A DNA stretch of 64,000 nt from a virus. The position numbers were made by a program, and so were the translations under genes. A model generated the notes under the pieces. That model was not told the origin of the DNA, searched no databases, and saw only the letters and a list, made by a program, of their open reading frames with translations. Where the stretch lies: positions 1 to 64,000 of the IMG/VR virus record IMGVR_UViG_3300047274_000210; one strand, given 5' to 3'. This document shows, one piece after another, positions 1 through 64,000 of the stretch (within the stretch, counting starts at the first letter, position 1; every line of letters begins with the position of its first letter).

Positions 1-324
1 GTATTGAAACCAATCAACTGGTAATGCTTCTTCGTTGCTTAAATCATCTAATGCAATTATAAACCGATTAAAGGAAGATAGACATATAAACACTTCATCT
101 ATGTCGTTATATTTTTCAAACATGGCTTTGAGCCAATCGGTGTATAATCTATTTGAAGCTCCTGATAATGCATAAACTATCACAGGCTTATCATTGATTT
201 GACTGTAAATTTCGGCATAATTATTTTCCTGCCATTGACTGAAGCTGCCTACTCCTTTTTTATTAGGAGTAGACATATATCCCATGGTGTGACTGTCTCC
301 GATGAATAACGTTCTTTTTTTCAT
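1..324 (-). CDS. SGNH/GDSL-like hydrolase, N-terminal part (runs off left edge)
   Basis: About 108 N-terminal residues of a gene that continues beyond the window. The ATG at 324 shares one base with the TAA of the HIT gene upstream (TAATG), which fixes the start. Residues 6-15 read LFIGDSHTMG; a GDSH block right after a hydrophobic beta strand is the block I nucleophile motif of SGNH/GDSL esterases and related acyl-carbohydrate enzymes. A second glycine/asparagine turn (SGASNR, about residue 52) fits block II-III spacing. The catalytic Asp-His block would lie outside the window, so activity cannot be judged. Reported in the same minus-strand operon as a cupin, HIT protein and phosphoribosyltransferase. 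Confidence 0.6.
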   Translation of the reverse strand, partial: MKKRTLFIGDSHTMGYMSTPNKKGVGSFSQWQENNYAEIYSQINDKPVIVYALSGASNRLYTDWLKAMFEKYNDIDEVFICLSSFNRFIIALDDLSNEEALPVDWFQY

Positions 325-707
325 TACCATTTTCTATAATTGCCTTTTTCGGGTATAACATGTCTAACACCGCCTGTCGGATCTTGCATGTCTCCCTTCC
401 TTCTAGGTATCAAATGTACATGTGGCCATCCTACTGTTTGTCCTGCTGCTTCGCCTATATTAATACCTAGATTAAAGCCGTCCCACTCTTTGTTTTCGAC
501 CTTTTGAAGTCCGCATCTAACAGCATCTTCTATAGCATCCATTAGTACATGAACGGTATTATATTTAGGCACGAACAACAAGTGACCTTCTGTTACAGGA
601 TACTTGTCTTGGAATACCTTAACATGATAATCTTCTTCAACTAACTCAGTCCAGGGAGCCTTAGAATCGTCGATGTCGTTAGGCTGTTCTTGCATCACTT
701 TAATCAT
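324..707 (-). CDS. HIT-family nucleotide hydrolase/transferase
   Basis: 127 residues from the ATG at 707, which overlaps the TGA of the upstream phosphoribosyltransferase (ATGA); a longer reading with upstream starts is possible but less likely. Residues 88-102 carry GQTVGWPHVHLIPRR, the HIT signature. The first His of the canonical H-x-H-x-H triad is replaced by Trp, while the two following His (including the expected nucleophile) remain. HIT proteins hydrolyse or transfer AMP/NMP from nucleotide conjugates. Likely a cytoplasmic nucleotide-salvage or stress enzyme; the substrate cannot be told from sequence. Confidence 0.8.
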   Translation of the reverse strand: MIKVMQEQPNDIDDSKAPWTELVEEDYHVKVFQDKYPVTEGHLLFVPKYNTVHVLMDAIEDAVRCGLQKVENKEWDGFNLGINIGEAAGQTVGWPHVHLIPRRKGDMQDPTGGVRHVIPEKGNYRKW

Positions 708-1288
708 TTTGTCCACCAATCTTCCCATGGGAAATCTACCCAAACATCGTTTTCTGCCTTGTTGATTTCCTTGCCTACATAATCCATTTTAACAGCACAG
801 TCGCTGGCAAGATTATCAACTACGACAGCAAATTTTACATTATTGTTCCATACCTCTTCCCAGGAGTCGTCGTTGGGAAAACAAGAGGATCTCCAGTCGT
901 TCATGATCCAGTTAAATGTAGCACCGGTATCGTTGATATCGTCTACTATAAGAATCTCTTTATAAGTTCCTGCTTCTAAAAGATCGCTAGCGGCCTGTAA
1001 TACTCCTGCCACATCGTCTGCATCGTCAACAAATCGTTCTTTAGAATTTGGACCTAGAGCGTCTTCAGCCATCCAAAGATTGCTTTCACCTTCTGTGCCA
1101 TCTCTAAGACTGACATTAAGAGTCCACATAGGCACCTTTAAGTATTGACTAATCATGACAGCAGGAACCAACCCTCCTCGGGTGATTCCTACAATATAGT
1201 CGGGTCGCCAACCACTTAATACGACATCTCTACAAATTTTAGCTACGAGTCCAATTAGTTCATGCTGGTTTATTATGAGCTTGTTCAT
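704..1288 (-). CDS. phosphoribosyltransferase (type I PRTase fold)
   Basis: 194 residues. The PRPP-binding motif ILIVDDINDTGAT is at about residues 112-124, preceded by a YIVGITRGGLVPA strand-loop at 31-43 that is typical of hypoxanthine/xanthine-guanine and related phosphoribosyltransferases. Such enzymes couple a nucleobase to PRPP; here purine salvage is the most likely job, but the base-specificity hood is not diagnostic. The first 29 nt overlap the end of the cupin gene; the stop overlaps the HIT start (ATGA). The operon context suggests nucleotide recycling during infection. Confidence 0.85.
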   Translation of the reverse strand: MNKLIINQHELIGLVAKICRDVVLSGWRPDYIVGITRGGLVPAVMISQYLKVPMWTLNVSLRDGTEGESNLWMAEDALGPNSKERFVDDADDVAGVLQAASDLLEAGTYKEILIVDDINDTGATFNWIMNDWRSSCFPNDDSWEEVWNNNVKFAVVVDNLASDCAVKMDYVGKEINKAENDVWVDFPWEDWWTK

Positions 1289-1730
1289 ATCTCTCCTTTA
1301 GGTACTGCTCGTGTTGTACCCATTTATTATTGACAAGAAAACCCCACTCTCGTTTATGAGGGCCTGGCATAAACAATGTCCATGCTGTTACGCCAGGCTT
1401 AAGCTCAATACGATGATAAGAGCTAGGGCTACATATACGAAAATGGCCGGGTCCTCTCCATTTACGTATTTCACATGTTTTACGACCGTCTGTGTCAAAC
1501 TGCGGAATCCATTCATAATAACCACCTTTCAAGATCAATGTGGCATAGGGCCAAGGATGATCATGAACATCGTCCGGATCGCCTTTAAGAAACTTATGTA
1601 AGAATACATTGAAAGGAAAACGTTCTCTTTCTTTTAAAAAGAGATAATACCGTTCTAGATACGGTTCGTTGTGTACGCGATCATAGATGATACGCTTACG
1701 GCCTAGTCGTTCAAGCAGTTTCAACAACAT
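1260..1730 (-). CDS. cupin-fold protein
   Basis: 156 residues. The stretch DDVHDHPWPYATLILKGGYYE (about residues 53-73) has the His-x-His and Gly-rich turn of cupin motif 1, and YHRIELKPG near residue 106 looks like motif 2 with its metal His. Small one-domain cupins of this kind recur in T4-like phages without a known reaction. A strong AGAGGAGA ribosome binding site precedes the ATG at 1730, inside the 3' end of the glycosylase gene. Metal-dependent sugar- or amino-acid-modifying activity is possible but not shown. Confidence 0.7.
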   Translation of the reverse strand: MLLKLLERLGRKRIIYDRVHNEPYLERYYLFLKERERFPFNVFLHKFLKGDPDDVHDHPWPYATLILKGGYYEWIPQFDTDGRKTCEIRKWRGPGHFRICSPSSYHRIELKPGVTAWTLFMPGPHKREWGFLVNNKWVQHEQYLKERYEQAHNKPA

Positions 1731-2148
1731 TAAAAATCTCCTCTGCGAGGTATCGTTTTAGTTCTTTATCTGTAGGCTCAACGGTGTAGTTTTGTTTGAA
1801 AAAAATTTCATAACTATCTGAACCATATTTGCCAATGCCATATAACATTGTAGCATCATTTCCGTCCCAAGTCAAGAAATCTGCGGTCATTCTTTTCAGT
1901 CGTTTGAAACGAGTGTTATACATACCCAAAGGCCAAATAACTTCTTTGACTTCATCTTCTGTAGCCCACAGGAACTCACCGGGACCTGGCCAACGATCTA
2001 AGAACAAAGGCAGCACATATTTGACTGCTCTTCTCCCAGTTTGATTCAACATAATGACAGCCACCATGTGTTGCCAAGCCCACTCTCTTCTATCAGAAGC
2101 CGGCAACTGCTGTTGCACCATCAGTTGGTCTAGCAATGGTTTCGTCAT
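1711..2148 (-). CDS. MBD4-like HhH-GPD DNA glycosylase
   Basis: 145 residues from the ATG at 2148 (ATGA overlap with the upstream stop). The C-terminal half has LYGIGKYGSDSYEIF (helix-hairpin-helix) followed by VEPTDKELKRYL; this pairing, including the Asp of TDKEL as the expected catalytic residue, is the pattern of the vertebrate MBD4 glycosylase domain (GIGKYGNDSYRIF then a DH/DK helix). Family members remove thymine or uracil mispaired with G, often after deamination of modified cytosine. There is no Fe-S cluster Cys motif. In the phage it could repair deaminated bases in its own DNA or attack another genome. Confidence 0.75.
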   Translation of the reverse strand: MTKPLLDQLMVQQQLPASDRREWAWQHMVAVIMLNQTGRRAVKYVLPLFLDRWPGPGEFLWATEDEVKEVIWPLGMYNTRFKRLKRMTADFLTWDGNDATMLYGIGKYGSDSYEIFFKQNYTVEPTDKELKRYLAEEIFNVVETA

Positions 2149-2360
2149 GTTCGATTGCTTAACCAAGCGTCAACTTGTGCTTCTGCTTCTTCTTGTGTGA
2201 CAGCATAAGCGTAGATCCAATAACAATCGTCTCGGCCTTTGATATCAAACGGCACAGGTCCGTTAAATAGAATGCCATCTTCTAGCATGCGTTTTACTTC
2301 AAACTTCTTTAGATTCTTAGCACGATTGATTAGATCGTTGGCCATGTCAACGGAGTTCAT
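2145..2360 (-). CDS. conserved hypothetical protein (71 aa)
   Basis: Small soluble protein with a basic helical N-terminus (NDLINRAKNLKKFEVKRML) and an aromatic centre (DDCYWIYAYAV) followed by an acidic helix. AAGGAATAATCT before the ATG at 2358-2360 is a good ribosome binding site. No recognisable domain; it looks like one of the small conserved proteins of aquatic T4-like phages. Confidence 0.6.
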   Translation of the reverse strand: MNSVDMANDLINRAKNLKKFEVKRMLEDGILFNGPVPFDIKGRDDCYWIYAYAVTQEEAEAQVDAWLSNRT

Positions 2361-2363
2361 AGA

Positions 2364-2567
2364 TTATTCCTTGAAGTATGTGTTCATTACTTCTAGTTTG
2401 TCATGATATTCGGCGATCTGAGCAACTTCTTTTTCGATGGCATCCATAATGTCGCTGTGTTCGGCAATGGCTGTAGGATTGTTAAGAATAACCTCTACAT
2501 TGATACGATGCTTTTCGATGTGTGCTAGGTAATGCTGTTTTGACGCTTCGATTAATTGTTTTCTCAT
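2364..2567 (-). CDS. conserved hypothetical helical protein (67 aa)
   Basis: All-helical, charged protein with a His/Lys-rich N-terminus (MRKQLIEASKQHYLAHIEKH) and a predicted C-terminal coiled helix. ATGA overlap with the upstream acidic protein. I recognise the pattern as a small protein common in cyanophage-like T4 relatives, function unknown. Confidence 0.6.
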   Translation of the reverse strand: MRKQLIEASKQHYLAHIEKHRINVEVILNNPTAIAEHSDIMDAIEKEVAQIAEYHDKLEVMNTYFKE

Positions 2568-2980
2568 TGCTCTTCTCCTATGAATTCTTCACCTGTTTCT
2601 TGATTAGTTAGTTGGATAGGTCCGTATATCCAATGCTCGGTGTCGTTGTTAGACCAACCATCACCTTCCATACCTTCGTACCAGTCTTCATCCCAAAGTG
2701 CCTGGATACGCTCTCGTTCTTCTTCGGGCATATCGTCTGGAAATGTCCACTCGACCCAACAACCGTCGTTCATGTCCTCCATTTCCCAATCATAGTCTCC
2801 GAACAAAACTTCGTATCCTTCGGAATTGGTTAGATCGATGTCTGGCTTCTCATCGCTTTCGCAGGTCCAAGTACCCCAACGGAATCCTTCGTCTTTGGTT
2901 ACAGTGATGCCGTCCTTAGACCAAAATTGACGTTCTACAGCATTTTTCTTATGATAGTTTGTAATTTTCCAAATAGCCAT
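2564..2980 (-). CDS. acidic Trp-rich conserved hypothetical protein (138 aa)
   Basis: Begins MAIWKITNYHKKNAVE and contains about nine Trp and many Asp/Glu (for example GDYDWEMEDMNDGCWVEW). A Shine-Dalgarno-like CGAGGTAATC lies upstream of the ATG at 2980, directly after the folE stop. The same kind of W/D/E-rich protein recurs in aquatic T4-like phages; a DNA-mimic or host-factor-binding role is conceivable from the charge but is only speculation. Confidence 0.6.
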   Translation of the reverse strand: MAIWKITNYHKKNAVERQFWSKDGITVTKDEGFRWGTWTCESDEKPDIDLTNSEGYEVLFGDYDWEMEDMNDGCWVEWTFPDDMPEEERERIQALWDEDWYEGMEGDGWSNNDTEHWIYGPIQLTNQETGEEFIGEEQ

Positions 2981-2982
2981 GA

Positions 2983-3819
2983 TTACCTCGGAGCAAAGTC
3001 TTGCTGTAGTTTAATATTATCGAAGAATTCTTTCTTCGTTCCTGCATCATCTTTAAACGCACCTTTAAGCACAGTAGTCTGTGTCAGCGAACTATGCGCC
3101 ATAATGCCGCGATTCTCGCAGCAGCCATGAACCGCTTGAACATAAACACCTACGTCTGTGGCTCCTGTGGCCTTGGCGATCTCGCGAGCAATATCATTAG
3201 CAAGTTCCTCCTGGAGAGTTCCACGTCTTGCACACCACTGTGCGATACGGGTGTACTTACTGAGCCCAATGAGCTTGGAAGCCGCAATAATGCCAATATA
3301 GGCAACACCACTAACGGGCTGATGATGATGGCTACACATACTGCGAAGCTCACTGCGAACAACCAACATACCTTCGTAACGGTCCTCCGAATCATTCGGG
3401 AACGCTGTGCAATCTGGGGCTTCGTCATATCTACCACTCATTATTTCGTTAAAATACATTTTAGCCAATCGTCGAGCTGTGCCTTGACTATTGGGATCTG
3501 TTTCGCGGTCGATTAACAAACGATCTAACACGAGTTCAAATGCTTCTGTTGCTTCGTTGATTAGTCGTTCTTTATCGCCTTCCTGCAAGTAGTCACTGAT
3601 ATTATCTCCTGCCCAGAAACGTTTTTTATCACGTTTCATTTTAGTGCGAATAACATCTGCAAAGTATGCTTCTTGATATCCACCATCTCCGGCCATGGCA
3701 TCTAAGGCTGTTTCTTTTTTAATGTAGACTGGTTTGCCTAGGGGTTCGTATTCGTCTTTCACGAATGTTTTGTCGATGCCTGCGTTAAGAACAGGATCGG
3801 GTTTGAATTTTTCTGACAT
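2983..3819 (-). CDS. folE: GTP cyclohydrolase I
   Basis: 278 residues, about 55 longer than the E. coli enzyme because of an N-terminal extension. Converts GTP to 7,8-dihydroneopterin triphosphate, the entry step of folate, tetrahydrobiopterin and 7-deazaguanine (queuosine) synthesis. SMCSHHHQPVSG (about residues 160-171) and HGCCENRGI (about 231-239) supply the zinc ligands Cys-His-Cys; KLIGLSKYTRI and LQEELANDIA are the conserved core. Start ATG at 3819 follows GGAGAATAATCG. With the QueD-like gene at 55.6 kb and the DpdA-like gene at 7.5 kb it could feed a 7-deazaguanine pathway; with ThyX at 61.7 kb it could also supply folate. Confidence 0.93.
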   Translation of the reverse strand: MSEKFKPDPVLNAGIDKTFVKDEYEPLGKPVYIKKETALDAMAGDGGYQEAYFADVIRTKMKRDKKRFWAGDNISDYLQEGDKERLINEATEAFELVLDRLLIDRETDPNSQGTARRLAKMYFNEIMSGRYDEAPDCTAFPNDSEDRYEGMLVVRSELRSMCSHHHQPVSGVAYIGIIAASKLIGLSKYTRIAQWCARRGTLQEELANDIAREIAKATGATDVGVYVQAVHGCCENRGIMAHSSLTQTTVLKGAFKDDAGTKKEFFDNIKLQQDFAPR

Positions 3820-3854
3820 CGATTATTCTCCGAGTTATAGTCGTGGATGACATA

Positions 3855-4955
3855 TTATTTTAACATTTCTAGTAGATTATCGCAACTAAAGAAATTCTTA
3901 GCTAATATATCTACCTGTTTATTTAGGCTTGGCAAGAATTTTTCATAATTTTCCATATACTGGATAATTTTATAGCAAATATCTTTTCTATATACAGTAT
4001 AAGATTCAAATGATTCGGTCCATTCGCTGGGATAAGTGAATGTATCAAGAGCCATTTCTGAATAGCTGAGTCTGTCGGGAATCATCGGAATAGCATCGAC
4101 TAAGGCACCTTCGTACCAACTAATACCCAGTGTTTCTTGTAGGTTGGCACTAAACACAAGTTTTGCTTCACCTAACATATTATGGTATTCATTTTTAGTT
4201 AGTGGATATTCTTGACAGACCTTGAATTCATATTGTGGTAAGTGTTCTTTGAGATCCAAGAAGATATCTAGTTGTTTCTCTGGAGCAAGACGATGAGGAA
4301 AGAGTATGAGATTCTTCTTTGGCATGTTCTTATACATGGCCAAAGTGTCTGGCATATATTCCATCGGCCATCCACTCCTAATGATATTAGGCCATTGTCC
4401 GTCTAAGATTTCTTCCATATCTTCGTACAGCCAAGGATTCTCTGTAGGAAAATCGTTTAATAGATTTTCAACAAACATCCTAATATGGAATTTAGTAGCA
4501 AAGTAGTTATGATCAAATGCTGCAAAAAAACTTTTCTCTGCATGTCTGACCCAAGGCTTATTACCAACAAGGCGACCTAAGAAGTCCTGTGGATCATAGC
4601 TGCCAGCATGCCATAATCCATGAGTAACAACAGGAATACCTAGTAGCTCACTCATATACTTTAGATTTATGATACCAGGGTGCCAAGCATCAGTAAAGAT
4701 AAAGTGATCACCAGGAGCCACTGATCCGGAGCAAAACAACCGGCCCATTTGCTCAACTTGGCTAGACTTATATATATTGGTGCCGCCAAAATTAAGAAAA
4801 GCGCCAGGAGTGGTTGCACTAGGAATATCCGTAGGGCCAGATATAACTTGAACATTGTGACCTCTCTTTCGTAAAAGGTCAGGCAAGTGGGTTTTCCACT
4901 GGCCTGTATACCTTGTCTCAACGGCCTCTAGATCAACGAGAAAAATTTTGGCCAT
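3855..4955 (-). CDS. GT-B fold glycosyltransferase (family 4-like)
   Basis: 366 residues. N-terminal Rossmann half (MAKIFLVDLEAVETRY..HLPDLLRKRGH) and C-terminal nucleotide-sugar domain with ILFPHRLAPEKQLDIF (about 217-232) and AKLVFSANLQETLGISWYEG (about 269-288), the E-x7-E type motif of GT4 enzymes. Expected to move a sugar from a nucleotide sugar to DNA, a host glycan or a protein; the acceptor is not readable. A GGAAGACGTA ribosome binding site precedes the ATG. Placed between folE and small unknown proteins; a DNA-glucosylating role as in T4 is possible but unproven. Confidence 0.8.
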   Translation of the reverse strand: MAKIFLVDLEAVETRYTGQWKTHLPDLLRKRGHNVQVISGPTDIPSATTPGAFLNFGGTNIYKSSQVEQMGRLFCSGSVAPGDHFIFTDAWHPGIINLKYMSELLGIPVVTHGLWHAGSYDPQDFLGRLVGNKPWVRHAEKSFFAAFDHNYFATKFHIRMFVENLLNDFPTENPWLYEDMEEILDGQWPNIIRSGWPMEYMPDTLAMYKNMPKKNLILFPHRLAPEKQLDIFLDLKEHLPQYEFKVCQEYPLTKNEYHNMLGEAKLVFSANLQETLGISWYEGALVDAIPMIPDRLSYSEMALDTFTYPSEWTESFESYTVYRKDICYKIIQYMENYEKFLPSLNKQVDILAKNFFSCDNLLEMLK

Positions 4956-5187
4956 TACGTCTTCCGTTGTTATCCCAACGTGGTTTATTACCTTGGTAAG
5001 GTCTTCTTGGTCGCTTACTGTTTAGGTAAGCCTGATAGTTAGCAGAATCCTTACGATAAAGATCTGCGGGGTTGAACTCACAGAGTTCGAATCGACAGTA
5101 GTCGAGATAGGCTTCTAGATCATCCCAAACTTTTACAACGTCCGGGCGGTTTTCAAAATAGGAATAATCCCTGTAATTACGAGCCAT
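4933..5187 (-). CDS. conserved hypothetical protein (84 aa)
   Basis: I start it at the ATG at 5187 (MARNYRDYSYFENRPDVV) because AAGGAAAG sits just upstream; a longer frame to 5298 lies inside the next gene. Acidic/aromatic N-terminal half, basic Arg/Asn-rich tail (RRPYQGNKPRWDNNGRRNG), suggesting nucleic-acid contact. Conserved type in aquatic T4-like phages, function unknown. Overlaps the glycosyltransferase start by 23 nt. Confidence 0.65.
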   Translation of the reverse strand: MARNYRDYSYFENRPDVVKVWDDLEAYLDYCRFELCEFNPADLYRKDSANYQAYLNSKRPRRPYQGNKPRWDNNGRRNGQNFSR

Positions 5188-5200
5188 TATAGCTTTCCTT

Positions 5201-5596
5201 TTAGTACTTGATGAAACTACCATTTTCTCCGTCTTCGGAGACCTCAATCCAGATTTCACGATCTGGATACTTTGTGTGAATCTGAGCATATAAGTCATCG
5301 CTCATCATCTCACAACTCTTATAGTCTAGCGACAATACACCTTCGTTGCTAGAATACAATTTTTCCAACCATCGTTTGAATTGTATAAATTCCACATCTC
5401 GGTCATTGTGGGTGACACTAAGCCATACCCTAAAATGAAAAATATGGCGATGGGGATTAGCCAAAAACGATACATCATACTCATCTCCTGTTGCTAGATT
5501 AGGATCTGTTGCGGCTGCGGGATATTTGTGAATACCTTCTTTACGAAAGGTAACCCAAATCATTTTGTTTGGACGAACATCTTGTCGAACAATCAC
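5201..5596 (-). CDS. conserved hypothetical protein (131 aa), GTG start
   Basis: The GTG at 5596 overlaps the upstream TGA (GTGA) and is preceded by GAAGGAATGTTAAA, so it is preferred over the ATG at 5563. Core motifs NPHRHIFHFRVWLSV and IWIEVSEDGENG are typical of a protein repeatedly found beside folE in T4-like aquatic phages. The double His stretch might bind metal. Function not known. Confidence 0.65.
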   Translation of the reverse strand: MIVRQDVRPNKMIWVTFRKEGIHKYPAAATDPNLATGDEYDVSFLANPHRHIFHFRVWLSVTHNDRDVEFIQFKRWLEKLYSSNEGVLSLDYKSCEMMSDDLYAQIHTKYPDREIWIEVSEDGENGSFIKY

Positions 5597-5796
5597 TTTA
5601 ACATTCCTTCACACAAAGACCGAACTTCATTATCGTCCATGAAGAAACTATACACAGAACTTTGTGTAATTTCTCCTTTGTCATCGATGCTTTCGTTGAT
5701 GAATTCAATACTGTTTAGATCAGAAGGGCTAAGACACTTCCAACTTTTTACACGAAGTCTAAAACCTGCATTTTCTTTGACTGTAAATTCTTTCAT
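5593..5796 (-). CDS. conserved hypothetical protein (67 aa)
   Basis: Short acidic protein (KSWKCLSPSDLNSIEFINES) with ATGA overlap with the preceding gene, so likely translationally coupled. No recognisable domain. Confidence 0.6.
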   Translation of the reverse strand: MKEFTVKENAGFRLRVKSWKCLSPSDLNSIEFINESIDDKGEITQSSVYSFFMDDNEVRSLCEGMLK

Positions 5797-6146
5797 CTTT
5801 TTAGTGCCTCCATCATGACGATCTTGCCTAGCGCATCGCCCAGATCTTGATCTTCGGTGATAACATGTATACTATTCATATTTTCGTCCTTTCGACGATC
5901 ATAGCTACGAGTTTCTACAACATAACCTCCGCTTGCTCGATAGATCTGCATACGCATGCCTTCGCTAGAAAGTCTGTCTGTTTCTACAAGCTGAGGGACA
6001 TCTTGTTCGTAATCGTCATTGTTTAACCAATTACGAATACGTTGTTTGAATGTAAGTTTCACTTTTTGTTTCCTAATTTTGCGAGCGGGCCTAATAGCAG
6101 ATACTTTGGCTTGACCGCCTGCCGATGTTAATCCATAACCACTCAT
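5793..6146 (-). CDS. conserved hypothetical protein (117 aa)
   Basis: Basic N-terminal third (RPARKIRKQKVKLTFKQRIRNW) followed by a mixed alpha/beta domain ending in a helix (DLGDALGKIVMMEALKR). ATGA overlap with the upstream gene. Family not recognised beyond being a T4-like phage small protein. Confidence 0.6.
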   Translation of the reverse strand: MSGYGLTSAGGQAKVSAIRPARKIRKQKVKLTFKQRIRNWLNNDDYEQDVPQLVETDRLSSEGMRMQIYRASGGYVVETRSYDRRKDENMNSIHVITEDQDLGDALGKIVMMEALKR

Positions 6147-6700
6147 TTGATTATCTCATCCTTGCCATATTGATCCCAGTCGGTAAAACGATCTCTACCA
6201 ATGAGGTCCTGTAGGTTATGGCACCAAACCCCAGGATTAGTTGCTGCAAAATCCTTGTCGTCGATCTTAAGTGTAGCATTATATCCAAGTTGATTAATAT
6301 AAGGTAATTTTACACTAATCTGCGGAATAAATCTACGCTTTTCGGTAAGACCGCTCTCTAGCAATCCTTCCGTTTCGCGAACATCAAAGTCTAAGGTACA
6401 CCAGAGATCGTATTCGCTGTCCAGGCAAACATAGATCATATTTTCCCAAGGACGCCAAGTCTCAACATCATTTACCCCATTAGTTTTAAAACTTTGATTA
6501 GCACCAAAGTAGATATGTGTAATGTGCTTAGATTGATCGATATAAGACCTAGATTCTCTTACGATATCTAAGATCGTATACGGATCATGGACTCCTACTA
6601 CAAATAGAGTTTTCATTCCGTAAGCAGGAGTTTGCTCAATCTCTATACCTGTGAAGAAGGTAATAGATTCAGAAACACCAGATGCATAATTTCTTTTCAT
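6143..6700 (-). CDS. conserved hypothetical protein (185 aa)
   Basis: Starts MKRNYASGVSESITFFTG and has a Rossmann-like beginning (TLFVVGVHDPYTILDIV) and conserved blocks HIYFGANQSF, TWRPWENMI and NPGVWCHNL. It lies between folE and the DpdA-like gene. I checked for a radical-SAM CxxxCxxC motif (QueE) and for SGGxDS (QueC) and found neither. Function unknown. Confidence 0.6.
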   Translation of the reverse strand: MKRNYASGVSESITFFTGIEIEQTPAYGMKTLFVVGVHDPYTILDIVRESRSYIDQSKHITHIYFGANQSFKTNGVNDVETWRPWENMIYVCLDSEYDLWCTLDFDVRETEGLLESGLTEKRRFIPQISVKLPYINQLGYNATLKIDDKDFAATNPGVWCHNLQDLIGRDRFTDWDQYGKDEIIK

Positions 6701-6703
6701 TGA

Positions 6704-7111
6704 TTAGACTTTTTCAGTTTGATTGCTTTTTAGTGCTTCATGTTCGGCGATATGAAAATCGCAGAGAGTTTTAATCCAACCGCCCGAAGTTCGATGACCG
6801 GGCGCACCACACTCTTCACACATACCAGAACTTAGACTTTCAGCAAGCCAAACTGCACCACCTACGAATTCGTCACCGCCCTGATAGTAAAAACGTAGAC
6901 TACCGAACTTTTCTTTGATTTGTTCTATAACTACTTGAGGACATTTGTCTTTGCTTTGATCGATGTGACTTTGAATAACTCCGCAAAGAGTTTCTAACAT
7001 AGGCCACCACCCGGGACCGCAGGCAAAGCCGCCGTATTTGCCTTCGAACATTTTTGGAAAACGTTCGTGAATGCGGTTTTGAAATTCGTCGTATTGTTGT
7101 TCTGTGTACAT
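6704..7111 (-). CDS. small protein with C-terminal zinc ribbon
   Basis: 135 residues from the ATG at 7111 (a TTG nine bases upstream is possible). The C-terminus has MCEECGAPGHRTSGGWIKTL followed by CDFH, a CxxC...CxxH zinc-binding site; the centre has EKFGSLRFYYQGGDEF, a block seen in a broad family of phage and bacterial proteins of unknown function. It starts two bases after the previous stop. Confidence 0.6.
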   Translation of the reverse strand: MYTEQQYDEFQNRIHERFPKMFEGKYGGFACGPGWWPMLETLCGVIQSHIDQSKDKCPQVVIEQIKEKFGSLRFYYQGGDEFVGGAVWLAESLSSGMCEECGAPGHRTSGGWIKTLCDFHIAEHEALKSNQTEKV

Positions 7112-7113
7112 GA

Positions 7114-7323
7114 TTACCAACTTTCTATGCCTGTGACTTCAACTATAAAAGATCCGTTTACTCCGTTGGTCTTGTGACCAAACGTCATAGTTGTGATCGA
7201 ACCAATTCCGCTAGACGTGTCTTGTTTTATTTCGAAGTGTTCGACATCTGGGAATTGATCTAAGATGCCTTGTATTTTTTCTATGTCTTGCCTATTCAAA
7301 AACATATTATCTTTCGTCGTCAT
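7114..7323 (-). CDS. hypothetical protein (69 aa)
   Basis: Short protein with a predicted N-terminal helix and a beta-rich C-terminus (IGSITTMTFGHKTNG). Start overlaps the end of the DUF465-like gene. No family recognised. Confidence 0.5.
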   Translation of the reverse strand: MTTKDNMFLNRQDIEKIQGILDQFPDVEHFEIKQDTSSGIGSITTMTFGHKTNGVNGSFIVEVTGIESW

Positions 7324-7516
7324 AGTCTACAGTTTCGTGATCGTGTTCCCATTGCAGTCTAGTAAGTCTAGCAATTTCGTCCTTAAAAAGCAACCTCTGT
7401 TTCTTCAATTCCTCAAGTTTGAGGTCTTCATACAATCCATTTTGTAACAATGTTTCGATTTGTTTATCGAGTAGTCTATGAGATTCTTGCAGATGTTTAA
7501 TTCTATTCTCATACAT
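7307..7516 (-). CDS. DUF465/YdcH-like small coiled-coil protein
   Basis: 69 residues from the ATG at 7516 (MYENRIKHLQESHRLLDKQI). The pattern HRLLDKQIETL..LKLEELKKQRLLFKDEI is that of the DUF465 family (Pfam YdcH), short antiparallel helical hairpins of unknown role, common in proteobacteria and also in phages. Its first 8 nt overlap the end of the transglycosylase gene. Confidence 0.65.
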   Translation of the reverse strand: MYENRIKHLQESHRLLDKQIETLLQNGLYEDLKLEELKKQRLLFKDEIARLTRLQWEHDHETVDYDDER

Positions 7517-9053
7517 TTTGGGCCTCCTGTTCCAAAAATTCATGTTCGAGTTCATCTAACTTATCTTCATCCAATACTGGCATGGCAGATACTTGAGACA
7601 CTGACTTATCTAAAACGATTTCTTCTGATTCAAAATGCTTGTTAAAGGTGTTATTAGCATTGCCACCACGCAGACGCATGCCCATCATTTTGTTTAACAT
7701 AGGTTTAGCATCTTCGATCATCTGCATTGGAGTTTCGCTCTTGAATAACTCTTCCACAAAGTTATTAAAGTATAAGATGTTGCGAGGAACCCATTCGCTG
7801 TACTCATCGCTCTTATCCATGTCTTTGAGATTTTTCCACTGACGCCAGCTTGGACTGATCTTAGCAGACTCAATATCCATTAGATGATTGGCACGTTGAA
7901 CAGCGACGATATGACAATATGTATTATGCGCCATCATTAGAGCATAACCGAAACTATCCCAACTAGTTTTGCCTTCCTTGCCAATCTTGTTCAACATTCC
8001 TGGCTTGTACCAGCAGATATCTCCGATGGACAGTCTTCGACCAATTTCTGATTCGAATGGAAAGGGGACATTAAAAGCCTGGCTAAGGGCTTTGTTGTCT
8101 GGGGCCTTGTCCATGATGACTGACCAACGCTTGTTGGTGTGCTGTGCGTTGGTATAGACGAGACCGTGTGCTGTAGCAATGAAGGGTGATGCGCAGTCAA
8201 AAGAAATGGTAAAGTTTTCATTTACATGCTTCCTAATTTGTCTTTGGATTAGAGTTAGATAGCAGGCCCAGTCTAATTGTGCTGTGCCCAAGAAGTGCAT
8301 CCAGTTTCTATTATCTAAAAGTTTTTCATCACGCAAGATGATAAGCCTTTTTAGTGCGACTTCCATGTCACACATGTTCTTACCACCCATGGCCCAACCT
8401 TCTGTTGGAAGATGTTTCACTGCTTCGTACCATGCCTGTGCGGTTTCCCAGTCACTGCCTTGTAGCACGTTTAAGAATTTAGTCTGTCCTAAGCGATTAC
8501 GAATAAAGTAATCATTATTGTGTAGAGTTTTATCTAAGCAGTCTTGAAAGCTCTTTAGTCCAGTTTTAGGACTATGAATATGATCGCTGGCCCAAGTAGG
8601 AACGTCTAGCAACATCGACCAATCTGCGGTCAACTCTAACCAATTTAAAATATTATCTCTGACCTTGTTAGCAGCGGGGCCTTCGAAGTTGTGCCAATCA
8701 AATTTAAGAACACCTTTACCGATCTGATAACCACCTGAGTCGCCAACGATTACAGTATTAGCACGATCTCTATCTTGGATCATAGCATCTTGGATCATAG
8801 TTTTTTCTAGATCCAGTTGGGCATGACCTGCAGAGTATAGTCCGTATTTGTAAGTGAAATATCCTTGTTCGGGATTAAGAAAATTCATTCCCTCAATACC
8901 GCGATCAAAGCCCTGCGGAATCCTATCCTGTGGAACAAATTCGTCGAATCGTTGTTTACTGATATATGTGCTGAAAAAACAGCTGATAGCCGGAAGATAT
9001 ACTGCGTAATCTTTCTGTAATGGTGTTAAGTTAACTGGTGGTCTATTTGTCAT
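7509..9053 (-). CDS. TGT/DpdA-like 7-deazaguanine transglycosylase
   Basis: 514 residues, longer than bacterial TGT (about 375). VIVGDSGGYQIGKGV (about 100-114) matches the DSGGFQ substrate-binding Asp block and FTISFDCASPFIATAHG (about 284-300) the nucleophile-Asp block of the tRNA-guanine transglycosylase superfamily; FLNVLQGSDWETAQAWYE and GWAMGGKNM match the GIVQGG-type strands. The usual CxCxxC zinc site is not evident, although an AHNTYCHI segment aligns with the TGT helix that carries the zinc His. DpdA relatives exchange G in DNA for preQ0-derived bases. Together with folE and a QueD-like gene this suggests DNA or tRNA base exchange; which one cannot be decided here. Confidence 0.75.
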   Translation of the reverse strand: MTNRPPVNLTPLQKDYAVYLPAISCFFSTYISKQRFDEFVPQDRIPQGFDRGIEGMNFLNPEQGYFTYKYGLYSAGHAQLDLEKTMIQDAMIQDRDRANTVIVGDSGGYQIGKGVLKFDWHNFEGPAANKVRDNILNWLELTADWSMLLDVPTWASDHIHSPKTGLKSFQDCLDKTLHNNDYFIRNRLGQTKFLNVLQGSDWETAQAWYEAVKHLPTEGWAMGGKNMCDMEVALKRLIILRDEKLLDNRNWMHFLGTAQLDWACYLTLIQRQIRKHVNENFTISFDCASPFIATAHGLVYTNAQHTNKRWSVIMDKAPDNKALSQAFNVPFPFESEIGRRLSIGDICWYKPGMLNKIGKEGKTSWDSFGYALMMAHNTYCHIVAVQRANHLMDIESAKISPSWRQWKNLKDMDKSDEYSEWVPRNILYFNNFVEELFKSETPMQMIEDAKPMLNKMMGMRLRGGNANNTFNKHFESEEIVLDKSVSQVSAMPVLDEDKLDELEHEFLEQEAQNV

Positions 9054-9055
9054 TT

Positions 9056-9454
9056 TTATGGGCTCGCCTGTACTTCTGCCATTTCGCCGAAGTCTGAAGT
9101 ATCTCTGGCTAGTGTAGCAGTTATTTTAATTTGTTGTTTTGCTTTTTCTAAATTGTCTAATGCTATTTTAACAGCTTGATTATCTTTTGCCAATGATTCC
9201 CAAGCCAATTCTTCATCACGCTTCTTACGTGCCCAATCGAGTAAAGATTCTGCATCCGGTGTTAAACCTACCGTGGCATGGCTCATATTGAGCATGACCC
9301 AGTTGTTACCGTCGAATACTTCCATGTTCTGAGTAGAAGTATTAAATCGCATATTACCAACACCTTGTTGTCCTGAATAAGAATTTACATAGGTGCTGGC
9401 ATTACCATTAGATATTGTCATATAACGACCGGATTGTGTGATGCCTTTGATCAT
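9056..9454 (-). CDS. conserved hypothetical, probable virion-associated protein (132 aa)
   Basis: Opening MIKGITQSGRYMTISNGN and the phrase NTSTQNMEVFDGNNWVMLN recall fibre-type ornament domains, followed by a helical charged half (SLLDWARKKRDEELAWESL). This arrangement is frequent in aquatic T4-like phages. TAATG overlap with the clamp gene. Role unknown. Confidence 0.6.
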   Translation of the reverse strand: MIKGITQSGRYMTISNGNASTYVNSYSGQQGVGNMRFNTSTQNMEVFDGNNWVMLNMSHATVGLTPDAESLLDWARKKRDEELAWESLAKDNQAVKIALDNLEKAKQQIKITATLARDTSDFGEMAEVQASP

Positions 9455-10191
9455 TAGGCCGCCTGTGCTGGAATGATGTATTTGTAAACTGCAAGTCCGC
9501 TGTCTAGAGTGATCTGGATAGCACCTTCGTTGCTCAACGACATCTTGGTGTTATTAACATCCGCAACCTTGAGAATACTTAAGATTGGTAGAACAGGCCA
9601 TGTCCAGCCTCTGTCAAGTTTACCTGCTACACTCTGAGCGAAGATGAACTCTCCTGCATGAGTCGATGCATCACCAAAGATAAACTTTAGATTACCGCCT
9701 TCGGTTTTGGCTAAGAATGTTGGATGTTCGTTATGCGCACCTGCTTGGAAGTTAAAACGCTGTACTGCGGCAACAGTGGGTTCGATTTCAACATCCCATT
9801 TAACACCGCGGAATTTCACAGTCTTCATCTTTTCGTTGATGATTTCCTGATTCATAAAACGATAGTCGTTTTTGAAGTCACCATCTTTGTTTTCAAAGTG
9901 GATGCCGACCGGTATAGTTTCGCCGTTGCGCTCAGCAAACGTGATATTGATCTTAGCTTCTTCTTTGTATTCAGCACCGTCTACTAGATATTTTAATTTC
10001 TGTAGTTGCGGCATACCAAATGTACCGATCATGTCGGGATATGGATTAGCAGTTTCTGCCTCCATAATAACTGATCGATCGTCAGCCATTGAAAAGATCT
10101 GTGTCTTATCTTCTGAACCTGTGACTTTGACTGTGGTTAAGAAGCCTAGATTTTGTGTGTGGCTTACGATGTCTTGTAAAATGTCTTTCAT
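9454..10191 (-). CDS. 45: sliding clamp (T4 gp45-like)
   Basis: 245 residues, close to the 228 of T4 gp45. Trimeric processivity ring for the gp43 polymerase and, in T4, the mobile activator of late transcription. The sequence shows the two-domain clamp pattern with a KFIFGDASTHAGEFIF strand pair and a C-terminal VYKYIIPAQ strand. Its neighbour is the polymerase, and the clamp loader gp44 is at 30 kb. A host-type promoter lies directly upstream (10217-10245). The recognition rests on family pattern and context rather than on a catalytic motif. Confidence 0.88.
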   Translation of the reverse strand: MKDILQDIVSHTQNLGFLTTVKVTGSEDKTQIFSMADDRSVIMEAETANPYPDMIGTFGMPQLQKLKYLVDGAEYKEEAKINITFAERNGETIPVGIHFENKDGDFKNDYRFMNQEIINEKMKTVKFRGVKWDVEIEPTVAAVQRFNFQAGAHNEHPTFLAKTEGGNLKFIFGDASTHAGEFIFAQSVAGKLDRGWTWPVLPILSILKVADVNNTKMSLSNEGAIQITLDSGLAVYKYIIPAQAA

Positions 10192-10216
10192 TTAGAGAGT
10201 CTCCATGTATATTAAG

Positions 10217-10245
10217 ATTATATTTAGATCGTGAGTAAAAATCAA
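10217..10245 (-). promoter_or_regulatory. sigma70-type promoter for the clamp gene
   Basis: TTGATT (10240-10245), 17-nt spacer, TATAAT (10217-10222) on the minus strand, 26 nt before the clamp ATG at 10191. Fits the other five N17 promoters in this window. Confidence 0.65.
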
Positions 10246-10253
10246 CCTCGAAA

Positions 10254-12923
10254 TCACTCAAAATCAAACAATTTGCTAAAGTTATTATCGGACCTAGTAG
10301 AACCTATGTCCCATTCTAGTACACCTATTAGGTTTTCTAGTTTTTCATCGATGATGGTAGTTTCCATCTCTGCATGATCAAACGGCAGATCCTTGAACCA
10401 TTGAGGGAGTCGAAGCTCATCAACAGGATAAGCAACGGATGTATAGCCCATTGGATTGTCTTTGACCTTGCAGACAATGACTTTAGCGCCATCGACGATG
10501 TTCATCGAGTATTTGTCGTCCATCATACGCTTCAAGGTATTCCAGTTAAGGCTAGCACGTACATGTCCTGGCATGTTGGCTTTGCCTGCTTTCTTTTCTT
10601 TATTAGCGTATTCTGTAATATTATTGGCACGTTTGGGAGATCCTTTCTCCCAACCCGGTCTAGTCTTGAAGTCTGTTCGGAAGTCTGTGATATAGTTTAG
10701 CACATCTTCGCGATCTTCACCATTCAACACTCGAGTAAGCACATCAGACAAGAAGTCTTGAATGACTACAGGAGTATCTGATCGCTTAAGGTCCAGGCCC
10801 ATGGCCTTGATCTTTCCGGTTTTACCATCAAGATCCTGTCGTTTACCTTCTTTGTCAAAGTATAGAACAGCATATCGTTTCTTGGTAATGAATAAACCTT
10901 TTGATGCGACAATTTCACGACCGGCCTTGATAACTTCGCCGCGTGTTTTAGGAACGTGGAAAGCATCTTGCATGAATTTAGGAAATGTTGAATTAACTTC
11001 TTCTCCGATGGTATCATATAGTTCGATGATATTGTCTTTACTCCACGGAATAAGACCTTTATCAATGTCTTTCTTTAGAGTATTATAGGCGCTGAAATAA
11101 CAACTGTCTGTATCACCGTAGATAATGGCCTTGCCTATATGATTGTACTCACCGGTAATGATTTCATTTACTTTACTGGCCATGTGACGAGCAATAGCAC
11201 GACCAGTAAGTGTAGTCGACTGTCCGATTCTATTATCAAAGAAACGGCAACCGGGATTAAGAATAGCACCGTACAGTGAGTTGAGATTAATCTTTTTAAC
11301 TAACTGTCGCTTATCCCAATATTCTTCTTCGATTTTATTTCCTGCCGTAATTGATTCTTTGAGCTTTTTCTGCATGTCCTTGCGTTCAGCATACCAACGT
11401 TTTAGTAGGCCGGGAATGATACCTTCTTTTTCGTAGGTAAAGATCGTACCGTTAGCTGATAACATCCAAGGTTGATTGCTGTCAAAGATTAAATCATAAA
11501 TCTGTGCTGCACTTAAGGTATCATTATTACCATCTTCCCAGTCTATGGTAATTTCTCTACCCACTTCTTTTGACATCACAGACGTATATTCAATACTACC
11601 AAACATACCTTCCCATGCCGCTGCAAAGCTCTTGCCTTTGCCCATTTCGGCGGCAATATAATCCTTGGTACCATCTTGACGCAGTTGTCCTACGATAGTT
11701 TCCGGCCCCATATTTAGGGCACGAATAGCAGAAGGATAAAGAGAATTAATATCGAGAGAACCAATCCATTCATGGATACCTTTCTTGGGATACGCAACAT
11801 AAGCACCTGCGGCCTGTGTATCGCCGTGTTCTTCCATTTTGCGACGATTAGGAACGATCATTCCCCGCTTGTGTGCTTCATTAATAATGGCCTGTTCAGT
11901 AACAGCTACAGCACCCATGGTAGTCTGTAGTAGAACTGTACATTCGTGGGCTAGTGTATTGGCTAGATCTAAGAATTTTAGTTTCTTATCTAGCTTATCT
12001 AACAGCGCACAGTCTTGACGATTGTACTCAATAAACTTGCGGAAGTCGTTGTTATAAAGTTGATCCAGTGTACCTTCGTAGACAGTCTTACTTTCACCGA
12101 CTTCCATTTCTCCGATAGCGTCTAATCGATATGTATGGCGTTCTTCATAGGTATACTTTCTATAAAGTTCGAGACTGTCCAGGTGTACTCGTCCGATGAG
12201 ATCGTAGGTAACGGCAGTTTTTCCAAACTTTTCATATTCACGCTTCTTAGGAAATTGATTCCAAAGACAGAATCTACGTGTATCTTCTTTTGACAGAACT
12301 TTAGTTACACGGTTGACAGTATAGGGGATATCAAAACCTTCCGAGTTCCAACCACTAAGCACGTCTGCATCTTGGATAAGATCTAAGAAAGTGTCTAACA
12401 TGTCTGCTTCGTTATCGAACAGCATGGTATTAGGGAATTCTTCTACAGCCTTCTTGGCCTCAGCCATGGATAATGTTTTCGGAGGAATAGCAAGACAGAC
12501 CAATGTGTTCATCCATTGCAGATGCACAGCGATGGCAGTGATTGGCATAAATGCATCGTCTGGCGATGCATATCCTCGTTCGGGATCAAAGTCTACTTCA
12601 ATATCGAAAAATGCTACATTTAGCTTTGGAGCATCTTGATTAAGGTAGTGATCTTCGAGACATCGATAAATGGGGTTAATATCGGATTCATAAAGAGTTT
12701 TATTTGAGTGGATCGCTAGCTCTTTACGAAGTTCTTTGATGTTCTTACAGATTACACGAGTTAGAGGATCTCCATAGATCGATTGGAATTTACCTCTAGG
12801 ATCTCTGTAGTAAAACAGGTGTTTGGCAGGGTAATCTTTGAAATGCCTTTGCCCTTTGCCATCGCGTTCAACGACATGAATCATGTCCTCGTCGCGATTG
12901 TAGAATGCGTCAACGTAGCTCAA
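10254..12923 (-). CDS. 43: family B DNA polymerase (T4 gp43-like), TTG start
   Basis: 889 residues. Exonuclease motifs: DIE at about 107-109, NSEGFD at 193-198, YNRQD at 300-304. Polymerase motifs: DINSLYPS (391-398), KKINLNSLYG (543-552) and YGDTDS (602-607), then KKRYA at 681-685. All catalytic carboxylates are present, so the enzyme should polymerise and proofread. The start is a TTG at 12923 preceded by CGGAGAAAAAA. A 5-bp hairpin sits 3 nt upstream of that ribosome binding site (see the operator entry) and a TATAAATA late element at 12999. No intein or intron interrupts the gene. Confidence 0.97.
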   Translation of the reverse strand: MSYVDAFYNRDEDMIHVVERDGKGQRHFKDYPAKHLFYYRDPRGKFQSIYGDPLTRVICKNIKELRKELAIHSNKTLYESDINPIYRCLEDHYLNQDAPKLNVAFFDIEVDFDPERGYASPDDAFMPITAIAVHLQWMNTLVCLAIPPKTLSMAEAKKAVEEFPNTMLFDNEADMLDTFLDLIQDADVLSGWNSEGFDIPYTVNRVTKVLSKEDTRRFCLWNQFPKKREYEKFGKTAVTYDLIGRVHLDSLELYRKYTYEERHTYRLDAIGEMEVGESKTVYEGTLDQLYNNDFRKFIEYNRQDCALLDKLDKKLKFLDLANTLAHECTVLLQTTMGAVAVTEQAIINEAHKRGMIVPNRRKMEEHGDTQAAGAYVAYPKKGIHEWIGSLDINSLYPSAIRALNMGPETIVGQLRQDGTKDYIAAEMGKGKSFAAAWEGMFGSIEYTSVMSKEVGREITIDWEDGNNDTLSAAQIYDLIFDSNQPWMLSANGTIFTYEKEGIIPGLLKRWYAERKDMQKKLKESITAGNKIEEEYWDKRQLVKKINLNSLYGAILNPGCRFFDNRIGQSTTLTGRAIARHMASKVNEIITGEYNHIGKAIIYGDTDSCYFSAYNTLKKDIDKGLIPWSKDNIIELYDTIGEEVNSTFPKFMQDAFHVPKTRGEVIKAGREIVASKGLFITKKRYAVLYFDKEGKRQDLDGKTGKIKAMGLDLKRSDTPVVIQDFLSDVLTRVLNGEDREDVLNYITDFRTDFKTRPGWEKGSPKRANNITEYANKEKKAGKANMPGHVRASLNWNTLKRMMDDKYSMNIVDGAKVIVCKVKDNPMGYTSVAYPVDELRLPQWFKDLPFDHAEMETTIIDEKLENLIGVLEWDIGSTRSDNNFSKLFDFE

Positions 12924-12936
12924 TTTTTTCTCCGTA

Positions 12937-12954
12937 TGCGATTTTCGGCTCGCA
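12937..12954 (-). promoter_or_regulatory. candidate gp43 translational operator hairpin
   Basis: Minus strand TGCGA, loop GCCGAAAA, TCGCA: 5-bp stem with an 8-nt loop, ending 3 nt before the GGAGA ribosome binding site of the polymerase gene. T4 gp43 represses its own translation through a hairpin of the same stem and loop size at the same place; the loop sequence here differs. Confidence 0.5.
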
Positions 12955-12998
12955 AATACCTATCATGCGGATTATGGCCTCGCCTACCTTCACAGCTT

Positions 12999-13006
12999 TA
13001 TTTATA
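12999..13006 (-). promoter_or_regulatory. late-type promoter element TATAAATA
   Basis: Perfect T4 late consensus on the minus strand, overlapping the stop of the 13002-13289 gene and 76 nt upstream of the polymerase start. The resulting leader would include the candidate operator hairpin. Confidence 0.55.
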
Positions 13007-13289
13007 GCATCCGTATCAGGCCGATGGTATCTATGGTAGTTAATAACACATAGTTAGCCAACATGCCAAACGATTTCCTAGTATAAGCAGCCCAACCGTA
13101 CATAGCGCAACCGAGTATCCAAATAGGATAAAGTACAAGAAGTGGCGGTGTTGGTACAGTAACAGCCATCGTGATTGAACAGCCGATTGAAATCGCCCAG
13201 GCAATAACTTCAACCACAAATCTAAACGGATTGGAATTCCAGTCATCTCGGATCCATTCTAATGTGGGACGAAATAAGTCATTAATCAT
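13002..13289 (-). CDS. membrane protein with three to four predicted TM segments (95 aa)
   Basis: Soluble start (NDLFRPTLEWIRDDWNSNPF) then hydrophobic segments at roughly 25-45, 47-67 and 74-93 (FVVEVIAWAISIGCSITMAV; LLVLYPIWILGCAMYGWAAY; ANYVLLTTIDTIGLI). Looks like a small conserved inner-membrane protein of aquatic bacteria and phages. The ATG directly abuts the preceding TAA. Transport or membrane-remodelling role unknown. Confidence 0.65.
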   Translation of the reverse strand: MINDLFRPTLEWIRDDWNSNPFRFVVEVIAWAISIGCSITMAVTVPTPPLLVLYPIWILGCAMYGWAAYTRKSFGMLANYVLLTTIDTIGLIRML

Positions 13290-13556
13290 TTAATCCTTCT
13301 CTGGCAAGTGTTTAGTTACGCCGAGAATCATCTCAATCTCGTCCCATTCTTCTTCATGAGATTTCCAATTGTCTTTATGGGCGATTTTAATTGCCTTGTT
13401 AATAATGCTGGGTTTAACTTGTAGTTCTTCTGCGACCGCTTTGACAGTTTCTTTGAGACCTTCTTGCAGATCTTCAATTTCACGAAGTACATTTCCGCCT
13501 TCGTTAATCAATCTTTCGAGTTTAGCCTTTTCTTCGGGACCATACATTTTAGCCAT
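13290..13556 (-). CDS. DsbA-like dsDNA-binding late-transcription factor (tentative)
   Basis: 88 residues, all-helical and highly charged: EKAKLERLINEGGNVLREIEDL..ELQVKPSIINKAIKIAHKDNW. The length, the 'V-KPS-x-x-NKAIK-x-A-K' middle and the place beside the replication genes match the small DsbA-type proteins annotated in T4-like phages (T4 DsbA stimulates late transcription by binding DNA at late promoters). Strong AAGGAGATATTTT before the ATG and its own sigma70-type promoter. Function is inferred from weak family resemblance. Confidence 0.5.
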   Translation of the reverse strand: MAKMYGPEEKAKLERLINEGGNVLREIEDLQEGLKETVKAVAEELQVKPSIINKAIKIAHKDNWKSHEEEWDEIEMILGVTKHLPEKD

Positions 13557-13577
13557 AAAATATCTCCTTATAGAGCT

Positions 13578-13606
13578 ATTATATAGTCATAAAAAAAGCC
13601 AGTCAA
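13578..13606 (-). promoter_or_regulatory. sigma70-type promoter overlapping a terminator
   Basis: TTGACT (13601-13606), 17-nt spacer, TATAAT (13578-13583) on the minus strand, driving the 13290-13556 gene. The -35 box lies in the loop/arm of the terminator hairpin at 13595-13621. Confidence 0.7.
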
Positions 13607-13621
13607 TAGTAGACTGGCTTT
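13595..13621 (-). terminator. intrinsic terminator after the 13640-14506 gene
   Basis: Inverted repeat AAAGCCAGTC / GACTGGCTTT with a 7-nt loop; on the minus strand it is followed by a seven-T run, 19 nt after the stop of the internal-protein gene. On the plus strand the T run is shorter. Confidence 0.8.
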
Positions 13622-13639
13622 TGTTTACCGAAAACTATT

Positions 13640-14506
13640 TTAGTTTTGTTGTTCGCTTAGTACGTCATACATTTCAAATCTGCCGCCCATACGCTCGTAT
13701 ACCATACCTGCATAGACTTCAGCTTTCATGCCTTCGCCTAGTTTGGTCTTAGCTACACGCTCGGCCCAGGCAAACAATTCTTTGTCTAGGGGATCGATCT
13801 GTTGTTGACCGCCGCTTTCGACAACTAATTTCATCATGTCTTTGAAAGACATCGGTTGTTCGACTGATTCTGCAACAACTTTCTTAGATGTTTTAACAGA
13901 CTCGTTTTTCTTACCAAAGTACTTGGCCTGTTTAGCACTCATACCCTTTTTACCATCTTTCTTGTCGTCGGCTTTAGAAGCAGACTTCATTGGTTCTTTC
14001 TTGTCACCGTCTTTGTCTAGATCGAGAAAATCTGGCTTGGCGGCTTCGTCCATCTTCTTTTTCTTAGATTCTTTTTTCTTTTCTTCTTTCTCAGCCTTTT
14101 TAGCTTCGACCATCTTCATGAACTTTGATTTAAACAATTCTGGATCAATAGACTCTTTCTTAGCTTTCTTTTTAGCTTTCGGCTCGTCGTCATCATCGTC
14201 GTCCTTGTCTTTGCCATAGGAACGCTCGTGTTTAATACCGGTAGCAGTCTTGGTCATTGTACCGTGTTGTGTCTTGACTTTGTCGCCAACTTTTTTAAGA
14301 TCTTCCTGACCCTCGTCGACCTTTTCTTCTTTTTTCTCATCCTTCTTCATCTTTTTAGCTTCTTCTAAAATAGATGAAGTTCCGGCTAGCACACGTAGCT
14401 GTGCATCTTCGTTTAATTGCACAGATTTAGGCAGCTCTGGAGCAGCGACGGTTTTGATCTTGTCATCCATTTCGCTGATTTTGGTAATTAATGATTTAAA
14501 GTCCAT
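13640..14506 (-). CDS. Lys/Asp/Glu-rich prohead-core or internal head protein (288 aa)
   Basis: Begins MDFKSLITKISEMDDKI; the rest is low complexity (DKDDDDDDEPKAKKKAKK and long KKE runs) with blocks DFLDLDKDGDKKEP and SAKQAKYFGKK seen in virion proteins of T4-like aquatic phages. The C-terminus (DPLDKELFAWAERVAKTKLGEG) is a folded helix. The extreme charge fits a scaffold or DNA-packing internal protein. Late element GATAAATA lies 35 nt upstream; AAGGA precedes the ATG; an intrinsic terminator follows. Assigned by composition and neighbourhood. Confidence 0.65.
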   Translation of the reverse strand: MDFKSLITKISEMDDKIKTVAAPELPKSVQLNEDAQLRVLAGTSSILEEAKKMKKDEKKEEKVDEGQEDLKKVGDKVKTQHGTMTKTATGIKHERSYGKDKDDDDDDEPKAKKKAKKESIDPELFKSKFMKMVEAKKAEKEEKKKESKKKKMDEAAKPDFLDLDKDGDKKEPMKSASKADDKKDGKKGMSAKQAKYFGKKNESVKTSKKVVAESVEQPMSFKDMMKLVVESGGQQQIDPLDKELFAWAERVAKTKLGEGMKAEVYAGMVYERMGGRFEMYDVLSEQQN

Positions 14507-14541
14507 GTTAAAAAAATCCTTGATTTTAAAGAGTCATACTG

Positions 14542-14549
14542 TATTTATC
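14542..14549 (-). promoter_or_regulatory. late-type promoter element GATAAATA
   Basis: Minus strand, 35 nt before the ATG at 14506, overlapping the stop codon of the 14545-14733 gene. Confidence 0.6.
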
Positions 14550-14733
14550 TTTTGATTAAAGAACCGCCTGTTAGCAGATTAACACCTGGTATGTCTAAGG
14601 CATTGGGGGCAGTTCCGTTCTTTTTCTTTTTAGGCTGTTTTCCTGGCTTATTGGGGTAAACAACACCTACAGATACATTGCCCGCCGAAGTAGCACCCGC
14701 TGTAGCTGTTTCTAATAAGTCTCGTATTTTCAT
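14545..14733 (-). CDS. small internal-head-type protein (62 aa)
   Basis: MKIRDLLETATAGATSAGN at the N-terminus, a Lys/Pro-rich centre (NKPGKQPKKKKN) and a C-terminus ending GGSLIKR. The first ten residues resemble the capsid targeting peptides of T4 internal proteins. There is no ribosome binding site: GGTAAATA-N5-ATG immediately precedes, so the mRNA may be leaderless. Confidence 0.65.
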   Translation of the reverse strand: MKIRDLLETATAGATSAGNVSVGVVYPNKPGKQPKKKKNGTAPNALDIPGVNLLTGGSLIKR

Positions 14734-14737
14734 AGTA

Positions 14738-14745
14738 TTATTTAC
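14738..14745 (-). promoter_or_regulatory. late-element variant GGTAAATA 5 nt before ATG
   Basis: Minus strand GGTAAATA, then ATACT, then the ATG of the 14545-14733 gene at 14733. It overlaps the stop codon of the preceding gene. One of five starts with a 4-5 nt spacing between element and start codon. Confidence 0.5.
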
Positions 14746-15244
14746 CGCGGCCGCTTTTCATGTTAGCACACCAATGATACATTTTAGCCTTTTCTCCGCT
14801 GGCGTTTTTAGCACGTTTACGCAAATCAGTTACAGATCCAGAACAACTCGCACCTGCACGTTTCACACGTCCGGGCCTGCTTTTGCCTTTTACTCGACCA
14901 TCTGCAAAGTTTTCTTCGACTTCAAACTCCTTGCCTACTAATTTAACGCCTACTGTATCTTGTATTAACTTCCAAGCCAGTCCTTTTTTACCTTTGCTCA
15001 ACAGCTCTTTAAAAAGTTCTTTTTTCTTATCATCGGCTATTTGAAAGAATTTCATTACTTCCATAGCACCTATGTTACCTGGATAAGATGCTTCTCCCCC
15101 GGCGGCATCGCCCCCGATGCCTCCCCCATCTCCGCTATAACCCACGGCATAACCGTATCCGCCGTAGGGGCCTGGTCCGTAAGCAGCCCAACGTGGCTTT
15201 CTTTTCTTACGCTTCTTTTCTACGATAAATTCGTGTGCTCTCAT
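14738..15244 (-). CDS. basic internal-head-type protein with Cys/His/Trp C-terminal domain (168 aa)
   Basis: N-terminus [19 protein letters not shown] looks like a T4-type capsid targeting peptide, then a Gly/Tyr-rich spacer, a helical part and a strongly basic C-terminus ([33 protein letters not shown]). That C-terminal block recurs in virion proteins of aquatic T4-like phages, and its basic nature suggests DNA binding inside the head. ATGA overlap with the erpA stop upstream. Confidence 0.7.
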
Positions 15245-15564
15245 ACTGAAAAACTACTTCCGCAGCCACAGGTTGTAACAGCATTGGGATTTCTAATAAC
15301 GAACTGACTTCCTTGCAGATCCTCAACATAATCTATTTCTGCACCAGTCATGTACTGCATGCTCATAGCATCGATTAAAATTTTCCATCTACCTACAAGG
15401 ATTTCAAAATCGTCGTCGTTTTGTTCATCGTCAAAGGTGAAGCCGTATTGAAATCCTGAGCATCCACCACCCTGGACAAAAGTTCTAAGTTTTAAATTAG
15501 GATTATTTTCTTCGTCTAAGATATCTTGTATCTTGACTTTTGCTGACGGGCTTATCTCAACCAT
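15241..15564 (-). CDS. erpA: A-type Fe-S carrier, ErpA-like
   Basis: 107 residues, the family length. [20 protein letters not shown] (about 22-41) and [11 protein letters not shown] at the C-terminus carry the three cluster-binding Cys (one plus Cys-x-Cys). The tract [16 protein letters not shown] is nearly the E. coli ErpA signature, so ErpA is favoured over IscA. ErpA passes [2Fe-2S]/[4Fe-4S] clusters to apoproteins. It sits in the middle of the internal-head-protein cassette, overlapping both neighbours, rather than next to the iscA/iscU genes at 50.5 kb. Confidence 0.93.
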
Positions 15565-15770
15565 TTAGTATCTCCTACAGGTCGTTCTCCGGTTAGGTAC
15601 GGTAAACTAAACCACAGTTGGAACCATTCAGGGGTTCCGGGTCTGATATTGTGCTTACGCATAAGTTCACCTTTTTCGTTACCAGTGATACTTATATTGC
15701 TACCACCGTAAGGTTGATAGCCTTTGAACTCTGTAATTCCTGCAAGACGTTTTAATTCACTTAGTTCCAT
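15552..15770 (-). CDS. conserved hypothetical protein of the head cassette (72 aa)
   Basis: [21 protein letters not shown], then [18 protein letters not shown] and a conserved [20 protein letters not shown] block. The N-terminal helix followed by an I-x-E-like site is similar to the cleavable leaders of its neighbours. Conserved next to virion genes in related phages; role unknown. Overlaps the erpA start by 13 nt. Confidence 0.6.
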
Positions 15771-16156
15771 TACTTTGTAGCCGGTTCACCGGTTTTGTAG
15801 ACTTCCCACTTCTTGCCAGTCTGCTGACTCTTTCTGTGAGCCATGTCTTTTAATCTATAAAACTCACTCTCCTCTTCGGGGCTGTCTGCGTAAGCGCCGT
15901 AGGGTCCTGGAAATACTTTCCACTTCTTACCGTTGATATAGATAGCAAAGTTGTTGCCGGGCTCTGTGTTACCTTCATCCCAATCTTCTGGATCTCTTAC
16001 TCTTTCGTCCATAGGAATACGATCTTTCTTATGTTTAACATCGCCTTGCTTTTCGGCACGTTTTAAATCTTTATGTGCTCCAGCACCTGCTGTCTTTTGA
16101 TTCTTAGCAACGAAGTTTCTTGGCTTACTTGCTGGTATAAATTCTTTTGCTTTCAT
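15770..16156 (-). CDS. basic internal-head-type protein (128 aa)
   Basis: N-terminus MKAKEFIPASKPRNFVAK resembles the T4 internal-protein leader (MKTYQEFI type). A basic half (HKDLKRAEKQGDVKHKKDR) is followed by a small domain with NFAIYINGKKWKVFPGPYG. ATGA/TAATG coupling with both neighbours. Proposed packaged protein; no enzymatic motif. Confidence 0.6.
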   Translation of the reverse strand: MKAKEFIPASKPRNFVAKNQKTAGAGAHKDLKRAEKQGDVKHKKDRIPMDERVRDPEDWDEGNTEPGNNFAIYINGKKWKVFPGPYGAYADSPEEESEFYRLKDMAHRKSQQTGKKWEVYKTGEPATK

Positions 16157-17409
16157 GACGATCTCTTTTGTTTAGGACCTTTACGAGTTTTCCATTTTTT
16201 ATCGGTAGAGCACCAATAGCGTCCATATCCTTCTGCTACACTTTCTTTCTTGTCTTGTTTTTTAGCGTAGCCGTGTTTAATTTCTAATTGATAACCCTGC
16301 AATCCTTGTTTGTCTAATACACGGCTGATAAATTCTTCTGCTTCTTTGGCATTATCAAATTTATCACCGAGATTATATTTTCTCATTTCGCCGTCTATCA
16401 TAACATACGCGATAGTAATAGGCTTTGCAGGTTCTTCTGCGGCCTGTGCAGATGTACCTAATAAGTTTGCCGCCGCTAGAGCAGCCGCAGCAACATTTTG
16501 TTTCCATCCTTCGTCAACGCTATCAATCATGGGATCGATGCCTCGACTACGTACTCCACCTTTCTTACGAATCTTAGCAAGTTCTTCTAGAGCATGGCGA
16601 ATTTGTTCCATGTTCATTTTAAGCTCTTCGAACTGGCGAGTCATTGTCTGCCATTCGCTGGGACTGGCTTTGTCTACTCTGCTGGCAAGATCTTTAATCT
16701 GTCCAGCGGCTCTTAGCATACGATATTTTAGTTTTGCAGGATTGCCTCCTGCGCTATGGATCATCGGATCCATGGGATCAGCAGGATCCATCTCAATAGG
16801 AGCCTCTGAAACATTTTCGGAGATTTTCATCCCTTTACGAACTGCATCGAATAAAGATTTAGCTAGGTCTCCTGCGCCTGTGGCTTCTTGGAATGCTTCA
16901 AAGTCATTATTAGCAGCAGCCAATCTAGCACCACTAGCACTGACTCCTGCAACACCTTCAGCACCATCTTCACGTTCTCCGCTAGATTTAAAATCTAATG
17001 TTTCGAATTTATAAAAGCCGTGTGCTTTACCTTCAACACCGTTATACTGTGTTAGAAGTTTCTTCATATCTTCCAATCGATCACTTCCGGCAACGTATGT
17101 AGCGTCTCGATAACCTAGGTCATATAGATATGATGCGATTTTTACAATAGTATTAAGACTGTTGTCTTCGACTACTTTATCTGCATGTTGGGGAAACATG
17201 GATTTGATAAATTTAATCTTAGTTGCGTAGTCTAAAGGATTCTTTTTAGGATCTTGGCTCTGGCTTACAAAAATTTTATAGTCACCGCCTACTTTAGCCG
17301 CAGTGTCTAATAATTGTTCGTGACCGATAGTTGGAGGATTAAGTCTTCCGAAGCAGAATGTGATATGCTTTCTACTAGATTCAGCCTCAAACATTTCAAG
17401 AAGTTTCAT
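16153..17409 (-). CDS. nucleotidyltransferase-domain protein with capsid-targeting-like leader (418 aa)
   Basis: MKLLEMFEAESSRKH leader, then a cytidylyltransferase-like Rossmann domain: ITFCFGRLNPPTIGHEQLLD (about 17-36) holds the GRxNPPxxGH motif that binds the nucleotide phosphates, and ATYVAGSDRLEDM (about 103-115) a second conserved turn. Residues about 190-400 form helical, virion-like sequence with repeated S-V-x-E-G sites (SVDEGWKQN, SVAEGYGRYW) and a basic Cys/Trp tail. Such fusions occur among structural genes of T4-like phages. The enzyme may be packaged and injected; substrate (NMN, CTP, ATP) unknown. Confidence 0.75.
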   Translation of the reverse strand: MKLLEMFEAESSRKHITFCFGRLNPPTIGHEQLLDTAAKVGGDYKIFVSQSQDPKKNPLDYATKIKFIKSMFPQHADKVVEDNSLNTIVKIASYLYDLGYRDATYVAGSDRLEDMKKLLTQYNGVEGKAHGFYKFETLDFKSSGEREDGAEGVAGVSASGARLAAANNDFEAFQEATGAGDLAKSLFDAVRKGMKISENVSEAPIEMDPADPMDPMIHSAGGNPAKLKYRMLRAAGQIKDLASRVDKASPSEWQTMTRQFEELKMNMEQIRHALEELAKIRKKGGVRSRGIDPMIDSVDEGWKQNVAAAALAAANLLGTSAQAAEEPAKPITIAYVMIDGEMRKYNLGDKFDNAKEAEEFISRVLDKQGLQGYQLEIKHGYAKKQDKKESVAEGYGRYWCSTDKKWKTRKGPKQKRSS

Positions 17410-17744
17410 CGCTTGTAGTCGCCTTTGCTCAAAAATTTATCCTGCTGATTGGCGATTTTTTTAGCCAAGTCGATAAGTTTTTCTTTGGGAAATTTTGTTT
17501 CTGGCTCTTCGATTTCGAATTTCTCGCAGTATTGTTCCAGACAACTTTCTAATGGTCGTATGTAAATTTTATAGGCATTGGGATTGCCTACATGTTTTTT
17601 ATGCCTATCTACAGCAGGAAAAAAATATTTGTTTAATAACTGATCATCGTTATCGATGAAAAATTTTAGATCACCTAACCAATCGGTATCATCTTTGTCG
17701 GGATCAGGAGCCCCTATAGGACTGAACATTTCTTTTAGTAGCAT
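17406..17744 (-). CDS. conserved hypothetical protein of the head cassette (112 aa)
   Basis: MLLKEMFSPIGAPD leader, then an acidic helical domain (DTDWLGDLKFFIDNDDQLLN..IYIRPLESCLEQYCEKFEI). Always beside the nucleotidyltransferase fusion in the phages I recall. AGGAACTGGTAAT upstream. Function unknown. Confidence 0.6.
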   Translation of the reverse strand: MLLKEMFSPIGAPDPDKDDTDWLGDLKFFIDNDDQLLNKYFFPAVDRHKKHVGNPNAYKIYIRPLESCLEQYCEKFEIEEPETKFPKEKLIDLAKKIANQQDKFLSKGDYKR

Positions 17745-17745
17745 A

Positions 17746-19170
17746 TTACCAGTTCCTGCAGCTCCAATAACGAGCTTTCCATCTTGGTCCTGGATTGGAG
17801 CAACGATGACGGGCTCTAAAACTCTTTCTGCGACTAGGATTAGATTTCTTAATACGCATTTTTTTATCGCCGAAATTTACTTTGACGATGTTACCGTTTG
17901 GTTTACGAACATATACTTTGTATTTTTTTACATCACCGGGTAGCTTTTTACCTAGCTGAACTTTTCTGCCTCTATAGTCAGCTTCGTCGAGGTCGTGTTC
18001 AACGCTTTCACTACCGCCGACTAATTTACCTTTAGGATAACCTGCAGGATCTTTGCCCTTTAATTGACCGGCTGGACCTTCTTTCTGTCCTACTTTTCTG
18101 CCTGCGAAAGGATAACGCCCTTCGGTATAGCTATTGGATTTCATGTAGTCTCTGGCAGTGTCTATATAGTCTGCTGCCTTATTAATCTTACTCTGTACCC
18201 ATTCTGGTAGATTGTCATCTACATCTAACATATTATATAATTCTTTGGCAGCATCGTTGATTGTGCGTAGGTCGTCTTTTGCCATGTCGCCTTCGTTGTC
18301 GTATTCTCCACGATTTGCTGGATCTTCTGGATCTTCGGAGTGATCTTCTTCGAACCCGTAATCACCGTAATCCTCATCAGATCCGTGACCAGCGGATGCC
18401 AATGCATATGCATCGTCGGTGTCGCCGCCTTCGTCTTCATCTCCGCCCTGAGCAAGTTCTTCGAACTCGTCTTGCAGGTCGTCGACATAAGGTTCTAATC
18501 TAGGAACCTCACCGCCGTCTTGATCGGAGTAAGCAGACCATACTTCTTCAGTAGCGCCTTCAAAGTCTCCTTGTCTAAGCATTGCTACGACTTTGCTAAC
18601 ATCTGGATCTCCGTAGGCACCAATTTCCATGGCATTTTCTTCGAATCTTTTCAGCAATGATTTTACTTCGTCTTCAAGGGAACCAAACCCTTCGGAAACT
18701 TTAACGCAGTTGTCTACAGTTTTGCCGCCTTTCTTTTTGGTGCCCATACGTCTGTAGCCTTTCCAACAGGCTTTGCCGTCGACGCCTTTTTGTTTTTCTG
18801 ATTCTTTGAGATAGCCTTCTAGGAAACTAAATCCCTGACCTTCTAATAGATCTAGAGCGAATTCGTCTAGTTCGATAACGATTCCGTCTTTAACGAAACC
18901 TACAACCGAAGATTCGATTTCAAAATCTTCGTTGAAACTGATACCGAAATCATCTCCTAGTTGGATTCCTTCTGAAAATCCCTTGGCTTTAGCTTCTTTT
19001 TCTAAATCGGCTTTTCTTTGGATGATTGCTTGTTTGATTTCTGGATCTTCAGCGGCAGTGGGATCCATCTGCAGATCCTGCAAGGCCTTGCGCTTGGCGG
19101 CAAGATCTTCCTTGTCTTTGAGTGCTGTTTCGCTGACGATAGCGTCTAATTTATTTAAAAGGTCTCTCAT
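17746..19170 (-). CDS. large acidic internal-head/structural protein with basic C-terminal domain (474 aa)
   Basis: N-terminal MRDLLNKLDAIVSETALKD leader; an ACWKGYRRMGTKKKGGKTVD block near residue 135; a very acidic middle (EELAQGGDEDEGGDTDDAYA); and a basic C-terminal module KVNFGDKKMRIKKSNPSRRK then RARHRC...ARYWSCRNW. The last module is shared by virion proteins of many aquatic T4-like phages. Several E-G sites (KVSEGFGSL, SYTEGRYPF) could be prohead-protease cuts. Late element GATAAATA 24 nt upstream of the ATG; GGAAGATACT ribosome binding site. Confidence 0.7.
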   Translation of the reverse strand: MRDLLNKLDAIVSETALKDKEDLAAKRKALQDLQMDPTAAEDPEIKQAIIQRKADLEKEAKAKGFSEGIQLGDDFGISFNEDFEIESSVVGFVKDGIVIELDEFALDLLEGQGFSFLEGYLKESEKQKGVDGKACWKGYRRMGTKKKGGKTVDNCVKVSEGFGSLEDEVKSLLKRFEENAMEIGAYGDPDVSKVVAMLRQGDFEGATEEVWSAYSDQDGGEVPRLEPYVDDLQDEFEELAQGGDEDEGGDTDDAYALASAGHGSDEDYGDYGFEEDHSEDPEDPANRGEYDNEGDMAKDDLRTINDAAKELYNMLDVDDNLPEWVQSKINKAADYIDTARDYMKSNSYTEGRYPFAGRKVGQKEGPAGQLKGKDPAGYPKGKLVGGSESVEHDLDEADYRGRKVQLGKKLPGDVKKYKVYVRKPNGNIVKVNFGDKKMRIKKSNPSRRKSFRARHRCSNPGPRWKARYWSCRNW

Positions 19171-19194
19171 AGTATCTTCCGTAAGATGATACTA

Positions 19195-19202
19195 TATTTA
19201 TC
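19195..19202 (-). promoter_or_regulatory. late-type promoter element GATAAATA
   Basis: Minus strand, 24 nt before the ATG at 19170; the transcript would cover the head-protein cassette down to the terminator at 13595. Confidence 0.65.
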
Positions 19203-19214
19203 GCTTTTGAATTC

Positions 19215-19571
19215 TTAGACTAGATAACTAACAGATGTGATAGTACCGTTTTGTATGTTGTATGCAGCACGTACCCATACAAAATTACCGGAAAAATTAA
19301 AGGTGCTAGCAGAAGTCCACGCAGAACTGTCCTCGCCTAGCCCTATAGTTGTATTATCTACATCAAACCAATCCGATGCTGCGGGATCTAAAGCTAGAGT
19401 CGCTTGTATTTTGATAGTGCCGACAAAATCTGTGACCTGATAAACAACAGTGTGTATAGGGTTACTTTTTTTGTGATACCCTGCTCCGGGATACTTGCCT
19501 CCGTAGCTATAACTAGAATCGACAGATTCTAAGCTGATATTTTCTAGTAGAACATGAATTTCGTTGGACAT
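19215..19571 (-). CDS. probable structural protein (118 aa), leaderless-type start
   Basis: Beta-rich sequence with GGKYPGAGYHKKSNP and NFSGNFVWVRAAYNI strands, typical of small virion-associated proteins. The ATG at 19571 shares a base with the upstream TGA, and GATAAATA lies 4 nt before it with no Shine-Dalgarno sequence. Confidence 0.6.
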   Translation of the reverse strand: MSNEIHVLLENISLESVDSSYSYGGKYPGAGYHKKSNPIHTVVYQVTDFVGTIKIQATLALDPAASDWFDVDNTTIGLGEDSSAWTSASTFNFSGNFVWVRAAYNIQNGTITSVSYLV

Positions 19572-20251
19572 CAAGTATTTATCAACAAAACATGCTCGTA
19601 GACCTTGCCCACAGCATCAGGATTAGCCATTTTCATCATTAGAAGAGTGGCTTCGTCAGTTACTAGCACATATCGGCGATCCCAGTTCCAGTCTGTTTTG
19701 ATAAACCAGTCCTTTACAGTATTTGAAATCTTTATCCTGCCATTTTGTGTATCTAACCAAGATAAAAATTGCTCTTTTCTATCACGATCTTGTTTGAGTC
19801 TATGGGGTGTTAGAAAAACCTTATATCTAAATTTATCATGCGGCAGTTTATTGACCACTATAAGATTTGATTTTGATAGTAAATCAATGGAATTTTCTTC
19901 TGGTTCAAAATGGTGTGTGATTAAATCTTGAAATAGAGTACAGGCATTAACATAGATGTTTTGATCATTGGTATATAGATCTATTAGATTAGATTCTAAT
20001 CGTTTAGTATAATCGTCCGGATTTAATGTTTTTAAGAATTTACAGAGTTCAACGATTTCTTCTGAATGTGCTAGAGCTCTTCTTAAGATACTGTGTCTGG
20101 CTACATTGCCAGATTCCGGATCCAACATAAAACCAATAGTGTCATCTAAGGATTTGGTCCTTAAGATTGACACACCGCTGATTTTTAGGGTAATTTTATA
20201 TAACCATTTACCGTAAAATTTTCTATTGGTTATTTTCTTCTTTGATATCAT
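19571..20251 (-). CDS. conserved hypothetical protein (226 aa)
   Basis: Basic N-terminus (MISKKKITNRKFYGKWLYKI), then a domain with conserved KFRYKVFLTPHRLKQDRDRK and FIKTDWNWDRRYVLVTDEAT blocks. I have seen the same blocks in other T4-like phages but not with a function. Overlaps the clpA-like gene by 29 nt. Confidence 0.6.
   Translation of the reverse strand: MISKKKITNRKFYGKWLYKITLKISGVSILRTKSLDDTIGFMLDPESGNVARHSILRRALAHSEEIVELCKFLKTLNPDDYTKRLESNLIDLYTNDQNIYVNACTLFQDLITHHFEPEENSIDLLSKSNLIVVNKLPHDKFRYKVFLTPHRLKQDRDRKEQFLSWLDTQNGRIKISNTVKDWFIKTDWNWDRRYVLVTDEATLLMMKMANPDAVGKVYEHVLLINT
19576..19583 (-). promoter_or_regulatory. late-type promoter element GATAAATA 4 nt before ATG
   Basis: Minus strand GATAAATA, CTTG, then ATG of the 19215-19571 gene. 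Located inside the last codons of the upstream gene. Confidence 0.55.
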
Positions 20252-22565
20252 TAGTTTCAGTAACTGCGATTTCGTCGGCGATACCTAATTTTCTCTTGGC
20301 AGCTCTAGTTAATGTTTTTACAAAATCTTCAACTGCGAAGACCGGTTCATTATCCTCGATATCAACAGTGACTTTGCCTCCGTTGACGAGATCACCGAAT
20401 AATACTCTGCGGCTGAGAGGAGATTTAATCTTATTATCGATCAATCTTGCTAAGGGTCTTGCACCCATCTTGCTATCGTACCCTTGTTCAGCTAACCACT
20501 TCTGTGCCTTTGTTGTTAACACGATTTCGATATTCTTATCTTTGAGCTGAGAATTCAGTTCGGAAATAAACTTATTAACGATCTGGATAACAACGTTGAT
20601 ACCTAACTTTTCAAATTTGATAACAGCGTCTAAGCGATTACGGAATTCTGGAGCAAAATACTTTTTAACGGCCTTGTCGTCTTCTCCGTCTTTGCTTAGA
20701 TCACCGAAACCAATGGCATTGTTTTCGTTATCTCTGGCACCAAGGTTACTGGTCATGATAAGAATACAATTACGACCATCTGCCTGTTTACCGTTGCTTC
20801 CGGTGATAAAACCGTTGTCCATAAATGCTAGTAGAATGTTACTGACATCTGGGTGTGCTTTTTCAATTTCGTCTAACAATAGGATAGCATTAGGATGCTC
20901 TTGTAGTTTAGTGATCAGTTGACCAGCATTATCTTCGTAGCCAACATAACCTGGAGGAGCACCGATAAGTCTTGCCACAGAGTGCTTCTCTTGATATTCT
21001 CCCATGTCAAACCTAACTAATTCCATACCCATCTTATCTGCTAGTGTTCTAGCAGTTTCGGTCTTACCTGTGCCTGTAGGACCTAAGAACAAGAAAGATC
21101 CAACAGGCTTGTTGGGATGTTTCATTCCGGCCTGTGCTACAAAGATCTTATCAAGCAGAGTATCTACAGCCGCATCTTGTCCGTAGACTGCTGCTTTCAT
21201 ACCTTTTTCTAGACCTGTTAGATTCTTGCTTTCTTTCTGCGCCACGGTTTCTAATGGCATATTGATCATCTTGCTAAGTTCGTAGGTGATTTGTTCGACA
21301 TCTACGAGCTGTTCGATGCCTTCTTCTGTAGGATCGTCCTTGAGCTTGTAACGAGCAGCAGCACAGTCGATGATGTCGATGGCCTTGTCTGGCAGTTTCT
21401 TGTCAGCCATGTATTTGATAGATAGCTTGACCGCTTGATCGATACCTGCATCGGTGATTTTTACATTATGATGTTTTTCATAATACTTACGGATACCCTT
21501 GAGAATCTTAACAGTCATTTCTTGACTAGGTTCATCTACTGTAACACGTTGGAATCGACGCATCAATGCACGATCGCTTTCGAAGTGCTTACGATACTCG
21601 TCCCAGGTAGTGGAAGCGATTAATTTGATGATACCTTTGGTAAGGATAGGTTTGAGAATATTAGCTAGATCGTTTGAGCTCTGGTTAGCTGCACCCGCGC
21701 CCTGCATCATGTGCGCTTCGTCGATGAACAGGATAATTTTACCCTTGCGTTCTAGTGAAGCTAGAACTGCTTTGATACGTTCTTCAAAGTCGCCTCGATA
21801 CTTCGAACCTGCTAGTAGGGCACTGATATCTAGCGTATAGACCTGATGATCTTGGATGAACTTAGGAACTTTCTTTTCAAAGATCTTACGAGCCAGGCCT
21901 TCGGCAATGGCAGTCTTACCTACACCGGGATCACCCACCATCAATACATTACACTTGTTTCTTCTTGCGAGAATGAGTTGTATCTTTTCTAATTCTTCAT
22001 CTCTTCCGATCACAGGATCGATCTTACGTTGTTTAGCCAAAAGGCTGAGATTAGTACAGAACTGATTGATAATTCTTTCCATTTGCGAGCTAGTGGCTAC
22101 CTGTGTTGTTGTTTCTTCTTCTTCTTCGTAATTCAGATTTTCTTGGAAGTACTTGATAAATTTTTCTTTGCTCAACCCGCCTTTGCTCAAGAAATAAAAA
22201 CCGAAACTATTTTTTTCGCTGAGTATGCTGATGATTATGTCAGCTACTTCCATTCGTTGTCTTCCACTGAACAACACCTGTGTGAAACAACGATTTAATA
22301 CTCGCTCAACAGAACTGGTCTTTTTAGGCTTTTGATCTGGATCAACGGCCTTGATATCGTTCATGTTGTTTTTGATATAATGTTCTAGATTAGTTTTGAT
22401 AAAATTAGCGTCGGCACCATAATTTTCTATAATTTGAAATGAGGGCTCGTCGCAGAGAATAGCATATACCAAATGCTCAATGGTTATGTATTCGTGATTT
22501 AATTGTTTAGCATGTTCAACTGCATTATCAAAAATTTGTTGCAGATTTGAGCTTGGTTCGATCAT
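20223..22565 (-). CDS. clpA: ClpA-like AAA+ unfoldase
   Basis: 780 residues, like bacterial ClpA (758). N-domain of two repeats (about 1-140), AAA1 Walker A GDPGVGKT (211-218) with ILFIDEAH, and AAA2 Walker A GPTGTGKT (495-502) with LLLDEIEK; the middle domain of ClpB is absent. The loop AIGFGD (about 617-622) is an [LIV]-G-[FL] ClpP-docking motif, so the protein could deliver substrates to host ClpP. No clpP gene is visible here. TAATG overlap with the deformylase gene, suggesting a proteostasis operon with deformylase and DnaJ. Confidence 0.93.
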   Translation of the reverse strand: MIEPSSNLQQIFDNAVEHAKQLNHEYITIEHLVYAILCDEPSFQIIENYGADANFIKTNLEHYIKNNMNDIKAVDPDQKPKKTSSVERVLNRCFTQVLFSGRQRMEVADIIISILSEKNSFGFYFLSKGGLSKEKFIKYFQENLNYEEEEETTTQVATSSQMERIINQFCTNLSLLAKQRKIDPVIGRDEELEKIQLILARRNKCNVLMVGDPGVGKTAIAEGLARKIFEKKVPKFIQDHQVYTLDISALLAGSKYRGDFEERIKAVLASLERKGKIILFIDEAHMMQGAGAANQSSNDLANILKPILTKGIIKLIASTTWDEYRKHFESDRALMRRFQRVTVDEPSQEMTVKILKGIRKYYEKHHNVKITDAGIDQAVKLSIKYMADKKLPDKAIDIIDCAAARYKLKDDPTEEGIEQLVDVEQITYELSKMINMPLETVAQKESKNLTGLEKGMKAAVYGQDAAVDTLLDKIFVAQAGMKHPNKPVGSFLFLGPTGTGKTETARTLADKMGMELVRFDMGEYQEKHSVARLIGAPPGYVGYEDNAGQLITKLQEHPNAILLLDEIEKAHPDVSNILLAFMDNGFITGSNGKQADGRNCILIMTSNLGARDNENNAIGFGDLSKDGEDDKAVKKYFAPEFRNRLDAVIKFEKLGINVVIQIVNKFISELNSQLKDKNIEIVLTTKAQKWLAEQGYDSKMGARPLARLIDNKIKSPLSRRVLFGDLVNGGKVTVDIEDNEPVFAVEDFVKTLTRAAKRKLGIADEIAVTETNDIKEENNQ

Positions 22566-23059
22566 TATTTCTTTTTCCTAAGTTTCTTCATAGCTAAGTT
22601 TAATTTCAGTTGGCTTACTTTGTCAACAAAACATATACCATCTAAGTGATCGTACTCGTGTTGAAAACATCTTGAAATTAATCCGGTCATTTCAGCGGTA
22701 ACAGTGTCGCCGCTGCTGTTTTGATACTCTACAATAATACTTCTAGGCCTTTTTACACCTAACCATAGATCTGGGTAACTAAGACAGCCTTCTTGTGAAA
22801 TTTCTGTGTCCTCACTGTATTCTATGATCTTGGGATTGAACACAGCGAACGGTCTTGGGAATCCTTCGATATTTTCACTGCCCATTACGAACACACGCTT
22901 GGTAAAGCCTATTTGATTAGCCGCTAGACCTATGCCGTTATTTTGTTGCATGAAATCTATCATTTGCTCTTCCAACAGTCGAGCATCGCCGTCTGATCCA
23001 AAGTTCCATTCAGTGCTAGGGGTTATTAGAGATTCGTGAGGTCCTAGTTTAAATGTCAT
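22565..23059 (-). CDS. def: peptide deformylase
   Basis: 164 residues. All three family motifs are present: [10 protein letters not shown] (about 42-51), EGCLSYP (about 90-96) with the metal Cys, and QHEYDHLDG (about 132-140) with the HExxH metal/catalytic site. It removes the N-formyl group from nascent proteins. Phage deformylases are known auxiliary genes of aquatic viruses. The start overlaps the dnaJ end by 11 nt. Confidence 0.95.
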
Positions 23060-23897
23060 TATTTTTTAATTTCTCGATAGTAGACTTTGTCTGTTGATTT
23101 ATATTTTTTGGTATTTCTACTTTAATTTTTATTAATAGATTACCGCGTCTTTGAGTTCTCATCAAAGGTAAGCCTTCGTTCTTACAGCTGAGAACAGTTT
23201 CTGGTTGTGTGCCAGGCGGCACTGAAATTTGTAGAGTTTTGTTATCCAGGGTTTTAATACTGAGAGAACAGCCTAGGATAGCATCCCATACTGAAACTAT
23301 TTTATCTACAACAATGTTTGATCCTTCTCTACGGAATTCAATATGCGGTAGTACTCTTATGTTTACTAAAAGATCACCGGGGGGCATATGAGGTATGCTG
23401 TTATCCCCCATACCTTGATATCTGATCTGTTGATTGTCTTCTATGCCAGGAGGAATACTGATGTTGATGATTTTCTTTTTACCGCCGGGGATAGCTAGTT
23501 CTGCATCAATATCTTTTCCCTGTAGAACTTCTTCTAGTGTGATCTCTACAGCGATGTTTATGGATTTGTTTCTCTGCACATTCCTATTACCAAAACCAAA
23601 CGGGCCACCGAACCCGAAATTTCCAAATATGTCGTTCATGTTGCCCGTGCCAAAATGGAATTCGAACGGACCTTGATTATAAAATCCACCGTTTTGATTA
23701 TTGGGATCACCTCCCATATCAAACACCTGTTTCTTTTGTGGATCGCTTAGTGTGCGATAAGCTTCTTCAACTTCTTTGAATTTTTTTTCGTCTCCGCCTC
23801 GATCGGGATGATATTTCATAGCCATCTTTCGATAGGCTGATTTTATCTCATCCTGACTAGCATTTCTATTAACACCTAAAATATTATAGTAATCCAT
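23049..23897 (-). CDS. dnaJ: DnaJ/CbpA-type co-chaperone
   Basis: About 282 residues from the ATG at 23897 (MDYYNILGV); an ATG five codons upstream is possible. J domain at 1-65 with the HPD motif ([13 protein letters not shown]), a Gly/Phe-rich linker ([16 protein letters not shown]), then the C-terminal substrate domains without the zinc-finger repeats, so closest to CbpA/type II J proteins. It would stimulate host DnaK. There is no ribosome binding site; a TATAAT box lies 6 nt before the ATG, hinting at a leaderless mRNA. Confidence 0.93.
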
Positions 23898-23903
23898 ACT
23901 TGT

Positions 23904-23932
23904 ATTATACATGAAGACAAAGGCCGCGTCTA
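23904..23932 (-). promoter_or_regulatory. sigma70-type promoter for dnaJ
   Basis: TAGACG (23927-23932), 17-nt spacer, TATAAT (23904-23909). The -35 box falls in the terminator hairpin loop and the dnaJ ATG begins 6 nt after the -10 box. Confidence 0.5.
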
Positions 23933-23940
23933 GCGGCCTT
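23920..23940 (-). terminator. intrinsic terminator after the 23966-24181 gene
   Basis: AAGGCCGC / GCGGCCTT perfect 8-bp stem with a 5-nt loop; followed on the minus strand by TTGTCTT, a short U-rich tail. Confidence 0.65.
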
Positions 23941-23965
23941 GTATTTAATGTCTTTCAATTACTGG

Positions 23966-24181
23966 TTATTTCTTTTGTGGTACTGCTGTGCCTTCATGTT
24001 TTTTATGTACTTTTACGGTCTTGCAGTTTTGTTTAGCCTTTTTAGTTTTTGGATCAATAACAGGCTTGCCGTCTTTCATAACATCCACGCAGACTTGTTT
24101 AGTTGCGGGTGCTTCGTCGGCTGCTGATACTGGCAAAGCTAAAACGCTGGTTAAAAGAAAAATTGCTAGTGTTGTTTTCAT
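23966..24181 (-). CDS. small secreted/periplasmic protein (71 aa)
   Basis: Clear signal peptide: MKTTLAIFLLTSVLALPVSAADE, with an AxA-type cleavage near residue 20. The mature part has two Cys (QVCVDVMKDGK, KQNCKTVKVHKK), possibly a disulphide, and a Lys-rich tail. AAGGAAACTAAC precedes the ATG. It lies at the end of the lysis region; envelope role likely, exact function unknown. Confidence 0.65.
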   Translation of the reverse strand: MKTTLAIFLLTSVLALPVSAADEAPATKQVCVDVMKDGKPVIDPKTKKAKQNCKTVKVHKKHEGTAVPQKK

Positions 24182-24192
24182 GTTAGTTTCCT

Positions 24193-24708
24193 TTATAGTT
24201 CGGGTTGATCGGGTTGAAACGGCATTGGTTTACCGCTGCTACTCATCATCGGTGCTGCTGGCGCTGTTGGGCGAGGTGTGCTTCCAAAGCTGCCTCCGCC
24301 AAAGCTACTTGGGGCACTTGGTGCTCCGAAACCTGTCGAAGCTGGTGCGCCGAATGTGCTCGGTGTTGTTGGAGCAGAGCCAAATGTTGTTGTGACACTC
24401 TGTGATACGGGTTGTAATCCGCCATTGTTAGCTCCCCCTAGTTTTTCTTGTGTACGTCCCCAAGCTGCAAGTCCTAGTACCGCACCCATAGCGATATGGA
24501 ATAATCCTGCACCTTGAAGTGTCAACGGATTCCATTGTGTGATCGGTGAATGAGTAAATGTTTGTAATAGACTCCATAGAATAGGAAATATTACCATGTC
24601 CATGGTACATACAACCATATACATCCATCCCATCATTGGACGCCATTTACTGTTCATCCAATCTTCTTTCTTTTGTTCGCTCGCGCTTAATTCTACCTTA
24701 TCTGTCAT
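24193..24708 (-). CDS. holin-like membrane protein with Pro/Ser/Gly tail (171 aa)
   Basis: SKWRPMMGWMYMVVCTMDM (about 20-38) and the second hydrophobic helix AGLFHIAMGAVLGLAAWG, followed by GRTQEK, match the WRP...GRTxEK layout of the three-TM phage holin families. The C-terminal 80 residues are low complexity (SFGGGSFGSTPRPTAPAA). Placed in the lysis cluster; proposed holin, but pinholin/holin function cannot be proven from sequence. Confidence 0.6.
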   Translation of the reverse strand: MTDKVELSASEQKKEDWMNSKWRPMMGWMYMVVCTMDMVIFPILWSLLQTFTHSPITQWNPLTLQGAGLFHIAMGAVLGLAAWGRTQEKLGGANNGGLQPVSQSVTTTFGSAPTTPSTFGAPASTGFGAPSAPSSFGGGSFGSTPRPTAPAAPMMSSSGKPMPFQPDQPEL

Positions 24709-24727
24709 ATGTCGCTCCTATGCAAAT

Positions 24728-25291
24728 TTAAAACCAAAGGAATAAACCGTTGGCTGATAATAACAATCCTACTCCTGCTACTGCAAAACTACTCCAAAAC
24801 ATTGGCATGCTAACAGCAAGGATACTTGCTGATAGAACAACAATGGCCAACTGATATGCGGTTGATGCATATCCGATCCATGGACTAGATTTCTTTGCTA
24901 ATTCCCTGTCTGCCTCCATTTTACGTGCATTGACAGCGATTTCTTTCTTGTCTGTATCCATACGTTCTGCTTCTGCTTTGAACTCTTTCTTTAGCACAGG
25001 ATCGCTGGTTGTTTTAGATGCGATTTCATAACTAACTAATCTATTGTTTTTCGCTTGATATTGTGCCCAAGCATTGTTAGCACCTAGCGTATTGTTTAAT
25101 ACTGTACTGGACAATTTGCCACCATACCATGAGTTTACTGCTAGGAACAAAGCAAACACGGAAATAACCATACCTGCTTTGTCTTTGATCTTTGCTTCAC
25201 GCTCACTGCGACTGCCTACTGGAGGCTTTGGTGCGCTGTCGTCTTTTGGTTCTTTAGTAATTAATTTCAAGATTGAGTCGTGTAATGCCAT
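24728..25291 (-). CDS. DUF4337-like membrane protein (187 aa)
   Basis: N-terminal charged part, then TM helix GMVISVFALFLAVNSWYGG (about 40-58), the block LGANNAWAQYQAKNNRLVSY typical of DUF4337, a charged coiled region, and two C-terminal TM helices (YQLAIVVLSASILAVSMP; FAVAGVGLLLSANGLFLW). GGAGCGCCAG ribosome binding site. The family is of unknown function; here it sits among lysis genes. Confidence 0.7.
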   Translation of the reverse strand: MALHDSILKLITKEPKDDSAPKPPVGSRSEREAKIKDKAGMVISVFALFLAVNSWYGGKLSSTVLNNTLGANNAWAQYQAKNNRLVSYEIASKTTSDPVLKKEFKAEAERMDTDKKEIAVNARKMEADRELAKKSSPWIGYASTAYQLAIVVLSASILAVSMPMFWSSFAVAGVGLLLSANGLFLWF

Positions 25292-25302
25292 CTGGCGCTC
25301 CT

Positions 25303-25572
25303 TTAAAATCCAAGAATGTTTTTCTTAGGCGGATCAATTACCACCTGTTTACTGTGTTGCTGCAAATTCTGTAGCTGCATAATAGCTGTGGCTCTTACAG
25401 ACGCATCACTGCTTTTAGTCATTTCTATAAGAGCATTAAGTCTAGCTGCTTCAGTTATTGTCAAATCTTTGGAAATAGATTTTTGTGCTTCTACATAGAT
25501 TTGATAATCATTGTTAGTGGTAGCACATCCTGCTAGAGTTAGGCAAAAAACTGATACGATAATTGCTTTCAT
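25303..25572 (-). CDS. lipoprotein (89 aa)
   Basis: ATG at 25572 chosen over an upstream GTG. Lipobox LTLAGC gives a lipidated Cys at about residue 15; the next residues (ATTNND) lack Asp at +2, so outer-membrane sorting is expected. The mature part is helical (ARLNALIEMTKSSDASVRATAI). Second lipoprotein in tandem; either this or its upstream neighbour could be the o-spanin. Confidence 0.7.
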   Translation of the reverse strand: MKAIIVSVFCLTLAGCATTNNDYQIYVEAQKSISKDLTITEAARLNALIEMTKSSDASVRATAIMQLQNLQQHSKQVVIDPPKKNILGF

Positions 25573-25573
25573 C

Positions 25574-25840
25574 TTATTTAACACTCTCGTGTATTTTTTT
25601 CTGCTCTACATACCATTCGTTCCAACCGTCTACTTTGGTAGAACATTCATAATAAAGTGCGTAGTTTTCTACGATAACTTTTAGCATTTCTGTAATGGCA
25701 ACTTTGTCGCCCTCGACCTTTTTAAGGTTTTCACATTTTTCAGTTAAGGCCTTTGGCACTTCTGGAAATTTTTGTTTAACGGGCACAGATGTCGCGCAGC
25801 CTGCAAGACCCAATACTACCAGTAGATATGCTAGTTTCAT
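25574..25840 (-). CDS. o-spanin-like lipoprotein (88 aa)
   Basis: Short signal with lipobox LGLAGC at residues 9-14 and a mature helical domain (VPKALTEKCENLKKVEGDKV). It overlaps the spanin-like membrane protein by ATGA, as expected of an Rz/Rz1-type pair, and would sit in the outer membrane. The mature sequence resembles the Rz1-like lipoproteins of other phages only in general layout. Confidence 0.7.
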   Translation of the reverse strand: MKLAYLLVVLGLAGCATSVPVKQKFPEVPKALTEKCENLKKVEGDKVAITEMLKVIVENYALYYECSTKVDGWNEWYVEQKKIHESVK

Positions 25841-26349
25841 TTTTTGTTCTCCGCTGCGTCATTGAGTTGTTTGATGACTTCCGGTGGAGTAGCTGCTTTA
25901 TTATGTTCGTCGACGATGATCTTGGGAATAGGACAGTTTTCAATATACTTGACTACTTCTTTGTCCTGGGTTATCACTCTGTCTACATATTCGATCTGTG
26001 TCTTGGCCTTTTCTTTGATTACCTTGGTTTTTTCAACTATCTTAGTTTGTATTTCTACATTTTTGGTGTTGGCACGTTCTTCGGCGATCTTGATCTGTTC
26101 TTCGAGTGCTCGAACCTTTTCTCGCCATTCCATCTCGACACTGTAACCGCCTTTGAAAAATAATCCTGCTACCAATAGAGCTGCGCTGACTACCTGTAAT
26201 ATTAGGTAATAGGGAGAAAGTGCTGGGAACCAGCGCAGTATTCTATTGATAACAAAGAATGATAAGAATGAGCCGACTGCACCAACGATCAGTATCGTAT
26301 TGATTATATACAATAGAAAACTGTCAGGAATAAAGCTCAACATCCACAT
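25837..26349 (-). CDS. i-spanin-like inner-membrane coiled-coil protein (170 aa)
   Basis: Two hydrophobic helices near the N-terminus (LLYIINTILIVGAVGSFLSF; YLILQVVSAALLVAGLFF) followed by a periplasmic coiled coil of about 90 residues (MEWREKVRALEEQIKIAEER..VVKYIENCP). Classical i-spanins have one TM, so this is a variant. Followed by the o-spanin-like lipoprotein and preceded by the endolysin. Predicted to fuse inner and outer membranes in the last step of lysis. Confidence 0.65.
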   Translation of the reverse strand: MWMLSFIPDSFLLYIINTILIVGAVGSFLSFFVINRILRWFPALSPYYLILQVVSAALLVAGLFFKGGYSVEMEWREKVRALEEQIKIAEERANTKNVEIQTKIVEKTKVIKEKAKTQIEYVDRVITQDKEVVKYIENCPIPKIIVDEHNKAATPPEVIKQLNDAAENKK

Positions 26350-26351
26350 GA

Positions 26352-26981
26352 TTAGTGTGCTCCAAAGATATGTAATGCGTGGTTATAATGTTTGATACGA
26401 TCTTCTAAACCAATGGTACCACCATTGATGCGTTTGGTCAATGTAAGGATATCACCTTTGTCTGCCCAGGTATTCAAATTGTTCTGCTCCCAGAAGAAAC
26501 AGGCCGACTGTACAGCACCTTCGAATGTCTGCAGATATTCGCTGGCTTCTTCAACAGGAATATCTAAAGACGCAGCAAAGAATGTATAGTTGTCTTTACC
26601 GGTTAATTGAATCAATCCACGACCGCAGTAACGGAAGCCATCTCCTGAAGCCTCGTCTCCGTTGCCCATACGATTCGCATAGACTCTGTTGGCGATCATT
26701 TCTGGCTTGTTAGCGTATGCCGCAGCGGTTGCATCATCTGGAAAATACTTAGGAAATACCTTGCGTAGGCTTGCTGCCTTGTAGTTTAAGTTTTCTTTCA
26801 AGAAAACAAAGCCACCGGATTCATGGGCGCACTGTGCTAGAAAAGCTGCTACACGCTGTGGAGTATTGATTCCGTACTCCGGTAGTATTTCTGAAAGAGC
26901 CTGATACCATTGATCGATATAGGGGTTCTTTGGAATCATTTCCTTTAATTGTTCTCTGCTGAAGTTGAATGTAAAACTCAT
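26352..26981 (-). CDS. GH19 chitinase-fold endolysin
   Basis: 209 residues. AQCAHESGGFVFLKENLNY (about 49-67) contains the catalytic Glu of the family, followed by the characteristic FPKYF, ANRVYANRMGNGDEASGDG and GRGLIQLTGKDNY blocks. Hydrolyses peptidoglycan glycan strands. There is no signal peptide, so it needs the holin. ATGA overlap with the upstream unknown gene. First gene of the lysis run in transcription order. Confidence 0.92.
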   Translation of the reverse strand: MSFTFNFSREQLKEMIPKNPYIDQWYQALSEILPEYGINTPQRVAAFLAQCAHESGGFVFLKENLNYKAASLRKVFPKYFPDDATAAAYANKPEMIANRVYANRMGNGDEASGDGFRYCGRGLIQLTGKDNYTFFAASLDIPVEEASEYLQTFEGAVQSACFFWEQNNLNTWADKGDILTLTKRINGGTIGLEDRIKHYNHALHIFGAH

Positions 26982-27721
26982 TGTTCGATCCTTTGTAATA
27001 ACATAGTTTGTTTTCCGTTATGCAAAACAAAATTTTGATCAACTTTGTTGATGCCATAGTCGCCTAATACTTTAGTCAACCAAAAAATTTCACTCATAGA
27101 TTTGTCATCGATAGACACAGGTCCTTCGATATTTTCTAGTACAGAATCTGACTCATCTACAATTTTAAATTTCAGTACCTTATCAAATGGTTTGTATATG
27201 GTAATGATATCCTTATCTAATTTGAGATCGTCCATTAGCGTCTTACTAAAGAATTTTTTCACTTCTTCTGTCTTGACATTATTGAGAAAGCTATCATACA
27301 TGCTAGGAGTAGCAGGTATCACTGATTTTAAACTTTCTTCTGTAAGATCGTGGACGCCTTCTTTTTTATGATACTTGAATTTAAATTCGTTCATGCCTGT
27401 GAGTTTCTTAATACCGTAGGTAAGTTCTCGTATTTGTTCAGCGAGCTCAGGTGTTCTGGCCAACTCTATAAAAACTACATATTCGCCGTCAGTATTTTCT
27501 CCCGAAGCAACATCTGAATCTAAAACGAAGTTATAACCTTTCTCGATAAATTCCATTAGGTCTTTAGCAGGATTACGGTCTTTGGCCACAACACTGACAA
27601 CACAGACATCACGATCCTCCCCCATCTTAGATCTAAAAGTATCTATGGTCAATAGAGGTTTGATCATGTTTTCGAGATCCTTAGATCTCAGACCTTCATT
27701 AAGCTGCTGGTTGTTCTGCAT
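26978..27721 (-). CDS. conserved hypothetical protein (247 aa)
   Basis: Soluble alpha/beta protein; VCVVSVVAKDRNPAKDLMEF and DGEYVVFIELARTPELAEQI look like a ferredoxin-like fold. Strong AGGAAACAGCAA site. It overlaps the next upstream gene by 23 nt, and the two appear as a conserved pair in related aquatic phages. Function unknown; a virion or head-completion role is possible because a late element governs the pair. Confidence 0.6.
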   Translation of the reverse strand: MQNNQQLNEGLRSKDLENMIKPLLTIDTFRSKMGEDRDVCVVSVVAKDRNPAKDLMEFIEKGYNFVLDSDVASGENTDGEYVVFIELARTPELAEQIRELTYGIKKLTGMNEFKFKYHKKEGVHDLTEESLKSVIPATPSMYDSFLNNVKTEEVKKFFSKTLMDDLKLDKDIITIYKPFDKVLKFKIVDESDSVLENIEGPVSIDDKSMSEIFWLTKVLGDYGINKVDQNFVLHNGKQTMLLQRIEQ

Positions 27722-28229
27722 TTGCTGTTTCCTGTGCTGCTGCGGTTTGATCAGTAGTTTGAGAAACTACACCACTGAGATTCAGTATATCTTCAACTTT
27801 ATTCTTATCGAGATTCCTATATCCTCGATTGATATCATTCATTAATTTTTTAGGAATAGTTATCTTGACCAACCAGATATCTTCGTGATCTATTTTTCCT
27901 TTTTTAGTTCCAGGACGTATGTCGTCGGGTTTTTTAATTCTACGAACCTTGGCCAGCTTTGATTCCGCGATCTGAACTTTGCATCCGTAGTCTAATAATC
28001 TAACACCGCCCTTGGGCTCTGGCATATTTTCTTTAGGCCACATGAACGTGCATTCTACGAAATAGCGTGATTCTCTGGGCCCTGCAACTAGCTCTCCGTC
28101 TAGCCAGTTGTCGTAGACATAGATATCTAACTCATCTATAACTCTCTCAAAATCTTTGAGCAAATTTAAGCTATTGTTAGAGCCGTAGATCTGTTCTATG
28201 TTACTAATAATGTCTTTAATATCAGCCAT
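27699..28229 (-). CDS. conserved hypothetical protein (176 aa)
   Basis: ATG at 28229 with GGGAGAAATT. Blocks DIYVYDNWLDGELVAGP, CTFMWPKENMPEPKGG, LLDYGCKV and DIWLVKITIPKKLM are conserved in T4-like aquatic phages; C-terminus Ala/Gln-rich. A GATAAATA element lies 15 nt upstream, so expression is late. No enzymatic motif. Confidence 0.6.
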   Translation of the reverse strand: MADIKDIISNIEQIYGSNNSLNLLKDFERVIDELDIYVYDNWLDGELVAGPRESRYFVECTFMWPKENMPEPKGGVRLLDYGCKVQIAESKLAKVRRIKKPDDIRPGTKKGKIDHEDIWLVKITIPKKLMNDINRGYRNLDKNKVEDILNLSGVVSQTTDQTAAAQETANAEQPAA

Positions 28230-28244
28230 AATTTCTCCCAAATG

Positions 28245-28252
28245 TATTTATC
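28245..28252 (-). promoter_or_regulatory. late-type promoter element GATAAATA
   Basis: Minus strand, 15 nt upstream of the ATG at 28229; heads the unit containing the conserved pair and the endolysin. Confidence 0.65.
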
Positions 28253-28307
28253 AGTCAAAAACTTAAACATATCATTTAAATTTTTGCCCAGACTGTTAAA
28301 TACTCAT

Positions 28308-28350
28308 GTGCTCGGTACGGGCACAACGGTCAAAGGTCCGTGCCTAGCAC
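28308..28350 (+). promoter_or_regulatory. long imperfect hairpin in the phoH leader
   Basis: Plus-strand arms 28308-28322 and 28336-28350 pair over 15 positions with one mismatch and two G-U pairs around a 13-nt loop. It ends 5 nt before AAGGAGG, the phoH ribosome binding site. There is no U run, so it is not a terminator; a leader regulatory structure is likely. Confidence 0.55.
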
Positions 28351-28373
28351 TTAAAAAGGAGGGCTAACCTTAT

Positions 28374-29105
28374 ATGAAAAGACGAAGAGCAGCACTGAAG
28401 GCTAACTCTTATCAAGAAGAGTCTAATGTAATAAAATTAGTAGAAAAACCCCATCAACGTAGACCTAGAATCCAGATCTATCCTAAAAACCTCAACCAAG
28501 AATCGTACTTACTCAAGCTAAATGACCAGCAAAAAATGATTGTTTTTGCCATAGGTCCTGCCGGCACGGGTAAAACAATGCTGGCGGTACAGTGGGCTAT
28601 AGATCAGCTCAAGTATGGAGAAGCTACTAAGATCGTTATTACAAGACCCGCAGTCTCAGTAGATGAACAACATGGGTTTTTACCTGGAGATCTTAATCAA
28701 AAGATGGAGCCCTGGACTAAGCCTATAATGGACGTTTTCTCTGAAAACTACAATGCTAGAGAAATTACTAACATGATAACCGAGGGGGTGATTGAAACCA
28801 GTCCTCTAGCATATATGAGAGGCCGAACATTCAAGAACGCAGTCATCATAGCTGATGAAATGCAGAACGCTACACCTAGTCAAATGAAAATGCTGCTTAC
28901 TAGGTTAGGTCAAGGATCGAAGATGATCGTAACGGGTGATTTGCAACAAGCAGACCGACCATCAAATAATGGTCTGTTAGAGTTCCTCAAGTTGTATAAC
29001 AACTTTGCAAATCATAGATATGTTGATATTTGTCACTTTGACATAGGTGACATTGAACGCCACGAGGCGGTAAAGGAGATCTTAGCAATCTACGGTGATT
29101 CTTAA
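28374..29105 (+). CDS. phoH: PhoH-family ATPase
   Basis: 243 residues. Walker A GPAGTGKT (about 62-69), Walker B VIIADEMQNA (about 163-172) and VTGDLQQADRP (about 189-199) are the PhoH/helicase SF1-like core. An AAGGAGG ribosome binding site lies 11 nt before the ATG. It is one of few plus-strand genes and faces away from the late unit; its stop overlaps the stop of the minus-strand gene at 29102. Widely used marker of marine phages; proposed role in RNA metabolism or phosphate-stress response, not established. Confidence 0.93.
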   Translation: MKRRRAALKANSYQEESNVIKLVEKPHQRRPRIQIYPKNLNQESYLLKLNDQQKMIVFAIGPAGTGKTMLAVQWAIDQLKYGEATKIVITRPAVSVDEQHGFLPGDLNQKMEPWTKPIMDVFSENYNAREITNMITEGVIETSPLAYMRGRTFKNAVIIADEMQNATPSQMKMLLTRLGQGSKMIVTGDLQQADRPSNNGLLEFLKLYNNFANHRYVDICHFDIGDIERHEAVKEILAIYGDS

Positions 29106-29338
29106 TCTTTAGGGAGGTAGGGGGTCAAACGATCCCCTAGCATTCTCTTATAAAACTCGATCATGTCGTGATATGATGCTTGAGAATTTAGACCGTTTTT
29201 TAAACATTGTTTTTTCTTGAAGTCAAGAATTACCTTGGCACTTTGATAGTGTTTTAGTTTCACACTATTTTTAAACTCGGTAAGTTCGTCATACTTGCCG
29301 TCGGGCCTTTTGATATAGGTCACGATCATATATCTCAT
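29102..29338 (-). CDS. conserved hypothetical protein (78 aa)
   Basis: [22 protein letters not shown] start, Lys-rich centre, FYKRMLGDRLTPYLPKD end. TAATG coupling with the gene upstream. Same layout as a small protein of cyanophage-like T4 relatives. Unknown function. Confidence 0.6.
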   Translation of the reverse strand: MRYMIVTYIKRPDGKYDELTEFKNSVKLKHYQSAKVILDFKKKQCLKNGLNSQASYHDMIEFYKRMLGDRLTPYLPKD

Positions 29339-29826
29339 TATATGGGATTTCCTTCTTCGTCTACTTCCATCCAGGTATAATCACCTAACCATTTTACTCT
29401 ACAGATGTAATCGTAGTTATCGGGTACACCAGTACTCCAGTCGTTTGGACCATGCATGGTCAGTAGAGTTCCGCCTTTTCTTGTGTCGAAGGCTAGCCAA
29501 TAGCATTGACCGTGAGCGATCTGAAACTGATACTTGGCAGCATGAACCCAGTCTGTGATTTCTAATCTACGTTTGATACTGGCTGCTTGTTTTTGCAAAA
29601 CAACAACAAGTTCCATGATACGATTATATTCCTGTTGCCCGTGCATACGAGCAACATTTATCATGATATCTTTTTGTTTTTCTACAGGAATTAAATCAAA
29701 AGCAGGACCACCTACCTCAGTGGGATAGGCAGTGACATTTCGATTAAAGAAAGCTACTAGACTGTCTCCGATGTTGGCATCGTAGCTGTCTTTGCCTTTG
29801 GCGACATTGCTTTCTTTATCGGTCAT
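29338..29826 (-). CDS. DUF2452 family protein (162 aa)
   Basis: [20 protein letters not shown] (about 35-54), a helical [20 protein letters not shown] segment and [13 protein letters not shown] match the DUF2452 pattern. Unknown biochemical role. ATGA/TAATG coupled between ferredoxin and a small protein. Confidence 0.7.
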
Positions 29827-30146
29827 TCTTCTAGATGCTGGAGCTTATCGGGCTTATCTGTCCACTCTTTATGATCAGGCAATGGAGATTTAGACCTAGT
29901 TATATTAGGCCATTTAAGACTGAGTTTTCGATTAAGGTCTGTCCAAAAAATTCCATCGATGGTTTTATCTGAATCAGACTTGATAGCATCAATAGGGCAT
30001 TCGGGAACACAGACTCCGCAGTCTATACATTCGTCAGGATTGATGGCGAGAAAATTTGGTCCTTCGTAGAAACAGTCCACAGGACATACATTGACACAAT
30101 CAGTATGTTTACACTTGATACAGTTTTCAGTAACTAGATAGCTCAT
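29823..30146 (-). CDS. fdxA: 7Fe-8S-type ferredoxin
   Basis: 107 residues, the length of FdxA. Cys pattern [14 protein letters not shown] (about 9-22) and [12 protein letters not shown] (about 40-51): the second is a complete CxxCxxCxxxCP [4Fe-4S] motif and the first fits the 3Fe-4S/4Fe-4S half of Azotobacter-type ferredoxin I. It carries electrons in the cytoplasm. TAATG coupling to the clamp loader is likely accidental operon membership. With the Isc proteins it forms an Fe-S theme. Confidence 0.93.
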
Positions 30147-31060
30147 TAGAGTCTGGCCAATTTAATCAGTACAGCAGCTAGGTTAATCTCGGAATCAACA
30201 ACCAACGTATGATCTACAAGACCTTGCTTGATGATCAATATGGCCTTGTCTTGATTATCCTCGCTGCCAAATATGTCGATGTTGTCATAGAGCCAACGAT
30301 AGACTTCTTCCATTTCTTCAGCACGTAGTTTACCACAGAGTAGTTTACGTGCTTCTTGAATTTTACCTGCCTTGAAAAGTTCAACCATGTCAAACTTCCA
30401 ATCAGCTTCTCCGCTGTCTCCCTTATTAGGAGGGTTCAACTTACCTTCGTTGACATTTTGTTGTACCAGATTAATACATTTACGCAGATCGGGATATGTG
30501 ACCTTGACATAGTTATCTAGTGTATCAAGATCAAACTCTACAGCTTCCTCGACCAAAATAGTAGCGACACGGGCAGTAAACTCAGTGATATCAGTCCGTT
30601 CAACGTGAAATCCTTGACACCTAGAATGGATGGCAGGAATGATCCTATTAGGATAATTGCAAGTAAGAACAAATCTAGCGGTTGCGTGATATTCTTCCAT
30701 AACACCACGTAGAGCGGCCTGGGCATTGGGGGATAAGTAATCTGCTTCATCTAATAGCACTACCTTAAAGGGTCCGAACGGAATCATCTGCACGAAGTTT
30801 GTGATCTTGTCTCTGACATCTTCTACGGAGTTTGTGCGACTAGCGTTGATCTCTAGGACATCATAATCTTCGATGCCCAGTTCGTGTATGAGTATTTTTG
30901 CCAGGGTAGTTTTTCCGATACCCGCACTACCACTAAGCAGCAGATGCGGAATACTTTGATCTTTGATCCACGTTTCGATCTGTTTACGTTGATGGTCGTC
31001 TCTGAAAACATAACCTTCTATGCTTTTAGGTCGATATTTTTCAACCCATAGTTCTTTCAT
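30146..31060 (-). CDS. 44: clamp-loader ATPase subunit (T4 gp44-like)
   Basis: 304 residues. [14 protein letters not shown], Walker [10 protein letters not shown] (about 44-52), [10 protein letters not shown] (about 101-110) and the SRCQ arginine-finger motif (about 147-150) define the RFC small-subunit family. It loads the gp45 clamp. Coupled to its neighbours by ATGA. No gp62-type partner is recognisable in this window. Confidence 0.94.
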
Positions 31061-31260
31061 TTTTTATCCTTATTGAGTGTGTCTAATTCTTCTGGGTAGG
31101 CGAATCTAGAATTCGGATCTACTATTCGATAAAGATTAAAAGGCTTCCAATACTTATGAAGTAGATTATTCACGATCAGGACAGTGGAAAAAATAATTAT
31201 CGCGGCTATACCTACTAAAATACTACAGGCCAAAAACACAGCCGCTTGATCCATCGTCAT
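31057..31260 (-). CDS. single-TM small membrane protein (67 aa)
   Basis: One TM helix at about 8-30 (FLACSILVGIAAIIIFSTVL), then a short cytoplasmic or periplasmic tail. ATGA overlaps on both sides indicate real translation. Function unknown. Confidence 0.55.
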   Translation of the reverse strand: MTMDQAAVFLACSILVGIAAIIIFSTVLIVNNLLHKYWKPFNLYRIVDPNSRFAYPEELDTLNKDKK

Positions 31261-31697
31261 ACTTCACCTTTTAATTTTTTATCTATCTCTGCGGCGATCA
31301 CTCGCTGACGTAATTCACTGGTTGAAAAGTTATGTTCGCGTTTGTTGAAATAAAATTCAATGCAGCGCATCATACATTCATGTCTACCTGTAAAATCTTC
31401 GTGTTCGTACTCTTGTCCTAGTATTCTAACATTAATAGGATATGAAAGCAAGATGTTTACAAGATCTTCTTCTGTTTCGTAGACAAGAATTTCGTCTACA
31501 TACTTGCAGGCCTTGAGTTGTTCGTAGCGTTCAAATACTGATTGAACGGGTTTATTTTTGATACCCGGCCGATCGATAGTTGGATCTGTTTGTAATCCCA
31601 CTATCAAATGATCGCATTGCGTCTTGGCTTCTTTGAGCATCATTATATGACCTGCATGAAACAGATCAAAGGTTGAACAGGTAAAACCGATCTTCAT
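31257..31697 (-). CDS. TagD/RfaE-like cytidylyltransferase
   Basis: 146 residues. MKIGFTCSTFDLFHAGHIMM (about 1-20) has the HxGH nucleotide-binding motif, and FSTSELRQRV (about 121-130) is the ISTSELR-like motif of glycerol-3-phosphate/ADP-heptose cytidylyltransferases. Product would be a CDP- or ADP-activated sugar or alcohol, perhaps a precursor for the glycosyltransferases in this genome. Confidence 0.85.
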   Translation of the reverse strand: MKIGFTCSTFDLFHAGHIMMLKEAKTQCDHLIVGLQTDPTIDRPGIKNKPVQSVFERYEQLKACKYVDEILVYETEEDLVNILLSYPINVRILGQEYEHEDFTGRHECMMRCIEFYFNKREHNFSTSELRQRVIAAEIDKKLKGEV

Positions 31698-32098
31698 CCT
31701 TCTAGTCCTTGCTTGAGCAATGATGTTTCTTTATTGGTAAAATTTTTGAGATTGGGAGGTTCCCAGCCTAGGGGTTTGAGCACCTTGCCATCTTCACGCT
31801 TGCGTACCTTGCCAGTTTCCTTATCGATCTTGGCAAAGTTAGTGCGCATGACTTCTTTCCATGCACCTTCAGCATCCGCACCCATACTGTGCAATGCGCC
31901 GATAGTGACCACCAATATGTCGGTCAATGCATCTACGATTTCAACAGGATCGCAATTGGCGATAGCTGCTTTTAATTCGTCATTGTATTCTTCGTCAATC
32001 AACTTGACGTAGAGATTAAATTGTTCTAGATTCCAACCATCAACACTTTGGTCGCAGGCCCGCATGAACTTTTCTTGGTCGCGGAAGGGGTTAGTCAT
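31694..32098 (-). CDS. MazG-like all-alpha NTP pyrophosphohydrolase
   Basis: 134 residues. VKLIDEEYNDELKAA (about 30-44) and VDALTDILVVTIGA (about 56-69) give the E-E-x-x-E and D/E-x-x-D metal sites of the MazG/DR2231-type fold; the C-terminus GKVRKREDGKVLKPLGW matches phage versions. It hydrolyses NTPs to NMP and PPi, possibly house-cleaning non-canonical or (p)ppGpp-type nucleotides. TAAGGAGATACG precedes the ATG. Confidence 0.82.
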   Translation of the reverse strand: MTNPFRDQEKFMRACDQSVDGWNLEQFNLYVKLIDEEYNDELKAAIANCDPVEIVDALTDILVVTIGALHSMGADAEGAWKEVMRTNFAKIDKETGKVRKREDGKVLKPLGWEPPNLKNFTNKETSLLKQGLEG

Positions 32099-32107
32099 CG
32101 TATCTCC

Positions 32108-32347
32108 TTAAGATTTTAGAATCTTAATGATACGCTTTTTTTCTTGTTCTGTCAACCACTGTTTTTCTATTTCTCCAAAATCTGGAGCTTCTGCTAGAGC
32201 GTCGTCGACGATTTTTTTAAGTTGATATAGATCTTTTTTATATTCGAAAGATGTAAATCCATCGTTGTACATGCTGGAACACTCACGAGATAGCGCATGA
32301 ATCTGATTGGCTATATCAGCAGCATCCCAGCTTTTTCTAAAACCCAT
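32108..32347 (-). CDS. conserved hypothetical helical protein (79 aa)
   Basis: MGFRKSWDAADIANQIHALS and a charged C-terminal helix (QWLTEQEKKRIIKILKS). TAATG coupling with the GroES-like gene. No family recognised. Confidence 0.55.
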   Translation of the reverse strand: MGFRKSWDAADIANQIHALSRECSSMYNDGFTSFEYKKDLYQLKKIVDDALAEAPDFGEIEKQWLTEQEKKRIIKILKS

Positions 32348-32706
32348 TAGACCGAATTTCCTATGAGGATATCTTCTGCACTCGGAGCAGTATCCGAAAT
32401 AGCCATGATACCATTGGTGTCGACTCTGTGTACTTTGAGTTCTCGTTCACCGTCATTGATGTGCATGGCTCTGGTCCAACGTCCGTGTTCGATTAGAATC
32501 CAATCGCCAACTTTTACATCGGTTTGTTTGGGACCTACGCAGTAGACTCGACCCCATCTTGGTTTTACGCCATGTGCTTGACCATTGTCTGATCTTAAGA
32601 CAATACCGGCAGCAGTGGTTATCTCTCCAAAATCCATGTCGGAAACAATGACCCAATCGTGGATCGCTTTGATTTTGACATGCTTGACATCATAGGCTGT
32701 TGACAT
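32347..32706 (-). CDS. groES: GroES-like co-chaperonin
   Basis: 119 residues. VKIKAIHDWVIVSDMDFGE then TTAAGIVLRSDN (mobile-loop region) and GRVYCVGPKQTDVKVGDWI align with the bacterial GroES layout (IRPLHDRV..GIVL..VKVGD). T4 encodes the functionally equivalent gp31. It would cap host GroEL to fold large capsid proteins. GAGGTAATAC precedes the ATG. Confidence 0.85.
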   Translation of the reverse strand: MSTAYDVKHVKIKAIHDWVIVSDMDFGEITTAAGIVLRSDNGQAHGVKPRWGRVYCVGPKQTDVKVGDWILIEHGRWTRAMHINDGERELKVHRVDTNGIMAISDTAPSAEDILIGNSV

Positions 32707-32709
32707 GTA

Positions 32710-32940
32710 TTACCTCTTGCTGCCTCGAGTTGCGATTTCTTCTTTTATGGCTCTAGGATTATTTTGATAGTAGTCCTGGAGGATCTGTTCTCTCGTGCGC
32801 ACGATTTTGCCACCAGGACCTAGTTCGTCCCCTCTGGCATTGACTTTCATGTTACCGATCGCAGGAGTTAGTTCGTTGATTAGGTTTAGTTTTTCCATAT
32901 CAATTTCTTTGCCCTGCATGCTTGTATGTGTTTTACCCAT
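32710..32940 (-). CDS. conserved hypothetical protein (76 aa)
   Basis: Begins MGKTHTSMQGKEIDMEKL and has VNARGDELGPGGKIV; the same opening and RGDxLGPGG block recur in aquatic T4-like phages. AAGGAGATCAAA upstream. No function known. Confidence 0.6.
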   Translation of the reverse strand: MGKTHTSMQGKEIDMEKLNLINELTPAIGNMKVNARGDELGPGGKIVRTREQILQDYYQNNPRAIKEEIATRGSKR

Positions 32941-33412
32941 TTTGATCTCCTTTAAAGAATTCTTCTATTGGTAAGCTGTATTTAACACTGTCGATCTTGT
33001 GGACACCCAGTAAATAGAGCGCATAACTGGCTACACTTGATCCACGTCCTACACCCCATACGATACCTTGAGATCTCAGTGTGTCCATAACATATTTCAT
33101 GGTTTTTAAAACCATTAACATATTGTGCTGTTTATATAGCGAAATTTCTTGTATTAATCGCTCATAGTTTTCTTTGGGACATTGACTGATCAAATAACCC
33201 TCTATGTCCATTTCTTCGTACTCTGTGGGGATATACCAGCGGCTAGTATCTAACTGATCTTTAGGAACAGGATATCTCAGATGTTCTTGATTTATTCTCT
33301 GTAGATAAGAGAAAATGTCGTTGGGATCAGCTAAACATCGTTCTATGATTTTTGGGCCATGCCGTAGGACCCCTTCTATTAGATCGTTTTCTGATTGTTT
33401 AGTTATTGACAT
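32933..33412 (-). CDS. DnaE-like fragment (PolIII alpha 'GRGS' region)
   Basis: 159 residues. The C-terminal part GIVWGVGRGSSVASYALYLL followed by GVHKIDSVKYSLPIEEFF aligns with the bacterial DNA polymerase III alpha segment GRGSxxxSxVxYxLGI..DP..Y.L.FERF, which binds the incoming nucleotide. The protein ends before the PDFDVDF block, so the catalytic Asp residues are absent and it cannot polymerise alone. It may be a stand-alone nucleotide/PHP-associated domain or a decoy. Seen in other T4-like phages. Confidence 0.7.
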   Translation of the reverse strand: MSITKQSENDLIEGVLRHGPKIIERCLADPNDIFSYLQRINQEHLRYPVPKDQLDTSRWYIPTEYEEMDIEGYLISQCPKENYERLIQEISLYKQHNMLMVLKTMKYVMDTLRSQGIVWGVGRGSSVASYALYLLGVHKIDSVKYSLPIEEFFKGDQNG

Positions 33413-33635
33413 TTATTAATTGATCCAAATCGCCGTCTAGCTCGTTTTTAGTTTTTTCTCTATAACGCTTTGACATTTCTTCTCTGTATATTGTAACAAA
33501 AGTAGCGATCTGTGTCAATAGTTCAGGTTTCCCTAAACGTTGGGCTGCAAAGTATTTTCTAGATAAATCTTGGACTCTTTGTTCTACTTCAGAGTCCGTG
33601 AGTTTGGATAGATCTTCTTCTAAGGGGTGAAACAT
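33399..33635 (-). CDS. conserved hypothetical helical protein (78 aa)
   Basis: MFHPLEEDLSKLTDSEVEQR, long helices and an acidic tail. TAATG with the adjoining tail gene. Present in T4-like relatives next to tail genes; unknown role. Confidence 0.55.
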   Translation of the reverse strand: MFHPLEEDLSKLTDSEVEQRVQDLSRKYFAAQRLGKPELLTQIATFVTIYREEMSKRYREKTKNELDGDLDQLINVNN

Positions 33636-34222
33636 TATGAACTGAATGTGCCTAGATAGTTTAAGAAAATTCTATCAGTTTTATGACGCCATACTTCGAT
33701 GAGTATGGGATTTCCACCACCGCCCGCAACCTCTGAGTTAATAACTGTAAATGGTGCAGGAAAATCTGCAGATTTCTTAAGAACAGTTCCGCCGGAAGTG
33801 GTAAATGTAATGGTTCTAGATGTACCGTCTCCATATAGTTCTAGTGTGACCTTGCCTAGACTAGCTGGAATAGTATCGTCGTCTGGAAAATTTAAAAATT
33901 CTACAGTGGTATTAGCACCAAATCTAAAAATCTGATAGCTACCGTTTTCAAAATCTACCACTAGAGGTGTAGTGATAGTTCCGCCGTCGAATTTGGCTTC
34001 GTAGGTATTTTGGAAAACAGCACGATTCTGTATCTTCCAATTAAAATCGTTGTCTAAATCAGTTCTAGCTACGTTGGTCTGTAGGTCGGTGATTTCTGTG
34101 TAGGCTGTTTGAAAGTTAGTTTTGATTGTATCAAAATTATCTCTGAACACCTGTGTGTCGTTATCCTGCCCTGCCACAGGGAAGTTTTCATTGATTGCTG
34201 CGAAATTTATATTGCTGGTCAC
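33635..34222 (-). CDS. tail-fibre/baseplate-associated protein (195 aa), GTG start
   Basis: GTG at 34222 (GTGA overlap with the larger fibre gene). N-terminus INFAAINENFPVAGQDNDTQ and VFRDNFDTIKTNFQTAYTEI resembles the docking motif shared by the neighbouring fibres; the rest is beta-rich (GTSRTITFTTSGGTVL). GGAGAAA 10 nt upstream and a GATAAATA element 33 nt upstream. Confidence 0.65.
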   Translation of the reverse strand: MTSNINFAAINENFPVAGQDNDTQVFRDNFDTIKTNFQTAYTEITDLQTNVARTDLDNDFNWKIQNRAVFQNTYEAKFDGGTITTPLVVDFENGSYQIFRFGANTTVEFLNFPDDDTIPASLGKVTLELYGDGTSRTITFTTSGGTVLKKSADFPAPFTVINSEVAGGGGNPILIEVWRHKTDRIFLNYLGTFSS

Positions 34223-36684
34223 GGTAATTTTTCTCCACGTTGCGGAAATGCTAGATATTTATCCTCTATTTCTCCGTCAAGAATATCTATGACATAGCGA
34301 TCTACGGTAAAATCTATGGATTTAAAATCGTAGCCGTTGCTCTTGATTCTACTCAAAATCGCTTTGGAATTTCCTGGTTTGACATAGCATAAGACCACTG
34401 CCTTGACAAATCCAGTTTCTACGAAACTGCTGGGCTGTATGCTGCGCATCCATAAAGGTAAAAATTCTCTGTCTGATAGTCCTATGCTTTTTATCCTGTT
34501 TCTCATATTTTTAATAGAGTTAGGAAATATTCTTTGATGGTCTCTATCGCTGACAAACGGAATATCGCTGTCAACTCTGATAGCATCATAACTTACTAAT
34601 ACTCTGCTGTTGATATTATCTGCGAGATTTATCTGATTAGAAATGCTTTTTCCTTCTACTTCGTACTCGTCAACAACATCCACATATATTACTTCGTAGA
34701 TCGGATCCTGTGTTTCGGGATCGTTGGCCACAGCATACTTTACATCGCCGAATCTGATTTGTTTACGATAGTGATTCCTACTCATGGCCTGTACATACTT
34801 GACTGCATCTGTGCTTTCGATACCTGCGAACAGCAGCATCTTTAATTCGGACTGTACACCAAAGTTCGCATCGCCATATCTGTATACTTCGTCGGAGATA
34901 AAAATATTGGAATTAGTGATGAAATTGTACCAATCTAGTCTTTTCTGTTTGGTCTGTAGAGCCTTGACATATAGGTTAGCGAATGTCTTGGTGTTATTAG
35001 CTATGACCGTAACAAAGAAATCTTTGATGTTTTCTGCAAAGTTTGCTGTGTCTCTGGCCTTGATAGAAAACGTAAACTTCTGATCAAAGCTGGTATCTGA
35101 CCCGTCGAAGGTCGTGTCGTAGGTAACTGAACCAGTTGAATCTATTAGACTAGAATCTCTGTCAAAAAATCTAGTCAGTCCCGGACCTGCATCATCGGCA
35201 AACTGTTTGACCTTGCCCTGTATGATACCAGTAGACAGTAAACTTAGACCAGGCGGTAGTATACCAGACTCTAGTTCGTAGACGACCTTACCACCGTAGA
35301 GTAGACTTCTTGCCTCGACCATAAGTAAACTTGGTTGATTGGGTTTGATTATACCTCTGTCACTGTCTGAAATCCATTCTATAGAACTTTCGATTTCTCC
35401 GATAACATCTACGGTAAATGTTTTTTCAGAAGTTGAAACGCCTAGATTCCAGTATTCTCCGTCTACTGGTTGTACGTTTCTATGATCCTGTATACAGATA
35501 TAAACAAATCCTTGGTATCTAACAGCTTCGTTGACTCTATAGATTCTTGTAGAACTCCAATCTCCGACTAGGGTATAATTAATTTCCGCAAGTGTCGCTG
35601 GGAAATTAACTGCCTGCATGGTGAATTGATAGGTCTTGGTTACCGCTGCCTGATAAGGAACACGGCCTGCGATTTCACCAGTTATGGTATCTAATGACAT
35701 GCCGGGCGGTAATTGACTAGAACTGCCGTCGGGATTTGTTTCTAATAAGAAGTATGTGATAGTACCCGGTAAACTAGGTGGATCATATACATCTAGATAA
35801 ATGGTAACATAGTTGTTGGCTCTGAATCTTCCTAGATAACTTTCTGTAATCCATAGAGGAACACGGTCTCCAGTATTGTCAGCTCTGAATAAATTAGTAT
35901 CGACTTCTAGTATATTATTATCAGCTTTTAGGAATTCTTCAGTGACTACCCATATCCTAAACACTCGCCTTATTTCGTTTATTCCGTCTGACACCGCGAC
36001 AACAAAAGTATAAAATCTGCTGAGCCTTCTAGGACTACGACTAGGCTCATTATAGTCGTAGGTAGTATTGTCGTAGAGAAAAGAATCAAAACCATTGGAT
36101 CTTTTCTGTGCTAGGTCTAAAGGTACTACGTCAAAGGCTGCTGTGTCATAGGATCCTGTTTGATTTTCTAAGTAATCTATAGAAAACACGGGATCTGTAA
36201 ATCCAGAAATCAATCCTTGCCTGCTCAGCGATAGACCTGGTGGAAGTTCACCCCCCGAAGGTACTAGAAAATATTCTAAGACATCTCCGGCATTAAGATC
36301 AGTGTCGTCTGCTTCTAGTTGGAAATTGACATATGCGTTATCTAGAACAAAGTAGTTGTCGCCCTCGCCTACTTTAAGGAATCCCTCAGCGGTCAGCCAA
36401 TATGGAACATCAGAACCATCCACTGATAGACTAAATGTTCTATCTTCTAGATCTTCTCCGTCTTCGGCTCTGATAACAAATTTGTATTTGGTAAATGTTT
36501 TTACTTCAACTGGAGATCCTTTAATGGCTCCGTTTAGTAATTTCAACCCTCGGGGAAGATTTCCTGCGATCAATGAAAAGGTCACAGGACCCGCAGGTGA
36601 TGTAGCCGCCATAGGGATATCTAAGGTAACTCTTTCTGTAATTGTTCCTAGATCGCCTGCTGAAGTAATCCACGTAACGGCCAT
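34219..36684 (-). CDS. large fibre with He_PIG-type Ig-like repeats (821 aa)
   Basis: At least four He_PIG-like modules marked by LPRGLKLLNGAIKG, LPPGLSLSRQGLISG, LPPGMSLDTITGEIAG and LPPGLSLLSTGIIQG. A carbohydrate-binding-like YRVNEAVRYQGFVYICIQDH segment occurs near residue 390. The C-terminal third (RIDKAILSR-type) is distinct and basic. Typical of virion adhesins; proposed side fibre or neck fibre. AAGGAACTCC precedes the ATG. Confidence 0.8.
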   Translation of the reverse strand: MAVTWITSAGDLGTITERVTLDIPMAATSPAGPVTFSLIAGNLPRGLKLLNGAIKGSPVEVKTFTKYKFVIRAEDGEDLEDRTFSLSVDGSDVPYWLTAEGFLKVGEGDNYFVLDNAYVNFQLEADDTDLNAGDVLEYFLVPSGGELPPGLSLSRQGLISGFTDPVFSIDYLENQTGSYDTAAFDVVPLDLAQKRSNGFDSFLYDNTTYDYNEPSRSPRRLSRFYTFVVAVSDGINEIRRVFRIWVVTEEFLKADNNILEVDTNLFRADNTGDRVPLWITESYLGRFRANNYVTIYLDVYDPPSLPGTITYFLLETNPDGSSSQLPPGMSLDTITGEIAGRVPYQAAVTKTYQFTMQAVNFPATLAEINYTLVGDWSSTRIYRVNEAVRYQGFVYICIQDHRNVQPVDGEYWNLGVSTSEKTFTVDVIGEIESSIEWISDSDRGIIKPNQPSLLMVEARSLLYGGKVVYELESGILPPGLSLLSTGIIQGKVKQFADDAGPGLTRFFDRDSSLIDSTGSVTYDTTFDGSDTSFDQKFTFSIKARDTANFAENIKDFFVTVIANNTKTFANLYVKALQTKQKRLDWYNFITNSNIFISDEVYRYGDANFGVQSELKMLLFAGIESTDAVKYVQAMSRNHYRKQIRFGDVKYAVANDPETQDPIYEVIYVDVVDEYEVEGKSISNQINLADNINSRVLVSYDAIRVDSDIPFVSDRDHQRIFPNSIKNMRNRIKSIGLSDREFLPLWMRSIQPSSFVETGFVKAVVLCYVKPGNSKAILSRIKSNGYDFKSIDFTVDRYVIDILDGEIEDKYLAFPQRGEKLP
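34256..34263 (-). promoter_or_regulatory. late-type promoter element GATAAATA
   Basis: Minus strand, 33 nt before the GTG at 34222, inside the 3' end of the 821-residue fibre gene. Confidence 0.5.
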
Positions 36685-36693
36685 AGGAGTTCC

Positions 36694-37248
36694 TTAAAAC
36701 AAGCCTAGATCTAGACTGACTGTTCCTGGGTTAGATATAGTTCCGAAATCTATGTTTGCTGCTGACAGGGCTAGCTGCAAGACATTGGTAAAATCTTGAT
36801 TGATAGTTCCGAAATCATAATAGGTTAAAATCTGCGTAACAGGTAATACTGTGTTAACTGATATAACACTACCAACGACACTGGTGGTGATATTTTCAGT
36901 ACCGTCGGCTCCCTGGAGAGTGATATTGATATAATCATCTCCTAATACTGTGCCGTTGTTGGTATCTATTCTTACAAAGCCGTCGGGCTGTTGATTATTA
37001 ATTACGATAGAATCTGTGAATTCTTCTAGGAATATTTTAGTACCGGAAACCAGTTTTTTGAATTTTAGATCAGCGCCTACTTTTTCTTTGAAAACGCCAA
37101 TACCAGTAGAACCCGTATTGCTGGCAGTTACAGTTAAACTAGCATTTAATTCTGCAAAGTTTGCATTTACTTTTTGGAATGCCGTGCGTAGGTCATCGCC
37201 TAAGCCGTCGTTGACTTGATTACCGATATTAATTGTTTGTATAGTCAT
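36694..37248 (-). CDS. short tail-fibre protein with shared docking motif (184 aa)
   Basis: N-terminal module INIGNQVNDGLGDDLRTAF then QKVNANFAEL (about 5-32) is the same motif as in the neighbouring fibres. The rest is beta-rich, low-charge sequence (GADGTENITTSVVGSVISVN). Likely a short fibre bound to the same baseplate site. Confidence 0.75.
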   Translation of the reverse strand: MTIQTINIGNQVNDGLGDDLRTAFQKVNANFAELNASLTVTASNTGSTGIGVFKEKVGADLKFKKLVSGTKIFLEEFTDSIVINNQQPDGFVRIDTNNGTVLGDDYINITLQGADGTENITTSVVGSVISVNTVLPVTQILTYYDFGTINQDFTNVLQLALSAANIDFGTISNPGTVSLDLGLF

Positions 37249-37274
37249 AATCCGCTCTCTTTAGTATATTTAAC

Positions 37275-37616
37275 TTAAATTACAGCGACTAACTGTCCAG
37301 TGGCTGGATCAAAATAAACTTGTTTCAATCCAGCTGTGCTTGTTACCTGTTTGATATTGCTTGCAATAATGTCTCCACCAACAGTTAAATCGCTGGTCAC
37401 AGTAGTAGCTTGATCAATAACAATGGCAGTACTGTCAGTGGTACTTAGTGTGCTGCCTGCAAATTCAAACGCCCCTAGATTTAAAGGGGCAACATCTAAT
37501 CCCAGTGCTGTATAAAGTTCTGTAAAGTTAGCATTTACTTTTTGAAACGCAACTCTTAGACTATCGCCTTTCCTGTCATTTTCTGTGGTTCCGACGTTGA
37601 TATTTTGTTTTGCCAT
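37275..37616 (-). CDS. short tail-fibre protein with shared docking motif (113 aa)
   Basis: INVGTTENDRKGDSLRVAF and QKVNANFTELYTALGL give the clearest form of the docking motif; the remainder is a compact beta domain (STTDSTAIVIDQATTVTSDL). ACGGAGCGCAAT precedes the ATG. Confidence 0.75.
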   Translation of the reverse strand: MAKQNINVGTTENDRKGDSLRVAFQKVNANFTELYTALGLDVAPLNLGAFEFAGSTLSTTDSTAIVIDQATTVTSDLTVGGDIIASNIKQVTSTAGLKQVYFDPATGQLVAVI

Positions 37617-37627
37617 ATTGCGCTCCG

Positions 37628-40321
37628 TTATACAGTCCTTCTTATTCTGGTTCTAGGATATACTGATCCTGTTGAGGGTCTTACGTTATAATTTATTTTT
37701 GGAAATACGTTTCCAGAACTCGCTCGTTCTTTTAGATAATACAATGTCTTATTAGGAGCACCTTGTAGATCTTGACCGTCTGTGGGGCCTCCTGTGCTAG
37801 CTGTTAATTGATTCAGCTTGGCTATACCAGTTATGTATGCTTTGGCGTCTTCTTGTTTCCAGTGAGGATAAATTTCTAGAGCACAGGCCAAGACTCCACA
37901 GACCTGTGGACTGGCCATGCTGGTTCCGTTGTACTTGTCTAGGTAATAGCTGGCACTTCTTGGATCAGCGGTTCCGCTGGGTAACGCACTGATGATGTTA
38001 GTCCCAGGCGCCCAAATGTCTACACCGGTACCACAATCACTGTACAGAGCTTTTTGATCTATCTGGATAGAATCAATTGATCCCACGCAGATGTTAGGTA
38101 TATCGTAATCACCATTTATGACATCGTCATTGGCTGTAGGACTAGTACCTCTCATATAATAGTAAGGTGCGCTGACACTGGCTGGATATCTCACAGCCAT
38201 TTCAAAACTATTATCCCAGTCTAGATCTCCAGGCAAGCAGTGACGCCATCTGCCATTACCTGCTGCACCAACAAAAATTATTCCTTCGTCGATGGCATCT
38301 TCTATGTCTGCATCTAGACTGCTGACTCTTGAAGGTATACGCTGTCCCGAGATAAATCCCCAGGCATTCAATTGGGCAGTGGTAAATCCGCCCGATGTCT
38401 GCTTGGCACTGTTGACGCCCGTCTGTAGATCGATTCTGCTAGGATTCGATTCATAAAATGTATATTCACAGACCATTCCGGGACTGCCTAGTGTTCCTGA
38501 CGTAGAAGAATTACCTTCTAGTCTTACTCTGTATGTTCTATTTGGCGCTGATCCTTCAACGCCATAGTAGATCCTTTGAACAGAATTATCTCTAGCACAC
38601 CACATGATTTTTGGTAGGCCCGGATTAGAAATACTTACACCGTTCCATACAGTAGACCCTGCTCCAAAGGTTAGGTAAAAGTTTGTGCTGGGATAAATCG
38701 TAGAGTAAGTAGAACCTAGATATTCTATGTTAAAAGGAAGATTTAATGTCCAGTATCCGTCGTCGCTATTGCCCACAGTAGGAGTTGTTGATGCTGTCAG
38801 TGAAGCAGATCCCAACAGTAGGTTAGGTATTTCAGTGACCGTGGCATTTTCGGTAGTTGGGGTAGTATTGATAGTAGCCAACATGGCAAAGGCTGTTACC
38901 GGACTGGCCACGCCGCTGTTCTGTAAGGTGGTAGAATATGTTATGATATAACTGCCCACGGATGACAGTGTGACGTTTTCGTCGATTAATATAGATACAT
39001 CGCCGCCGTTGTCTGATGTCAGAGGACCTTGGCTGAATGTGGCTACCACGCTATTGTCTGAAGACCTGACGATCTGTATAGATGCTGACAGGGTAGTGAT
39101 ACCGATACTACCACCAGATGCGATATCTGATTTAACACGCACTACAGTATTTGATCCTGTGGTAGTTAGATTTACCACATAAGAAGAACTCGGTGCTACG
39201 AGTTCTGCTATGTAAACACTCTGCGGACTGTCTTGTGTCCATGATGCTGGCTTAGCCGTGATAGTGCCACCGGGAGTAGTCGCTGGTCCAGAACTGGTAA
39301 TACGATTGCCAAAATTTTCAAAACCTAAAAGAACTGCTAATCGACTAGTGGCTGTACAGACTCCGCTGGTGCCTAAGAACGTTGTCACTCCTTCTGGTGC
39401 ATAGCGTGTGCCTCTGTAGGTCACTGCGGTGATATCCGAGAAACTCCATTCGCTAGGAAATATACTCATGCCCCAACTGTTATTTGTTATAGTAGGATTT
39501 TTTCTTCCTGTGGCAGGATTGATGCTCTTGTTAGCATGGAATTGTCTAACATAGTCCATGACATATTGAAAATCCCAATCTCCTAGACCAGAGTCTCCAG
39601 CTAGATAGTATATGTTGTAGATGTTGGCATCTCTGGCCCAGCCCTGAGTGTTGCCTGCGACCGTGCCTGCCACGTGACTTGAATGACTGCCTGTACCATA
39701 CGTATATGTTCCTGCTGATGTGCCTTTGACCGCAGGATTGTGTTGGAACCAATTATACTGTGTAGTTCTAGTACCGCCGGTACCGTCAGCATTTCTGGCA
39801 TATTCTGGATGATTCCAGACTAGACCGTTTTCGTCAATGACGACCACATCTACATTTCTTCCAGTCTGTGTTAGAGAAATAGTTCCAGTCTGTGCAGCGG
39901 TTCCTGATCCGTTACCTTCGTAGCCAGTGCCACCCCATCCTGTTCTTTGTTCACCTTCACTACATCTCAATAGCCCCCAATTCTTCATTGACGAACTTGT
40001 TGATCCCGATTTGTCCCAGGCAGTAGATGTCTGTTCGGTTGAATTTATACCTGCGGTGATTCCAAGTTCTGAAGGGTGCGGCTCGACTGTTTTAACACGG
40101 GGATCTCTAGATAATTCTCCTGCTTCCCATTCTGTTAGCCTATAGATAGTGCTTCTGCTGGAAGGTTTTCTTTCTGCACATTCTACTTCTCTGAAAATTT
40201 CTAACCCCGGGGGAGTTTTTCCAAAGGTTTCTAAATCTTCATAGACAGAATCAAGATCATCGTAGCTGTTGACAGTTACGATATATTTTCTTGTTCTAAT
40301 GTATTGCAGTGATTCAGACAT
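37628..40321 (-). CDS. subtilisin-like (S8) peptidase tail protein (897 aa)
   Basis: Catalytic triad motifs all present: Asp in VVVIDENGLV (D163), His in GSHSSHVAGT (H213), Ser in NGTSMASPQV (S801), with Asn oxyanion sites near 281 (ITNNSWG) and 689 (GAAGNG). About 400 residues of beta-rich, Ser/Thr-rich sequence are inserted between the NNSWG and AAGNG segments. The N-terminal 120 residues have no signal peptide, so it is probably virion-assembled rather than secreted. A tail-borne protease could cleave surface proteins or self-process. GAGGCATAAC precedes the ATG. Confidence 0.88.
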   Translation of the reverse strand: MSESLQYIRTRKYIVTVNSYDDLDSVYEDLETFGKTPPGLEIFREVECAERKPSSRSTIYRLTEWEAGELSRDPRVKTVEPHPSELGITAGINSTEQTSTAWDKSGSTSSSMKNWGLLRCSEGEQRTGWGGTGYEGNGSGTAAQTGTISLTQTGRNVDVVVIDENGLVWNHPEYARNADGTGGTRTTQYNWFQHNPAVKGTSAGTYTYGTGSHSSHVAGTVAGNTQGWARDANIYNIYYLAGDSGLGDWDFQYVMDYVRQFHANKSINPATGRKNPTITNNSWGMSIFPSEWSFSDITAVTYRGTRYAPEGVTTFLGTSGVCTATSRLAVLLGFENFGNRITSSGPATTPGGTITAKPASWTQDSPQSVYIAELVAPSSSYVVNLTTTGSNTVVRVKSDIASGGSIGITTLSASIQIVRSSDNSVVATFSQGPLTSDNGGDVSILIDENVTLSSVGSYIITYSTTLQNSGVASPVTAFAMLATINTTPTTENATVTEIPNLLLGSASLTASTTPTVGNSDDGYWTLNLPFNIEYLGSTYSTIYPSTNFYLTFGAGSTVWNGVSISNPGLPKIMWCARDNSVQRIYYGVEGSAPNRTYRVRLEGNSSTSGTLGSPGMVCEYTFYESNPSRIDLQTGVNSAKQTSGGFTTAQLNAWGFISGQRIPSRVSSLDADIEDAIDEGIIFVGAAGNGRWRHCLPGDLDWDNSFEMAVRYPASVSAPYYYMRGTSPTANDDVINGDYDIPNICVGSIDSIQIDQKALYSDCGTGVDIWAPGTNIISALPSGTADPRSASYYLDKYNGTSMASPQVCGVLACALEIYPHWKQEDAKAYITGIAKLNQLTASTGGPTDGQDLQGAPNKTLYYLKERASSGNVFPKINYNVRPSTGSVYPRTRIRRTV

Positions 40322-40322
40322 G

Positions 40323-42773
40323 TTATGCCTCTAGCTGTACTACAGTTAGTGTGACAGTGATAGTGGTTGTGCCACCACTCTTGTTTGTTACAGCTAATTG
40401 AATATTAGTATCTGGACTAGTTTCGTTGCTGAATCCTAGGGCACCTGGACTTACTAATATAGTCTGTGCTCCTGTGGTTATCACTTCTGCGATCACACCT
40501 GCACCAGGCGCAGGATCTACTCCTTCTAATCTAGAACCATCTGCGGTCCTACTAGCTATATCTGTATAAATCCTGACCCAAGCCGCTGCTGAAGTTTGGA
40601 TTTTGTATAACATATAACCTTTGTAACCGGTTATGGTTAGATTTCCTGTGGCAGCATTAGCGAGGCTGGCCGTAGTTGCTGATATGTTTGATCTTGATTG
40701 TAGACTTCCACCGCCTCCCGAAACAGTACCAGGTAACCATTTACTGCTGGTTGAATTCCAAACCAGACTCTGTCCATTAGTGGGTGGAGTTGTCGAAGTA
40801 TCAACATCAGAAAGAGCATCAATGCTAGTGGATGAATATGCTGCTGGAATCGTTGGTAGATTAGATAGGTCGTTATAACTACCGCTGGTAGCCACAGTGG
40901 CCAAAGAAGGTCCTGTGATAGTAACTTGTCCTTCACCGTCTGTGGCTGTGGTAATACCTGCCGAGCCGACAAATTTCAATGTTTCTCCCGAGAACAATCT
41001 TCTTACTGTTGAGTCGTCTCCGGCAACATTTAATTCAAAATCTCCTGTGCCGCTGCCGCCTGTACCTCCCGACGGAGTTGGTCCCCATGTAACTTCTTTG
41101 TCTGAAGGATTATAATAAAGTACCTGTGGCCCAGTGACTTCTCTGATAGGCGACACATAAAATCCTATAGCACTTCCGTTAAGTACTATTCCCGATGCGT
41201 TGATAATAATACTACCGGCAGGTTGATTAGTAACTCCTGCCTGGTTACCTATGGCTATGGCATTATTACCTTGATTGTTTTGTCCCGCATAGACTCCAAC
41301 AGCCACAGCACTGTTACCTTGATTGAATTCACCTGCATTAGATCCAACCGCTACAGCAGCCTGCGATTGATTTAGTTTTCCGGCATATGAGCCAATGCCT
41401 ACTGTGTATCCCTGGGGATTTGTTTTCTGTGCCTCCCAACCAATACCCACTGTGTAGTTTGAAGTACTGGTTGCCCCAGCATTGTAACCTAAGTATATGG
41501 AAGCCTCGCTGGTTCTTAGACGTCCAGTCTCAATGTCACCGACTATCTTTCCGGTGGCAGCATTGATCAGTAGTGTTGACGTTTCAGAATATACGTTACC
41601 CTTGACATAGTTTACATCGATAGTAAGGCTGTCGTTGATCTCATTGGTAGATAGTACTATACCATCACCTGCGACAAATGTCACTGTGTCTGATGCATTG
41701 TCTGCTTGTAAAGGATTCTGTCCTGGTGTAGATACTGCTATGTTTACGAATCCGTATCTGGTATTAGATACTACCACAGTTCCTGTGCTGGTATTGATGC
41801 CTATACCGCTGCCCGCAGAAATCGCTGTGACTCCTGTGTTGGTCAGAGTCAAGGAACCTGTACTACCTGATACGCTTAGACCAGGAGATGCCACAGCAAG
41901 GCTGGTCACCCCAGTGTTGGTTACTGTAACTGTGTCTGAAGCTGGTGTGGTAGTTATGTTTATTCCATTACCGTTGGCCAATGTCAATGTAGCCAGCGGA
42001 TCGCCGGCGATCAATGTTACCTGACCAGAGACCGCGATATTTCTATATAAATTCTGTGTGGTATTAGGTGCGCTGTTGGTAATTCTAACTACACCGGGCG
42101 TGGAAGTATCAAGGCTGATACCTGAACCGGGATCTGTAACCACGCTTAGAACACCAGTATTTGCCACGGTTATATTTCCTGTAGCAGCACTTACGCTCAT
42201 GCCGCTGCCTGCTACAAGACCAGTAACTCCTGTGTTAGTAAATGTTACAGCGCCGGATGCAGCACTTACACCTATACCAGTGCCTGCTAGAGCTGAAGTT
42301 ACACCGTTATTAGTGATAGTCAAGGTATCAGTACTGGCATTTGTTGTAATGGAAATTCCACCACCTGATGCTATGTTTAGTACGTCGTTACCGCCTGCAT
42401 CTGCAACAATGCTGTCCTGTCCAGTAACCGCGATGGATTTGAAATATTCTTGATCGAGTATTGAGCCGCCTATAGAACTTCCTGGAGGCAAATTAACCTT
42501 GCCATCCACAGAAGAAATCACAGCATCACCTAGATAAATGGTAGTTCCAGTAAGATAAAGATCACGCCATCTCTTGGTAGTTGATCCGAGATCATAGGTT
42601 CCGCTGTCACTAGGCACAACATTTGTAGGAAGGGCATTGAAATCAACTACACCCCCGGGACCTCCTACGGTAGCATATAATTCAGTGAAATTTAAATTTA
42701 TGTCCTCGAAGGCTTGGTCTATGGTACTCCATAATATAGGAGCCTTTTTGGGGTCTATTGTTCTTCTTGCCAT
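40323..42773 (-). CDS. tail fibre with repeat stalk and YadA-like head repeats (816 aa)
   Basis: Begins MARRTIDPKKAPILWSTI..AFEDINLNFTELYATVG, a divergent copy of the docking motif. Residues about 150-350 carry repeats of GSGIxVSxxTGxVTVxNTGV. Residues about 440-520 carry the left-handed roll repeats seen in YadA/Hia heads (AVAVGSNAGEFNQGN; AVAVGVYAGQNNQGN). The C-terminus is a beta-rich tip. Extended adhesin predicted. TAATG coupling with the giant fibre. Confidence 0.8.
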   Translation of the reverse strand: MARRTIDPKKAPILWSTIDQAFEDINLNFTELYATVGGPGGVVDFNALPTNVVPSDSGTYDLGSTTKRWRDLYLTGTTIYLGDAVISSVDGKVNLPPGSSIGGSILDQEYFKSIAVTGQDSIVADAGGNDVLNIASGGGISITTNASTDTLTITNNGVTSALAGTGIGVSAASGAVTFTNTGVTGLVAGSGMSVSAATGNITVANTGVLSVVTDPGSGISLDTSTPGVVRITNSAPNTTQNLYRNIAVSGQVTLIAGDPLATLTLANGNGINITTTPASDTVTVTNTGVTSLAVASPGLSVSGSTGSLTLTNTGVTAISAGSGIGINTSTGTVVVSNTRYGFVNIAVSTPGQNPLQADNASDTVTFVAGDGIVLSTNEINDSLTIDVNYVKGNVYSETSTLLINAATGKIVGDIETGRLRTSEASIYLGYNAGATSTSNYTVGIGWEAQKTNPQGYTVGIGSYAGKLNQSQAAVAVGSNAGEFNQGNSAVAVGVYAGQNNQGNNAIAIGNQAGVTNQPAGSIIINASGIVLNGSAIGFYVSPIREVTGPQVLYYNPSDKEVTWGPTPSGGTGGSGTGDFELNVAGDDSTVRRLFSGETLKFVGSAGITTATDGEGQVTITGPSLATVATSGSYNDLSNLPTIPAAYSSTSIDALSDVDTSTTPPTNGQSLVWNSTSSKWLPGTVSGGGGSLQSRSNISATTASLANAATGNLTITGYKGYMLYKIQTSAAAWVRIYTDIASRTADGSRLEGVDPAPGAGVIAEVITTGAQTILVSPGALGFSNETSPDTNIQLAVTNKSGGTTTITVTLTVVQLEA
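41215..41470 (-). repeat. YadA/Hia-head-like repeats in fibre
   Basis: Protein-level tandem units of about 14 residues, such as SAVAVGVYAGQNNQG and NAIAIGNQAGVTNQP, encoded here. The units form a left-handed beta-roll in trimeric autotransporter heads. Confidence 0.6.
41740..42320 (-). repeat. stalk repeats GSGIxVSxxTGxVTVxNTGV
   Basis: At least six copies of a roughly 20-30 residue unit, seen as recurring NTGVT/NNGVT segments between Ser/Thr-rich strands. Repetition at the DNA level is diverged, so recombination is not obvious. Confidence 0.6.
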
Positions 42774-45700
42774 TATGTCCTTCCTACGGCTACCTCAATG
42801 GTGCCAATGTGATCTGAATCATAGTCTTGCAGTGATTTACCAATTATGGTACCAGCCTGCGCTTGATTTTCTGGTAAACCTGCTACTCCCGGAATTCCGG
42901 TTGTGACCAATATATCTCCCTTACGGATCCTTCCCACGACCTTACACTTAACTCTACCCTGTAGTGCTATAAGATTTTTGTAACCAGGACATGCCGAGTT
43001 CATAGTATAGGCAGCAGTATCGCTGACGACACCTGCTACTCTAGTATCCATTTTTACTGTTGTAGTAGTGACTTCTTTGTCGCCACCGAATACTAATACA
43101 GTACCTACTTCATATTCTCGGTCACCCTCGTAGTACTCTGCTAAGTCGGCATAGGTTGCTTGGAATCTCGATCCAGCACTTAAACTCCAGTTACCTGTAA
43201 CAGTTCCCGCAGTACTGACTGCTCCGGTGGTCAGCAATGTTGCCTGTACGCTAGAACACACGATCGGAGCATTAGCCAGACCGTTCTGTGTTCTAAATGT
43301 GTGTCCGTCGTTGTCATAGAAAGAACGCTTATCAGTGGCCACAGATCCATCACCGATCAATATGCCAACCTGACCTAAGAAACCGTATACCTGTGTATAA
43401 CCACCTGTCAGTGATGTGGTAGTATCTAATACAGTTTTAGTATCTACGACCAGCCTTTCTACACTGATGTTTCTAGCAGCGAAGTCACCGTTGCTGTCAC
43501 GTTTGACCAGTGTACTGGCAGTGTTCGCAGACGACTCGTCGACGATAGCGTAGTCGGTGTCGTTATTAAAAGTAAAACCAATTCTGCGTAGATACCCTGT
43601 ACCACTGCTGAATTGGCTCTTCTTGATAGCACCGCCGTCGTTGACCACATCAGTGAAAGGCACCGCACTGACATTGTTGGTTATCAGTGTGGTGTTACCT
43701 AACACAGTCTTAGTAGCAACCTGCGGTAAGTCAGACAGAGCGATACCGTTGTCTTTCAGTGTTACCCATCCTCCGGTGACATCAAATTGAGCACTGTCAA
43801 AACTTGCTAGACCACGATCTGCTTGTGTTATACCTGTGGCATTAGCTCGGGTCGTAGCTGCCTGTAGACTCAGTTTGCTTTGAATGATCGCAGCCGATGC
43901 ATTAATATCCGCGTTGACTATTACTCCGGGGTTGATCTGTGCATCTATAGTATGTGCTGTGCTGTCTATACTTAGGCTGATATCTCCGACCACTGATGCA
44001 TTTTCAGCATCTTTCTGATTACCTGTATAGACAAGTAGATCGCCTGCTCTTGGATCAACGATATCAAACTCTTGGAAGTTTGATGCGACCAAGCTTCTTA
44101 GGTTAACAGCATCTTGTGGGCCAGTGGGATCTGCTAGATTTTCTATCTTGTTGCCGCCTATATCCATATCGGCTTTCATAGCCAGTTGACCATCTAGAGC
44201 CATGAATCCGCCAGTGATAGCCGGTATCAGACTTCCCGAACTAATAATATCTCCTGTATGCGAAAGACCCAGTCTTCTATCTAAATAACCTCGAGTAGCA
44301 TTCTCCGTCGGCACAGTATCTGTAGCATTATCCGAGAATCCAGTATCTGTGGAGAATTCACTTACAGGTACGCCACGTTTAAAACCGATACCGTCTAGGT
44401 TACTCAGAGCGATTGCCGCAGCAAACGTAACAGTACCTGTACCTTGGTCAACTCGGAAATATGGTCCAACACTAAAGTTACCAAATTGATCTGTGGTAAC
44501 ATAGAATACTCGTCCTACTCCGCGTTCTTCAGTTTCGTTGGCATCGTTAATAGAATTAACGGGCGGCCCATATATTTCATTCGGATAGTTGGTATCAGCA
44601 TAAGATCCTGTACCAATCTCTAGTAGATCGTGCGATGTTACACGAGTCAAAGAAATACGAATAGTCAATGTGCCCGGTTCGTGCTTGAGTGTGGCTGATT
44701 TGAAAGTAGGAAGATATGTAAAATATACAGCACTATCTGCCAGTGCAGGACTAAATGTTATAAGTCCGTAGGGTTCGCCGGTTACTGTTTCGTTTGAATA
44801 AGAACTGATAGTGTGTGTGGTTCCTTTCCACACAAATTTAGTACCTAACACTCTTTCACTATCTGCTGTACCTAACGGTGTAACAGCTAGTGTGTCGTCT
44901 CCTATATATCCTTTGACTTTGCCTACTACATGTGTGCCGCTTTGTGATCCGAATGTGTCTAGATCCACAGCAGATACCCCAGATACATCGCTAAATCTAA
45001 AGGTGTCTAGAGAAGGCGTAGCAGTTACGAAATAGTGTTTATTGATACTAATACCGCCCGGTAAAGAACCTGTAGTTTCAAATCTAATAACATCGCCCAC
45101 GACGAATCCGTGGGACACGGCAGTTACTACAGCAGGCGATGCTATGGTAATAGTACAGGCCTGAGAAGAACTGCTGTAAGGTTGTATGCTCCATAGAGAA
45201 AGGTCTACATAGTTATAGTTTTCTCTCAATGTGGTTCTAGCTAGTCCCTCAACAAGGTAAGAATGTGTTCCGGATTGTGACCCTGAAGTTACAATAGCAC
45301 TGCCGTTTTTGGTTGCTGAAAACCTAAATGAGTTAGCAGTAAACTCATCTGATAGCACGTAATAAACTGTGACAGTGTCAACACCAGTAGGAAGACTTCC
45401 TGTGGTAGATAGGCTAAATTGGTAACCCGGCTTTAATCCGTGACTGGCTCGGGTAATAACAGCAGGTGACGCAATAGAAATAGTAAAGACATATCCTCCG
45501 CTCGGGTCTGTATAATTTTCAAACTGTAGGATACGATAAACATCTACACTTTCGGCTAGCACCAAGCCCGTCGAAGGACGAACAGCAACATCAACAACAT
45601 CACCGGTAAGAACTACCTGTGCGTTCTGTCTGATAGTCATCCTGGTTCCGTCTGGAATGACCGCAGCAAGACCATCTGTTCCTGTGCCTTCGCTGCTTCT

Positions 45701-48700
45701 TAGTCCTAATCTTGCAACTCCTGCAGGAAGGTCTGCTGTGCTGACAGATACTACAGGATATCTATATATTTGTCCTAATCCGTGATCTACTTCTAATTCG
45801 CTGACATCGAGAGGGACATAATCGTCGTAGGTAACGAATAGTACTAATCCGCCTAGCGTATTTGCAAATGTTCCTGATGGATAATAACAGGTTATTCCTT
45901 GCCCGAGATCATAATACAATGTAACTGGGGTAGGTACTTCTAGAGGATCAGCGCCTTGCGCCACAAGGGCATAGTTACCGTGGGCGCTTGATCCTGCAAC
46001 TGAACGTATCTGTCCACCACCCATCGAGTAGTAAGAAATATGACAGTAATACGTAAACATAGAGACTGCTTCGACCAGTCCGCCGTTGTTTACTACGATA
46101 CCATAGCCTAGATCGTTGATCTGTGTAAAGTCGTTGCTCAACATAGATCTATTACCAGGCATCAATATTTCATACACATTGGCATTTTCATCTACGTAGT
46201 CGATCACAGCCTGTTGTATGTCAGCTTTTTCGGTTACTAGAATTGTTCTCGCATTAAGATCGTTGGTCGCATAAGGATATGCACTTAGAGTTGGCAATAC
46301 TTCTGCAGCCGCAGCACTGGTGCCTCCTAAAAGGATAGAATTGACATTGGCTAACAATGTATTGATAGTAGTAGCTTCTGTTGCCGTCGCGGCTGGCCCC
46401 GTAGTTCTAGTAGTCAACGAATAAGTGGTAGCAGGTGGAAGATTCTGTATTACCTGTTGTGCTAGATAGCTAGCATATAAGATACCTGCACTGGTCTCGA
46501 GTAACTGTCCTGACGGAATCTGTAATACCTCTGCATTACCTACTCCGTCGTAGTATCTTAAACCCGATTTTCTTGTTTCACTGTTACCACCATAGATAAG
46601 GTCATATATTAAAGCTTCGATGATATATTGTATATCTCTGGAAAAATTATCAGAATCATAAACCAACGAAGGATATGTAGAGTTTATATAACCGATCACT
46701 TCGTCTTTGATGAAAGTGACATTGTTTACCAGTTGATTTTTTGCCTTGACTAGATCGGATGACAACCCTGTAGGATTAGTAAAAGTCAGCGTAGGTGCAA
46801 ATGTTGTACCGTTTTCGATAATATCCAAAATAACTAATTCACTACTCTGTACCACAGATTGAGCTGCGGGATAAGAATCTAATAATTCGTATGCGGTTGT
46901 GTGTGCGAATTCTATAGCATCGAGAGTTAACTGTAGCTGATCCTCAACAACCACATGAGCATTAGCCTGCCTATAACTCAGACCCGACTTTCTAGCATGA
47001 TAGTTGGTGCCTAGTGCTATATCATAGCCCAGACCGTCAATGATAAGACCCACGTCTCTGCTACAGATTTCGTCATCATATGAAAAAACATCAAATGGCC
47101 ACGGAGTTGATTCGTCTAGTACTAGCGAGGCAGTAGACCCTGCAGGATTAAACACAAAATCTCTCACATAGTTAATTCTGTAAACAGTATCTCTAACGAT
47201 AAAGGATGCAGGCAACTGCGGCATCCTCATGAGGTCCCCAACTCTCAAGAATGTATTAGAGTCTTTGCTGATAATTCTAAACTTTAGGTTACCAGTAAAG
47301 CCGTCTACGTATTGACCTCCTGCGAATGTCTGTCTACCTGTGCTTCGAGAGAATGATGCACATTCTTGGGCATATGGAGATTTAGCTAGGATCTGCCCTT
47401 CTGGGTCAAGTACCATGGCAAACCCGCCGTGTCCTTGGAAGGTCACTGCTTGGAATCTCACAGCATCGTTGCACAAGAATACATCCATCTCGTTGTTGTT
47501 CTTGGGATAATTTACAGCCACAGAACCACTGATAACATCAATGATAACATCGGTCAAAGCACCGATGACACCACCGTTGTTTGTGATATAACCACCACTG
47601 GTGTATGCACCAAAATTAGTACCATCTACAGCATCAGTGAGCGAAAGATCATTGTATAGATAAACTGATGTTGAATCAATCACTTCTACATAGTAATCAT
47701 TACCATTTATAGCAGTAGTACCGCCGACTTCGCTGATCAGTATCTGATCACCGTTGGATAGGCCATGCGCAGAACTGGTAGTAACTACCACAGGATCTGC
47801 TGAAGTTACTCCGGAAATACTTATAGATGTACCGCCTGCACCTACTTCGGAGATATAAGCACCGTCGACGATCTGCGGAACTGCTGTTTGATATATTTCA
47901 GTGACTTCGACATTTCTAATCACCAACTGTGCTAGAGTATTGATCCTTCTGATACCAGCGACGGTTTCGGACAGTTGATCATTGATAGCCACTAGTCCAC
48001 TGGCGTTGCCAAAGTATTTTAGAGCAGCAGAAATAGTTCTACTCGAACCTCCATATCTGAGGTCGAATATCATAGAATCTATGATAAGACCTACATCTCT
48101 TTCACAGACCTCAGCATCGTATTCAAATGAGCTAGTGAATGGGTCGATGTTATTTTGAACCTGGTGGCTGATCCAACCGATAACTTCTTTCTGTATAAAT
48201 TCTCGATTTAATAATAATAATTGTGCAGCTGATCTATAATAGCCTTTATTGTTGACTATTGGATAAACCGGTTGACCACTGTTGGTTAGATAGTGATATC
48301 CGAATAATCTATCTGCTACTGTTAGCAAGTCGGTATTTTCCTCGCCTACTGTTAGATCTCTACGGAAGTGTATAAATGCCCATGGACTTGAGCTTCTTCC
48401 TGGCTTCGGTCTTATGATTACTCGTCTAAATTCATCACCAACTATAGAGGTATTAACAGGAATTCTTATAGGTAGATTTTCTTCATAGATACCCGATTCT
48501 ACCAAAATTGAAATTTGTTTTTGTCTTGCGACATCACCGTAGGAAATGATTTCGTCGTCTTGGAAACTACCATACTTGATGTCAACATCGAATATCTCAT
48601 TTCCATCAGAATCTAGAGCACCTTGGTGTGCTAGAATCTGGGCTAGTGCGCCTGATGTTTCACCTCTTAGATATAGACCTTCTCTGATATCTCTGCCTCT

Positions 48701-50179
48701 GATAGCAGTGGGAGTATTAGTGAGTACATCCCCAGTAAAGTCAGTTCTATAAAAATCAGTTCTAATTAAAAATCTTGGCAGATTAACGATAACCGAAGGT
48801 AAGGCAGTGAAGTTAGATCCTTGATCGGTAATCGTGATACTCTGAACTATACCTCCTACAACATCGGCAGTACCGAATGCTCCCGACCCTGTGGTATCTC
48901 CAGGAGCTGGAATAATTCTTACAGAAACTAGGCCGTAGCCGCTACCTCCTGCATCAACAATCACATTGTTGACCTTATAGGTTAGATCGAATGTAGCACC
49001 AGCACCAAAGGCACTGTTATCAGTAGTGGCGATGTTAGTTGAACCGGGGAGTGCAGTATACACACCTGAGCTGAGTTGTAATACAGAAATAATACCGCCT
49101 GCTTCTGTAATAGAAAGAACCTGATATCTTGCAGGCTGAGTAGCAGTACCACCGCTAACAGTTAAAATATCGCCGATCTTATAGTTAACGCCTAGATTAT
49201 TAATAGCGACAGTATCAACGCTCATCAGGGCGTGTCCTAGGAAGCCTCCACCGGACGCAGGAGCTTCTGTGATACCTGCTAGTGTACAGAAGCTAGCGCC
49301 TTGGTTATAGGTCAGTAATTTTTTATAAGGACCTATTTCAAGTCTAGATTCTAAGATTAATTCTTCTGCTCTCTTGCAGGCTGCTTCTATGGTCCTATAG
49401 GCGTAGGCCAGAGCACGACCTTGTAGGGCTGCACTAACCCCAACTCTGTCGTCCTGCCCCGAAGTAGCCACATATAAATTGACGGTGCTACCAAATGCTG
49501 AATTATCTACATATCTTTTGGTAGCAGCCACAAGACCATTATGGACTAGATCATCTTCTGGTATCGGATCTCTGGAAAGTATCAACGGTCCAGTCATCTG
49601 GCCAAATGCAGGTGTCGGATCACCTGTTACCGGATCTATGCCATCAATACCTGCTAGAGATATTTTGCTGTCTGCATATCTCTTGTTTACGGCCACTCTA
49701 CCTGGATCGTCTACATCGTTGTTAGTTCCGTAGATACTGGTAACTCTAGCGAATGCAGCAGTGAATTCAGCGGGATCGGTTAAATCCGGTAAGTTGGCTA
49801 TGGTGTATCTATTATCACCGCTGAATGCATTTAATGGCCCGCCTAGCTGAGGTGCAGGATCTGCGGATACTCTAGAGAATTCTGCCGAAATTCTAATTTC
49901 ACTAGCATTAGTGGTAAAGTCTACACTGATACCCGAACCCGGAACTAGCTGTTTAAAAGCTAGACCTGTTTCTGTGTTATTAACGGATAATATCGCATTT
50001 TCTTGTCCTAGATAGTCTGCCGGAGTGTCATCTAGATTAATGAAGGTGAGTTTTTCACCTAAGCCCAGAGAGCTATAAAGCTCACGGAAGTTGTCGTTTA
50101 CTTTTCTAAACGAATCGCGTATACTATCACCGGTACCGTCATTACCAACTGTACCTATATCAATTATTTTACGTGCCAT
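42773..50179 (-). CDS. giant tail fibre/adhesin (2468 aa)
   Basis: The largest gene of the window. N-terminal docking module IDIGTVGNDGTGDSIRDSF, RKVNDNFRELYSSLGL. Three homologous modules about 350-500 residues apart contain RDVGLIIDxxxYDLxYGG and KSGLRYY signatures (near 46.6, 47.0 and 48.1 kb). Two repeats with ASPAVxTxxSHG and TGSLPxGI (near 45.0-45.5 kb) follow. The C-terminal tip has a YADLAEYYEGDREYEVG domain followed by glycine-rich VVGRIRKGDILVTTGIPG, common at phage fibre tips. Late element GATAAATA lies 31 nt before the ATG; CAGGA ribosome binding site. Confidence 0.85.
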   Translation of the reverse strand: MARKIIDIGTVGNDGTGDSIRDSFRKVNDNFRELYSSLGLGEKLTFINLDDTPADYLGQENAILSVNNTETGLAFKQLVPGSGISVDFTTNASEIRISAEFSRVSADPAPQLGGPLNAFSGDNRYTIANLPDLTDPAEFTAAFARVTSIYGTNNDVDDPGRVAVNKRYADSKISLAGIDGIDPVTGDPTPAFGQMTGPLILSRDPIPEDDLVHNGLVAATKRYVDNSAFGSTVNLYVATSGQDDRVGVSAALQGRALAYAYRTIEAACKRAEELILESRLEIGPYKKLLTYNQGASFCTLAGITEAPASGGGFLGHALMSVDTVAINNLGVNYKIGDILTVSGGTATQPARYQVLSITEAGGIISVLQLSSGVYTALPGSTNIATTDNSAFGAGATFDLTYKVNNVIVDAGGSGYGLVSVRIIPAPGDTTGSGAFGTADVVGGIVQSITITDQGSNFTALPSVIVNLPRFLIRTDFYRTDFTGDVLTNTPTAIRGRDIREGLYLRGETSGALAQILAHQGALDSDGNEIFDVDIKYGSFQDDEIISYGDVARQKQISILVESGIYEENLPIRIPVNTSIVGDEFRRVIIRPKPGRSSSPWAFIHFRRDLTVGEENTDLLTVADRLFGYHYLTNSGQPVYPIVNNKGYYRSAAQLLLLNREFIQKEVIGWISHQVQNNIDPFTSSFEYDAEVCERDVGLIIDSMIFDLRYGGSSRTISAALKYFGNASGLVAINDQLSETVAGIRRINTLAQLVIRNVEVTEIYQTAVPQIVDGAYISEVGAGGTSISISGVTSADPVVVTTSSAHGLSNGDQILISEVGGTTAINGNDYYVEVIDSTSVYLYNDLSLTDAVDGTNFGAYTSGGYITNNGGVIGALTDVIIDVISGSVAVNYPKNNNEMDVFLCNDAVRFQAVTFQGHGGFAMVLDPEGQILAKSPYAQECASFSRSTGRQTFAGGQYVDGFTGNLKFRIISKDSNTFLRVGDLMRMPQLPASFIVRDTVYRINYVRDFVFNPAGSTASLVLDESTPWPFDVFSYDDEICSRDVGLIIDGLGYDIALGTNYHARKSGLSYRQANAHVVVEDQLQLTLDAIEFAHTTAYELLDSYPAAQSVVQSSELVILDIIENGTTFAPTLTFTNPTGLSSDLVKAKNQLVNNVTFIKDEVIGYINSTYPSLVYDSDNFSRDIQYIIEALIYDLIYGGNSETRKSGLRYYDGVGNAEVLQIPSGQLLETSAGILYASYLAQQVIQNLPPATTYSLTTRTTGPAATATEATTINTLLANVNSILLGGTSAAAAEVLPTLSAYPYATNDLNARTILVTEKADIQQAVIDYVDENANVYEILMPGNRSMLSNDFTQINDLGYGIVVNNGGLVEAVSMFTYYCHISYYSMGGGQIRSVAGSSAHGNYALVAQGADPLEVPTPVTLYYDLGQGITCYYPSGTFANTLGGLVLFVTYDDYVPLDVSELEVDHGLGQIYRYPVVSVSTADLPAGVARLGLRSSEGTGTDGLAAVIPDGTRMTIRQNAQVVLTGDVVDVAVRPSTGLVLAESVDVYRILQFENYTDPSGGYVFTISIASPAVITRASHGLKPGYQFSLSTTGSLPTGVDTVTVYYVLSDEFTANSFRFSATKNGSAIVTSGSQSGTHSYLVEGLARTTLRENYNYVDLSLWSIQPYSSSSQACTITIASPAVVTAVSHGFVVGDVIRFETTGSLPGGISINKHYFVTATPSLDTFRFSDVSGVSAVDLDTFGSQSGTHVVGKVKGYIGDDTLAVTPLGTADSERVLGTKFVWKGTTHTISSYSNETVTGEPYGLITFSPALADSAVYFTYLPTFKSATLKHEPGTLTIRISLTRVTSHDLLEIGTGSYADTNYPNEIYGPPVNSINDANETEERGVGRVFYVTTDQFGNFSVGPYFRVDQGTGTVTFAAAIALSNLDGIGFKRGVPVSEFSTDTGFSDNATDTVPTENATRGYLDRRLGLSHTGDIISSGSLIPAITGGFMALDGQLAMKADMDIGGNKIENLADPTGPQDAVNLRSLVASNFQEFDIVDPRAGDLLVYTGNQKDAENASVVGDISLSIDSTAHTIDAQINPGVIVNADINASAAIIQSKLSLQAATTRANATGITQADRGLASFDSAQFDVTGGWVTLKDNGIALSDLPQVATKTVLGNTTLITNNVSAVPFTDVVNDGGAIKKSQFSSGTGYLRRIGFTFNNDTDYAIVDESSANTASTLVKRDSNGDFAARNISVERLVVDTKTVLDTTTSLTGGYTQVYGFLGQVGILIGDGSVATDKRSFYDNDGHTFRTQNGLANAPIVCSSVQATLLTTGAVSTAGTVTGNWSLSAGSRFQATYADLAEYYEGDREYEVGTVLVFGGDKEVTTTTVKMDTRVAGVVSDTAAYTMNSACPGYKNLIALQGRVKCKVVGRIRKGDILVTTGIPGVAGLPENQAQAGTIIGKSLQDYDSDHIGTIEVAVGRT

Positions 50180-50210
50180 AGTGCATCCTGATTAAATTGG
50201 ATTTCTATGA

Positions 50211-50218
50211 TATTTATC
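50211..50218 (-). promoter_or_regulatory. late-type promoter element GATAAATA
   Basis: Minus strand, 31 nt before the start of the giant fibre gene; heads the 16.5 kb adhesin unit. Confidence 0.65.
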
Positions 50219-50238
50219 TAAAAATTTTATAAGCCTAA

Positions 50239-50246
50239 TGTAAATA
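50239..50246 (+). promoter_or_regulatory. late-element variant TGTAAATA 4 nt before ATG
   Basis: Plus strand TGTAAATA, ACTT, then ATG of the 50251-50538 gene. No Shine-Dalgarno sequence is present; divergent from the GATAAATA element of the giant fibre. Confidence 0.45.
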
Positions 50247-50250
50247 ACTT

Positions 50251-50538
50251 ATGTTCTTGAAAACTAAATCACAAGAAAGTCAATATGTTAGGATCAGTAA
50301 GCTAGGTACTGAACATACCTATACGAGGAAAAAAACTCTAGCTGTGTTTAGATGTGATAACTGTGATAAGAATTTTGAAAGAGAACTAAAAAAGGTATCT
50401 AGCAAACGACTCAGTAACAATTACTTTCACTGTTGCTCTGATTGTGATAGTAAAAGATTCGCTCAGCGCAAAGGAGTTGAGCGTAAAAAGATTTGGGATA
50501 TGCCGGCCAGCGTAGAGCTACCAGTTTCTAAATTCTAA
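50251..50538 (+). CDS. zinc-finger-like hypothetical protein (95 aa)
   Basis: Central CDNC (about 35-38) and CCSDC (about 61-65) pairs within a basic protein (KKTLAVFRCDNCDKNFEREL) suggest a treble-clef or zinc ribbon. No ribosome binding site; element TGTAAATA 4 nt upstream. Its end overlaps the end of iscA by 11 nt on the opposite strand. Function unknown, maybe nucleic-acid binding. Confidence 0.6.
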   Translation: MFLKTKSQESQYVRISKLGTEHTYTRKKTLAVFRCDNCDKNFERELKKVSSKRLSNNYFHCCSDCDSKRFAQRKGVERKKIWDMPASVELPVSKF

Positions 50539-50848
50539 AACTTTCCCCGCAACCGCAACGATCTCGTTCGTTGGGATTGATAAAATCAAAACCTTCGTTA
50601 AGACCATTTTTGATCCAATCCATGGTCATTCCGTTGATGTAAGGCAAAGCTCTAGGATCTACAAATACGTGTATACCTTGGCTGACAAAGCTCATATCTT
50701 CATCTAAAGGATCGTCAACATATTCCAATACATAGGCCAAGCCACTGCATCCTGTAGTCTTTATACCGACTTTAATACCATGCCCGCTGCCTCTACGCTC
50801 TAGATTCGCACGAACTTTTTCAGCTGCTAGCGGTGTCAATGATATCAT
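50528..50848 (-). CDS. iscA: A-type Fe-S carrier, IscA-like
   Basis: 106 residues, the family length. GIKTTGCSGLAYVLEYVDDP (about 28-47) and RCGCGESFRI at the C-terminus carry the three cluster-binding Cys, and LNEGFDFINPN matches bacterial IscA. It receives iron or [2Fe-2S] clusters from IscU and passes them to apoproteins. Overlaps the iscU end by 29 nt, with AAGGCCAAAC as ribosome binding site, so the two are co-transcribed. Confidence 0.94.
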   Translation of the reverse strand: MISLTPLAAEKVRANLERRGSGHGIKVGIKTTGCSGLAYVLEYVDDPLDEDMSFVSQGIHVFVDPRALPYINGMTMDWIKNGLNEGFDFINPNERDRCGCGESFRI

Positions 50849-51221
50849 GTTTGGCCTTATAATCTGCTATTGCGGCTTTGATAGCATCTTCCGCAAGGAT
50901 TGAACAGTGGATTTTAACCGGAGGAAGAGCCAGCTCAGTGGCGATATCTGAGTTCTTGATATCCTGTGCCTGCTGTAAGTTCCTACCTTTGAGCCATTCC
51001 GTTGCCAGTGAACTCGACGCGATCGCCGAACCGCAGCCATAAGTTTTAAACTTCGCATCTGTGATAATGCCCTCTTCGTTGACTTTAATCTGTAGCTTCA
51101 TTACATCCCCGCAGGCAGGAGCACCAACCATACCGGTGCCTACCTCGGGATCGTCCTTGGCAAAGCTACCTACATTGCGAGGGTTCTCGTAGTGATCAAT
51201 AACTTTGTCTGAATATGCCAT
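50820..51221 (-). CDS. iscU: Fe-S cluster scaffold IscU
   Basis: 133 residues. GMVGAPACGDVMKLQIKVN (about 29-47), FKTYGCGSAIASSSLATEW (about 57-75) and PPVKIHCSILAEDAIKAAI (about 98-116) supply the three cluster Cys plus the Asp of CGDVM and the LPPVK motif that HscA recognises. It is strikingly like beta/gammaproteobacterial IscU, implying a recent bacterial origin. It assembles [2Fe-2S] clusters with sulphur from IscS, which is not in the window. AGAGGAACAGGA precedes the ATG. Confidence 0.96.
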   Translation of the reverse strand: MAYSDKVIDHYENPRNVGSFAKDDPEVGTGMVGAPACGDVMKLQIKVNEEGIITDAKFKTYGCGSAIASSSLATEWLKGRNLQQAQDIKNSDIATELALPPVKIHCSILAEDAIKAAIADYKAKHDIIDTASS

Positions 51222-51233
51222 TCCTGTTCCTCT

Positions 51234-51350
51234 TTATTTTTTAGCGATCATAGTTTGGATTTTTTCCTGAATGATCTTAGCCCAAAACGGCTGCGGAAAA
51301 TTCCAACCTACGAATGCACCTACTGCTACCCAAAATAATGTATCTAACAT
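51234..51350 (-). CDS. small single-TM protein (38 aa)
   Basis: MLDTLFWVAVGAFVGWNFPQ, then PFWAKIIQEKIQTMIAKK: a TM helix with a basic amphipathic tail. ATG at 51350 follows GGAGCGTAAC. Located between the homing endonuclease and iscU, 12 nt before the iscU ATG. The same tiny protein recurs in aquatic T4-like phages; function unknown. Confidence 0.65.
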   Translation of the reverse strand: MLDTLFWVAVGAFVGWNFPQPFWAKIIQEKIQTMIAKK

Positions 51351-51360
51351 GTTACGCTCC

Positions 51361-51993
51361 TTATAATGAATTAGGCCAGGCACACGCCTTTCCTAATTTT
51401 ATAGCCCAGGTAGTCTGCATATTTTGTATCCTTAATCTATCTTGTTCTGGACTTAATGCAAATATCCCAGTTCTATTCTCTTTAGCATATTTACCGCCCT
51501 TCTTCCCACCAACCTTTCCAGCCTGGGAAGCGTGTCCTAATTTAAAACCTGGCGATGCCTTTCCTGCTTTTGATGCCCATTCTTTCTTTTGTTCTTTGTC
51601 TGCAGAATGGAATCCTAAAGAATTTTCTAAAGATTTGAGTCCTCCTAATTTCCCAGACTCGGAACAATGTTTTTTAAATTCCTCTTCACTTAAAGAATCA
51701 ACCCAACCTTTTAATCCTATACCTTTATCGTAATTAGATTTACCGGATTTAGAACCGTTTATTCGAGCCATTATTTTCCAATCGGAAGGCTTTATTTTCA
51801 TTCTTTTGCCTATTAAGTAGGCAGCATAAAATTCATTTTGAGATTTATGTATGTTGTAATGTTCTTCTAATGAAACTGCTTTTAAATTTTCAATAGAATT
51901 ATTATCGTGATTTCCGTCGATATGATGAATGTCTATTCCGGGTAATAGACAACAGTTATGATATTTCTCGTATAATTTTCTGTAATTTTTCAT
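51361..51993 (-). CDS. HNH homing endonuclease with NUMOD3-like repeats
   Basis: 210 residues. HNH core CLLPGIDIHHIDGNHDNNSI then ENLKAVSLEEHYNIH (about 15-49); C-terminal repeats of the NUMOD3 type (SGKLGGLKSLE, ASKAGKASPGFK, ASQAGKVGGKKGG) contact DNA. Free-standing homing endonuclease placed between SOD and iscU genes. The start lies behind a hairpin that overlaps a late promoter element, a layout like T4 I-TevI. A likely mobile insertion. Confidence 0.9.
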   Translation of the reverse strand: MKNYRKLYEKYHNCCLLPGIDIHHIDGNHDNNSIENLKAVSLEEHYNIHKSQNEFYAAYLIGKRMKIKPSDWKIMARINGSKSGKSNYDKGIGLKGWVDSLSEEEFKKHCSESGKLGGLKSLENSLGFHSADKEQKKEWASKAGKASPGFKLGHASQAGKVGGKKGGKYAKENRTGIFALSPEQDRLRIQNMQTTWAIKLGKACAWPNSL

Positions 51994-51996
51994 AGT

Positions 51997-52016
51997 ACTC
52001 GTGTGTTCCCACGAGT
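51997..52016 (-). promoter_or_regulatory. hairpin over the HNH translation start region
   Basis: Minus-strand ACTCGTG and CACGAGT arms pair over 7 bp with a 6-nt loop; the right arm contains the ACGAG that would act as Shine-Dalgarno for the ATG at 51993. The 5' arm begins at the last base of the GATAAATA element. Confidence 0.55.
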
Positions 52017-52023
52017 ATTTATC
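52016..52023 (-). promoter_or_regulatory. late-type promoter element GATAAATA inside hairpin region
   Basis: Minus strand; predicted start about 6 nt downstream would remove most of the left hairpin arm from late mRNA and free the HNH ribosome binding site. Confidence 0.55.
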
Positions 52024-52581
52024 TCAAGTTGCTAATCTAATATTAACTACATCCCAGTCAATAATTCGCCAGATGTTAGATAGATATTTTGCCTTATCGG
52101 GGCCGTAATCTGTAAACCAAGAGTGTTCCCAAGCATCTATCAACAGTGCAATCTTCATGGTCTTTTTATATTCGTGATTATGTATCGTGTGCAGTGCGCC
52201 GAGGGTATCCATATAGATCCAATTGGATCCTTGAGCGGCCATGAACTCTTTTTCAACAGCTTCTTTAAACTTATCAAAACTATCATACTTTTCTTCTATT
52301 AGAGTTTTACTGATTCCCTCTGGTTTATTAGCTGCTCTAGGTGGGGTAAGATTAGCAAAGAACAGGTTGTGTAAGATCGCGCCGCCGTAGTTAAAGTCGG
52401 GATCACCTTCTCCTTTGTTATATCGTTCAGAATACTTGGCAGCGAGTCCGTCATAATGATACTTGATAGTAGCTTCGCTCATCACAGGTTCTAGCTCGTC
52501 TTTGGCAAATTTGAGCTTGTCTTGATATAGTTCTCGCTTGTCCGCGGCTTCTGTTAGAGATTTAATAAAATGTAAGGGCAT
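52024..52581 (-). CDS. Fe/Mn superoxide dismutase-like protein
   Basis: 185 residues from the ATG at 52581. Metal ligands in family positions: His in EATIKYHYDG, His in YGGAILHNLFF, and Asp/His in IDAWEHSWFTDYG; the C-terminus IWRIIDWDVVNIR is typical. AAQGSNWIYMD is the GSGW-type strand. It converts superoxide to H2O2 and O2. N-terminal 23 residues extend beyond the usual start. There is no ribosome binding site: GATAAATA-N5-ATG. Confidence 0.88.
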   Translation of the reverse strand: MPLHFIKSLTEAADKRELYQDKLKFAKDELEPVMSEATIKYHYDGLAAKYSERYNKGEGDPDFNYGGAILHNLFFANLTPPRAANKPEGISKTLIEEKYDSFDKFKEAVEKEFMAAQGSNWIYMDTLGALHTIHNHEYKKTMKIALLIDAWEHSWFTDYGPDKAKYLSNIWRIIDWDVVNIRLAT

Positions 52582-52586
52582 ACAAA

Positions 52587-52594
52587 TATTTATC
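52587..52594 (-). promoter_or_regulatory. late-type promoter element GATAAATA 5 nt before SOD ATG
   Basis: Minus strand GATAAATA, TTTGT, then ATG. At the T4 spacing the transcript would start at the A of the ATG. Confidence 0.55.
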
Positions 52595-52636
52595 GCAATT
52601 TTATCTGGAATAATTATTGTTAAGGAGATCAAATTT

Positions 52637-53167
52637 ATGAAAGTGATTTTTGCTATAGGTAATTCTGGAACAAAACATCTAGTAGTAGATCGATTGATCG
52701 AGGCATATTCTGATGCCAAATACAGGATACACGAACAACTTCTTGGAGTTAAAGTCCAAGATGCGGGTTTATTCTACGAATCCACTGTGCAAAAAACCAT
52801 GGCCTATATCAACGATTACATCAAATTTTATCGAGATGAATACGATGTACTAATAATGAGCGGTTGGGAAATCAACAAACATATTCATACGATATTCGAA
52901 GAATACAAAGATCGTGCAGATTTTATCTGTATTAGACTAAATCAAGAATACACCGGTGAGGTCGAGCAGAAGTACTTTTCAAATTCCTGGGATCAGAGTC
53001 CGGAGCACCGTGCGGTCAAAAAGCAAATGACCGAGACTTTAGAATCTTTTTACTCGGACAAAACTGGTTGGTTCGCTGCCGACCTAGAACCCAAGATCAC
53101 GAATTTCAGGATTTCACCCGCAGAAGGGGCACATAAAATCGCTATTCTATCAGCAGTTAATAAATAA
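52637..53167 (+). CDS. conserved hypothetical protein (176 aa)
   Basis: ATG at 52637 with TAAGGAGATC upstream. N-terminal strand and loop MKVIFAIGNSGTKHLVVDRL resembles a sulfotransferase or P-loop start but lacks a proper GxxxxGK[ST]. Further motifs: DVLIMSGWEINKHIHTIF and FICIRLNQEY. Divergent from SOD; function unknown. Confidence 0.6.
   Translation: MKVIFAIGNSGTKHLVVDRLIEAYSDAKYRIHEQLLGVKVQDAGLFYESTVQKTMAYINDYIKFYRDEYDVLIMSGWEINKHIHTIFEEYKDRADFICIRLNQEYTGEVEQKYFSNSWDQSPEHRAVKKQMTETLESFYSDKTGWFAADLEPKITNFRISPAEGAHKIAILSAVNK
53159..53166 (+). promoter_or_regulatory. possible late element AATAAATA
   Basis: Plus strand, 21 nt before the ATG at 53188 and overlapping the previous stop. AT-rich chance match cannot be excluded. 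Confidence 0.3.
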
Positions 53168-53187
53168 CCTACAAGGAGAAAAAACCC

Positions 53188-53496
53188 ATGGAACTACTTC
53201 TTTTAGCAATCGCCGTTTTAGCAGTAGGTGGAATTTGGTATTATAATCGCAACACCAAAAGTTTTGATGTTAATCAAGACGGCAAGGTTGATGTGCAAGA
53301 TGCCAAGGCCGCTGTTCAAATCGCAGTAGAAGGTGTCAAGGCAGACGCAGACGTAAACAAGGATGGCAAGGTTGATGCAGCCGATGCACAGATCGTTGTT
53401 GAACAAACCAAGACCAAGGTCAAGGCTGCGGCTAAGAAAACCAAAGAAACTGTTAAGAAAGCAACGACTCGCGGTCGCAAGCCAAAGGCTGAGTAA
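53188..53496 (+). CDS. membrane-anchored dockerin/EF-hand-like protein (102 aa)
   Basis: N-terminal TM anchor (MELLLLAIAVLAVGGIWYY), then two dockerin type I-like repeats: FDVNQDGKVDVQDAKAAV and ADVNKDGKVDAADAQIVV, each with the D-x-N-x-D-G-x-V/D-x-x-D calcium loop. A Lys-rich tail (KAAAKKTKETVKKATTRGRK) follows. AAGGAG before the ATG. Could bind calcium and a partner at the membrane, or bind nucleic acid through the tail; no cohesin is seen. Its end overlaps the uvdE end by 44 nt. Confidence 0.75.
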   Translation: MELLLLAIAVLAVGGIWYYNRNTKSFDVNQDGKVDVQDAKAAVQIAVEGVKADADVNKDGKVDAADAQIVVEQTKTKVKAAAKKTKETVKKATTRGRKPKAE

Positions 53497-54511
53497 GTCC
53501 TTTAGCCTGTTCATAAAGTGCGAAGGAGGCTAAGTTTTTAGCCTTGCTCTCGCACATGATGTCGAAGTTCTCTCTAAAGCTCAGAGCCCATTCATTAACT
53601 GCGGTATTCCAGTAGTAATCGGAGTGTGCTCTGAGTTTTGCTTTCTTGTGACCGGATTCTAATAGCGTCCGAAGATCGGGGCTGATGTATCTGGAATGGT
53701 CATCAAAATACTCTTCCCGTGAAACACTATAATGGCAAGTAGGGCGAACACCGCGCCAACTATCAATAACCTTTTTAACACGGTCATCACTAGGCCTAAT
53801 ATATTCGCCACTATTGATCCAGTGATGATGGATGTCAAGTACGATTGGAACAACGTCGGCAAGTTCCAAACAGGTGTCAAGATTGTGTGTAATTTCTTCA
53901 TTTTCGATTGTGAGTGTGTTACGAGCTTCGGGAGTTAATCTGTTCAAGACAGCACGTATACCATCGGGGCCTCGTCTACCTGCGATGTGTACGTTAATTT
54001 TAAAATCTTGGAATGTTTGTCCATAGCCCATCCAACGAGCCATGTCTACGTGATACTCGAATTCTTCAATGCTTCGATTTACAATATCGTCATTATCAGA
54101 TGCAAGAACAGTAAACTGACCAGGATGGAAGCTAAGGCGAACACCCTGCGAACGAGCTGCATCTCCGATACGCTTAAACTCTCTTTCGCAATAGGCTCGG
54201 ACATCGGAAGTCCGCCAATACCAAGACCAAGTTGGCTCAGTGTACACAGGCAAGATATCGCTGCTGAGTCGTACCATTCTAAGATCTTCATCTAACTCTC
54301 CTACTCGTTCTACAAGGAGTCGAGATGCTTCGATATTCTGTTGCATCAGTGACCATAGTTTTTCAACAGCCACATCCTTGGTTTGTCTATTTAACCAAGC
54401 CACGGTGGTACTGCCTGTATTATATTTCTTACAGTCATCCTTGGGTTTGATACCATCTACCTGGCCAGGATGATCTATCCATTTGCAGGCAAAGCCTATG
54501 CGTTTAACCAT
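53453..54511 (-). CDS. uvsE: UV damage endonuclease UvdE/UvsE
   Basis: 352 residues. LRMVRLSSDILPVYTEP, GVRLSFHPGQFTVLAS, VNVHIAGRRGPDG, TIENEEI and VLDIHHHWINSG supply the metal-binding His, Glu and Asp residues of the UvdE TIM barrel. It nicks DNA 5' to UV photoproducts and other lesions. Fits sunlit aquatic habitats. Overlaps its upstream neighbour by 8 nt. Confidence 0.92.
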   Translation of the reverse strand: MVKRIGFACKWIDHPGQVDGIKPKDDCKKYNTGSTTVAWLNRQTKDVAVEKLWSLMQQNIEASRLLVERVGELDEDLRMVRLSSDILPVYTEPTWSWYWRTSDVRAYCEREFKRIGDAARSQGVRLSFHPGQFTVLASDNDDIVNRSIEEFEYHVDMARWMGYGQTFQDFKINVHIAGRRGPDGIRAVLNRLTPEARNTLTIENEEITHNLDTCLELADVVPIVLDIHHHWINSGEYIRPSDDRVKKVIDSWRGVRPTCHYSVSREEYFDDHSRYISPDLRTLLESGHKKAKLRAHSDYYWNTAVNEWALSFRENFDIMCESKAKNLASFALYEQAKGLTQPLACDRESLLS

Positions 54512-54689
54512 TTACAGTATCCTGTTTTAAATAACTCATTATTCGTTGTTGGTTGTCTCTGATATACATCATTGATAGATTCATCATTTGATAAGCATGG
54601 TCAATGTCGGCCGGTATAACCAATGTACGACCTTCGTAAAGGTCTTTTAGTTTCTCTCGGCATTCTTGGTCAGTATAGGGAATGTCCAT
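54504..54689 (-). CDS. hypothetical helical protein (61 aa)
   Basis: Short helical protein (YTDQECREKLKDLYEGRTLV) followed by Met-rich helix (YQMMNLSMMYIRDNQQRIM). It starts one nucleotide after the preceding stop. No family recognised. Confidence 0.5.
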   Translation of the reverse strand: MDIPYTDQECREKLKDLYEGRTLVIPADIDHAYQMMNLSMMYIRDNQQRIMSYLKQDTVNG

Positions 54690-54690
54690 A

Positions 54691-54918
54691 TCAACGGCTC
54701 AGTCCTGAAATAAGAAGTTCTCGTTCAGTCATGTATGCCACAGGTTGTATCCATCCACGATCTATACATTCAGAGAGAATCAACTTGTATTCTCGAGGAC
54801 ATTGTTGAGAAATTTCAAAACCTGCTCTACCACAGGTTGTAAACTTGTCAACAATACGAAAACGAGAATCATCTTGTTTGATTGTACGAATTTGACTTTG
54901 ATGTGTAGTAAATTTCAT
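54691..54918 (-). CDS. conserved hypothetical protein (75 aa), leaderless-type start
   Basis: MKFTTHQSQIRTIKQDDSRF then KFTTCGRAGFEISQQCP and a C-terminal CIDRGWIQPVAYMTERELL, a pattern of small T4-like phage proteins. It has no ribosome binding site, and a near-perfect sigma70 promoter puts the -10 box 6 nt before the ATG. Probable early gene. Confidence 0.65.
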   Translation of the reverse strand: MKFTTHQSQIRTIKQDDSRFRIVDKFTTCGRAGFEISQQCPREYKLILSECIDRGWIQPVAYMTERELLISGLSR

Positions 54919-54924
54919 ACTACA

Positions 54925-54953
54925 AGTATAACATCGTTAGCGCCAGTTGTCAA
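54925..54953 (-). promoter_or_regulatory. sigma70-type promoter TTGACA-N17-TATACT
   Basis: TTGACA (54948-54953), 17-nt spacer, TATACT (54925-54930). Drives the 54691-54918 gene; the spacer holds the stop codon of the upstream glycosyltransferase. Confidence 0.8.
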
Positions 54954-55629
54954 GTACATAAGGATCTTGTATATCGTGAGGATTTGGATCACCATGGAAT
55001 ACACAGACACTACAGTCCTGAGGAATCTTTACATTCTTCACTGTTTTGAAAAATCTCTTACCGCCTTCGTAGGCCAGCTCGTTTCGATCCCGTATTTCCC
55101 ATTTATAGCTTTGGATCCATAATTCAGGCCAAAATTTAATTCGATTCTTAGCTATCTGCCATATCCAATCTTGATCTCCGTGTAGTCGTTGTGCTCTATT
55201 AAGATCATCTTTGAAAACTGTAAAAATGTCAGGGTGTCGGCCAGCATTCCAACTCATGACAGAACTGTTCAACATGTTCCATTGTGGATTGAATTTTCTA
55301 TTGAAATCTCTAATGCCTAGGAATTCGTCTTTGTAGTTTTCTACTAATTTATTGATATTATCATGGATGATAACATCTAGATCGAAGTATAGTATCCTAC
55401 CTTCTAGATTAAGAGACGGGTCAAACAGATGTACCTTATGCCACCATAGTTTTTTATATCCTTGGCTTGGAAGGTATACGATATTGACACCGTCTATGGG
55501 ATGCTGATCATCTGTGAGACAATTAAATCGATACGGCAGAGTGAGATGCCTAGAAACCATGTTACGTAGTTTTTCTACATAGTCTCTGCCGTATTTGTTA
55601 CCTAATCGAACACAGATTACATTAATCAA
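54937..55629 (-). CDS. GT-A-like glycosyltransferase, TTG start
   Basis: About 230 residues from a TTG at 55629 (MINVICVRLGNKYGRDYVEK), which overlaps the QueD stop. RILYFDLDVIIHDNINKLV has the DxD metal/nucleotide-sugar motif; HGDQDWIWQ and CVFHGDPNPHD are further acid/His motifs of family GT8/GT32-like phage enzymes. Likely transfers a sugar to a host or phage surface structure; the acceptor is unknown. The long frame to 55674 is inside queD. Confidence 0.65.
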   Translation of the reverse strand: MINVICVRLGNKYGRDYVEKLRNMVSRHLTLPYRFNCLTDDQHPIDGVNIVYLPSQGYKKLWWHKVHLFDPSLNLEGRILYFDLDVIIHDNINKLVENYKDEFLGIRDFNRKFNPQWNMLNSSVMSWNAGRHPDIFTVFKDDLNRAQRLHGDQDWIWQIAKNRIKFWPELWIQSYKWEIRDRNELAYEGGKRFFKTVKNVKIPQDCSVCVFHGDPNPHDIQDPYVLDNWR

Positions 55630-56164
55630 GATTCCAATCCACTTGATAAATTGCAGAGTTGCCTGCGTGTTCAAATACTTCTGCAGATTTGATACGCACA
55701 GTTGGATTAAGCGGATAACGGTGATTACCGTTCTTCAGCAGCCAATCCATCTTATCATAGCACATCTTAGCAAACAGTTCGCAGCCAACACCTTCTACGA
55801 TGCGTAGATCACAGACACCCTTGCGATGGAAAGGTTCAGTTTGTACACGTTCCGGATTTCCATCATGCTCTGGATCACTGCTCCAGCCGGCCATCTCTTT
55901 GAATCTAGGTAATAGTGGATCATCTTCAGCGATCACTGTGGTATGATCAAACATATAGTCTGCCCATGCTTTGAAATCTTTTAGTCCACCGAAATCCATG
56001 CCCCAATTCTTTTCATCTAGTGTGTCGCATTCGAACACAAGTTTGATACCAATTGAGTAACCATGTAGCAGTGAACAATGGCTGTGTGTGGCACGCCATT
56101 GTCTAAAGCAACAACTAAGACCTCTATCGTTGCCGTAAGTTTTTGTTGAGTAATATTTCGCCAT
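55622..56164 (-). CDS. queD: QueD/6-pyruvoyl-tetrahydropterin synthase-like protein
   Basis: 180 residues from the ATG at 56164 behind AGGAGGCAAGAG. GLSCCFRQWRATHSHC (about 13-28), LLHGYSIGIKLVFE, MDFGGLKDFKAWADYMFDHT and a C-terminal SAEVFEHAGNSAIY follow the 6-carboxytetrahydropterin synthase layout. The Cys before LLHG is present, but the canonical HGH zinc pair is HGY, so the third ligand may be lost; this variant is common in phages. It would convert dihydroneopterin triphosphate towards preQ0. Own promoter upstream. Alternative: pterin-sensing or other PTPS-family activity. Confidence 0.8.
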   Translation of the reverse strand: MAKYYSTKTYGNDRGLSCCFRQWRATHSHCSLLHGYSIGIKLVFECDTLDEKNWGMDFGGLKDFKAWADYMFDHTTVIAEDDPLLPRFKEMAGWSSDPEHDGNPERVQTEPFHRKGVCDLRIVEGVGCELFAKMCYDKMDWLLKNGNHRYPLNPTVRIKSAEVFEHAGNSAIYQVDWNLD

Positions 56165-56286
56165 CTCTTGCCTCCTGTAAAAATAAGCGAGTAAGTTTGA
56201 TGACATGCAGAATTTATATAGCGGGTTGAATGCCATTGGAGACCGCTGTGCTCTGTGTGTAAGTGTATATTATACTGTGAGAGTAT
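56165..56286 (-). promoter_or_regulatory. regulatory gap upstream of the QueD-like gene
   Basis: 122-nt gap without a convincing gene. Holds a TTGCAT-N17-TATAAT promoter at its upstream edge, the TATAAATA element at 56284, and a second TATATAAATT stretch near 56211. A frame through it (MAFNPLYKF...) lacks a ribosome binding site. Confidence 0.4.
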
Positions 56287-56297
56287 TTATAATGCAA
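56269..56297 (-). promoter_or_regulatory. sigma70-type promoter TTGCAT-N17-TATAAT
   Basis: TTGCAT (56292-56297), 17-nt spacer, TATAAT (56269-56274), about 105 nt before the QueD-like start. The -35 box is weak (3 of 6). Confidence 0.55.
56284..56291 (-). promoter_or_regulatory. late-type promoter element TATAAATA
   Basis: Perfect T4 late consensus on the minus strand, within the spacer of the sigma70-type promoter and overlapping the stop of the 56287 gene; dual early and late use of one region is possible. Confidence 0.5.
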
Positions 56298-56877
56298 CAA
56301 ATTCAACATTATTTTTTTGCCATTCTTCGGGCATGCACCAATAATGATGATTTAAGATTTTAAACCTAGTGTTTGGGAAACAGTCAAATACTTTTGATAT
56401 CTGGTAAACCCAGTAGCTATGATCTATAGCAGCTGATTCTTCCTTGGCATAGTTTTCTGTGTTTTTATATATGTTATTCACTTGACCTTGCCTGCCGTAG
56501 AGATCGAAACCTATCAGAGTAACATCTTCGCATAGCGATGCAGATACCAGAACAGCATAGCTGCCACTACCCCAATGTGTGGGATTATCAGGTCTTAGGC
56601 TTCCTTGATATGGAAGCTCTGGCAAGAGAAAAATGTTCTTATTCTTCTGTATCTTTCTAAAGGTAGCGTACCAAGAATCTCTAACGTAGATTTTGGACCT
56701 TGAAGTTTTGGGATTAGATAGAGCTTCTCTGACCATGCGAGCATCGCAGCAGACGAGATGATCTGTGACAAAATCTCTGTGCAGAGCATTGCAACCGATC
56801 GTTATTTTGTTTTTAGATAATTCGATTAGATCCAAAGACGAGCGACTTTCGCCGTTGCCTATTACCAGCGCAGACAA
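56287..56877 (-). CDS. conserved hypothetical protein (196 aa), TTG start
   Basis: TTG at 56877 lies just after the preceding stop with GCGAGGCTAAA upstream; a frame to the ATG at 56919 is possible. SALVIGNGESRSSLDLIELS and KITIGCNALHRDF look like a Rossmann-type nucleotide-binding start; DVTLIGFDLYGRQGQ is a further strand. Similar proteins sit near fibre and glycan genes in aquatic phages. No catalytic assignment. Confidence 0.6.
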   Translation of the reverse strand: MSALVIGNGESRSSLDLIELSKNKITIGCNALHRDFVTDHLVCCDARMVREALSNPKTSRSKIYVRDSWYATFRKIQKNKNIFLLPELPYQGSLRPDNPTHWGSGSYAVLVSASLCEDVTLIGFDLYGRQGQVNNIYKNTENYAKEESAAIDHSYWVYQISKVFDCFPNTRFKILNHHYWCMPEEWQKNNVEFVAL

Positions 56878-56878
56878 T

Positions 56879-57754
56879 TTAGCCTCGCTCTTTGATTTCT
56901 CCGAACGGATACCATGCACCCGGACTGCCTGCTCTTAGACATACCCAACCTATGTTTGCACCAACTCTTGGAGACTCATTCCAGATCATATCTCCTACAG
57001 CATAGGTTCCGCTCTGTGGCGGTGCAGATGCATACATCTGTATGTGACCGTTAAATCTTACAGGACCTGCAACATGTAGATCAACAGCAGGATCTGGCAC
57101 TTGCACGCCGATGCTTAGTTTGCCATTTATTTTAACCTGTATGGGATTTCTATTTGGATTACCCAGATCAATATTACCGTTGGCCTTGACAGCGATACGA
57201 GAAGTGTTGTCAGTGACGATATTAAAATCCGTCGAAGCAAAGGTACCTACCATACCCTGAAGGTCGTCGGTGGTTCCTACCATAACTTCGATGCCCATTT
57301 CTGCTACAGATAGAGCAGCATTAGGAGCTTCGGTGCCTAGTCCAAGACGATCAACAGAACCATTATAGATCAGATATTGATTGATGTTGACAGAGCCGTC
57401 GACGATCAGACCTTTTAGTCTGCCAACAGTCTGCAGATTACTTTTTGTGATTCCGGAACCTAGTTCTTTGCTGTCTAGAACTTTGACGCCCGCTATAGAT
57501 ATGTTCTTATCTTTGTCTAGTTCTATGGACTCAGAAGAGAAAAATCTATCTGGTTCTTCGTTGTAAACGAACTGTTTAGTATGACCCTGACCACTCCAGA
57601 TTATACCTTTGCCCGAATTGCCTGAACCTTTTTTAGCACGGAATTCTAAGAATTGCGTAACTTCTTGTGCTACCGGTTGGTGTGCGGCTTCTACAAGGTC
57701 TTTGAGTACTTTGTTGAGGTCGTTTAGAGTTTGATCTATGTTGGTATTGTTCAT
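56879..57754 (-). CDS. tail-fibre-like protein (291 aa), leaderless-type start
   Basis: MNNTNIDQTLNDLNKVLKDL start, then beta-rich sequence ending in LHVAGPVRFNGHIQMYASAP and GSPGAWYPFGEIKERG, which resembles fibre shaft/tip domains. No ribosome binding site; GATAAATA lies 5 nt before the ATG. Structural function likely. Confidence 0.65.
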   Translation of the reverse strand: MNNTNIDQTLNDLNKVLKDLVEAAHQPVAQEVTQFLEFRAKKGSGNSGKGIIWSGQGHTKQFVYNEEPDRFFSSESIELDKDKNISIAGVKVLDSKELGSGITKSNLQTVGRLKGLIVDGSVNINQYLIYNGSVDRLGLGTEAPNAALSVAEMGIEVMVGTTDDLQGMVGTFASTDFNIVTDNTSRIAVKANGNIDLGNPNRNPIQVKINGKLSIGVQVPDPAVDLHVAGPVRFNGHIQMYASAPPQSGTYAVGDMIWNESPRVGANIGWVCLRAGSPGAWYPFGEIKERG

Positions 57755-57759
57755 ACCAT

Positions 57760-57767
57760 TATTTATC
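57760..57767 (-). promoter_or_regulatory. late-type promoter element GATAAATA 5 nt before ATG
   Basis: Minus strand GATAAATA, ATGGT, then ATG of the 56879-57754 gene. Confidence 0.55.
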
Positions 57768-57784
57768 AAACTCTAAAACAAATA

Positions 57785-58969
57785 TCAGGCTACCTTTAGC
57801 AGTATCGTATCTTCGTTGATACGACCGTTGAGCTTGATATCTACTGCTTTAATGTCCTCGAGGAACTTGCGCAGAGCCACTTTGCCCGCAGCCTTGAACT
57901 CTTTGAGCTGCTCTTCGGGCTTACGCAGGGTCTTTTGTACACTCTTGTGCTCATCGTAGCCTGTGATACTGGTACCCTTAACGCCTAGCTCGTTGAACTC
58001 TCCGGTCACATACTTGCCCAACTTGCGAGTTTTAACATTGAAAACCCACAGTTCTTTAGCACCTACGATATCTGCGGGACTGATAGAGACTAGCTTGAGC
58101 TTGTCGTCTTGCTTCATATACTTGAGCTTTTCAACGATCTTTTCCACGGGCTTAGACTTCTTAGCACGAGGCTTGCGATTGATCTTAGCTTCCTGCATCA
58201 GCATATCGCAGGCTGAAAGGATTTCCTGATAAAACGTAATGATTTTCTTTACTTGAACTTTGGTCAAATGACTGTAGGCTTCTTTGAGTTGATCGCACTT
58301 GCCTTCTTGCAGTTCGAGATACTCGTTGTATTGACGCTGATAGAAGTCTTTGATAATACGAGCATGAGCGGCTTTGGCCTGTTTACCTCGTAGAAGGTTT
58401 AACAACTTGAACGCTTTAGGATCAAATGATTCGGGATCTTTGACAAAAGATTCCAGTGTATCTTCGATCTCTTCAGTCATTCCAAAAGTGGCTTCACGTA
58501 CACGATCCTGGATTGACATTACTGGGACGGTTGGAGCTTCTTCAACAACTTCGGGTTCAAAGTCGTCTTTGCCTTCATCGATGACCTTTCGAATGGCTTG
58601 ACCCAACCAATCTGCGGTATTACGACCTTCGTTGAAGTCTGCTCGTACAGGAGGCATACCTCGAAGCAAATTAGCAGCGATAGCACCCATGGTTAGATTA
58701 CAGCGAAAATCTTTAGTGTCTTTGAATGCTTTGATTTGATCTTTGGTATATCCATTCACAGACATCCAATTGATAACCTTAGGCTTGAGATCTTTGCCGC
58801 TGCTTTCGATCCTGTAGTATTCCATGGAAATTCTAAAATGGCGACTGAACTGATCAGCACTCCACGATTCTTGACCGTCCCATTTCGGACTTAGATCGCG
58901 CTTAGATGCTGAACGATGCTCGGCTACATGCTTCTTAGTAACACGAGTTTTGGTTGCTGCCTTAGCCAT
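57785..58969 (-). CDS. conserved hypothetical protein (394 aa)
   Basis: Basic N-terminus (MAKAATKTRVTKKHVAEHRS), a helical middle with coiled character, and a C-terminal beta domain (ELWVFNVKTRKLGKYV). SPKWDGQESW and LRGMPPVRADFNEGRNTADW are recognisable conserved blocks of large aquatic phages, but the function is unknown. TAGGAGCAACTA precedes the ATG; perfect sigma70 promoter upstream, so likely an early, abundant protein. Confidence 0.65.
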   Translation of the reverse strand: MAKAATKTRVTKKHVAEHRSASKRDLSPKWDGQESWSADQFSRHFRISMEYYRIESSGKDLKPKVINWMSVNGYTKDQIKAFKDTKDFRCNLTMGAIAANLLRGMPPVRADFNEGRNTADWLGQAIRKVIDEGKDDFEPEVVEEAPTVPVMSIQDRVREATFGMTEEIEDTLESFVKDPESFDPKAFKLLNLLRGKQAKAAHARIIKDFYQRQYNEYLELQEGKCDQLKEAYSHLTKVQVKKIITFYQEILSACDMLMQEAKINRKPRAKKSKPVEKIVEKLKYMKQDDKLKLVSISPADIVGAKELWVFNVKTRKLGKYVTGEFNELGVKGTSITGYDEHKSVQKTLRKPEEQLKEFKAAGKVALRKFLEDIKAVDIKLNGRINEDTILLKVA

Positions 58970-59001
58970 TAGTTGCTCCTATGAATTAACTGTATGTATC
59001 T

Positions 59002-59030
59002 ATTATAGCACCAAATGATCATGATGTCAA
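59002..59030 (-). promoter_or_regulatory. perfect sigma70 promoter TTGACA-N17-TATAAT
   Basis: TTGACA (59025-59030), 17-nt spacer, TATAAT (59002-59007), 33 nt before the ATG at 58969; overlaps the stop codon of the preceding gene. Confidence 0.85.
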
Positions 59031-59210
59031 CCGTTCAATTTCTTCGTAGTCGCCGTCGTCGGACTCTCTAAAGACTTTGGCTACATCTGCCCCCTCATTT
59101 AGGGCTTTTCTAGCCAAATGTAAGGCTTCTTTTCGGCTCTTGGTAGTATCAATAAGCTCTTCATGGCCCTCAGAATCTTCGGACCAGACCTCATAAAGTT
59201 CCCAGGTCAT
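59019..59210 (-). CDS. acidic conserved hypothetical protein (63 aa)
   Basis: MTWELYEVWSEDSEGHEELI then KEALHLARKALNEGADVAK and an acidic end. AGGAGAAAAG is 14 nt before the ATG. Small conserved phage protein; unknown role. Confidence 0.55.
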   Translation of the reverse strand: MTWELYEVWSEDSEGHEELIDTTKSRKEALHLARKALNEGADVAKVFRESDDGDYEEIERLTS

Positions 59211-59235
59211 TTTGTTTTACTTTTCTCCTATCAGG

Positions 59236-59781
59236 TTATTTAAAATTTTCCCAATCTCCACCAGGCGCCACTGCCCAACCGAGACGTTGGAGATCTGTCC
59301 GGATCTCGTCGGTAATACAACCTTCTGGTACATATCGTTCTGGAGATATGGTATCTAACTCGCTATGATAACCATCGTTTCGAATACCCGAACAATACCA
59401 ATCGATGTAATCTCCCTGTTGTTGCATGTCTGCAATTATGCCGCCGGCATAGCGCCAACTGCAACCCCATTCCTCACCTTTGAGCACAGGAATGACTTCC
59501 AATTTAATAAATCCGTTATTGCACATAGCCGCATATAAATTTTGGGCATAGTAATTATCGGTACGAACTTTCTCCAAGATCCAATCGGTGGTTAGGAGAT
59601 CGTACTCCATATTGTTGATGCGCTTTTGAGGATCGTCAAATCTAGCATCATATTGGTTGAGAGAGCTCTCAAAAAAATCTAGATAATCCTCGTTGACGGG
59701 TTCGCCTTTTTCAGCCTGACGCTTGACATAACCTTCTTTTTGGAAAGTATGCCTTTGGGGGCTTTTTGAAACTTTAGTCAT
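59236..59781 (-). CDS. conserved hypothetical protein (181 aa)
   Basis: Blocks LLTTDWILEKVRTDNYYAQN, EEWGCSWRYAGGIIADM and DYIDWYCSGIRNDGYHSEL are conserved in marine phage proteins of unknown function. Start overlaps the upstream stop by ATGA. Confidence 0.6.
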   Translation of the reverse strand: MTKVSKSPQRHTFQKEGYVKRQAEKGEPVNEDYLDFFESSLNQYDARFDDPQKRINNMEYDLLTTDWILEKVRTDNYYAQNLYAAMCNNGFIKLEVIPVLKGEEWGCSWRYAGGIIADMQQQGDYIDWYCSGIRNDGYHSELDTISPERYVPEGCITDEIRTDLQRLGWAVAPGGDWENFK

Positions 59782-60173
59782 ACACAGTCAGATTGTTGAG
59801 CTAATTTTGCGGCTACCTGGTTGGCAATATCTTTTTTAGATAATCTTTGTTGTCTAAAAATTTCTACGTCTTTGATTGCGGTTTTAAGAGTTTCTGCATA
59901 ATTGAGTGCAGACTGTTGATTGATTGTTAGTACTGTTTGATGTTCGAGATAACCTTTGGTGATCAGAGTCCAGATCTGTTTCCAACGATTCATAGACCAC
60001 CAAGGACTTTTAACAGTTGCATAAATGGTCACAGTGATACCCAAATCGTCCGCTTCTACCCAAAGATTATGAGTGTGATCATCGGCACCGCAGTCGCAGA
60101 CCACATGATATGTCTTAGCGTCACCCCAGTCGTCCTTTTTCAAAATACCTTCTGCCGGAGTTTGTGATTTCAT
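59778..60173 (-). CDS. conserved hypothetical protein with CDCG motif (131 aa)
   Basis: ATG at 60173 (a TTG at 60182 is possible). VVCDCGADDHTHNLWVEAD, then a Trp-rich WWSMNRWKQIWTL and a C-terminal helix. The Cys-x-Cys/His cluster suggests metal binding. Unknown function. Confidence 0.55.
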   Translation of the reverse strand: MKSQTPAEGILKKDDWGDAKTYHVVCDCGADDHTHNLWVEADDLGITVTIYATVKSPWWSMNRWKQIWTLITKGYLEHQTVLTINQQSALNYAETLKTAIKDVEIFRQQRLSKKDIANQVAAKLAQQSDCV

Positions 60174-60174
60174 T

Positions 60175-60396
60175 TTATCCAAAAGTTTTTACCTCGTTTC
60201 TATTATCGTAGATACTTTCTACCATTTTTTGATAATCTTCTTCGCTCATGCAGGTCTTATAAAGGCTTAATGCCTGTGCAGCCATGATGGCAGCTACCTC
60301 CATAGCATCATAATCTTCTAGCATGATTCCTGTAAATTGCAGATATTTAGAGTAAAGATCTTCTACACTGTTACCGGTTTTTTCGGTTAGGTCCAT
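60175..60396 (-). CDS. hypothetical helical protein (73 aa)
   Basis: Predicted helical throughout (VEDLYSKYLQFTGIMLEDYD..AAIMAAQALSLYKTC). GAGAGTCT upstream; overlaps the next gene by 10 nt. No family. Confidence 0.5.
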   Translation of the reverse strand: MDLTEKTGNSVEDLYSKYLQFTGIMLEDYDAMEVAAIMAAQALSLYKTCMSEEDYQKMVESIYDNRNEVKTFG

Positions 60397-61202
60397 AGAC
60401 TCTCTCGGATTTTAATTAGACGAATCATCATAGCTTCGTCTTCGTCATTATAGGCCTTTTCGATTTCGTGGCTTTTATCTAGAGCAGTACGGCACTGTTC
60501 TGCTTCTTCAGGAGTCTTATCTTCCATGTCAAAGAACTTGTAGCCTTTTTCTCTGCGCATTTCACAGTAGGCAGTCCAACCACTAGCATCGTGTACATCG
60601 GGACGATTTGGATAGACTTCCTTCCACCACGTATAGAGTTCTAACATTTCACGAGCAGCTTTGGCTTGATATGTAGGTTCTGCTTTGTGCTTCTCGCCCT
60701 CGTCTAAAAACTCTTCGTTGGTCAAGGTCATTGCCCAATTAAGGTAGGCAATACCTGCTTCTGGGCAACGCCATTGGCGATACCAGCGGCGCCACCAAGG
60801 ATAGTTGTATTTTTTACGGGCTTCGTTATCCCAAAGACAGTGATGCCATGCTTGTTCTATTTCGATGAAATCCACAAGCTCATTAAAAAGACAAGGAAGA
60901 AAACGATTTCCTACATCACGCCATTGGCCACGAGGAATGTCCCTAGGATGGGCAGTAAGAGCATGAGTACGGGTAACCCAACGATTGTTGATATAGTAGC
61001 GAACATCGTTGATCCTTTCTGGAATATAGCACCAAACATCTTGAATTTTGTCCAAACCTTCTTCAGCCAGCCACCAGCGGATTGGGTATTTGGCCTTAGC
61101 GGCCTCTTCCCATTCACGCCATTCTTTGCCAGTACCACACTTCAGTTTAGTAGTGCCGCGGATCCAATCTGCGAATTTTGAGCAAGTCCAATAATTTCTC
61201 AT
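60387..61202 (-). CDS. Trp-rich conserved hypothetical protein (271 aa)
   Basis: MRNYWTCSKFADWIRGTTKL start and long Trp-rich stretches (WWRRWYRQWRCPEAGIAYLN). The same opening is found in many large aquatic phages. No catalytic motif; at the end of a unit headed by the perfect sigma70 promoter at 61230. Confidence 0.65.
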   Translation of the reverse strand: MRNYWTCSKFADWIRGTTKLKCGTGKEWREWEEAAKAKYPIRWWLAEEGLDKIQDVWCYIPERINDVRYYINNRWVTRTHALTAHPRDIPRGQWRDVGNRFLPCLFNELVDFIEIEQAWHHCLWDNEARKKYNYPWWRRWYRQWRCPEAGIAYLNWAMTLTNEEFLDEGEKHKAEPTYQAKAAREMLELYTWWKEVYPNRPDVHDASGWTAYCEMRREKGYKFFDMEDKTPEEAEQCRTALDKSHEIEKAYNDEDEAMMIRLIKIRESLWT

Positions 61203-61229
61203 ATGATTTTCTTTCTGTCGAACACATTA

Positions 61230-61258
61230 ATTATACGAGATTTCTAAAAACCTGTCAA
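61230..61258 (-). promoter_or_regulatory. perfect sigma70 promoter TTGACA-N17-TATAAT
   Basis: TTGACA (61253-61258), 17-nt spacer, TATAAT (61230-61235), 28 nt before the ATG at 61202 in the gap between two genes. Confidence 0.85.
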
Positions 61259-61275
61259 GATATATCAATTTCGAA

Positions 61276-61659
61276 TCAAAATTTCTTTTGGTAACCAGCT
61301 AGATTGAGCATGATCGAGTATTGCTCGTAGGCTTTTTGGACAGCAGGACTGGTATTACGATAGTATGCTTCTTCCCGCTCTTTGTTCATTAGAGTTTCGA
61401 ACATATCAATCTCGCCCGGACTATGGCGCTGCCATTTGTAAAAACGTCGTTCCATTTCTATCAATGATCGCATTCTACCTTCGGGTATTTCTAAAGTGAA
61501 TACTCTTTCTCGTTCAAACTCAACAATATCATTGCGAATGATGTCAGCACGTTCGGGGATTGTAAAAAATTTAGGAGGATGATATCGTGCCCTATACTTT
61601 TGATCGTTTAGGATACGGACTTCATAATTCTTACAGAAATCTTTGAGTTCTTCATCCAT
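61276..61659 (-). CDS. conserved hypothetical protein (127 aa)
   Basis: Acidic N-terminus, RYHPPKFFTIPERADIIRND, ERRFYKWQRHSPGEIDMF. Overlaps the thyX stop by 8 nt. Seen in other aquatic T4-like phages, role unknown. Confidence 0.55.
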   Translation of the reverse strand: MDEELKDFCKNYEVRILNDQKYRARYHPPKFFTIPERADIIRNDIVEFERERVFTLEIPEGRMRSLIEMERRFYKWQRHSPGEIDMFETLMNKEREEAYYRNTSPAVQKAYEQYSIMLNLAGYQKKF

Positions 61660-62323
61660 TTTGAATTAGACTTTCAGTCATAGGAAAGATAGCGGCGATG
61701 GCTTTGGCGCAGGCCAGTGCTACTAGCTGATGTTCTTTTTGTGTGCCATTTGCCGAGCGTAGTTCGATAAAGTGTACCCATGAACGCAGTGTGCCGTTCA
61801 TATACAGTTTACTTTCTATCAATCCCTCTGGAAGAACTGCACGAGCCTGTTCTTTAGCTATGCCCTTAGAGATAGCCCATTCATAGGCCAGTCTGGCTTC
61901 GGTGATGACATTGTTTTGCCTAAGTTCCCATTCTCTTTGTAGGCGTTCGTCATCTGTTTCGACGCTGTTCTGTCTATTCTTTGGGTCTTGAAGTCGTGCT
62001 TCTCGAAGTACGAACGAGAGGTCTTTAGTAGGGTCAGCATATCGCTGACTGAACTCTTGAAAGGAGAAACTTCTATGACGTAAGATCTGTCTTGCGATAT
62101 CTCTGGTTGTGGTGATTTCGACGCAGGCTGAAACCATCTCCAAGGGACTCCAGTGTGCGTGTTTAACAAGATATCGTATAAGCTTCTCTGATGTCTCTGT
62201 ATTGAGTTGGTTGGATGGATTGGACACACGGGCGCAATACGCAATGAGTTCCTGCGCATCTGAGATGCCCATATCTCTAAATTCGCCTGTTGGTTGTGAA
62301 TAGGATACGAGTTTAACATTCAT
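61652..62323 (-). CDS. thyX: flavin-dependent thymidylate synthase
   Basis: 223 residues from the ATG at 62323. The ThyX signature RHRSFSFQEFSQRY (about 84-97) is complete, with ESKLYMNGTLRSWVHFIELR near the C-terminus. It makes dTMP from dUMP using FAD, NADPH and methylene-tetrahydrofolate without producing dihydrofolate. Folate demand gives an alternative use for FolE. A 78-nt upstream frame exists but lies in the neighbouring gene. Confidence 0.95.
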   Translation of the reverse strand: MNVKLVSYSQPTGEFRDMGISDAQELIAYCARVSNPSNQLNTETSEKLIRYLVKHAHWSPLEMVSACVEITTTRDIARQILRHRSFSFQEFSQRYADPTKDLSFVLREARLQDPKNRQNSVETDDERLQREWELRQNNVITEARLAYEWAISKGIAKEQARAVLPEGLIESKLYMNGTLRSWVHFIELRSANGTQKEHQLVALACAKAIAAIFPMTESLIQNG

Positions 62324-62810
62324 TCTTTTTGTCTTTCTCTTCAGGGAAGCATAAGGCTTCCATGGTTTTGTAATGCTCATAGGCTTTCTTAAGAGCTTCA
62401 AACTTTTCTAATTTTTCGGGATCAGGAACAAGAATAGATAATCGTTGTTCCATTTTTGTCATAAACTCTTTAAGACTCTTACCGTCGATCTTGATGTCAG
62501 TGCCAGCGGCCATGTCAATACCGTTATTTCCAATATTAACAGTAGGAGTATAGGGCTGTGTCCAGGTATATCCCGATGTACCTGTAGTATATACACTATT
62601 GTTAATGCTAGTACCGCTGATAGAATAAGATGCTTGGGGAAAAGTAATAGTAGATGTTGTGATCAGATCATCGAGTGTGATAGTTTGTATGTCCGTCGAG
62701 GTCAATGCAGGTTGAGCAGCACCAAAGTCAAGATCCAGGGTTACTGTATCTGTGACTGTGATGCTGTCAGTTCCGCTGCCGCTAAGGATATAGGTATCCT
62801 TATCGTCCAT
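62313..62810 (-). CDS. virion-type protein with VDGKSLKE-like C-terminus (165 aa)
   Basis: Beta-rich Ser/Thr-rich front (SISGTSINNSVYTTGTSGYT) and a helical end with IKIDGKSLKEFMTKMEQRL; this end is common in T4-like aquatic phage structural proteins. AAGGCCTAAT precedes the ATG. Structural role inferred. Confidence 0.6.
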   Translation of the reverse strand: MDDKDTYILSGSGTDSITVTDTVTLDLDFGAAQPALTSTDIQTITLDDLITTSTITFPQASYSISGTSINNSVYTTGTSGYTWTQPYTPTVNIGNNGIDMAAGTDIKIDGKSLKEFMTKMEQRLSILVPDPEKLEKFEALKKAYEHYKTMEALCFPEEKDKKNEC

Positions 62811-62811
62811 A

Positions 62812-63015
62812 TTAGGCCTTTGCTGCGGCTTTGGCTTCTTTACGAGCGTTCTTTTCTTCTGTGATTTCGTTACGACGTGCCTTGACTAACTTGGCGACTT
62901 CCTGAAGTGCTTTACGAGCACGAGTACCTGCTGCAGAATTTCCGCCTGAAAATTTAGCATCTTCTGCTAGGAATTCTTCAAATTGTGCTTTAAGTTGTTC
63001 TACTGTGTTTGACAT
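62812..63015 (-). CDS. histone-H1-like DNA-binding protein (67 aa)
   Basis: MSNTVEQLKAQFEEFLAEDA, then SAAGTRARKALQEVAKLVKA and a Lys/Ala tail. GTRARKALQE is the core of bacterial histone H1-like (Hc1-type) nucleoid proteins. ATG at 63015 follows AGAGGAAACATTAT. Probably binds phage or host DNA. Confidence 0.7.
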   Translation of the reverse strand: MSNTVEQLKAQFEEFLAEDAKFSGGNSAAGTRARKALQEVAKLVKARRNEITEEKNARKEAKAAAKA

Positions 63016-63060
63016 ATAATGTTTCCTCTTTGTTAGTAGTATTCTACTTATCATAGAATC

Positions 63061-63171
63061 TGGTGTGGTCGGTAGGATTCGAACCTACAAAGGCTGTGTC
63101 TAAGACGGCGCCCTATTCCCTAGTGCGTTTCGCAACGGACCGGAGGTCTTCCATGTTCCACTCACGACCAC
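63061..63171 (-). tRNA. unusual tRNA-like gene (candidate Leu, anticodon UAG)
   Basis: Perfect 7-bp acceptor (63165-63171 with 63065-63071), encoded discriminator plus CCA (63061-63064), perfect T arm GTAGG/CCTAC with loop TTCGAAT. The best anticodon arm has a C-A mismatch and a loop with anticodon UAG. However 76 nt separate the acceptor and T arms, against about 41-57 in normal tRNAs, because of an extra hairpin with a GCGA tetraloop between the D and anticodon regions. It could be a degenerate tRNA, a tRNA with an insertion, or a tRNA-like RNA with another job. Confidence 0.5.
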
Positions 63172-63193
63172 AATGATATTATATATTCTTAAA

Positions 63194-63223
63194 TTGATAA
63201 GAACAACCTAATGCGCATTAAAT
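63194..63223 (+). promoter_or_regulatory. possible promoter for the AMP-binding gene
   Basis: Plus strand TTGATA (63194-63199), 18-nt spacer, TTAAAT (63218-63223), 21 nt before the ATG at 63245. Weaker than the other promoters. Confidence 0.35.
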
Positions 63224-63244
63224 ATTTAATCTAGGGCACCAAAC

Positions 63245-63976
63245 ATGATCGATTACTTAACTATCCTAAAAAATGGAATTACTATACAGAGTTCTGGAAC
63301 CAGCGGTACGGCCAAAGAATTCTATCAGTCTCCTAAAAAATTGAAAGCAGCCAACTCAGTGGCTAGACAGGTTCAGGGTATCGATAAGCATAGTAGTATC
63401 TATACCTGTTGTAAGATCACCCATGCAGGCGGTCTATTAGCTCAGACATTACCAGGTTTGGAAATAGGAGCCAAAGTAGATATTGTAGCCTTCAGCGCCT
63501 ATGATTGGGTTAGAGATATCAAGAACTATACACATACTCACATAACTCCTTTACATGCCAAAGCTATAATGTCTACCAAAAACTTCTATAATCTAGACCT
63601 AAATGGTATCACGATCACCTGCGGTGCAGATCCAGTTACCTGGGATATCGTTAGAACATTTGTGGCACAGGGAGCTAGATTTATAACCAATTGGGGCATG
63701 ACAGAGATAGGCCCATTGGCTATCAATAAAGAATTCGATTCGGTAGATACCGTTGATAGATACGCATCATTAGGACCTTTACATTCTACCATAATGGGAG
63801 ATACCAAGTTCTGTGATACTGACATCAGGAACGGGGAGTTATATGTCAAAGGGGATATCTGTATCTATGATGATTGGTACGGAACTAAAGATCGAGTAGT
63901 TGACGTTGGAGGAACTCTGTTTTATCTAGGCAGGACCAACACTGACGTGGATCTTAATCAGCCGAGAAAAGGCTAA
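63245..63976 (+). CDS. compact AMP-binding (ANL superfamily) enzyme
   Basis: 243 residues, about half the usual ANL size. SSGTSGTAK (16-24) is the P-loop A3 motif, NWGMTEIGP (149-157) the A5 motif, GELYVKGD (197-204) and FYLGRTNTDVD (226-236) the A7/A8 region. The protein begins at the P-loop and ends at the hinge, lacking the N-terminal sub-domain and the mobile C-terminal domain with the catalytic Lys. It could adenylate a carboxylate but completing thioester formation would need another protein. TAATG overlap with a following gene. Confidence 0.85.
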   Translation: MIDYLTILKNGITIQSSGTSGTAKEFYQSPKKLKAANSVARQVQGIDKHSSIYTCCKITHAGGLLAQTLPGLEIGAKVDIVAFSAYDWVRDIKNYTHTHITPLHAKAIMSTKNFYNLDLNGITITCGADPVTWDIVRTFVAQGARFITNWGMTEIGPLAINKEFDSVDTVDRYASLGPLHSTIMGDTKFCDTDIRNGELYVKGDICIYDDWYGTKDRVVDVGGTLFYLGRTNTDVDLNQPRKG

Positions 63977-64000
63977 TGCAGAATATCATTCCTATAATAT
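63976..64000 (+). CDS. start of a coupled plus-strand gene (partial)
   Basis: ATG at 63976 shares a base with the preceding TAA; only MQNIIPII is visible before the window ends. Likely translationally coupled to the AMP-binding gene. Confidence 0.5.

Follow-up and report, generated by a model that had tools for sequence, protein, structure and literature searches.

A putative DNA 7-deazaguanine transglycosylase subfamily of large phages, likely tethered to the sliding clamp and possibly coupled to a glycosyltransferase

Introduction

A stretch of viral DNA of 64,000 nucleotides (positions 1 to 64,000 of the IMG/VR record IMGVR_UViG_3300047274_000210, hereafter the window), whose source contig is a 66-kb virus fragment, carries a gene for a large protein that an earlier note, made from the sequence alone, had read as a transglycosylase of the TGT/DpdA type modifying DNA. 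The locus raises the questions of whether such an enzyme acts on DNA or on tRNA, how it would reach phage DNA, and which base it would insert. The core idea of that note holds, and to it are added a new subfamily, a likely tether to replication and a possible new end product.

A gene family of large phages

The gene at the center of this analysis is the following.

7509-9053, minus strand: DpdA-like transglycosylase, 514 aa, ATG start

This open reading frame proved to be a real gene. The 514-aa protein gave zero matches in Pfam, PHROGs and NCBIfam, as well as in the PDB when searched by sequence. Its relatives are encoded on over 590 viral contig stretches and in 13 deposited phage records, in all of which they are annotated as hypothetical proteins. 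Eleven of these records belong to Pseudomonas jumbo phages, including PA5oct, Paride, MIJ3 and Callisto, with about 42% identity; the remaining two are Vibrio phage 2.275.O and Sinorhizobium phage Phosso. No cellular homologue was retrieved via conserved patterns in 84,980 genomes.

Fold and active site

An AlphaFold2 model, computed from 31 sequences (that of the window and those of viral contigs), reached a pLDDT of 86.4 and a pTM of 0.86. This structure prediction, a check proposed beforehand, yielded a TIM barrel of the TGT type. All 23 PDB matches found by Foldseek at E<=0.001 are TGT, QTRT or DpdA (7ui4), and alignment to TGTs by VIA-align gives Z scores of 18-19 over about 300 residues, the best being 19.0 over 303 residues. 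The active-site blocks are located as follows, with conservation counted among 30 homologues.

8724-8741, minus strand: DSGGYQ, residues 105-110, conserved in 30/30 apart from Y109
8598-8618, minus strand: SMLLDVP, residues 146-152, D150 in 30/30
8457-8462, minus strand: QG, residues 198-199 (Gln203-Gly in TGT), G199 in 30/30
8187-8201, minus strand: FDCAS, residues 285-289, D286 in 30/30, aligned to FDC of E. coli TGT

The alignment comprises 30 divergent homologues with 31-75% identity to the window protein, and residues D105, S106, G107, G108, Q110, D150, G199, H253, L255, G256, D286 and S289 are invariant in all of them. Position 198 is occupied by Q in 20, S in nine and H in one. According to motif order and hhalign matches, D105 corresponds to Asp102 of TGT, D150 to Asp156 and D286 to the nucleophile Asp280, in the Z. 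mobilis numbering. Because their key residues are conserved in 30/30 divergent homologues, the DSGGYQ and FDCASP (residues 285-290) motifs are not a product of chance; with D105 and D286 invariant, they do keep the substrate and nucleophile Asp positions of TGT, as had been claimed. The zinc Cys site was correctly described as not seen, the CxCxxC...H signature not being conserved in the 30 homologues, and the greater length compared with TGT is confirmed, the extra residues being partly an insert and a low-confidence tail (pLDDT <50 at 460-495). A remnant metal site formed by D345, C347, H376 and H381 was considered and rejected: although conservation largely holds at these positions, two relatives carry Ala in place of C347.

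Judged by the modelled barrel and by its three Asp residues, two catalytic and one for base recognition, the protein belongs to the TGT superfamily.

Relationship to DpdA and TGT

DpdA2 was defined on the protein YP_008125322 of Vibrio phage nt-1, whose DNA contains dPreQ0, dADG and dG+ (Hutinet et al. 2019, PMC6884629). In profile-profile comparison with hhalign, the new family matches DpdA2 with a probability of 95 and an E of 4e-8, whereas, among the controls, reversing the DpdA2 profile lowered the probability to 0.15 and unrelated families did not exceed 1.3. A plain DpdA2 profile recovers 0/235 family members at E<1e-3, and plain sequence search links the family to neither TGT nor DpdA2. 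The family is therefore a cousin and not a member of DpdA2. By sequence comparison with DpdA2 and one DpdA1 candidate, it appears to form a separate subfamily akin to DpdA2; the DpdA1 candidate, from phage Seurat, gave no match.

The new family resembles DpdA2 in its fold class, as seen by profile match, in motifs of the DSGG, D-x-P, QG, H-x-LG and S[YF]D-x-x-S types, in having FolE, QueD and QueE as neighbours, and in a clamp-type C-terminus, seen in 4/7 DpdA2 tested. It differs by being about 50-110 aa longer, by an unrelated C-terminal half and by its occurrence in a clade of large-genome phages. With the bacterial DNA preQ0 insertase DpdA (PDB 7ui4), it shares the TGT barrel (Foldseek rank 20), but there is no sequence match, and the structural E of 6.4e-6 is weaker than that for TGT (6.5e-8). 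The tRNA TGTs of Z. mobilis and T. maritima share the fold (Z 18-19) and the catalytic Asp positions, whereas the window protein is devoid of the zinc CxCxxC and of any Pfam hit and bears a long disordered tail. If this placement is right, a large unnamed DpdA subfamily would cover the well-studied Pseudomonas jumbo phages PA5oct, Paride, MIJ3 and Callisto.

Replication context and a putative clamp-binding tail

The transglycosylase gene lies directly behind the polymerase and clamp genes.

10254-12923, minus strand: family B DNA polymerase
10257-10286, minus strand: polymerase C-terminal peptide NNFSKLFDFE
9454-10191, minus strand: predicted sliding clamp, 245 aa (phrog_12062, function unassigned), model pLDDT 92.5
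7620-7655, minus strand: candidate clamp-binding peptide of the transglycosylase, residues 467-478 (around FNKHFE, 470-475)

The modelled structure of the 9454-10191 protein matches PCNA (Foldseek E 2.6e-11) and, on this model, the protein is a PCNA-like sliding clamp. In 217 loci, the clamp gene shares the strand of the DpdA gene and stands at most 1.5 kb upstream of it. A 132-aa gene with weak, tail-fibre-like PHROG matches is found between both in the window, at 9056-9454.

The tail of the transglycosylase, disordered in the model, contains NNTFNKHFESEE, and its peptide is of the F-x-x-L-F-[DE] type, as at the C-terminus of the polymerase. The motif expressed as hydrophobic-x-x-[LFMH]-F-polar, picked after the tails had been seen, occurs in 41 of 69 non-redundant tails versus 5.0 expected from shuffled tails and in none of the control stretches; it is missing from the other 28. 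Because this expression was chosen post hoc, permutation of the polymerase partners is the fairer test. Among 36 phages, the tail matches the polymerase of its own phage with a score of 22.8 versus 19.6 (sd 0.75) for permuted partners, a difference inflated by the kinship of the phages; none of 5000 permutations reached the own-partner score, and shuffled tails score 14.0.

The same correspondence is seen when polymerase and DpdA ends are paired, as in 2.275.O for the new family (NNTDLFDW/NNNDLFGW). Some DpdA2 ends form a case apart, their peptide being of another type: SSLESLFG/QSLEELFG in X1, PSLDDLFE/TTLDELFE in ACP17, SSLEDLFGW/NSLDDLFG in Marzo and STLDDFFS/ASLDSFFD in BUCT-ZZ01. A clamp-type end is absent from the DpdA2 of nt-1, phi-Grn1 and pf16. 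In nt-1, a DUF5591 (ArcS-like) protein ends with SLANFF, to be compared with the polymerase end TLESFFG (L141:2504-3181), although the DpdA2 of this phage has no such end. In BUCT-ZZ01, a second glycosyltransferase-like gene adjoins DpdA2, and its product has a clamp-like end, SLEDFFND (L145:1653-2993).

The peptide shared by polymerase and DpdA, along with the DpdA2 of four phages, suggests that DpdA is probably tethered to the phage sliding clamp. The tail peptide might instead bind another partner or be a chance low-complexity match, a reading in keeping with a motif picked after inspection and with the many tails that do not have it. This is rather unlikely, as the tail resembles its own phage's polymerase more closely than it does permuted partners, and the resemblance recurs in DpdA2, there through a peptide of another type. 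Moreover, the C-terminal clamp peptides of T4 gp43, gp55 and gp33 resemble and can replace one another, that of gp55 being carried on a variable linker (PMC2988020).

For the favored clamp tether, a counterpart is known in T4, whose alpha-glucosyltransferase is a binding partner of the gp45 clamp (Sommer 2004, with confirmation in PMC13216743). Both would be DNA-modifying enzymes on a phage sliding clamp, the present one being a candidate from its sequence, but enzyme class and base are different and, in T4, alpha-glucosylation did not owe its dominance mainly to the clamp tie (PMC13216743). A literature search for a tie between DpdA and a clamp retrieved no paper.

This context also bears on the substrate. 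A tRNA-guanine transglycosylase modifying host or phage tRNA during infection would have the very same fold and active site. It is nevertheless a highly improbable reading, since the TGT family PF01702 gave no match in the 13 phage records, the CxCxxC-H zinc site is not conserved, the window has no tRNA gene, and the gene clusters with polymerase and clamp genes while the tail bears the clamp-type peptide of the polymerase. Of the claim made in the earlier note, the TGT/DpdA-like part thus stands on fold, active site, DpdA2 profile match and linkage to FolE, QueD and QueE, whereas DNA as substrate rather than tRNA is backed only indirectly by the polymerase/clamp context and the common clamp peptide. 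Taken together, the protein is very probably a DNA 7-deazaguanine transglycosylase. Restriction or modification data were sought in the literature for PA5oct, MIJ3, Callisto and Paride, and none were found.

Precursor genes and a glycosyltransferase in place of QueC

The window further includes genes whose products may supply and process the base.

2983-3819, minus strand: FolE, GTP cyclohydrolase I (PF01227, E 5.7e-38)
55622-56236, minus strand: QueD-like PTPS protein (PF01242; phrog_2389, E 9e-35)
3855-4955, minus strand: GT4-like glycosyltransferase (GT), 366 aa, with E274-x7-E282 and R222-x4-K227
5201-5563, minus strand: 120-aa protein (phrog_17812), travelling with the GT
6143-6700, minus strand: 185-aa protein, with a homologue adjoining DpdA2 in phage ACP17

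FolE and a QueD-like gene had already been noticed in the window, and Pfam confirms both. Among the 13 records examined for the family, FolE is present in 13, QueD in 10 and QueE in 12, the sole gap for QueE being the 66-kb contig of the window, a fragment. Larger relatives display the order DpdA, GT, FolE and then QueE about 5 kb further, so that the QueE of the window is placed just beyond the contig end. The proposed search outside the window for QueC, QueE or GAT-QueC was successful for QueE (12/12 other records). Neither QueC nor QueF was found in the lineage, even where contigs measure 353-364 kb or, as for Paride and Phosso, the genome is complete, with the exception of 2.275.O, whose homologue sits in a QueF-YhhQ-QueC-GAT-FolE-QueE cluster (GAT-like protein). 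The predicted products dPreQ0, dG+ or dADG, made with QueC or GAT-QueC, thus find no support in this lineage: QueC and QueF are missing from the large relatives, which have the GT and the 120-aa protein instead.

Several details of these pathways are worth recording. Contig G001 encodes a short (197 aa) ATP pyrophosphatase, QueC-like and of the N type, that ends in CGKCHSC (L090:1498-2091) and was found in this one relative only; under the cut-off and present in no other record, it was rejected as the missing QueC. Radical-SAM matches amount to up to 14 per contig (G003) and 10 in G002, far above what QueE needs. In the phage QueE, the third cluster cysteine lies tens of residues past the second (GCNFKC...GCDS), a displacement common to this lineage and a Vibrio DpdA2 phage (L126:471-1322, L132:268-1149). 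In 2.275.O, the gene after the DpdA homologue is marginally amidoligase-like (E 1.8e-4; L082:13726-14835).

The GT gene is about 35 bases from FolE and has the same direction. PF00534 is detected in nine of 13 GT family members at E<=0.1 (best 8e-12), the window member alone giving E 0.14, and the PDB match is the GT4 enzyme WbnH (E 1.5e-4). Homologues adjoin DpdA2 in ACP17 (phmmer E ~1e-54), X1 and BUCT-ZZ01, and the new-family enzyme in Paride. With three members as tblastn queries, the GT family was found in 16 of 50,697 phage records, all of them DpdA carriers having either the new family or DpdA2. In a set of 20 records, which are not independent and in which several contigs are fragments, 15 have the GT, and QueC over the cut-off occurs only in the other five; this exclusion is qualified by QueC-like hits below threshold in X1 and G001. 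Ten named isolates are split five versus five across both DpdA subfamilies: the GT is found in Paride, Phosso, X1, ACP17 and BUCT-ZZ01, and QueC in 2.275.O, phi-Grn1, nt-1, pf16 and Marzo.

Of 42 loci, 39 have the 120-aa protein together with the GT, and three have neither of them near DpdA. The 120-aa protein is also located near FolE, with no DpdA or GT nearby, in three phages of Rhizobium, Aeromonas and Vibrio (L343, L344, L345), and because of this linkage its substrate may be the base in free form, before insertion. A PTPS fold, suggested by a likeness seen by eye, was dismissed, as neither hhalign nor Pfam supported it. In RHph_I1_18 the neighbour of the phrog_17812 gene is a macrodomain gene and in D479 it is a dNMP kinase gene, which makes a nucleotide-level route possible.

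QueC is present in many hosts. The absence of a phage QueC does not fix the base, since the host may supply this enzyme, and an ordinary DpdA could insert preQ0 made with host QueC while the GT acts elsewhere. Consistent with this, 2.275.O encodes its own QueC, and the DNA of the DpdA2 phage nt-1 has dPreQ0 (PMC6884629). The confinement of the GT to DpdA phages devoid of canonical QueC, in both subfamilies, makes such a scheme improbable, and the inserted base is likely not made by a phage QueC.

With FolE, QueD and QueE but no QueC, the pathway stops at 7-carboxy-7-deazaguanine (CDG). The base could then be plain dCDG or 7-deazaguanine, with the 120-aa protein processing CDG and the GT modifying another target. 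The three genes are present without QueC, and the 120-aa protein does accompany FolE in phages with no DpdA or GT nearby, but the restriction of the GT to DpdA phages would be left unexplained, and this variant appears rather unlikely.

Proposed mechanism

In the preferred scheme, FolE, QueD and QueE would produce CDG. The transglycosylase would remove guanine from phage DNA, with D286 as the nucleophile, D105 as the acid/base and D150 for base recognition, and insert a CDG-derived 7-deazaguanine (CDG itself or a derivative). Its tail peptide, like the C-terminus of the polymerase, would hold it on the phage sliding clamp, so that base exchange would follow the fork. The GT4-like glycosyltransferase and the 120-aa protein would next act on the base, possibly by attaching a sugar, a branch standing in for the QueC branch of other phages.

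As a whole, this scheme of a clamp-tethered DNA transglycosylase, a CDG-derived base and GT/120-aa processing is reasonably probable. Glycosylation of the final product is its weakest step, with a chance falling slightly short of even. More tentatively, a widespread module of large phages may be considered, in which a clamp-tethered transglycosylase would install a QueC-independent 7-deazaguanine and a dedicated GT would add a sugar on DNA. If correct, riding on the clamp would answer how a base-exchange enzyme reaches new phage DNA. A glycosylated deazaguanine, testable by LC-MS, is predicted; as a glycosylated purine it would be new to DNA, where it would arise in the wake of the replication fork, and there is a chance that the end product is a base not yet described.

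A last observation concerns PA5oct, whose genome was sized at about 375 kb by pulsed-field gel (PMC3936114) versus 286.8 kb when sequenced (MK797984), a gap that could be explained by terminal repeats or by altered migration of modified DNA.

Follow-up and report, generated by a model that had tools for sequence, protein, structure and literature searches.

Late-promoter boxes four to five nucleotides before the start codon suggest leaderless late mRNAs in a clade of environmental phages

The window analysed here comprises bases 1-64000 of an IMG/VR viral contig with a total length of 66,071 bases, for which a nucleotide search of cultured phages returned no close relative. Five genes of the window carry an 8-bp TATAAATA-like box of the T4 late-promoter type (GATAAATA, GGTAAATA or TGTAAATA) 4 or 5 nt upstream of the ATG. 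We write N4, N5 and so on for the number of nucleotides between box and start codon. The five starts are given below, each with the span from box to ATG.

52594-52587, minus strand: GATAAATA, 5-nt spacer TTTGT, ATG at 52581 of the superoxide dismutase (SOD) gene; span 52579..52594
57767-57760, minus strand: GATAAATA, 5-nt spacer ATGGT, ATG at 57754 of the fibre-like gene; span 57752..57767
14746-14739, minus strand: GGTAAATA, 5-nt spacer ATACT, ATG at 14733 of gene 14545-14733; span 14731..14746
19583-19576, minus strand: GATAAATA, 4-nt spacer CTTG, ATG at 19571 of gene 19215-19571; span 19569..19583
50239-50246, plus strand: TGTAAATA, 4-nt spacer ACTT, ATG at 50251 of gene 50251-50538; span 50239..50253

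The gene 52024-52581 encodes an Fe/Mn superoxide dismutase-like protein (Pfam Sod_Fe_C, 1e-18), and the fibre-like gene 56879-57754 has weak PHROG tail-fibre matches. Direct reading of the sequence revealed no Shine-Dalgarno (SD) motif ahead of the five starts, and all are present as the initial annotation had described them, with the box at 4-5 nt and without SD. They form the complete N4-5 set of open reading frames (ORFs) of at least 50 codons behind TAAATA in the whole 66-kb contig, where the remaining TAAATA-linked starts lie at N15 and beyond except for two at N2. At 25572 (minus strand), GTTAAATA is followed at N2 (AG-ATG) by an 89-codon ORF, nearer than the expected +1.

Other genes of the window have the same kind of box at a larger distance and an SD leader, as in two examples.

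28252-28245, minus strand: GATAAATA, 15-nt spacer with the SD GGGAGA, ATG at 28229; span 28227..28252
37274-37267, minus strand: GTTAAATA, 18-nt spacer with AGAG, ATG at 37248; span 37246..37274

The spacing is N31 for the gene starting at 50179 and N29 for that at 10191. The class of these four genes (28229, 10191, 37248 and 50179) is unchanged in relatives, and those of the 28229 gene keep both SD and leader. A leadered late box with AAGGAG also precedes 53188-53496 (plus strand), which encodes a small protein with a dockerin/EF-hand-like repeat (Pfam Dockerin_1, 1.5e-9).

Within the window, 5 of 35 TAAATA sites are at N4-5 from a start; for the 14 remaining permutations of this hexamer the figure is 12 of 996 (Fisher p=1.6e-4, post hoc). 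This enrichment is modest and significant; as the starts had been picked by eye, relatives were needed. Matches to a TATAAATA-like pattern with one mismatch allowed show no excess in the window (100 against 115 expected). The signal is the spacing of the box, not the number of boxes.

We used the protein of 17746-19170 as a query and obtained 80 viral loci. Eight contigs from this clade of uncultured, T4-related phages, 94 to 282 kb long and whole or nearly so, make up 1.5 Mb together with the present one. Across these nine contigs 129 of 996 TAAATA sites are at N4-5, against 299 of 33,614 control hexamers (odds ratio 16.6, p=4e-94). ATAAATA occurs 265 times in the 1.5 Mb, and its distance to the ATG of ORFs of at least 50 codons is bimodal, with 71 cases at N4-5 (25 at N4, 46 at N5), 16 at N6-8, 4 at N9-13 and 117 at N14-44. 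A trough at N9-13 is expected if a start codon is either 5'-terminal or has room for an SD. An SD accompanies just 3 of the 71 starts at N4-5 but most of those at N14-33, and the start codons at N4-5 are ATG in 71 cases, GTG in 1 and TTG in 0. When orthologues were collapsed into protein families as a guard against repeat counting, 34 of 134 family-by-spacing entries remained at N4-5 (p=9e-17). A reversed-pattern control in 20 contigs, some of them near-duplicates, gave 112 against 17. The initial annotation had named equal frequency at random spacings as the outcome that would speak against it, and the bimodal, family-collapsed result decisively contradicts that outcome.

The boxes in front of the two classes of genes share the same context. 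Position 1 of the box is G in 42% of near and 44% of far boxes, and G directly after the box is depleted to 6% and 5%, respectively. Five of the nine contigs encode gp55 homologs (PHROG 12791, late-transcription sigma; also PHROG 234), with matches of 1e-80 or better; gp55 was not found in the present contig, a 66-kb fragment. The shared context and the gp55-type sigma of five relatives bear out the earlier reading of the box as a late promoter of T4 type.

The placement of the box can be followed gene by gene. In 66 of 68 assessable relatives of the 19571 gene, with protein identities of 40-78% and drifting spacer sequences, GATAAATA is at N4; the others are one N5 and one N7. Six genomes have the box of the SOD gene 4 or 5 nt from the ATG, and their spacers are unrelated (tttgt, tttc, acggt, cagt). 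The fibre-like gene has N5 in its own contig and in two relatives (G001 and G015), the 14733 gene N5 in five genomes and N7 in two more, and the 50251 gene N4 in six genomes and N5 in one. Pairwise mismatch in families of at least three is near zero in the box core and zero in the ATG, while the spacer, at 0.55-0.60, equals the upstream background. Codon periodicity starts at the ATG in the same families (mismatch 0.34/0.28/0.48). In the families examined the ATG is invariant, and the codons that open the gene vary at third positions while the protein they encode is conserved. Among the near-class genes of relatives are those for the large terminase subunit, a head-tail adaptor, a tail tube-like protein and further virion proteins. 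Judged from these comparisons, the placement is selected and gene-specific, and each gene holds to one class.

Divergent gene pairs give a view of single promoters. Among 35 near-box late genes in divergent gaps of at most 200 bp, none has another late box upstream, and one has a loose sigma70 match. The isolated plus-strand gene 50251-50538 is the plainest such case in the window, with a 71-bp divergent gap in which TGTAAATA-N4 is the sole late box on its strand. At about 41543-41582 of a 99,685-bp relative (G015), two divergent genes 39 bp apart have N5 late boxes back to back.

Two leaders of the window have further short elements. The leader of 17746-19170 (19170-19202, minus strand) reads GATAAATA-TAGTATx-N8..10-x'ATACT-ATG and is kept in about 44 relatives. 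An SD-like AGGA or GGAAG sits between the arms of its inverted repeat (AGTATx / x'ATACT), whose 5' arm starts 1-2 nt past the box, upstream of the expected +1. In many relatives this leader contains an ATG at N4 that either opens a mini-ORF with a stop overlapping the main ATG or extends the N terminus in frame. At 14525-14549 (minus strand), ahead of the leadered gene 13640-14506, the sequence GATAAATA-CAGT-ATG-ACT-CTT-TAA has an ORF of three codons at N4; it is identical in G001, and other relatives have the box without the ATG or a short ORF.

A similar arrangement occurs with sigma70-type promoters. Strict matches (TTGAC, 17-19 nt, TATAAT; 95 sites in the clade) have an ATG at N5 in 7 cases and at N6 in 15; beyond a gap, most others lie at N14-44 and have an SD. 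The genes of this near set in relatives encode QueE, an SbcD/gp47-like nuclease and DnaJ-like and UvdE-like proteins, the last two named from sequence resemblance and from the UvdE match in the window. Leaderless placement would on this showing not be limited to late genes, which goes beyond the initial claim. The window itself has one candidate.

23909-23903, minus strand: TATAATA, 5-nt spacer, ATG at 23897 of a DnaJ-like gene, candidate leaderless sigma70-type start; span 23895..23909

The -35 of this gene is poor in the window and good in relatives (G003, G002, G009). TATAATA had been considered as a control heptamer and was dropped, as its N4-5 cases are sigma70 promoters and now part of the finding.

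Six bases separate the sigma70 -10 box from +1. For the T4 late box (-13 to -6) the distance is five bases, with transcription starting about 5-6 nt past the box (PMC2988020). The peaks in the clade are N5 and N4 for the late box and N6 and N5 for sigma70, so that for each promoter type one peak matches the +1 distance of that type and the other is a base shorter. Both types would place the ATG at the canonical +1, which for the late box we infer from T4 geometry. In an approximate tally, made with a simple gene finder based on hexamers and with a less strict sigma70 pattern, 105 late-type and 39 sigma70-type near starts were counted among 1,687 genes. About one in twelve genes would be expected to lack a conventional ribosome-binding leader in translation.

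The pattern is not general among phages with T4-type late promoters. T4, S-PM2 and Syn9 place their late starts from N9 outwards, with 79 at N14-44 and a single one at N4-5; when the initial 200 kb of each of Phosso and Atu_ph07 are included, these counts become 116 and 1. The near pattern is thus missing in T4, two cyanophages and two rhizobial jumbo phages, and it is present in phages of SAR11 and OM43. The pelagimyophages HTVC008M and Mosig and the methylophage Melnitz resemble the clade in having late boxes at N5 (18 starts, with 52 at N14-44), but they differ from it in using N5 only, never N4, and in that no sigma70 counterpart was seen. The deposited HTVC008M CDS starts 6280, 7562, 18916, 19456, 31132 and 49760 match N5 boxes, as does the tape-measure start 16007. 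A published search for middle and late promoters in pelagimyophages was unsuccessful (PMC7029224), and the literature we searched contained no description of late genes of these three phages as leaderless. The gene-level conservation, the sigma70 occurrence and the lack of the pattern in T4 and cyanophages are additions to what the initial annotation had seen.

We propose that these starts represent genuine leaderless initiation, a second class beside the leadered genes (probability roughly 0.87); we infer the +1 and the leaderless translation from the features above. Promoters of T4 late type (NATAAATA) would be recognised by a gp55-like sigma, and the box would be placed such that the A of the ATG is +1 or one base off. 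The transcript would open with AUG, without SD, and would be translated by the leaderless route, in which the ribosome binds the 5'-terminal AUG. A second set of late genes in the same genomes would have leaders of about 10-35 nt with SD, and the sigma70-type set (TTGAC, 17-19 nt, TATAAT, N5-6, ATG) would use the leaderless arrangement for QueE, SbcD-like, DnaJ-like and UvdE proteins. The near genes show the traits of leaderless genes, namely a promoter at about the +1 distance, an SD in only 3 of 71 and a preference for AUG over GUG and UUG. Some points count against this reading. If T4 geometry is rigid, transcripts of N4 genes would begin past the A of the ATG unless start-site choice can shift by one base, and 16 starts in the clade lie at N6-8. 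The lack of gp55 in this fragment, the near-absence of the sigma70 arrangement from candidate host genomes and the downstream SD starts described below also weigh against it.

We considered that the AT-rich box might act in translation, as a standby or S1-type site within longer mRNAs, and not as a promoter. AT-rich sequence near the start can help initiation without SD in some bacteria, and most near-class genes follow a gene on the same strand (57 late ones within 60 nt), which makes read-through possible. However, hexamers of the same composition are not equally enriched, the context of near boxes exactly matches that of the far, promoter-like boxes, and in the divergent gaps the near box is the sole late box. 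The late and sigma70 peaks also differ by one base, as +1 geometry requires and unlike what a ribosome signal would give. We therefore regard a translation signal as very unlikely. A mis-called ATG, with the true start at a downstream in-frame codon behind an ordinary short leader, appears highly improbable. Such a start with an SD within 25 codons exists in 22 of 157 near-class genes, slightly above but close to the background of 94 of 891 SD genes. The invariant ATG and the protein-like conservation of the codons directly after it argue against a mis-call, and the HTVC008M annotators independently chose the same starts. Chance placement in an AT-rich genome, spotted by eye, fits the chance-level number of TATAAATA-like matches in the window but is refuted by the window test, the family-collapsed test and the conservation of the single 19571 gene across 68 relatives.

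A leaderless programme like that of the Thermus phage phiYS40 would include a shift of the host IF2/IF3 balance by the phage. An IF3 domain was not found in the nine contigs and bS21 is present in two of nine; a phage-borne translation factor of these two kinds is therefore probably not the explanation. At 50820-51221 (minus strand), near the phage SOD, lies a gene for a NifU/IscU-like scaffold that is 77-87% identical to beta- and gammaproteobacterial proteins, which may point to a beta- or gammaproteobacterial host. In 12 candidate beta/gammaproteobacterial genomes, picked via the nearest NifU relatives, the sigma70 leaderless habit was not found, only one such arrangement being present. It is conceivable, though we think it doubtful, that two initiation programmes operate clade-wide and that the phages alter the host ribosome in infection, giving the leaderless late messages for terminase, tail tube and head-tail adaptor an advantage over leadered ones and those of the host. 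The window also has a marginal 108-nt Rfam tRNA match at 63064-63171 (minus strand), which scores 29.1 bits against a cut-off of 29 and is absent from the ARAGORN output. Relatives share its T-arm and CCA end, and it may be an odd or interrupted tRNA.

The late promoters of T4 and cyanophages (TATAAATA / NATAAATA; gp55, gp33, gp45) share the 8-bp box with the clade and do not need a -35 (PMC2988020, PMC2984593). They also share the gp55-type sigma with the relatives, whereas their late starts are at N9 and beyond. The nearest phage precedent is the Thermus phage phiYS40, likewise lytic, in which many non-early (middle and late) mRNAs are leaderless; its transcription system is unrelated, and Thermus itself is widely leaderless (PMC3594737). 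The phages described here, in contrast, have a T4-type late sigma and use SD. Among cellular systems, Deinococcus-Thermus comes closest in geometry, with an ORF-adjacent -10 that lies some 6-7 bp ahead of the reading frame and gives leaderless mRNA (PMC12340547). This arrangement resembles the sigma70 N5-6 class, as does the -10 geometry of TA-led leaderless bacterial genes (PMC3160421). Both belong to cellular sigma factors and genes, unlike a phage late promoter. A description of leaderless T4-type late genes was not found in the literature searched, which was mostly outside subscription journals.

The T4 late-transcription system is a textbook model that is always drawn with SD leaders. If our reading is true, the same system makes leaderless mRNAs for essential virion genes in environmental phages, and each gene stays in one class over large divergence. 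The finding suggests a reason why the search for late promoters in pelagimyophages failed. It provides a start-codon rule for the annotation of these phage genomes and, as SAR11 and OM43 phages with the late-promoter pattern are cultured, leaderless late initiation is testable now.

Follow-up and report, generated by a model that had tools for sequence, protein, structure and literature searches.

In ANL (AMP-binding) enzymes, both half-reactions are usually held to depend on a mobile C-terminal domain: together with the A10 lysine, this domain promotes efficient adenylation and is required for the CoA/thioester step. The solved enzymes to which we compared our protein, namely feruloyl-CoA synthetase (8wev), MenE (3ipl/6nj0), and a plant enzyme (5ie2, which belongs to the same structure series as the oxalate-CoA ligase 5ie0), have chains of about 440-510 residues with an N-terminal sub-domain and, when full-length, the C-terminal A10 domain. 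Our study describes a half-size ANL that has neither of these parts and shares with those enzymes the N-domain core fold and motifs A3, A5, A7, and A8 (Z 19-21, with some 219-233 residues aligned at roughly 20% identity; profile E 6.8e-9 for 8wev). A solved precedent for an ANL protein without the first sub-domain is given by 4gs5, a Dyadobacter fermentans acyl-CoA synthetase-like protein whose structure comprises 350 residues, since the half-size ANL aligns with its residues 25-249 (Z 19.1, 15% identity); this protein runs about 100 residues beyond the aligned core, as expected of a C-terminal domain. No structure lacking both outer parts was present among the structural matches listed.

Two kinds of phage protein are also close to the half-size ANL. 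The BFVD entry A0A6J5L770, a 214-aa "AMP-dependent synthetase/ligase" of an uncultured Caudovirales phage, is likened to it by fold and size only (TM 0.70 by query and 0.79 by target, 15% identity), and a half-size viral ANL-like record is thus already public. The ANL388 proteins (loci L041, L042, and L051) are ANL enzymes from related phage cassettes but, unlike the half-size ANL, they have about 390 aa and an A10-type C-terminal domain (GKINRK) and form their own sequence cluster. We found no description of half-size phage ANLs in the open-access literature, the scope of our search. The fold itself is known; what appears to be new, within that literature, is an ANL form that lacks both outer parts, is conserved in phages and bacteria, and is coupled to a GNAT or a DUF6356 protein.

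The half-size ANL gene, its predicted structure, and its motifs

The window analyzed here comprises 64,000 nucleotides, positions 1 to 64,000 of the IMG/VR virus record IMGVR_UViG_3300047274_000210 (66,071 bp). A sequence-only reading had placed at 63245-63976 a half-size ANL enzyme of a T4-like phage. The enzyme is genuine: the coordinates are exactly those of an ATG-started ORF on the + strand encoding 243 aa, whose product matches positions 170-376 of the 384 in the Pfam AMP-binding profile PF00501 with E 7.8e-12 and 45.1 bits, above the cut-off of 29.9; 47 of 48 family relatives match this profile as well (E up to 0.01). The open frame around the ORF has only 248 codons; therefore, there is no in-frame hidden N-terminal half upstream. 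The T4-like label has partial support in a large DNA polymerase assigned to the PHROG family phrog_262 (E 1.1e-200), which we take to be T4-type. The suggestion of a MenE-like enzyme, on the other hand, was not sustained, as the window protein is absent from the TIGR01923 (o-succinylbenzoate-CoA ligase) matches at E up to 0.01, and one relative, L083, reaches 26.7 bits against an NCBIfam cut-off of 330. The PHROGs search with the half-size ANL gave no match to an ANL family.

The AlphaFold2 model, built from an alignment of 48 sequences, has a pLDDT of 91.8 and a pTM of 0.89. It superposes in its entirety on ANL N-domains, best on 5ie2 (Z 21.2, rmsd 2.7, 233 residues), followed closely by MenE, feruloyl-CoA synthetase, DltA, and NRPS domains. 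The protein is thus modeled as the core of the ANL N-domain, with neither the N-terminal sub-domain nor the C-terminal A10 domain.

Motif conservation was counted in 48 aligned relatives with lengths of 223-255 aa. The A3, A5, A7, and A8 motifs noticed in the sequence-only reading are present and are kept throughout this set; all features given here lie on the + strand. The A3 P-loop SSGTSGTAK (residues 16-24, 63290-63316) has S17, G18, and G21 in 48/48 and K24 in 45/48, and it is followed by an A4-like THAGGL (residues 59-64, 63419-63436; H60 in 46/48, A61 and G63 in 48/48). A signature of the family, T-H-x-H-x-T-P (residues 96-102, 63530-63550), has H97, H99, T101, and P102 in every relative; where this family has the two histidines, the closest solved enzyme has L and F. 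The A5 motif NWGMTEIGP (residues 149-157, 63689-63715) is invariant at W150, G151, M152, E154, and G156. The A7 motif reads TKD in the window protein (63884-63892) and TGD in most relatives, with T214 and D216 in 48/48, and the A8 GR (63929-63934) has R230 in 48/48. The absence of both outer parts, also claimed earlier, is a property of the whole set: just 9-30 residues precede the SG of A3, leaving the N-terminal sub-domain absent, and the chain ends 1-17 residues past the A8 Arg, from which it follows that these proteins have no A10 domain.

Distribution in phages and bacteria

Loci with the half-size ANL numbered 9 in IMG/VR by a single-sequence scan and 71 by a profile scan, and we identified 17 more in bacteria (one genome per species). 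Named phage genomes of INPHARED gave no tblastn match to the half-size ANL or to the product of the next gene, and no megablast match to the first 20 kb of the window. The bacterial carriers, titled Pelagibacteraceae, Methylophilaceae, SAR116, and Methylococcaceae, among others, are single-cell or metagenome assemblies (SAGs/MAGs), and misassigned phage contigs are possible among them. Several of their loci have cellular-looking neighbors when read by eye, and some of the contigs exceed 100 kb; GuaB and GuaA adjoin the ANL in L081, L083, L084, and L086, and a short-chain dehydrogenase and a sugar-dehydrogenase-like gene are found beside it in Pelagibacteraceae. The minimal size of 223-255 aa is common to phage and bacterial members. 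Compared within the same genomes, family members score 1e-93 to 1e-112 and other ANLs about 1e-11 or weaker, with the exception of one partial match over 45 positions (1.3e-14).

In samples that include the seed genomes, the half-size ANL was found in 4/197 genomes of the Pelagibacter order, 4/150 of the family Methylophilaceae, and 1/385 of the wider class. Judged from these comparisons, the half-size ANLs are a sharply distinct family with a patchy presence in bacteria. On the tree of the family, the bacterial label takes four changes among viral rows, and the starred branches force all four. This is consistent with repeated transfer; the tree has no outgroup and gives no direction of transfer. 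At the level of sequence, we regard the half-size ANL as a complete, separate family that is carried by many phages of aquatic origin and by a small number of marine bacteria.

The coupled gene and the cassette neighbors

The stop codon of the ANL gene and the start codon of the next gene overlap in a TAATG, which agrees with the start at 63976 given before. This gene occupies 63976-65229 (+) of the record, of which the window holds 63976-64000, and encodes 417 aa. It had been put forward as a possible partner of the ANL enzyme. By its predicted fold it does not supply the missing half of that enzyme, given that it encodes instead a sulfotransferase-like domain and a GNAT acyltransferase. Residues 241-417 have a GNAT fold (E 4.3e-6 in Foldseek; Z 12.2 against VIA, with 140 residues aligned; profile E 0.024), and residues 1-240 resemble SULT7A1 (Z 10.8) and the curacin sulfotransferase (Z 10.7), but in a weakly modeled region, with pLDDT below 50 over residues 31-98. 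Most relatives encode these two parts in separate genes; a GNAT homologue is present in 33 of the 38 non-redundant viral loci and a sulfotransferase-like homologue in 25, and the bacterial carriers have no GNAT homologue within the flanks covered. After the coupled gene, past the window, there is a second P-loop gene that looks sulfotransferase-like by eye (L002:5219-5929 (-), that is, 65218-65928 of the record), with homologues in 15/38 non-redundant viral loci.

A small DUF6356 protein (Pfam E 9.4e-9 for one member) is encoded in 21/38 non-redundant viral and 11/13 bacterial loci, mostly directly upstream of the ANL, whose start it often overlaps. Its residues H16, H37, P41, and F44 (L051 numbering) are invariant. 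We searched for it in the 66-kb record of the window and in the 146-kb record of the closest relative and found it in neither, so no partner is universal. DUF6356 has reportedly been named in a halotolerance genomics study. Other Alphaproteobacteria with DUF6356 (L102-L121) offered no explanation for its pairing with the ANL: 11 of these 20 loci have a neighbor read by eye as an Lrp/AsnC-type regulator, and none has a relative of the half-size ANL within the short flanks covered.

Additional genes accompany the cassette in some phages. TctA/TctC homologues occur in 9/38 non-redundant viral loci; close to the ANL cassette of L003, for example, a TctA gene (PF01970 E 6.8e-89) and one resembling TctC lie at 8841-11367, and similar genes are seen in other loci. 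The tctA gene is reported from a SUP05 viral contig (PMC4164917). A tryptophan-halogenase homologue is found in 6/38 non-redundant viral loci, and in L041 (4762-5832; PHROG E 1.2e-58) it lies directly upstream of the DUF6356-ANL pair. Radical SAM, nitroreductase, and QueC-like PP-loop genes adjoin the cassette in L011 (352-8188). Upstream of the ANL ORF in the window, a 108-nt tRNA-like element at 63064-63171 (-) scores 29.1 bits against the Rfam tRNA gathering threshold of 29. It has about 52 nt where 15 are expected between the acceptor and anticodon parts, receives no ARAGORN call, and folds no better than shuffled sequences (z -0.78); in L003 its ends are conserved and its middle is different.

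Proposed function and its alternatives

We give about an even chance to the reading in which the half-size ANL is a stand-alone minimal enzyme, the A3-A8 core of the N-terminal domain, which adenylates its substrate and works with a separately encoded acceptor or transferase. Most likely, the core would bind ATP and a small carboxylate and make an acyl-adenylate. This reading draws on the AMP-binding match above the Pfam cut-off, the confident N-domain model, the invariant core residues, the low dN/dS, the sharp separation of the family and its common size in phages and bacteria, the TAATG overlap, and the frequent GNAT and DUF6356 neighbors. The invariance of the nucleotide-binding core suggests that ATP chemistry has been retained, and, because the A10 domain is missing, the enzyme is expected to stop at the acyl-adenylate or to make it slowly, and to need a partner. 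It would probably not complete thioester formation alone; the earlier suggestion that it may only adenylate is plausible. The activated acyl group would then be used by or together with a separate partner, which may be the coupled sulfotransferase-GNAT protein in this phage and DUF6356 and/or GNAT in relatives. As for the substrate, the TctA/TctC neighbors hint at small carboxylates, but they are accessory. The reading is weakened by the loss of the A10 lysine and the C-terminal domain, by the lack of a universal partner and of a GNAT homologue in the bacterial flanks covered, and by the loss of the N-terminal sub-domain, which may have helped to form the acid site.

The alternative with the best standing is that the ANL core has been put to a new use in a non-catalytic binder of a nucleotide or an acyl-adenylate. 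Such a protein could be a sensor, an inhibitor, or a scaffold and might, for instance, regulate its DUF6356 or GNAT partner; we consider this possible, if somewhat unlikely. Its appeal lies in the clean loss of the A10 domain in 48/48 relatives, in the conserved coupling with small partners, and in the variation of the A7 motif, whose middle residue is G in 29, K in 14, N in 2, R in 2, and Q in 1, so that the canonical Gly is replaced in 19/48, mostly by Lys, with the window protein among the 14 that have Lys. However, none of the N-domain catalytic residues that we examined varies, and the A5 Glu and the A8 Arg are among them.

Returning to the minimal adenylating enzyme, a more specific proposal is a two-component system in which the ANL core makes acyl-adenylates and delivers them directly to its partner, bypassing CoA, to modify a host lipid, metabolite, or protein. 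The partner would be DUF6356, which is small and probably membrane-associated, in bacteria and many phages, and the sulfotransferase-GNAT protein here. We regard this proposal, partner included, as unlikely in its full form. Less probable again is a split ANL in which a host or phage ANL protein provides the A10 function in trans and the complex acts as an ordinary acyl-CoA synthetase. Such a protein is at hand in some relatives, since L041, L042, L046, L048, and L051 each have, 4-5 kb away, another ANL that is longer and includes a C-terminal domain; but this second ANL is present in only 6/38 non-redundant viral loci and, within the flanks covered, in no bacterial locus, and no free-standing C-terminal/A10 domain was found in the half-size ANL loci.

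With respect to selection, pairs of half-size ANLs with unsaturated dS have dN/dS values of 0.04-0.18, which indicate purifying selection on the family; the pair of the window gene and L003 is saturated at synonymous sites and has a pN/pS of 0.13. The sequence-only reading had named the full-length enzyme fused in relatives as the sign of a truncated remnant, and we found no longer or fused form in about 88 loci (71 from IMG/VR and 17 bacterial). A decaying remnant of a full-length acyl-CoA ligase, which the roughly halved length might suggest, is hence rejected as extremely improbable in view of the identical boundaries in phages and bacteria, the lack of a longer form, the low dN/dS, the confidently predicted fold, and the P-loop glycines, A5 Glu, A7 Asp, and A8 Arg kept in 48/48, which a relic would not be expected to retain.

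These results outline a recurrent cassette of uncharacterized phage genes (ANL, GNAT, sulfotransferase-like, and DUF6356), of which the ANL and DUF6356 members are common to phages and streamlined marine bacteria. A widespread family that lacks the C-terminal domain and is under selection offers a test, set by nature, of the capabilities of a minimal adenylating core in ANL enzymes.
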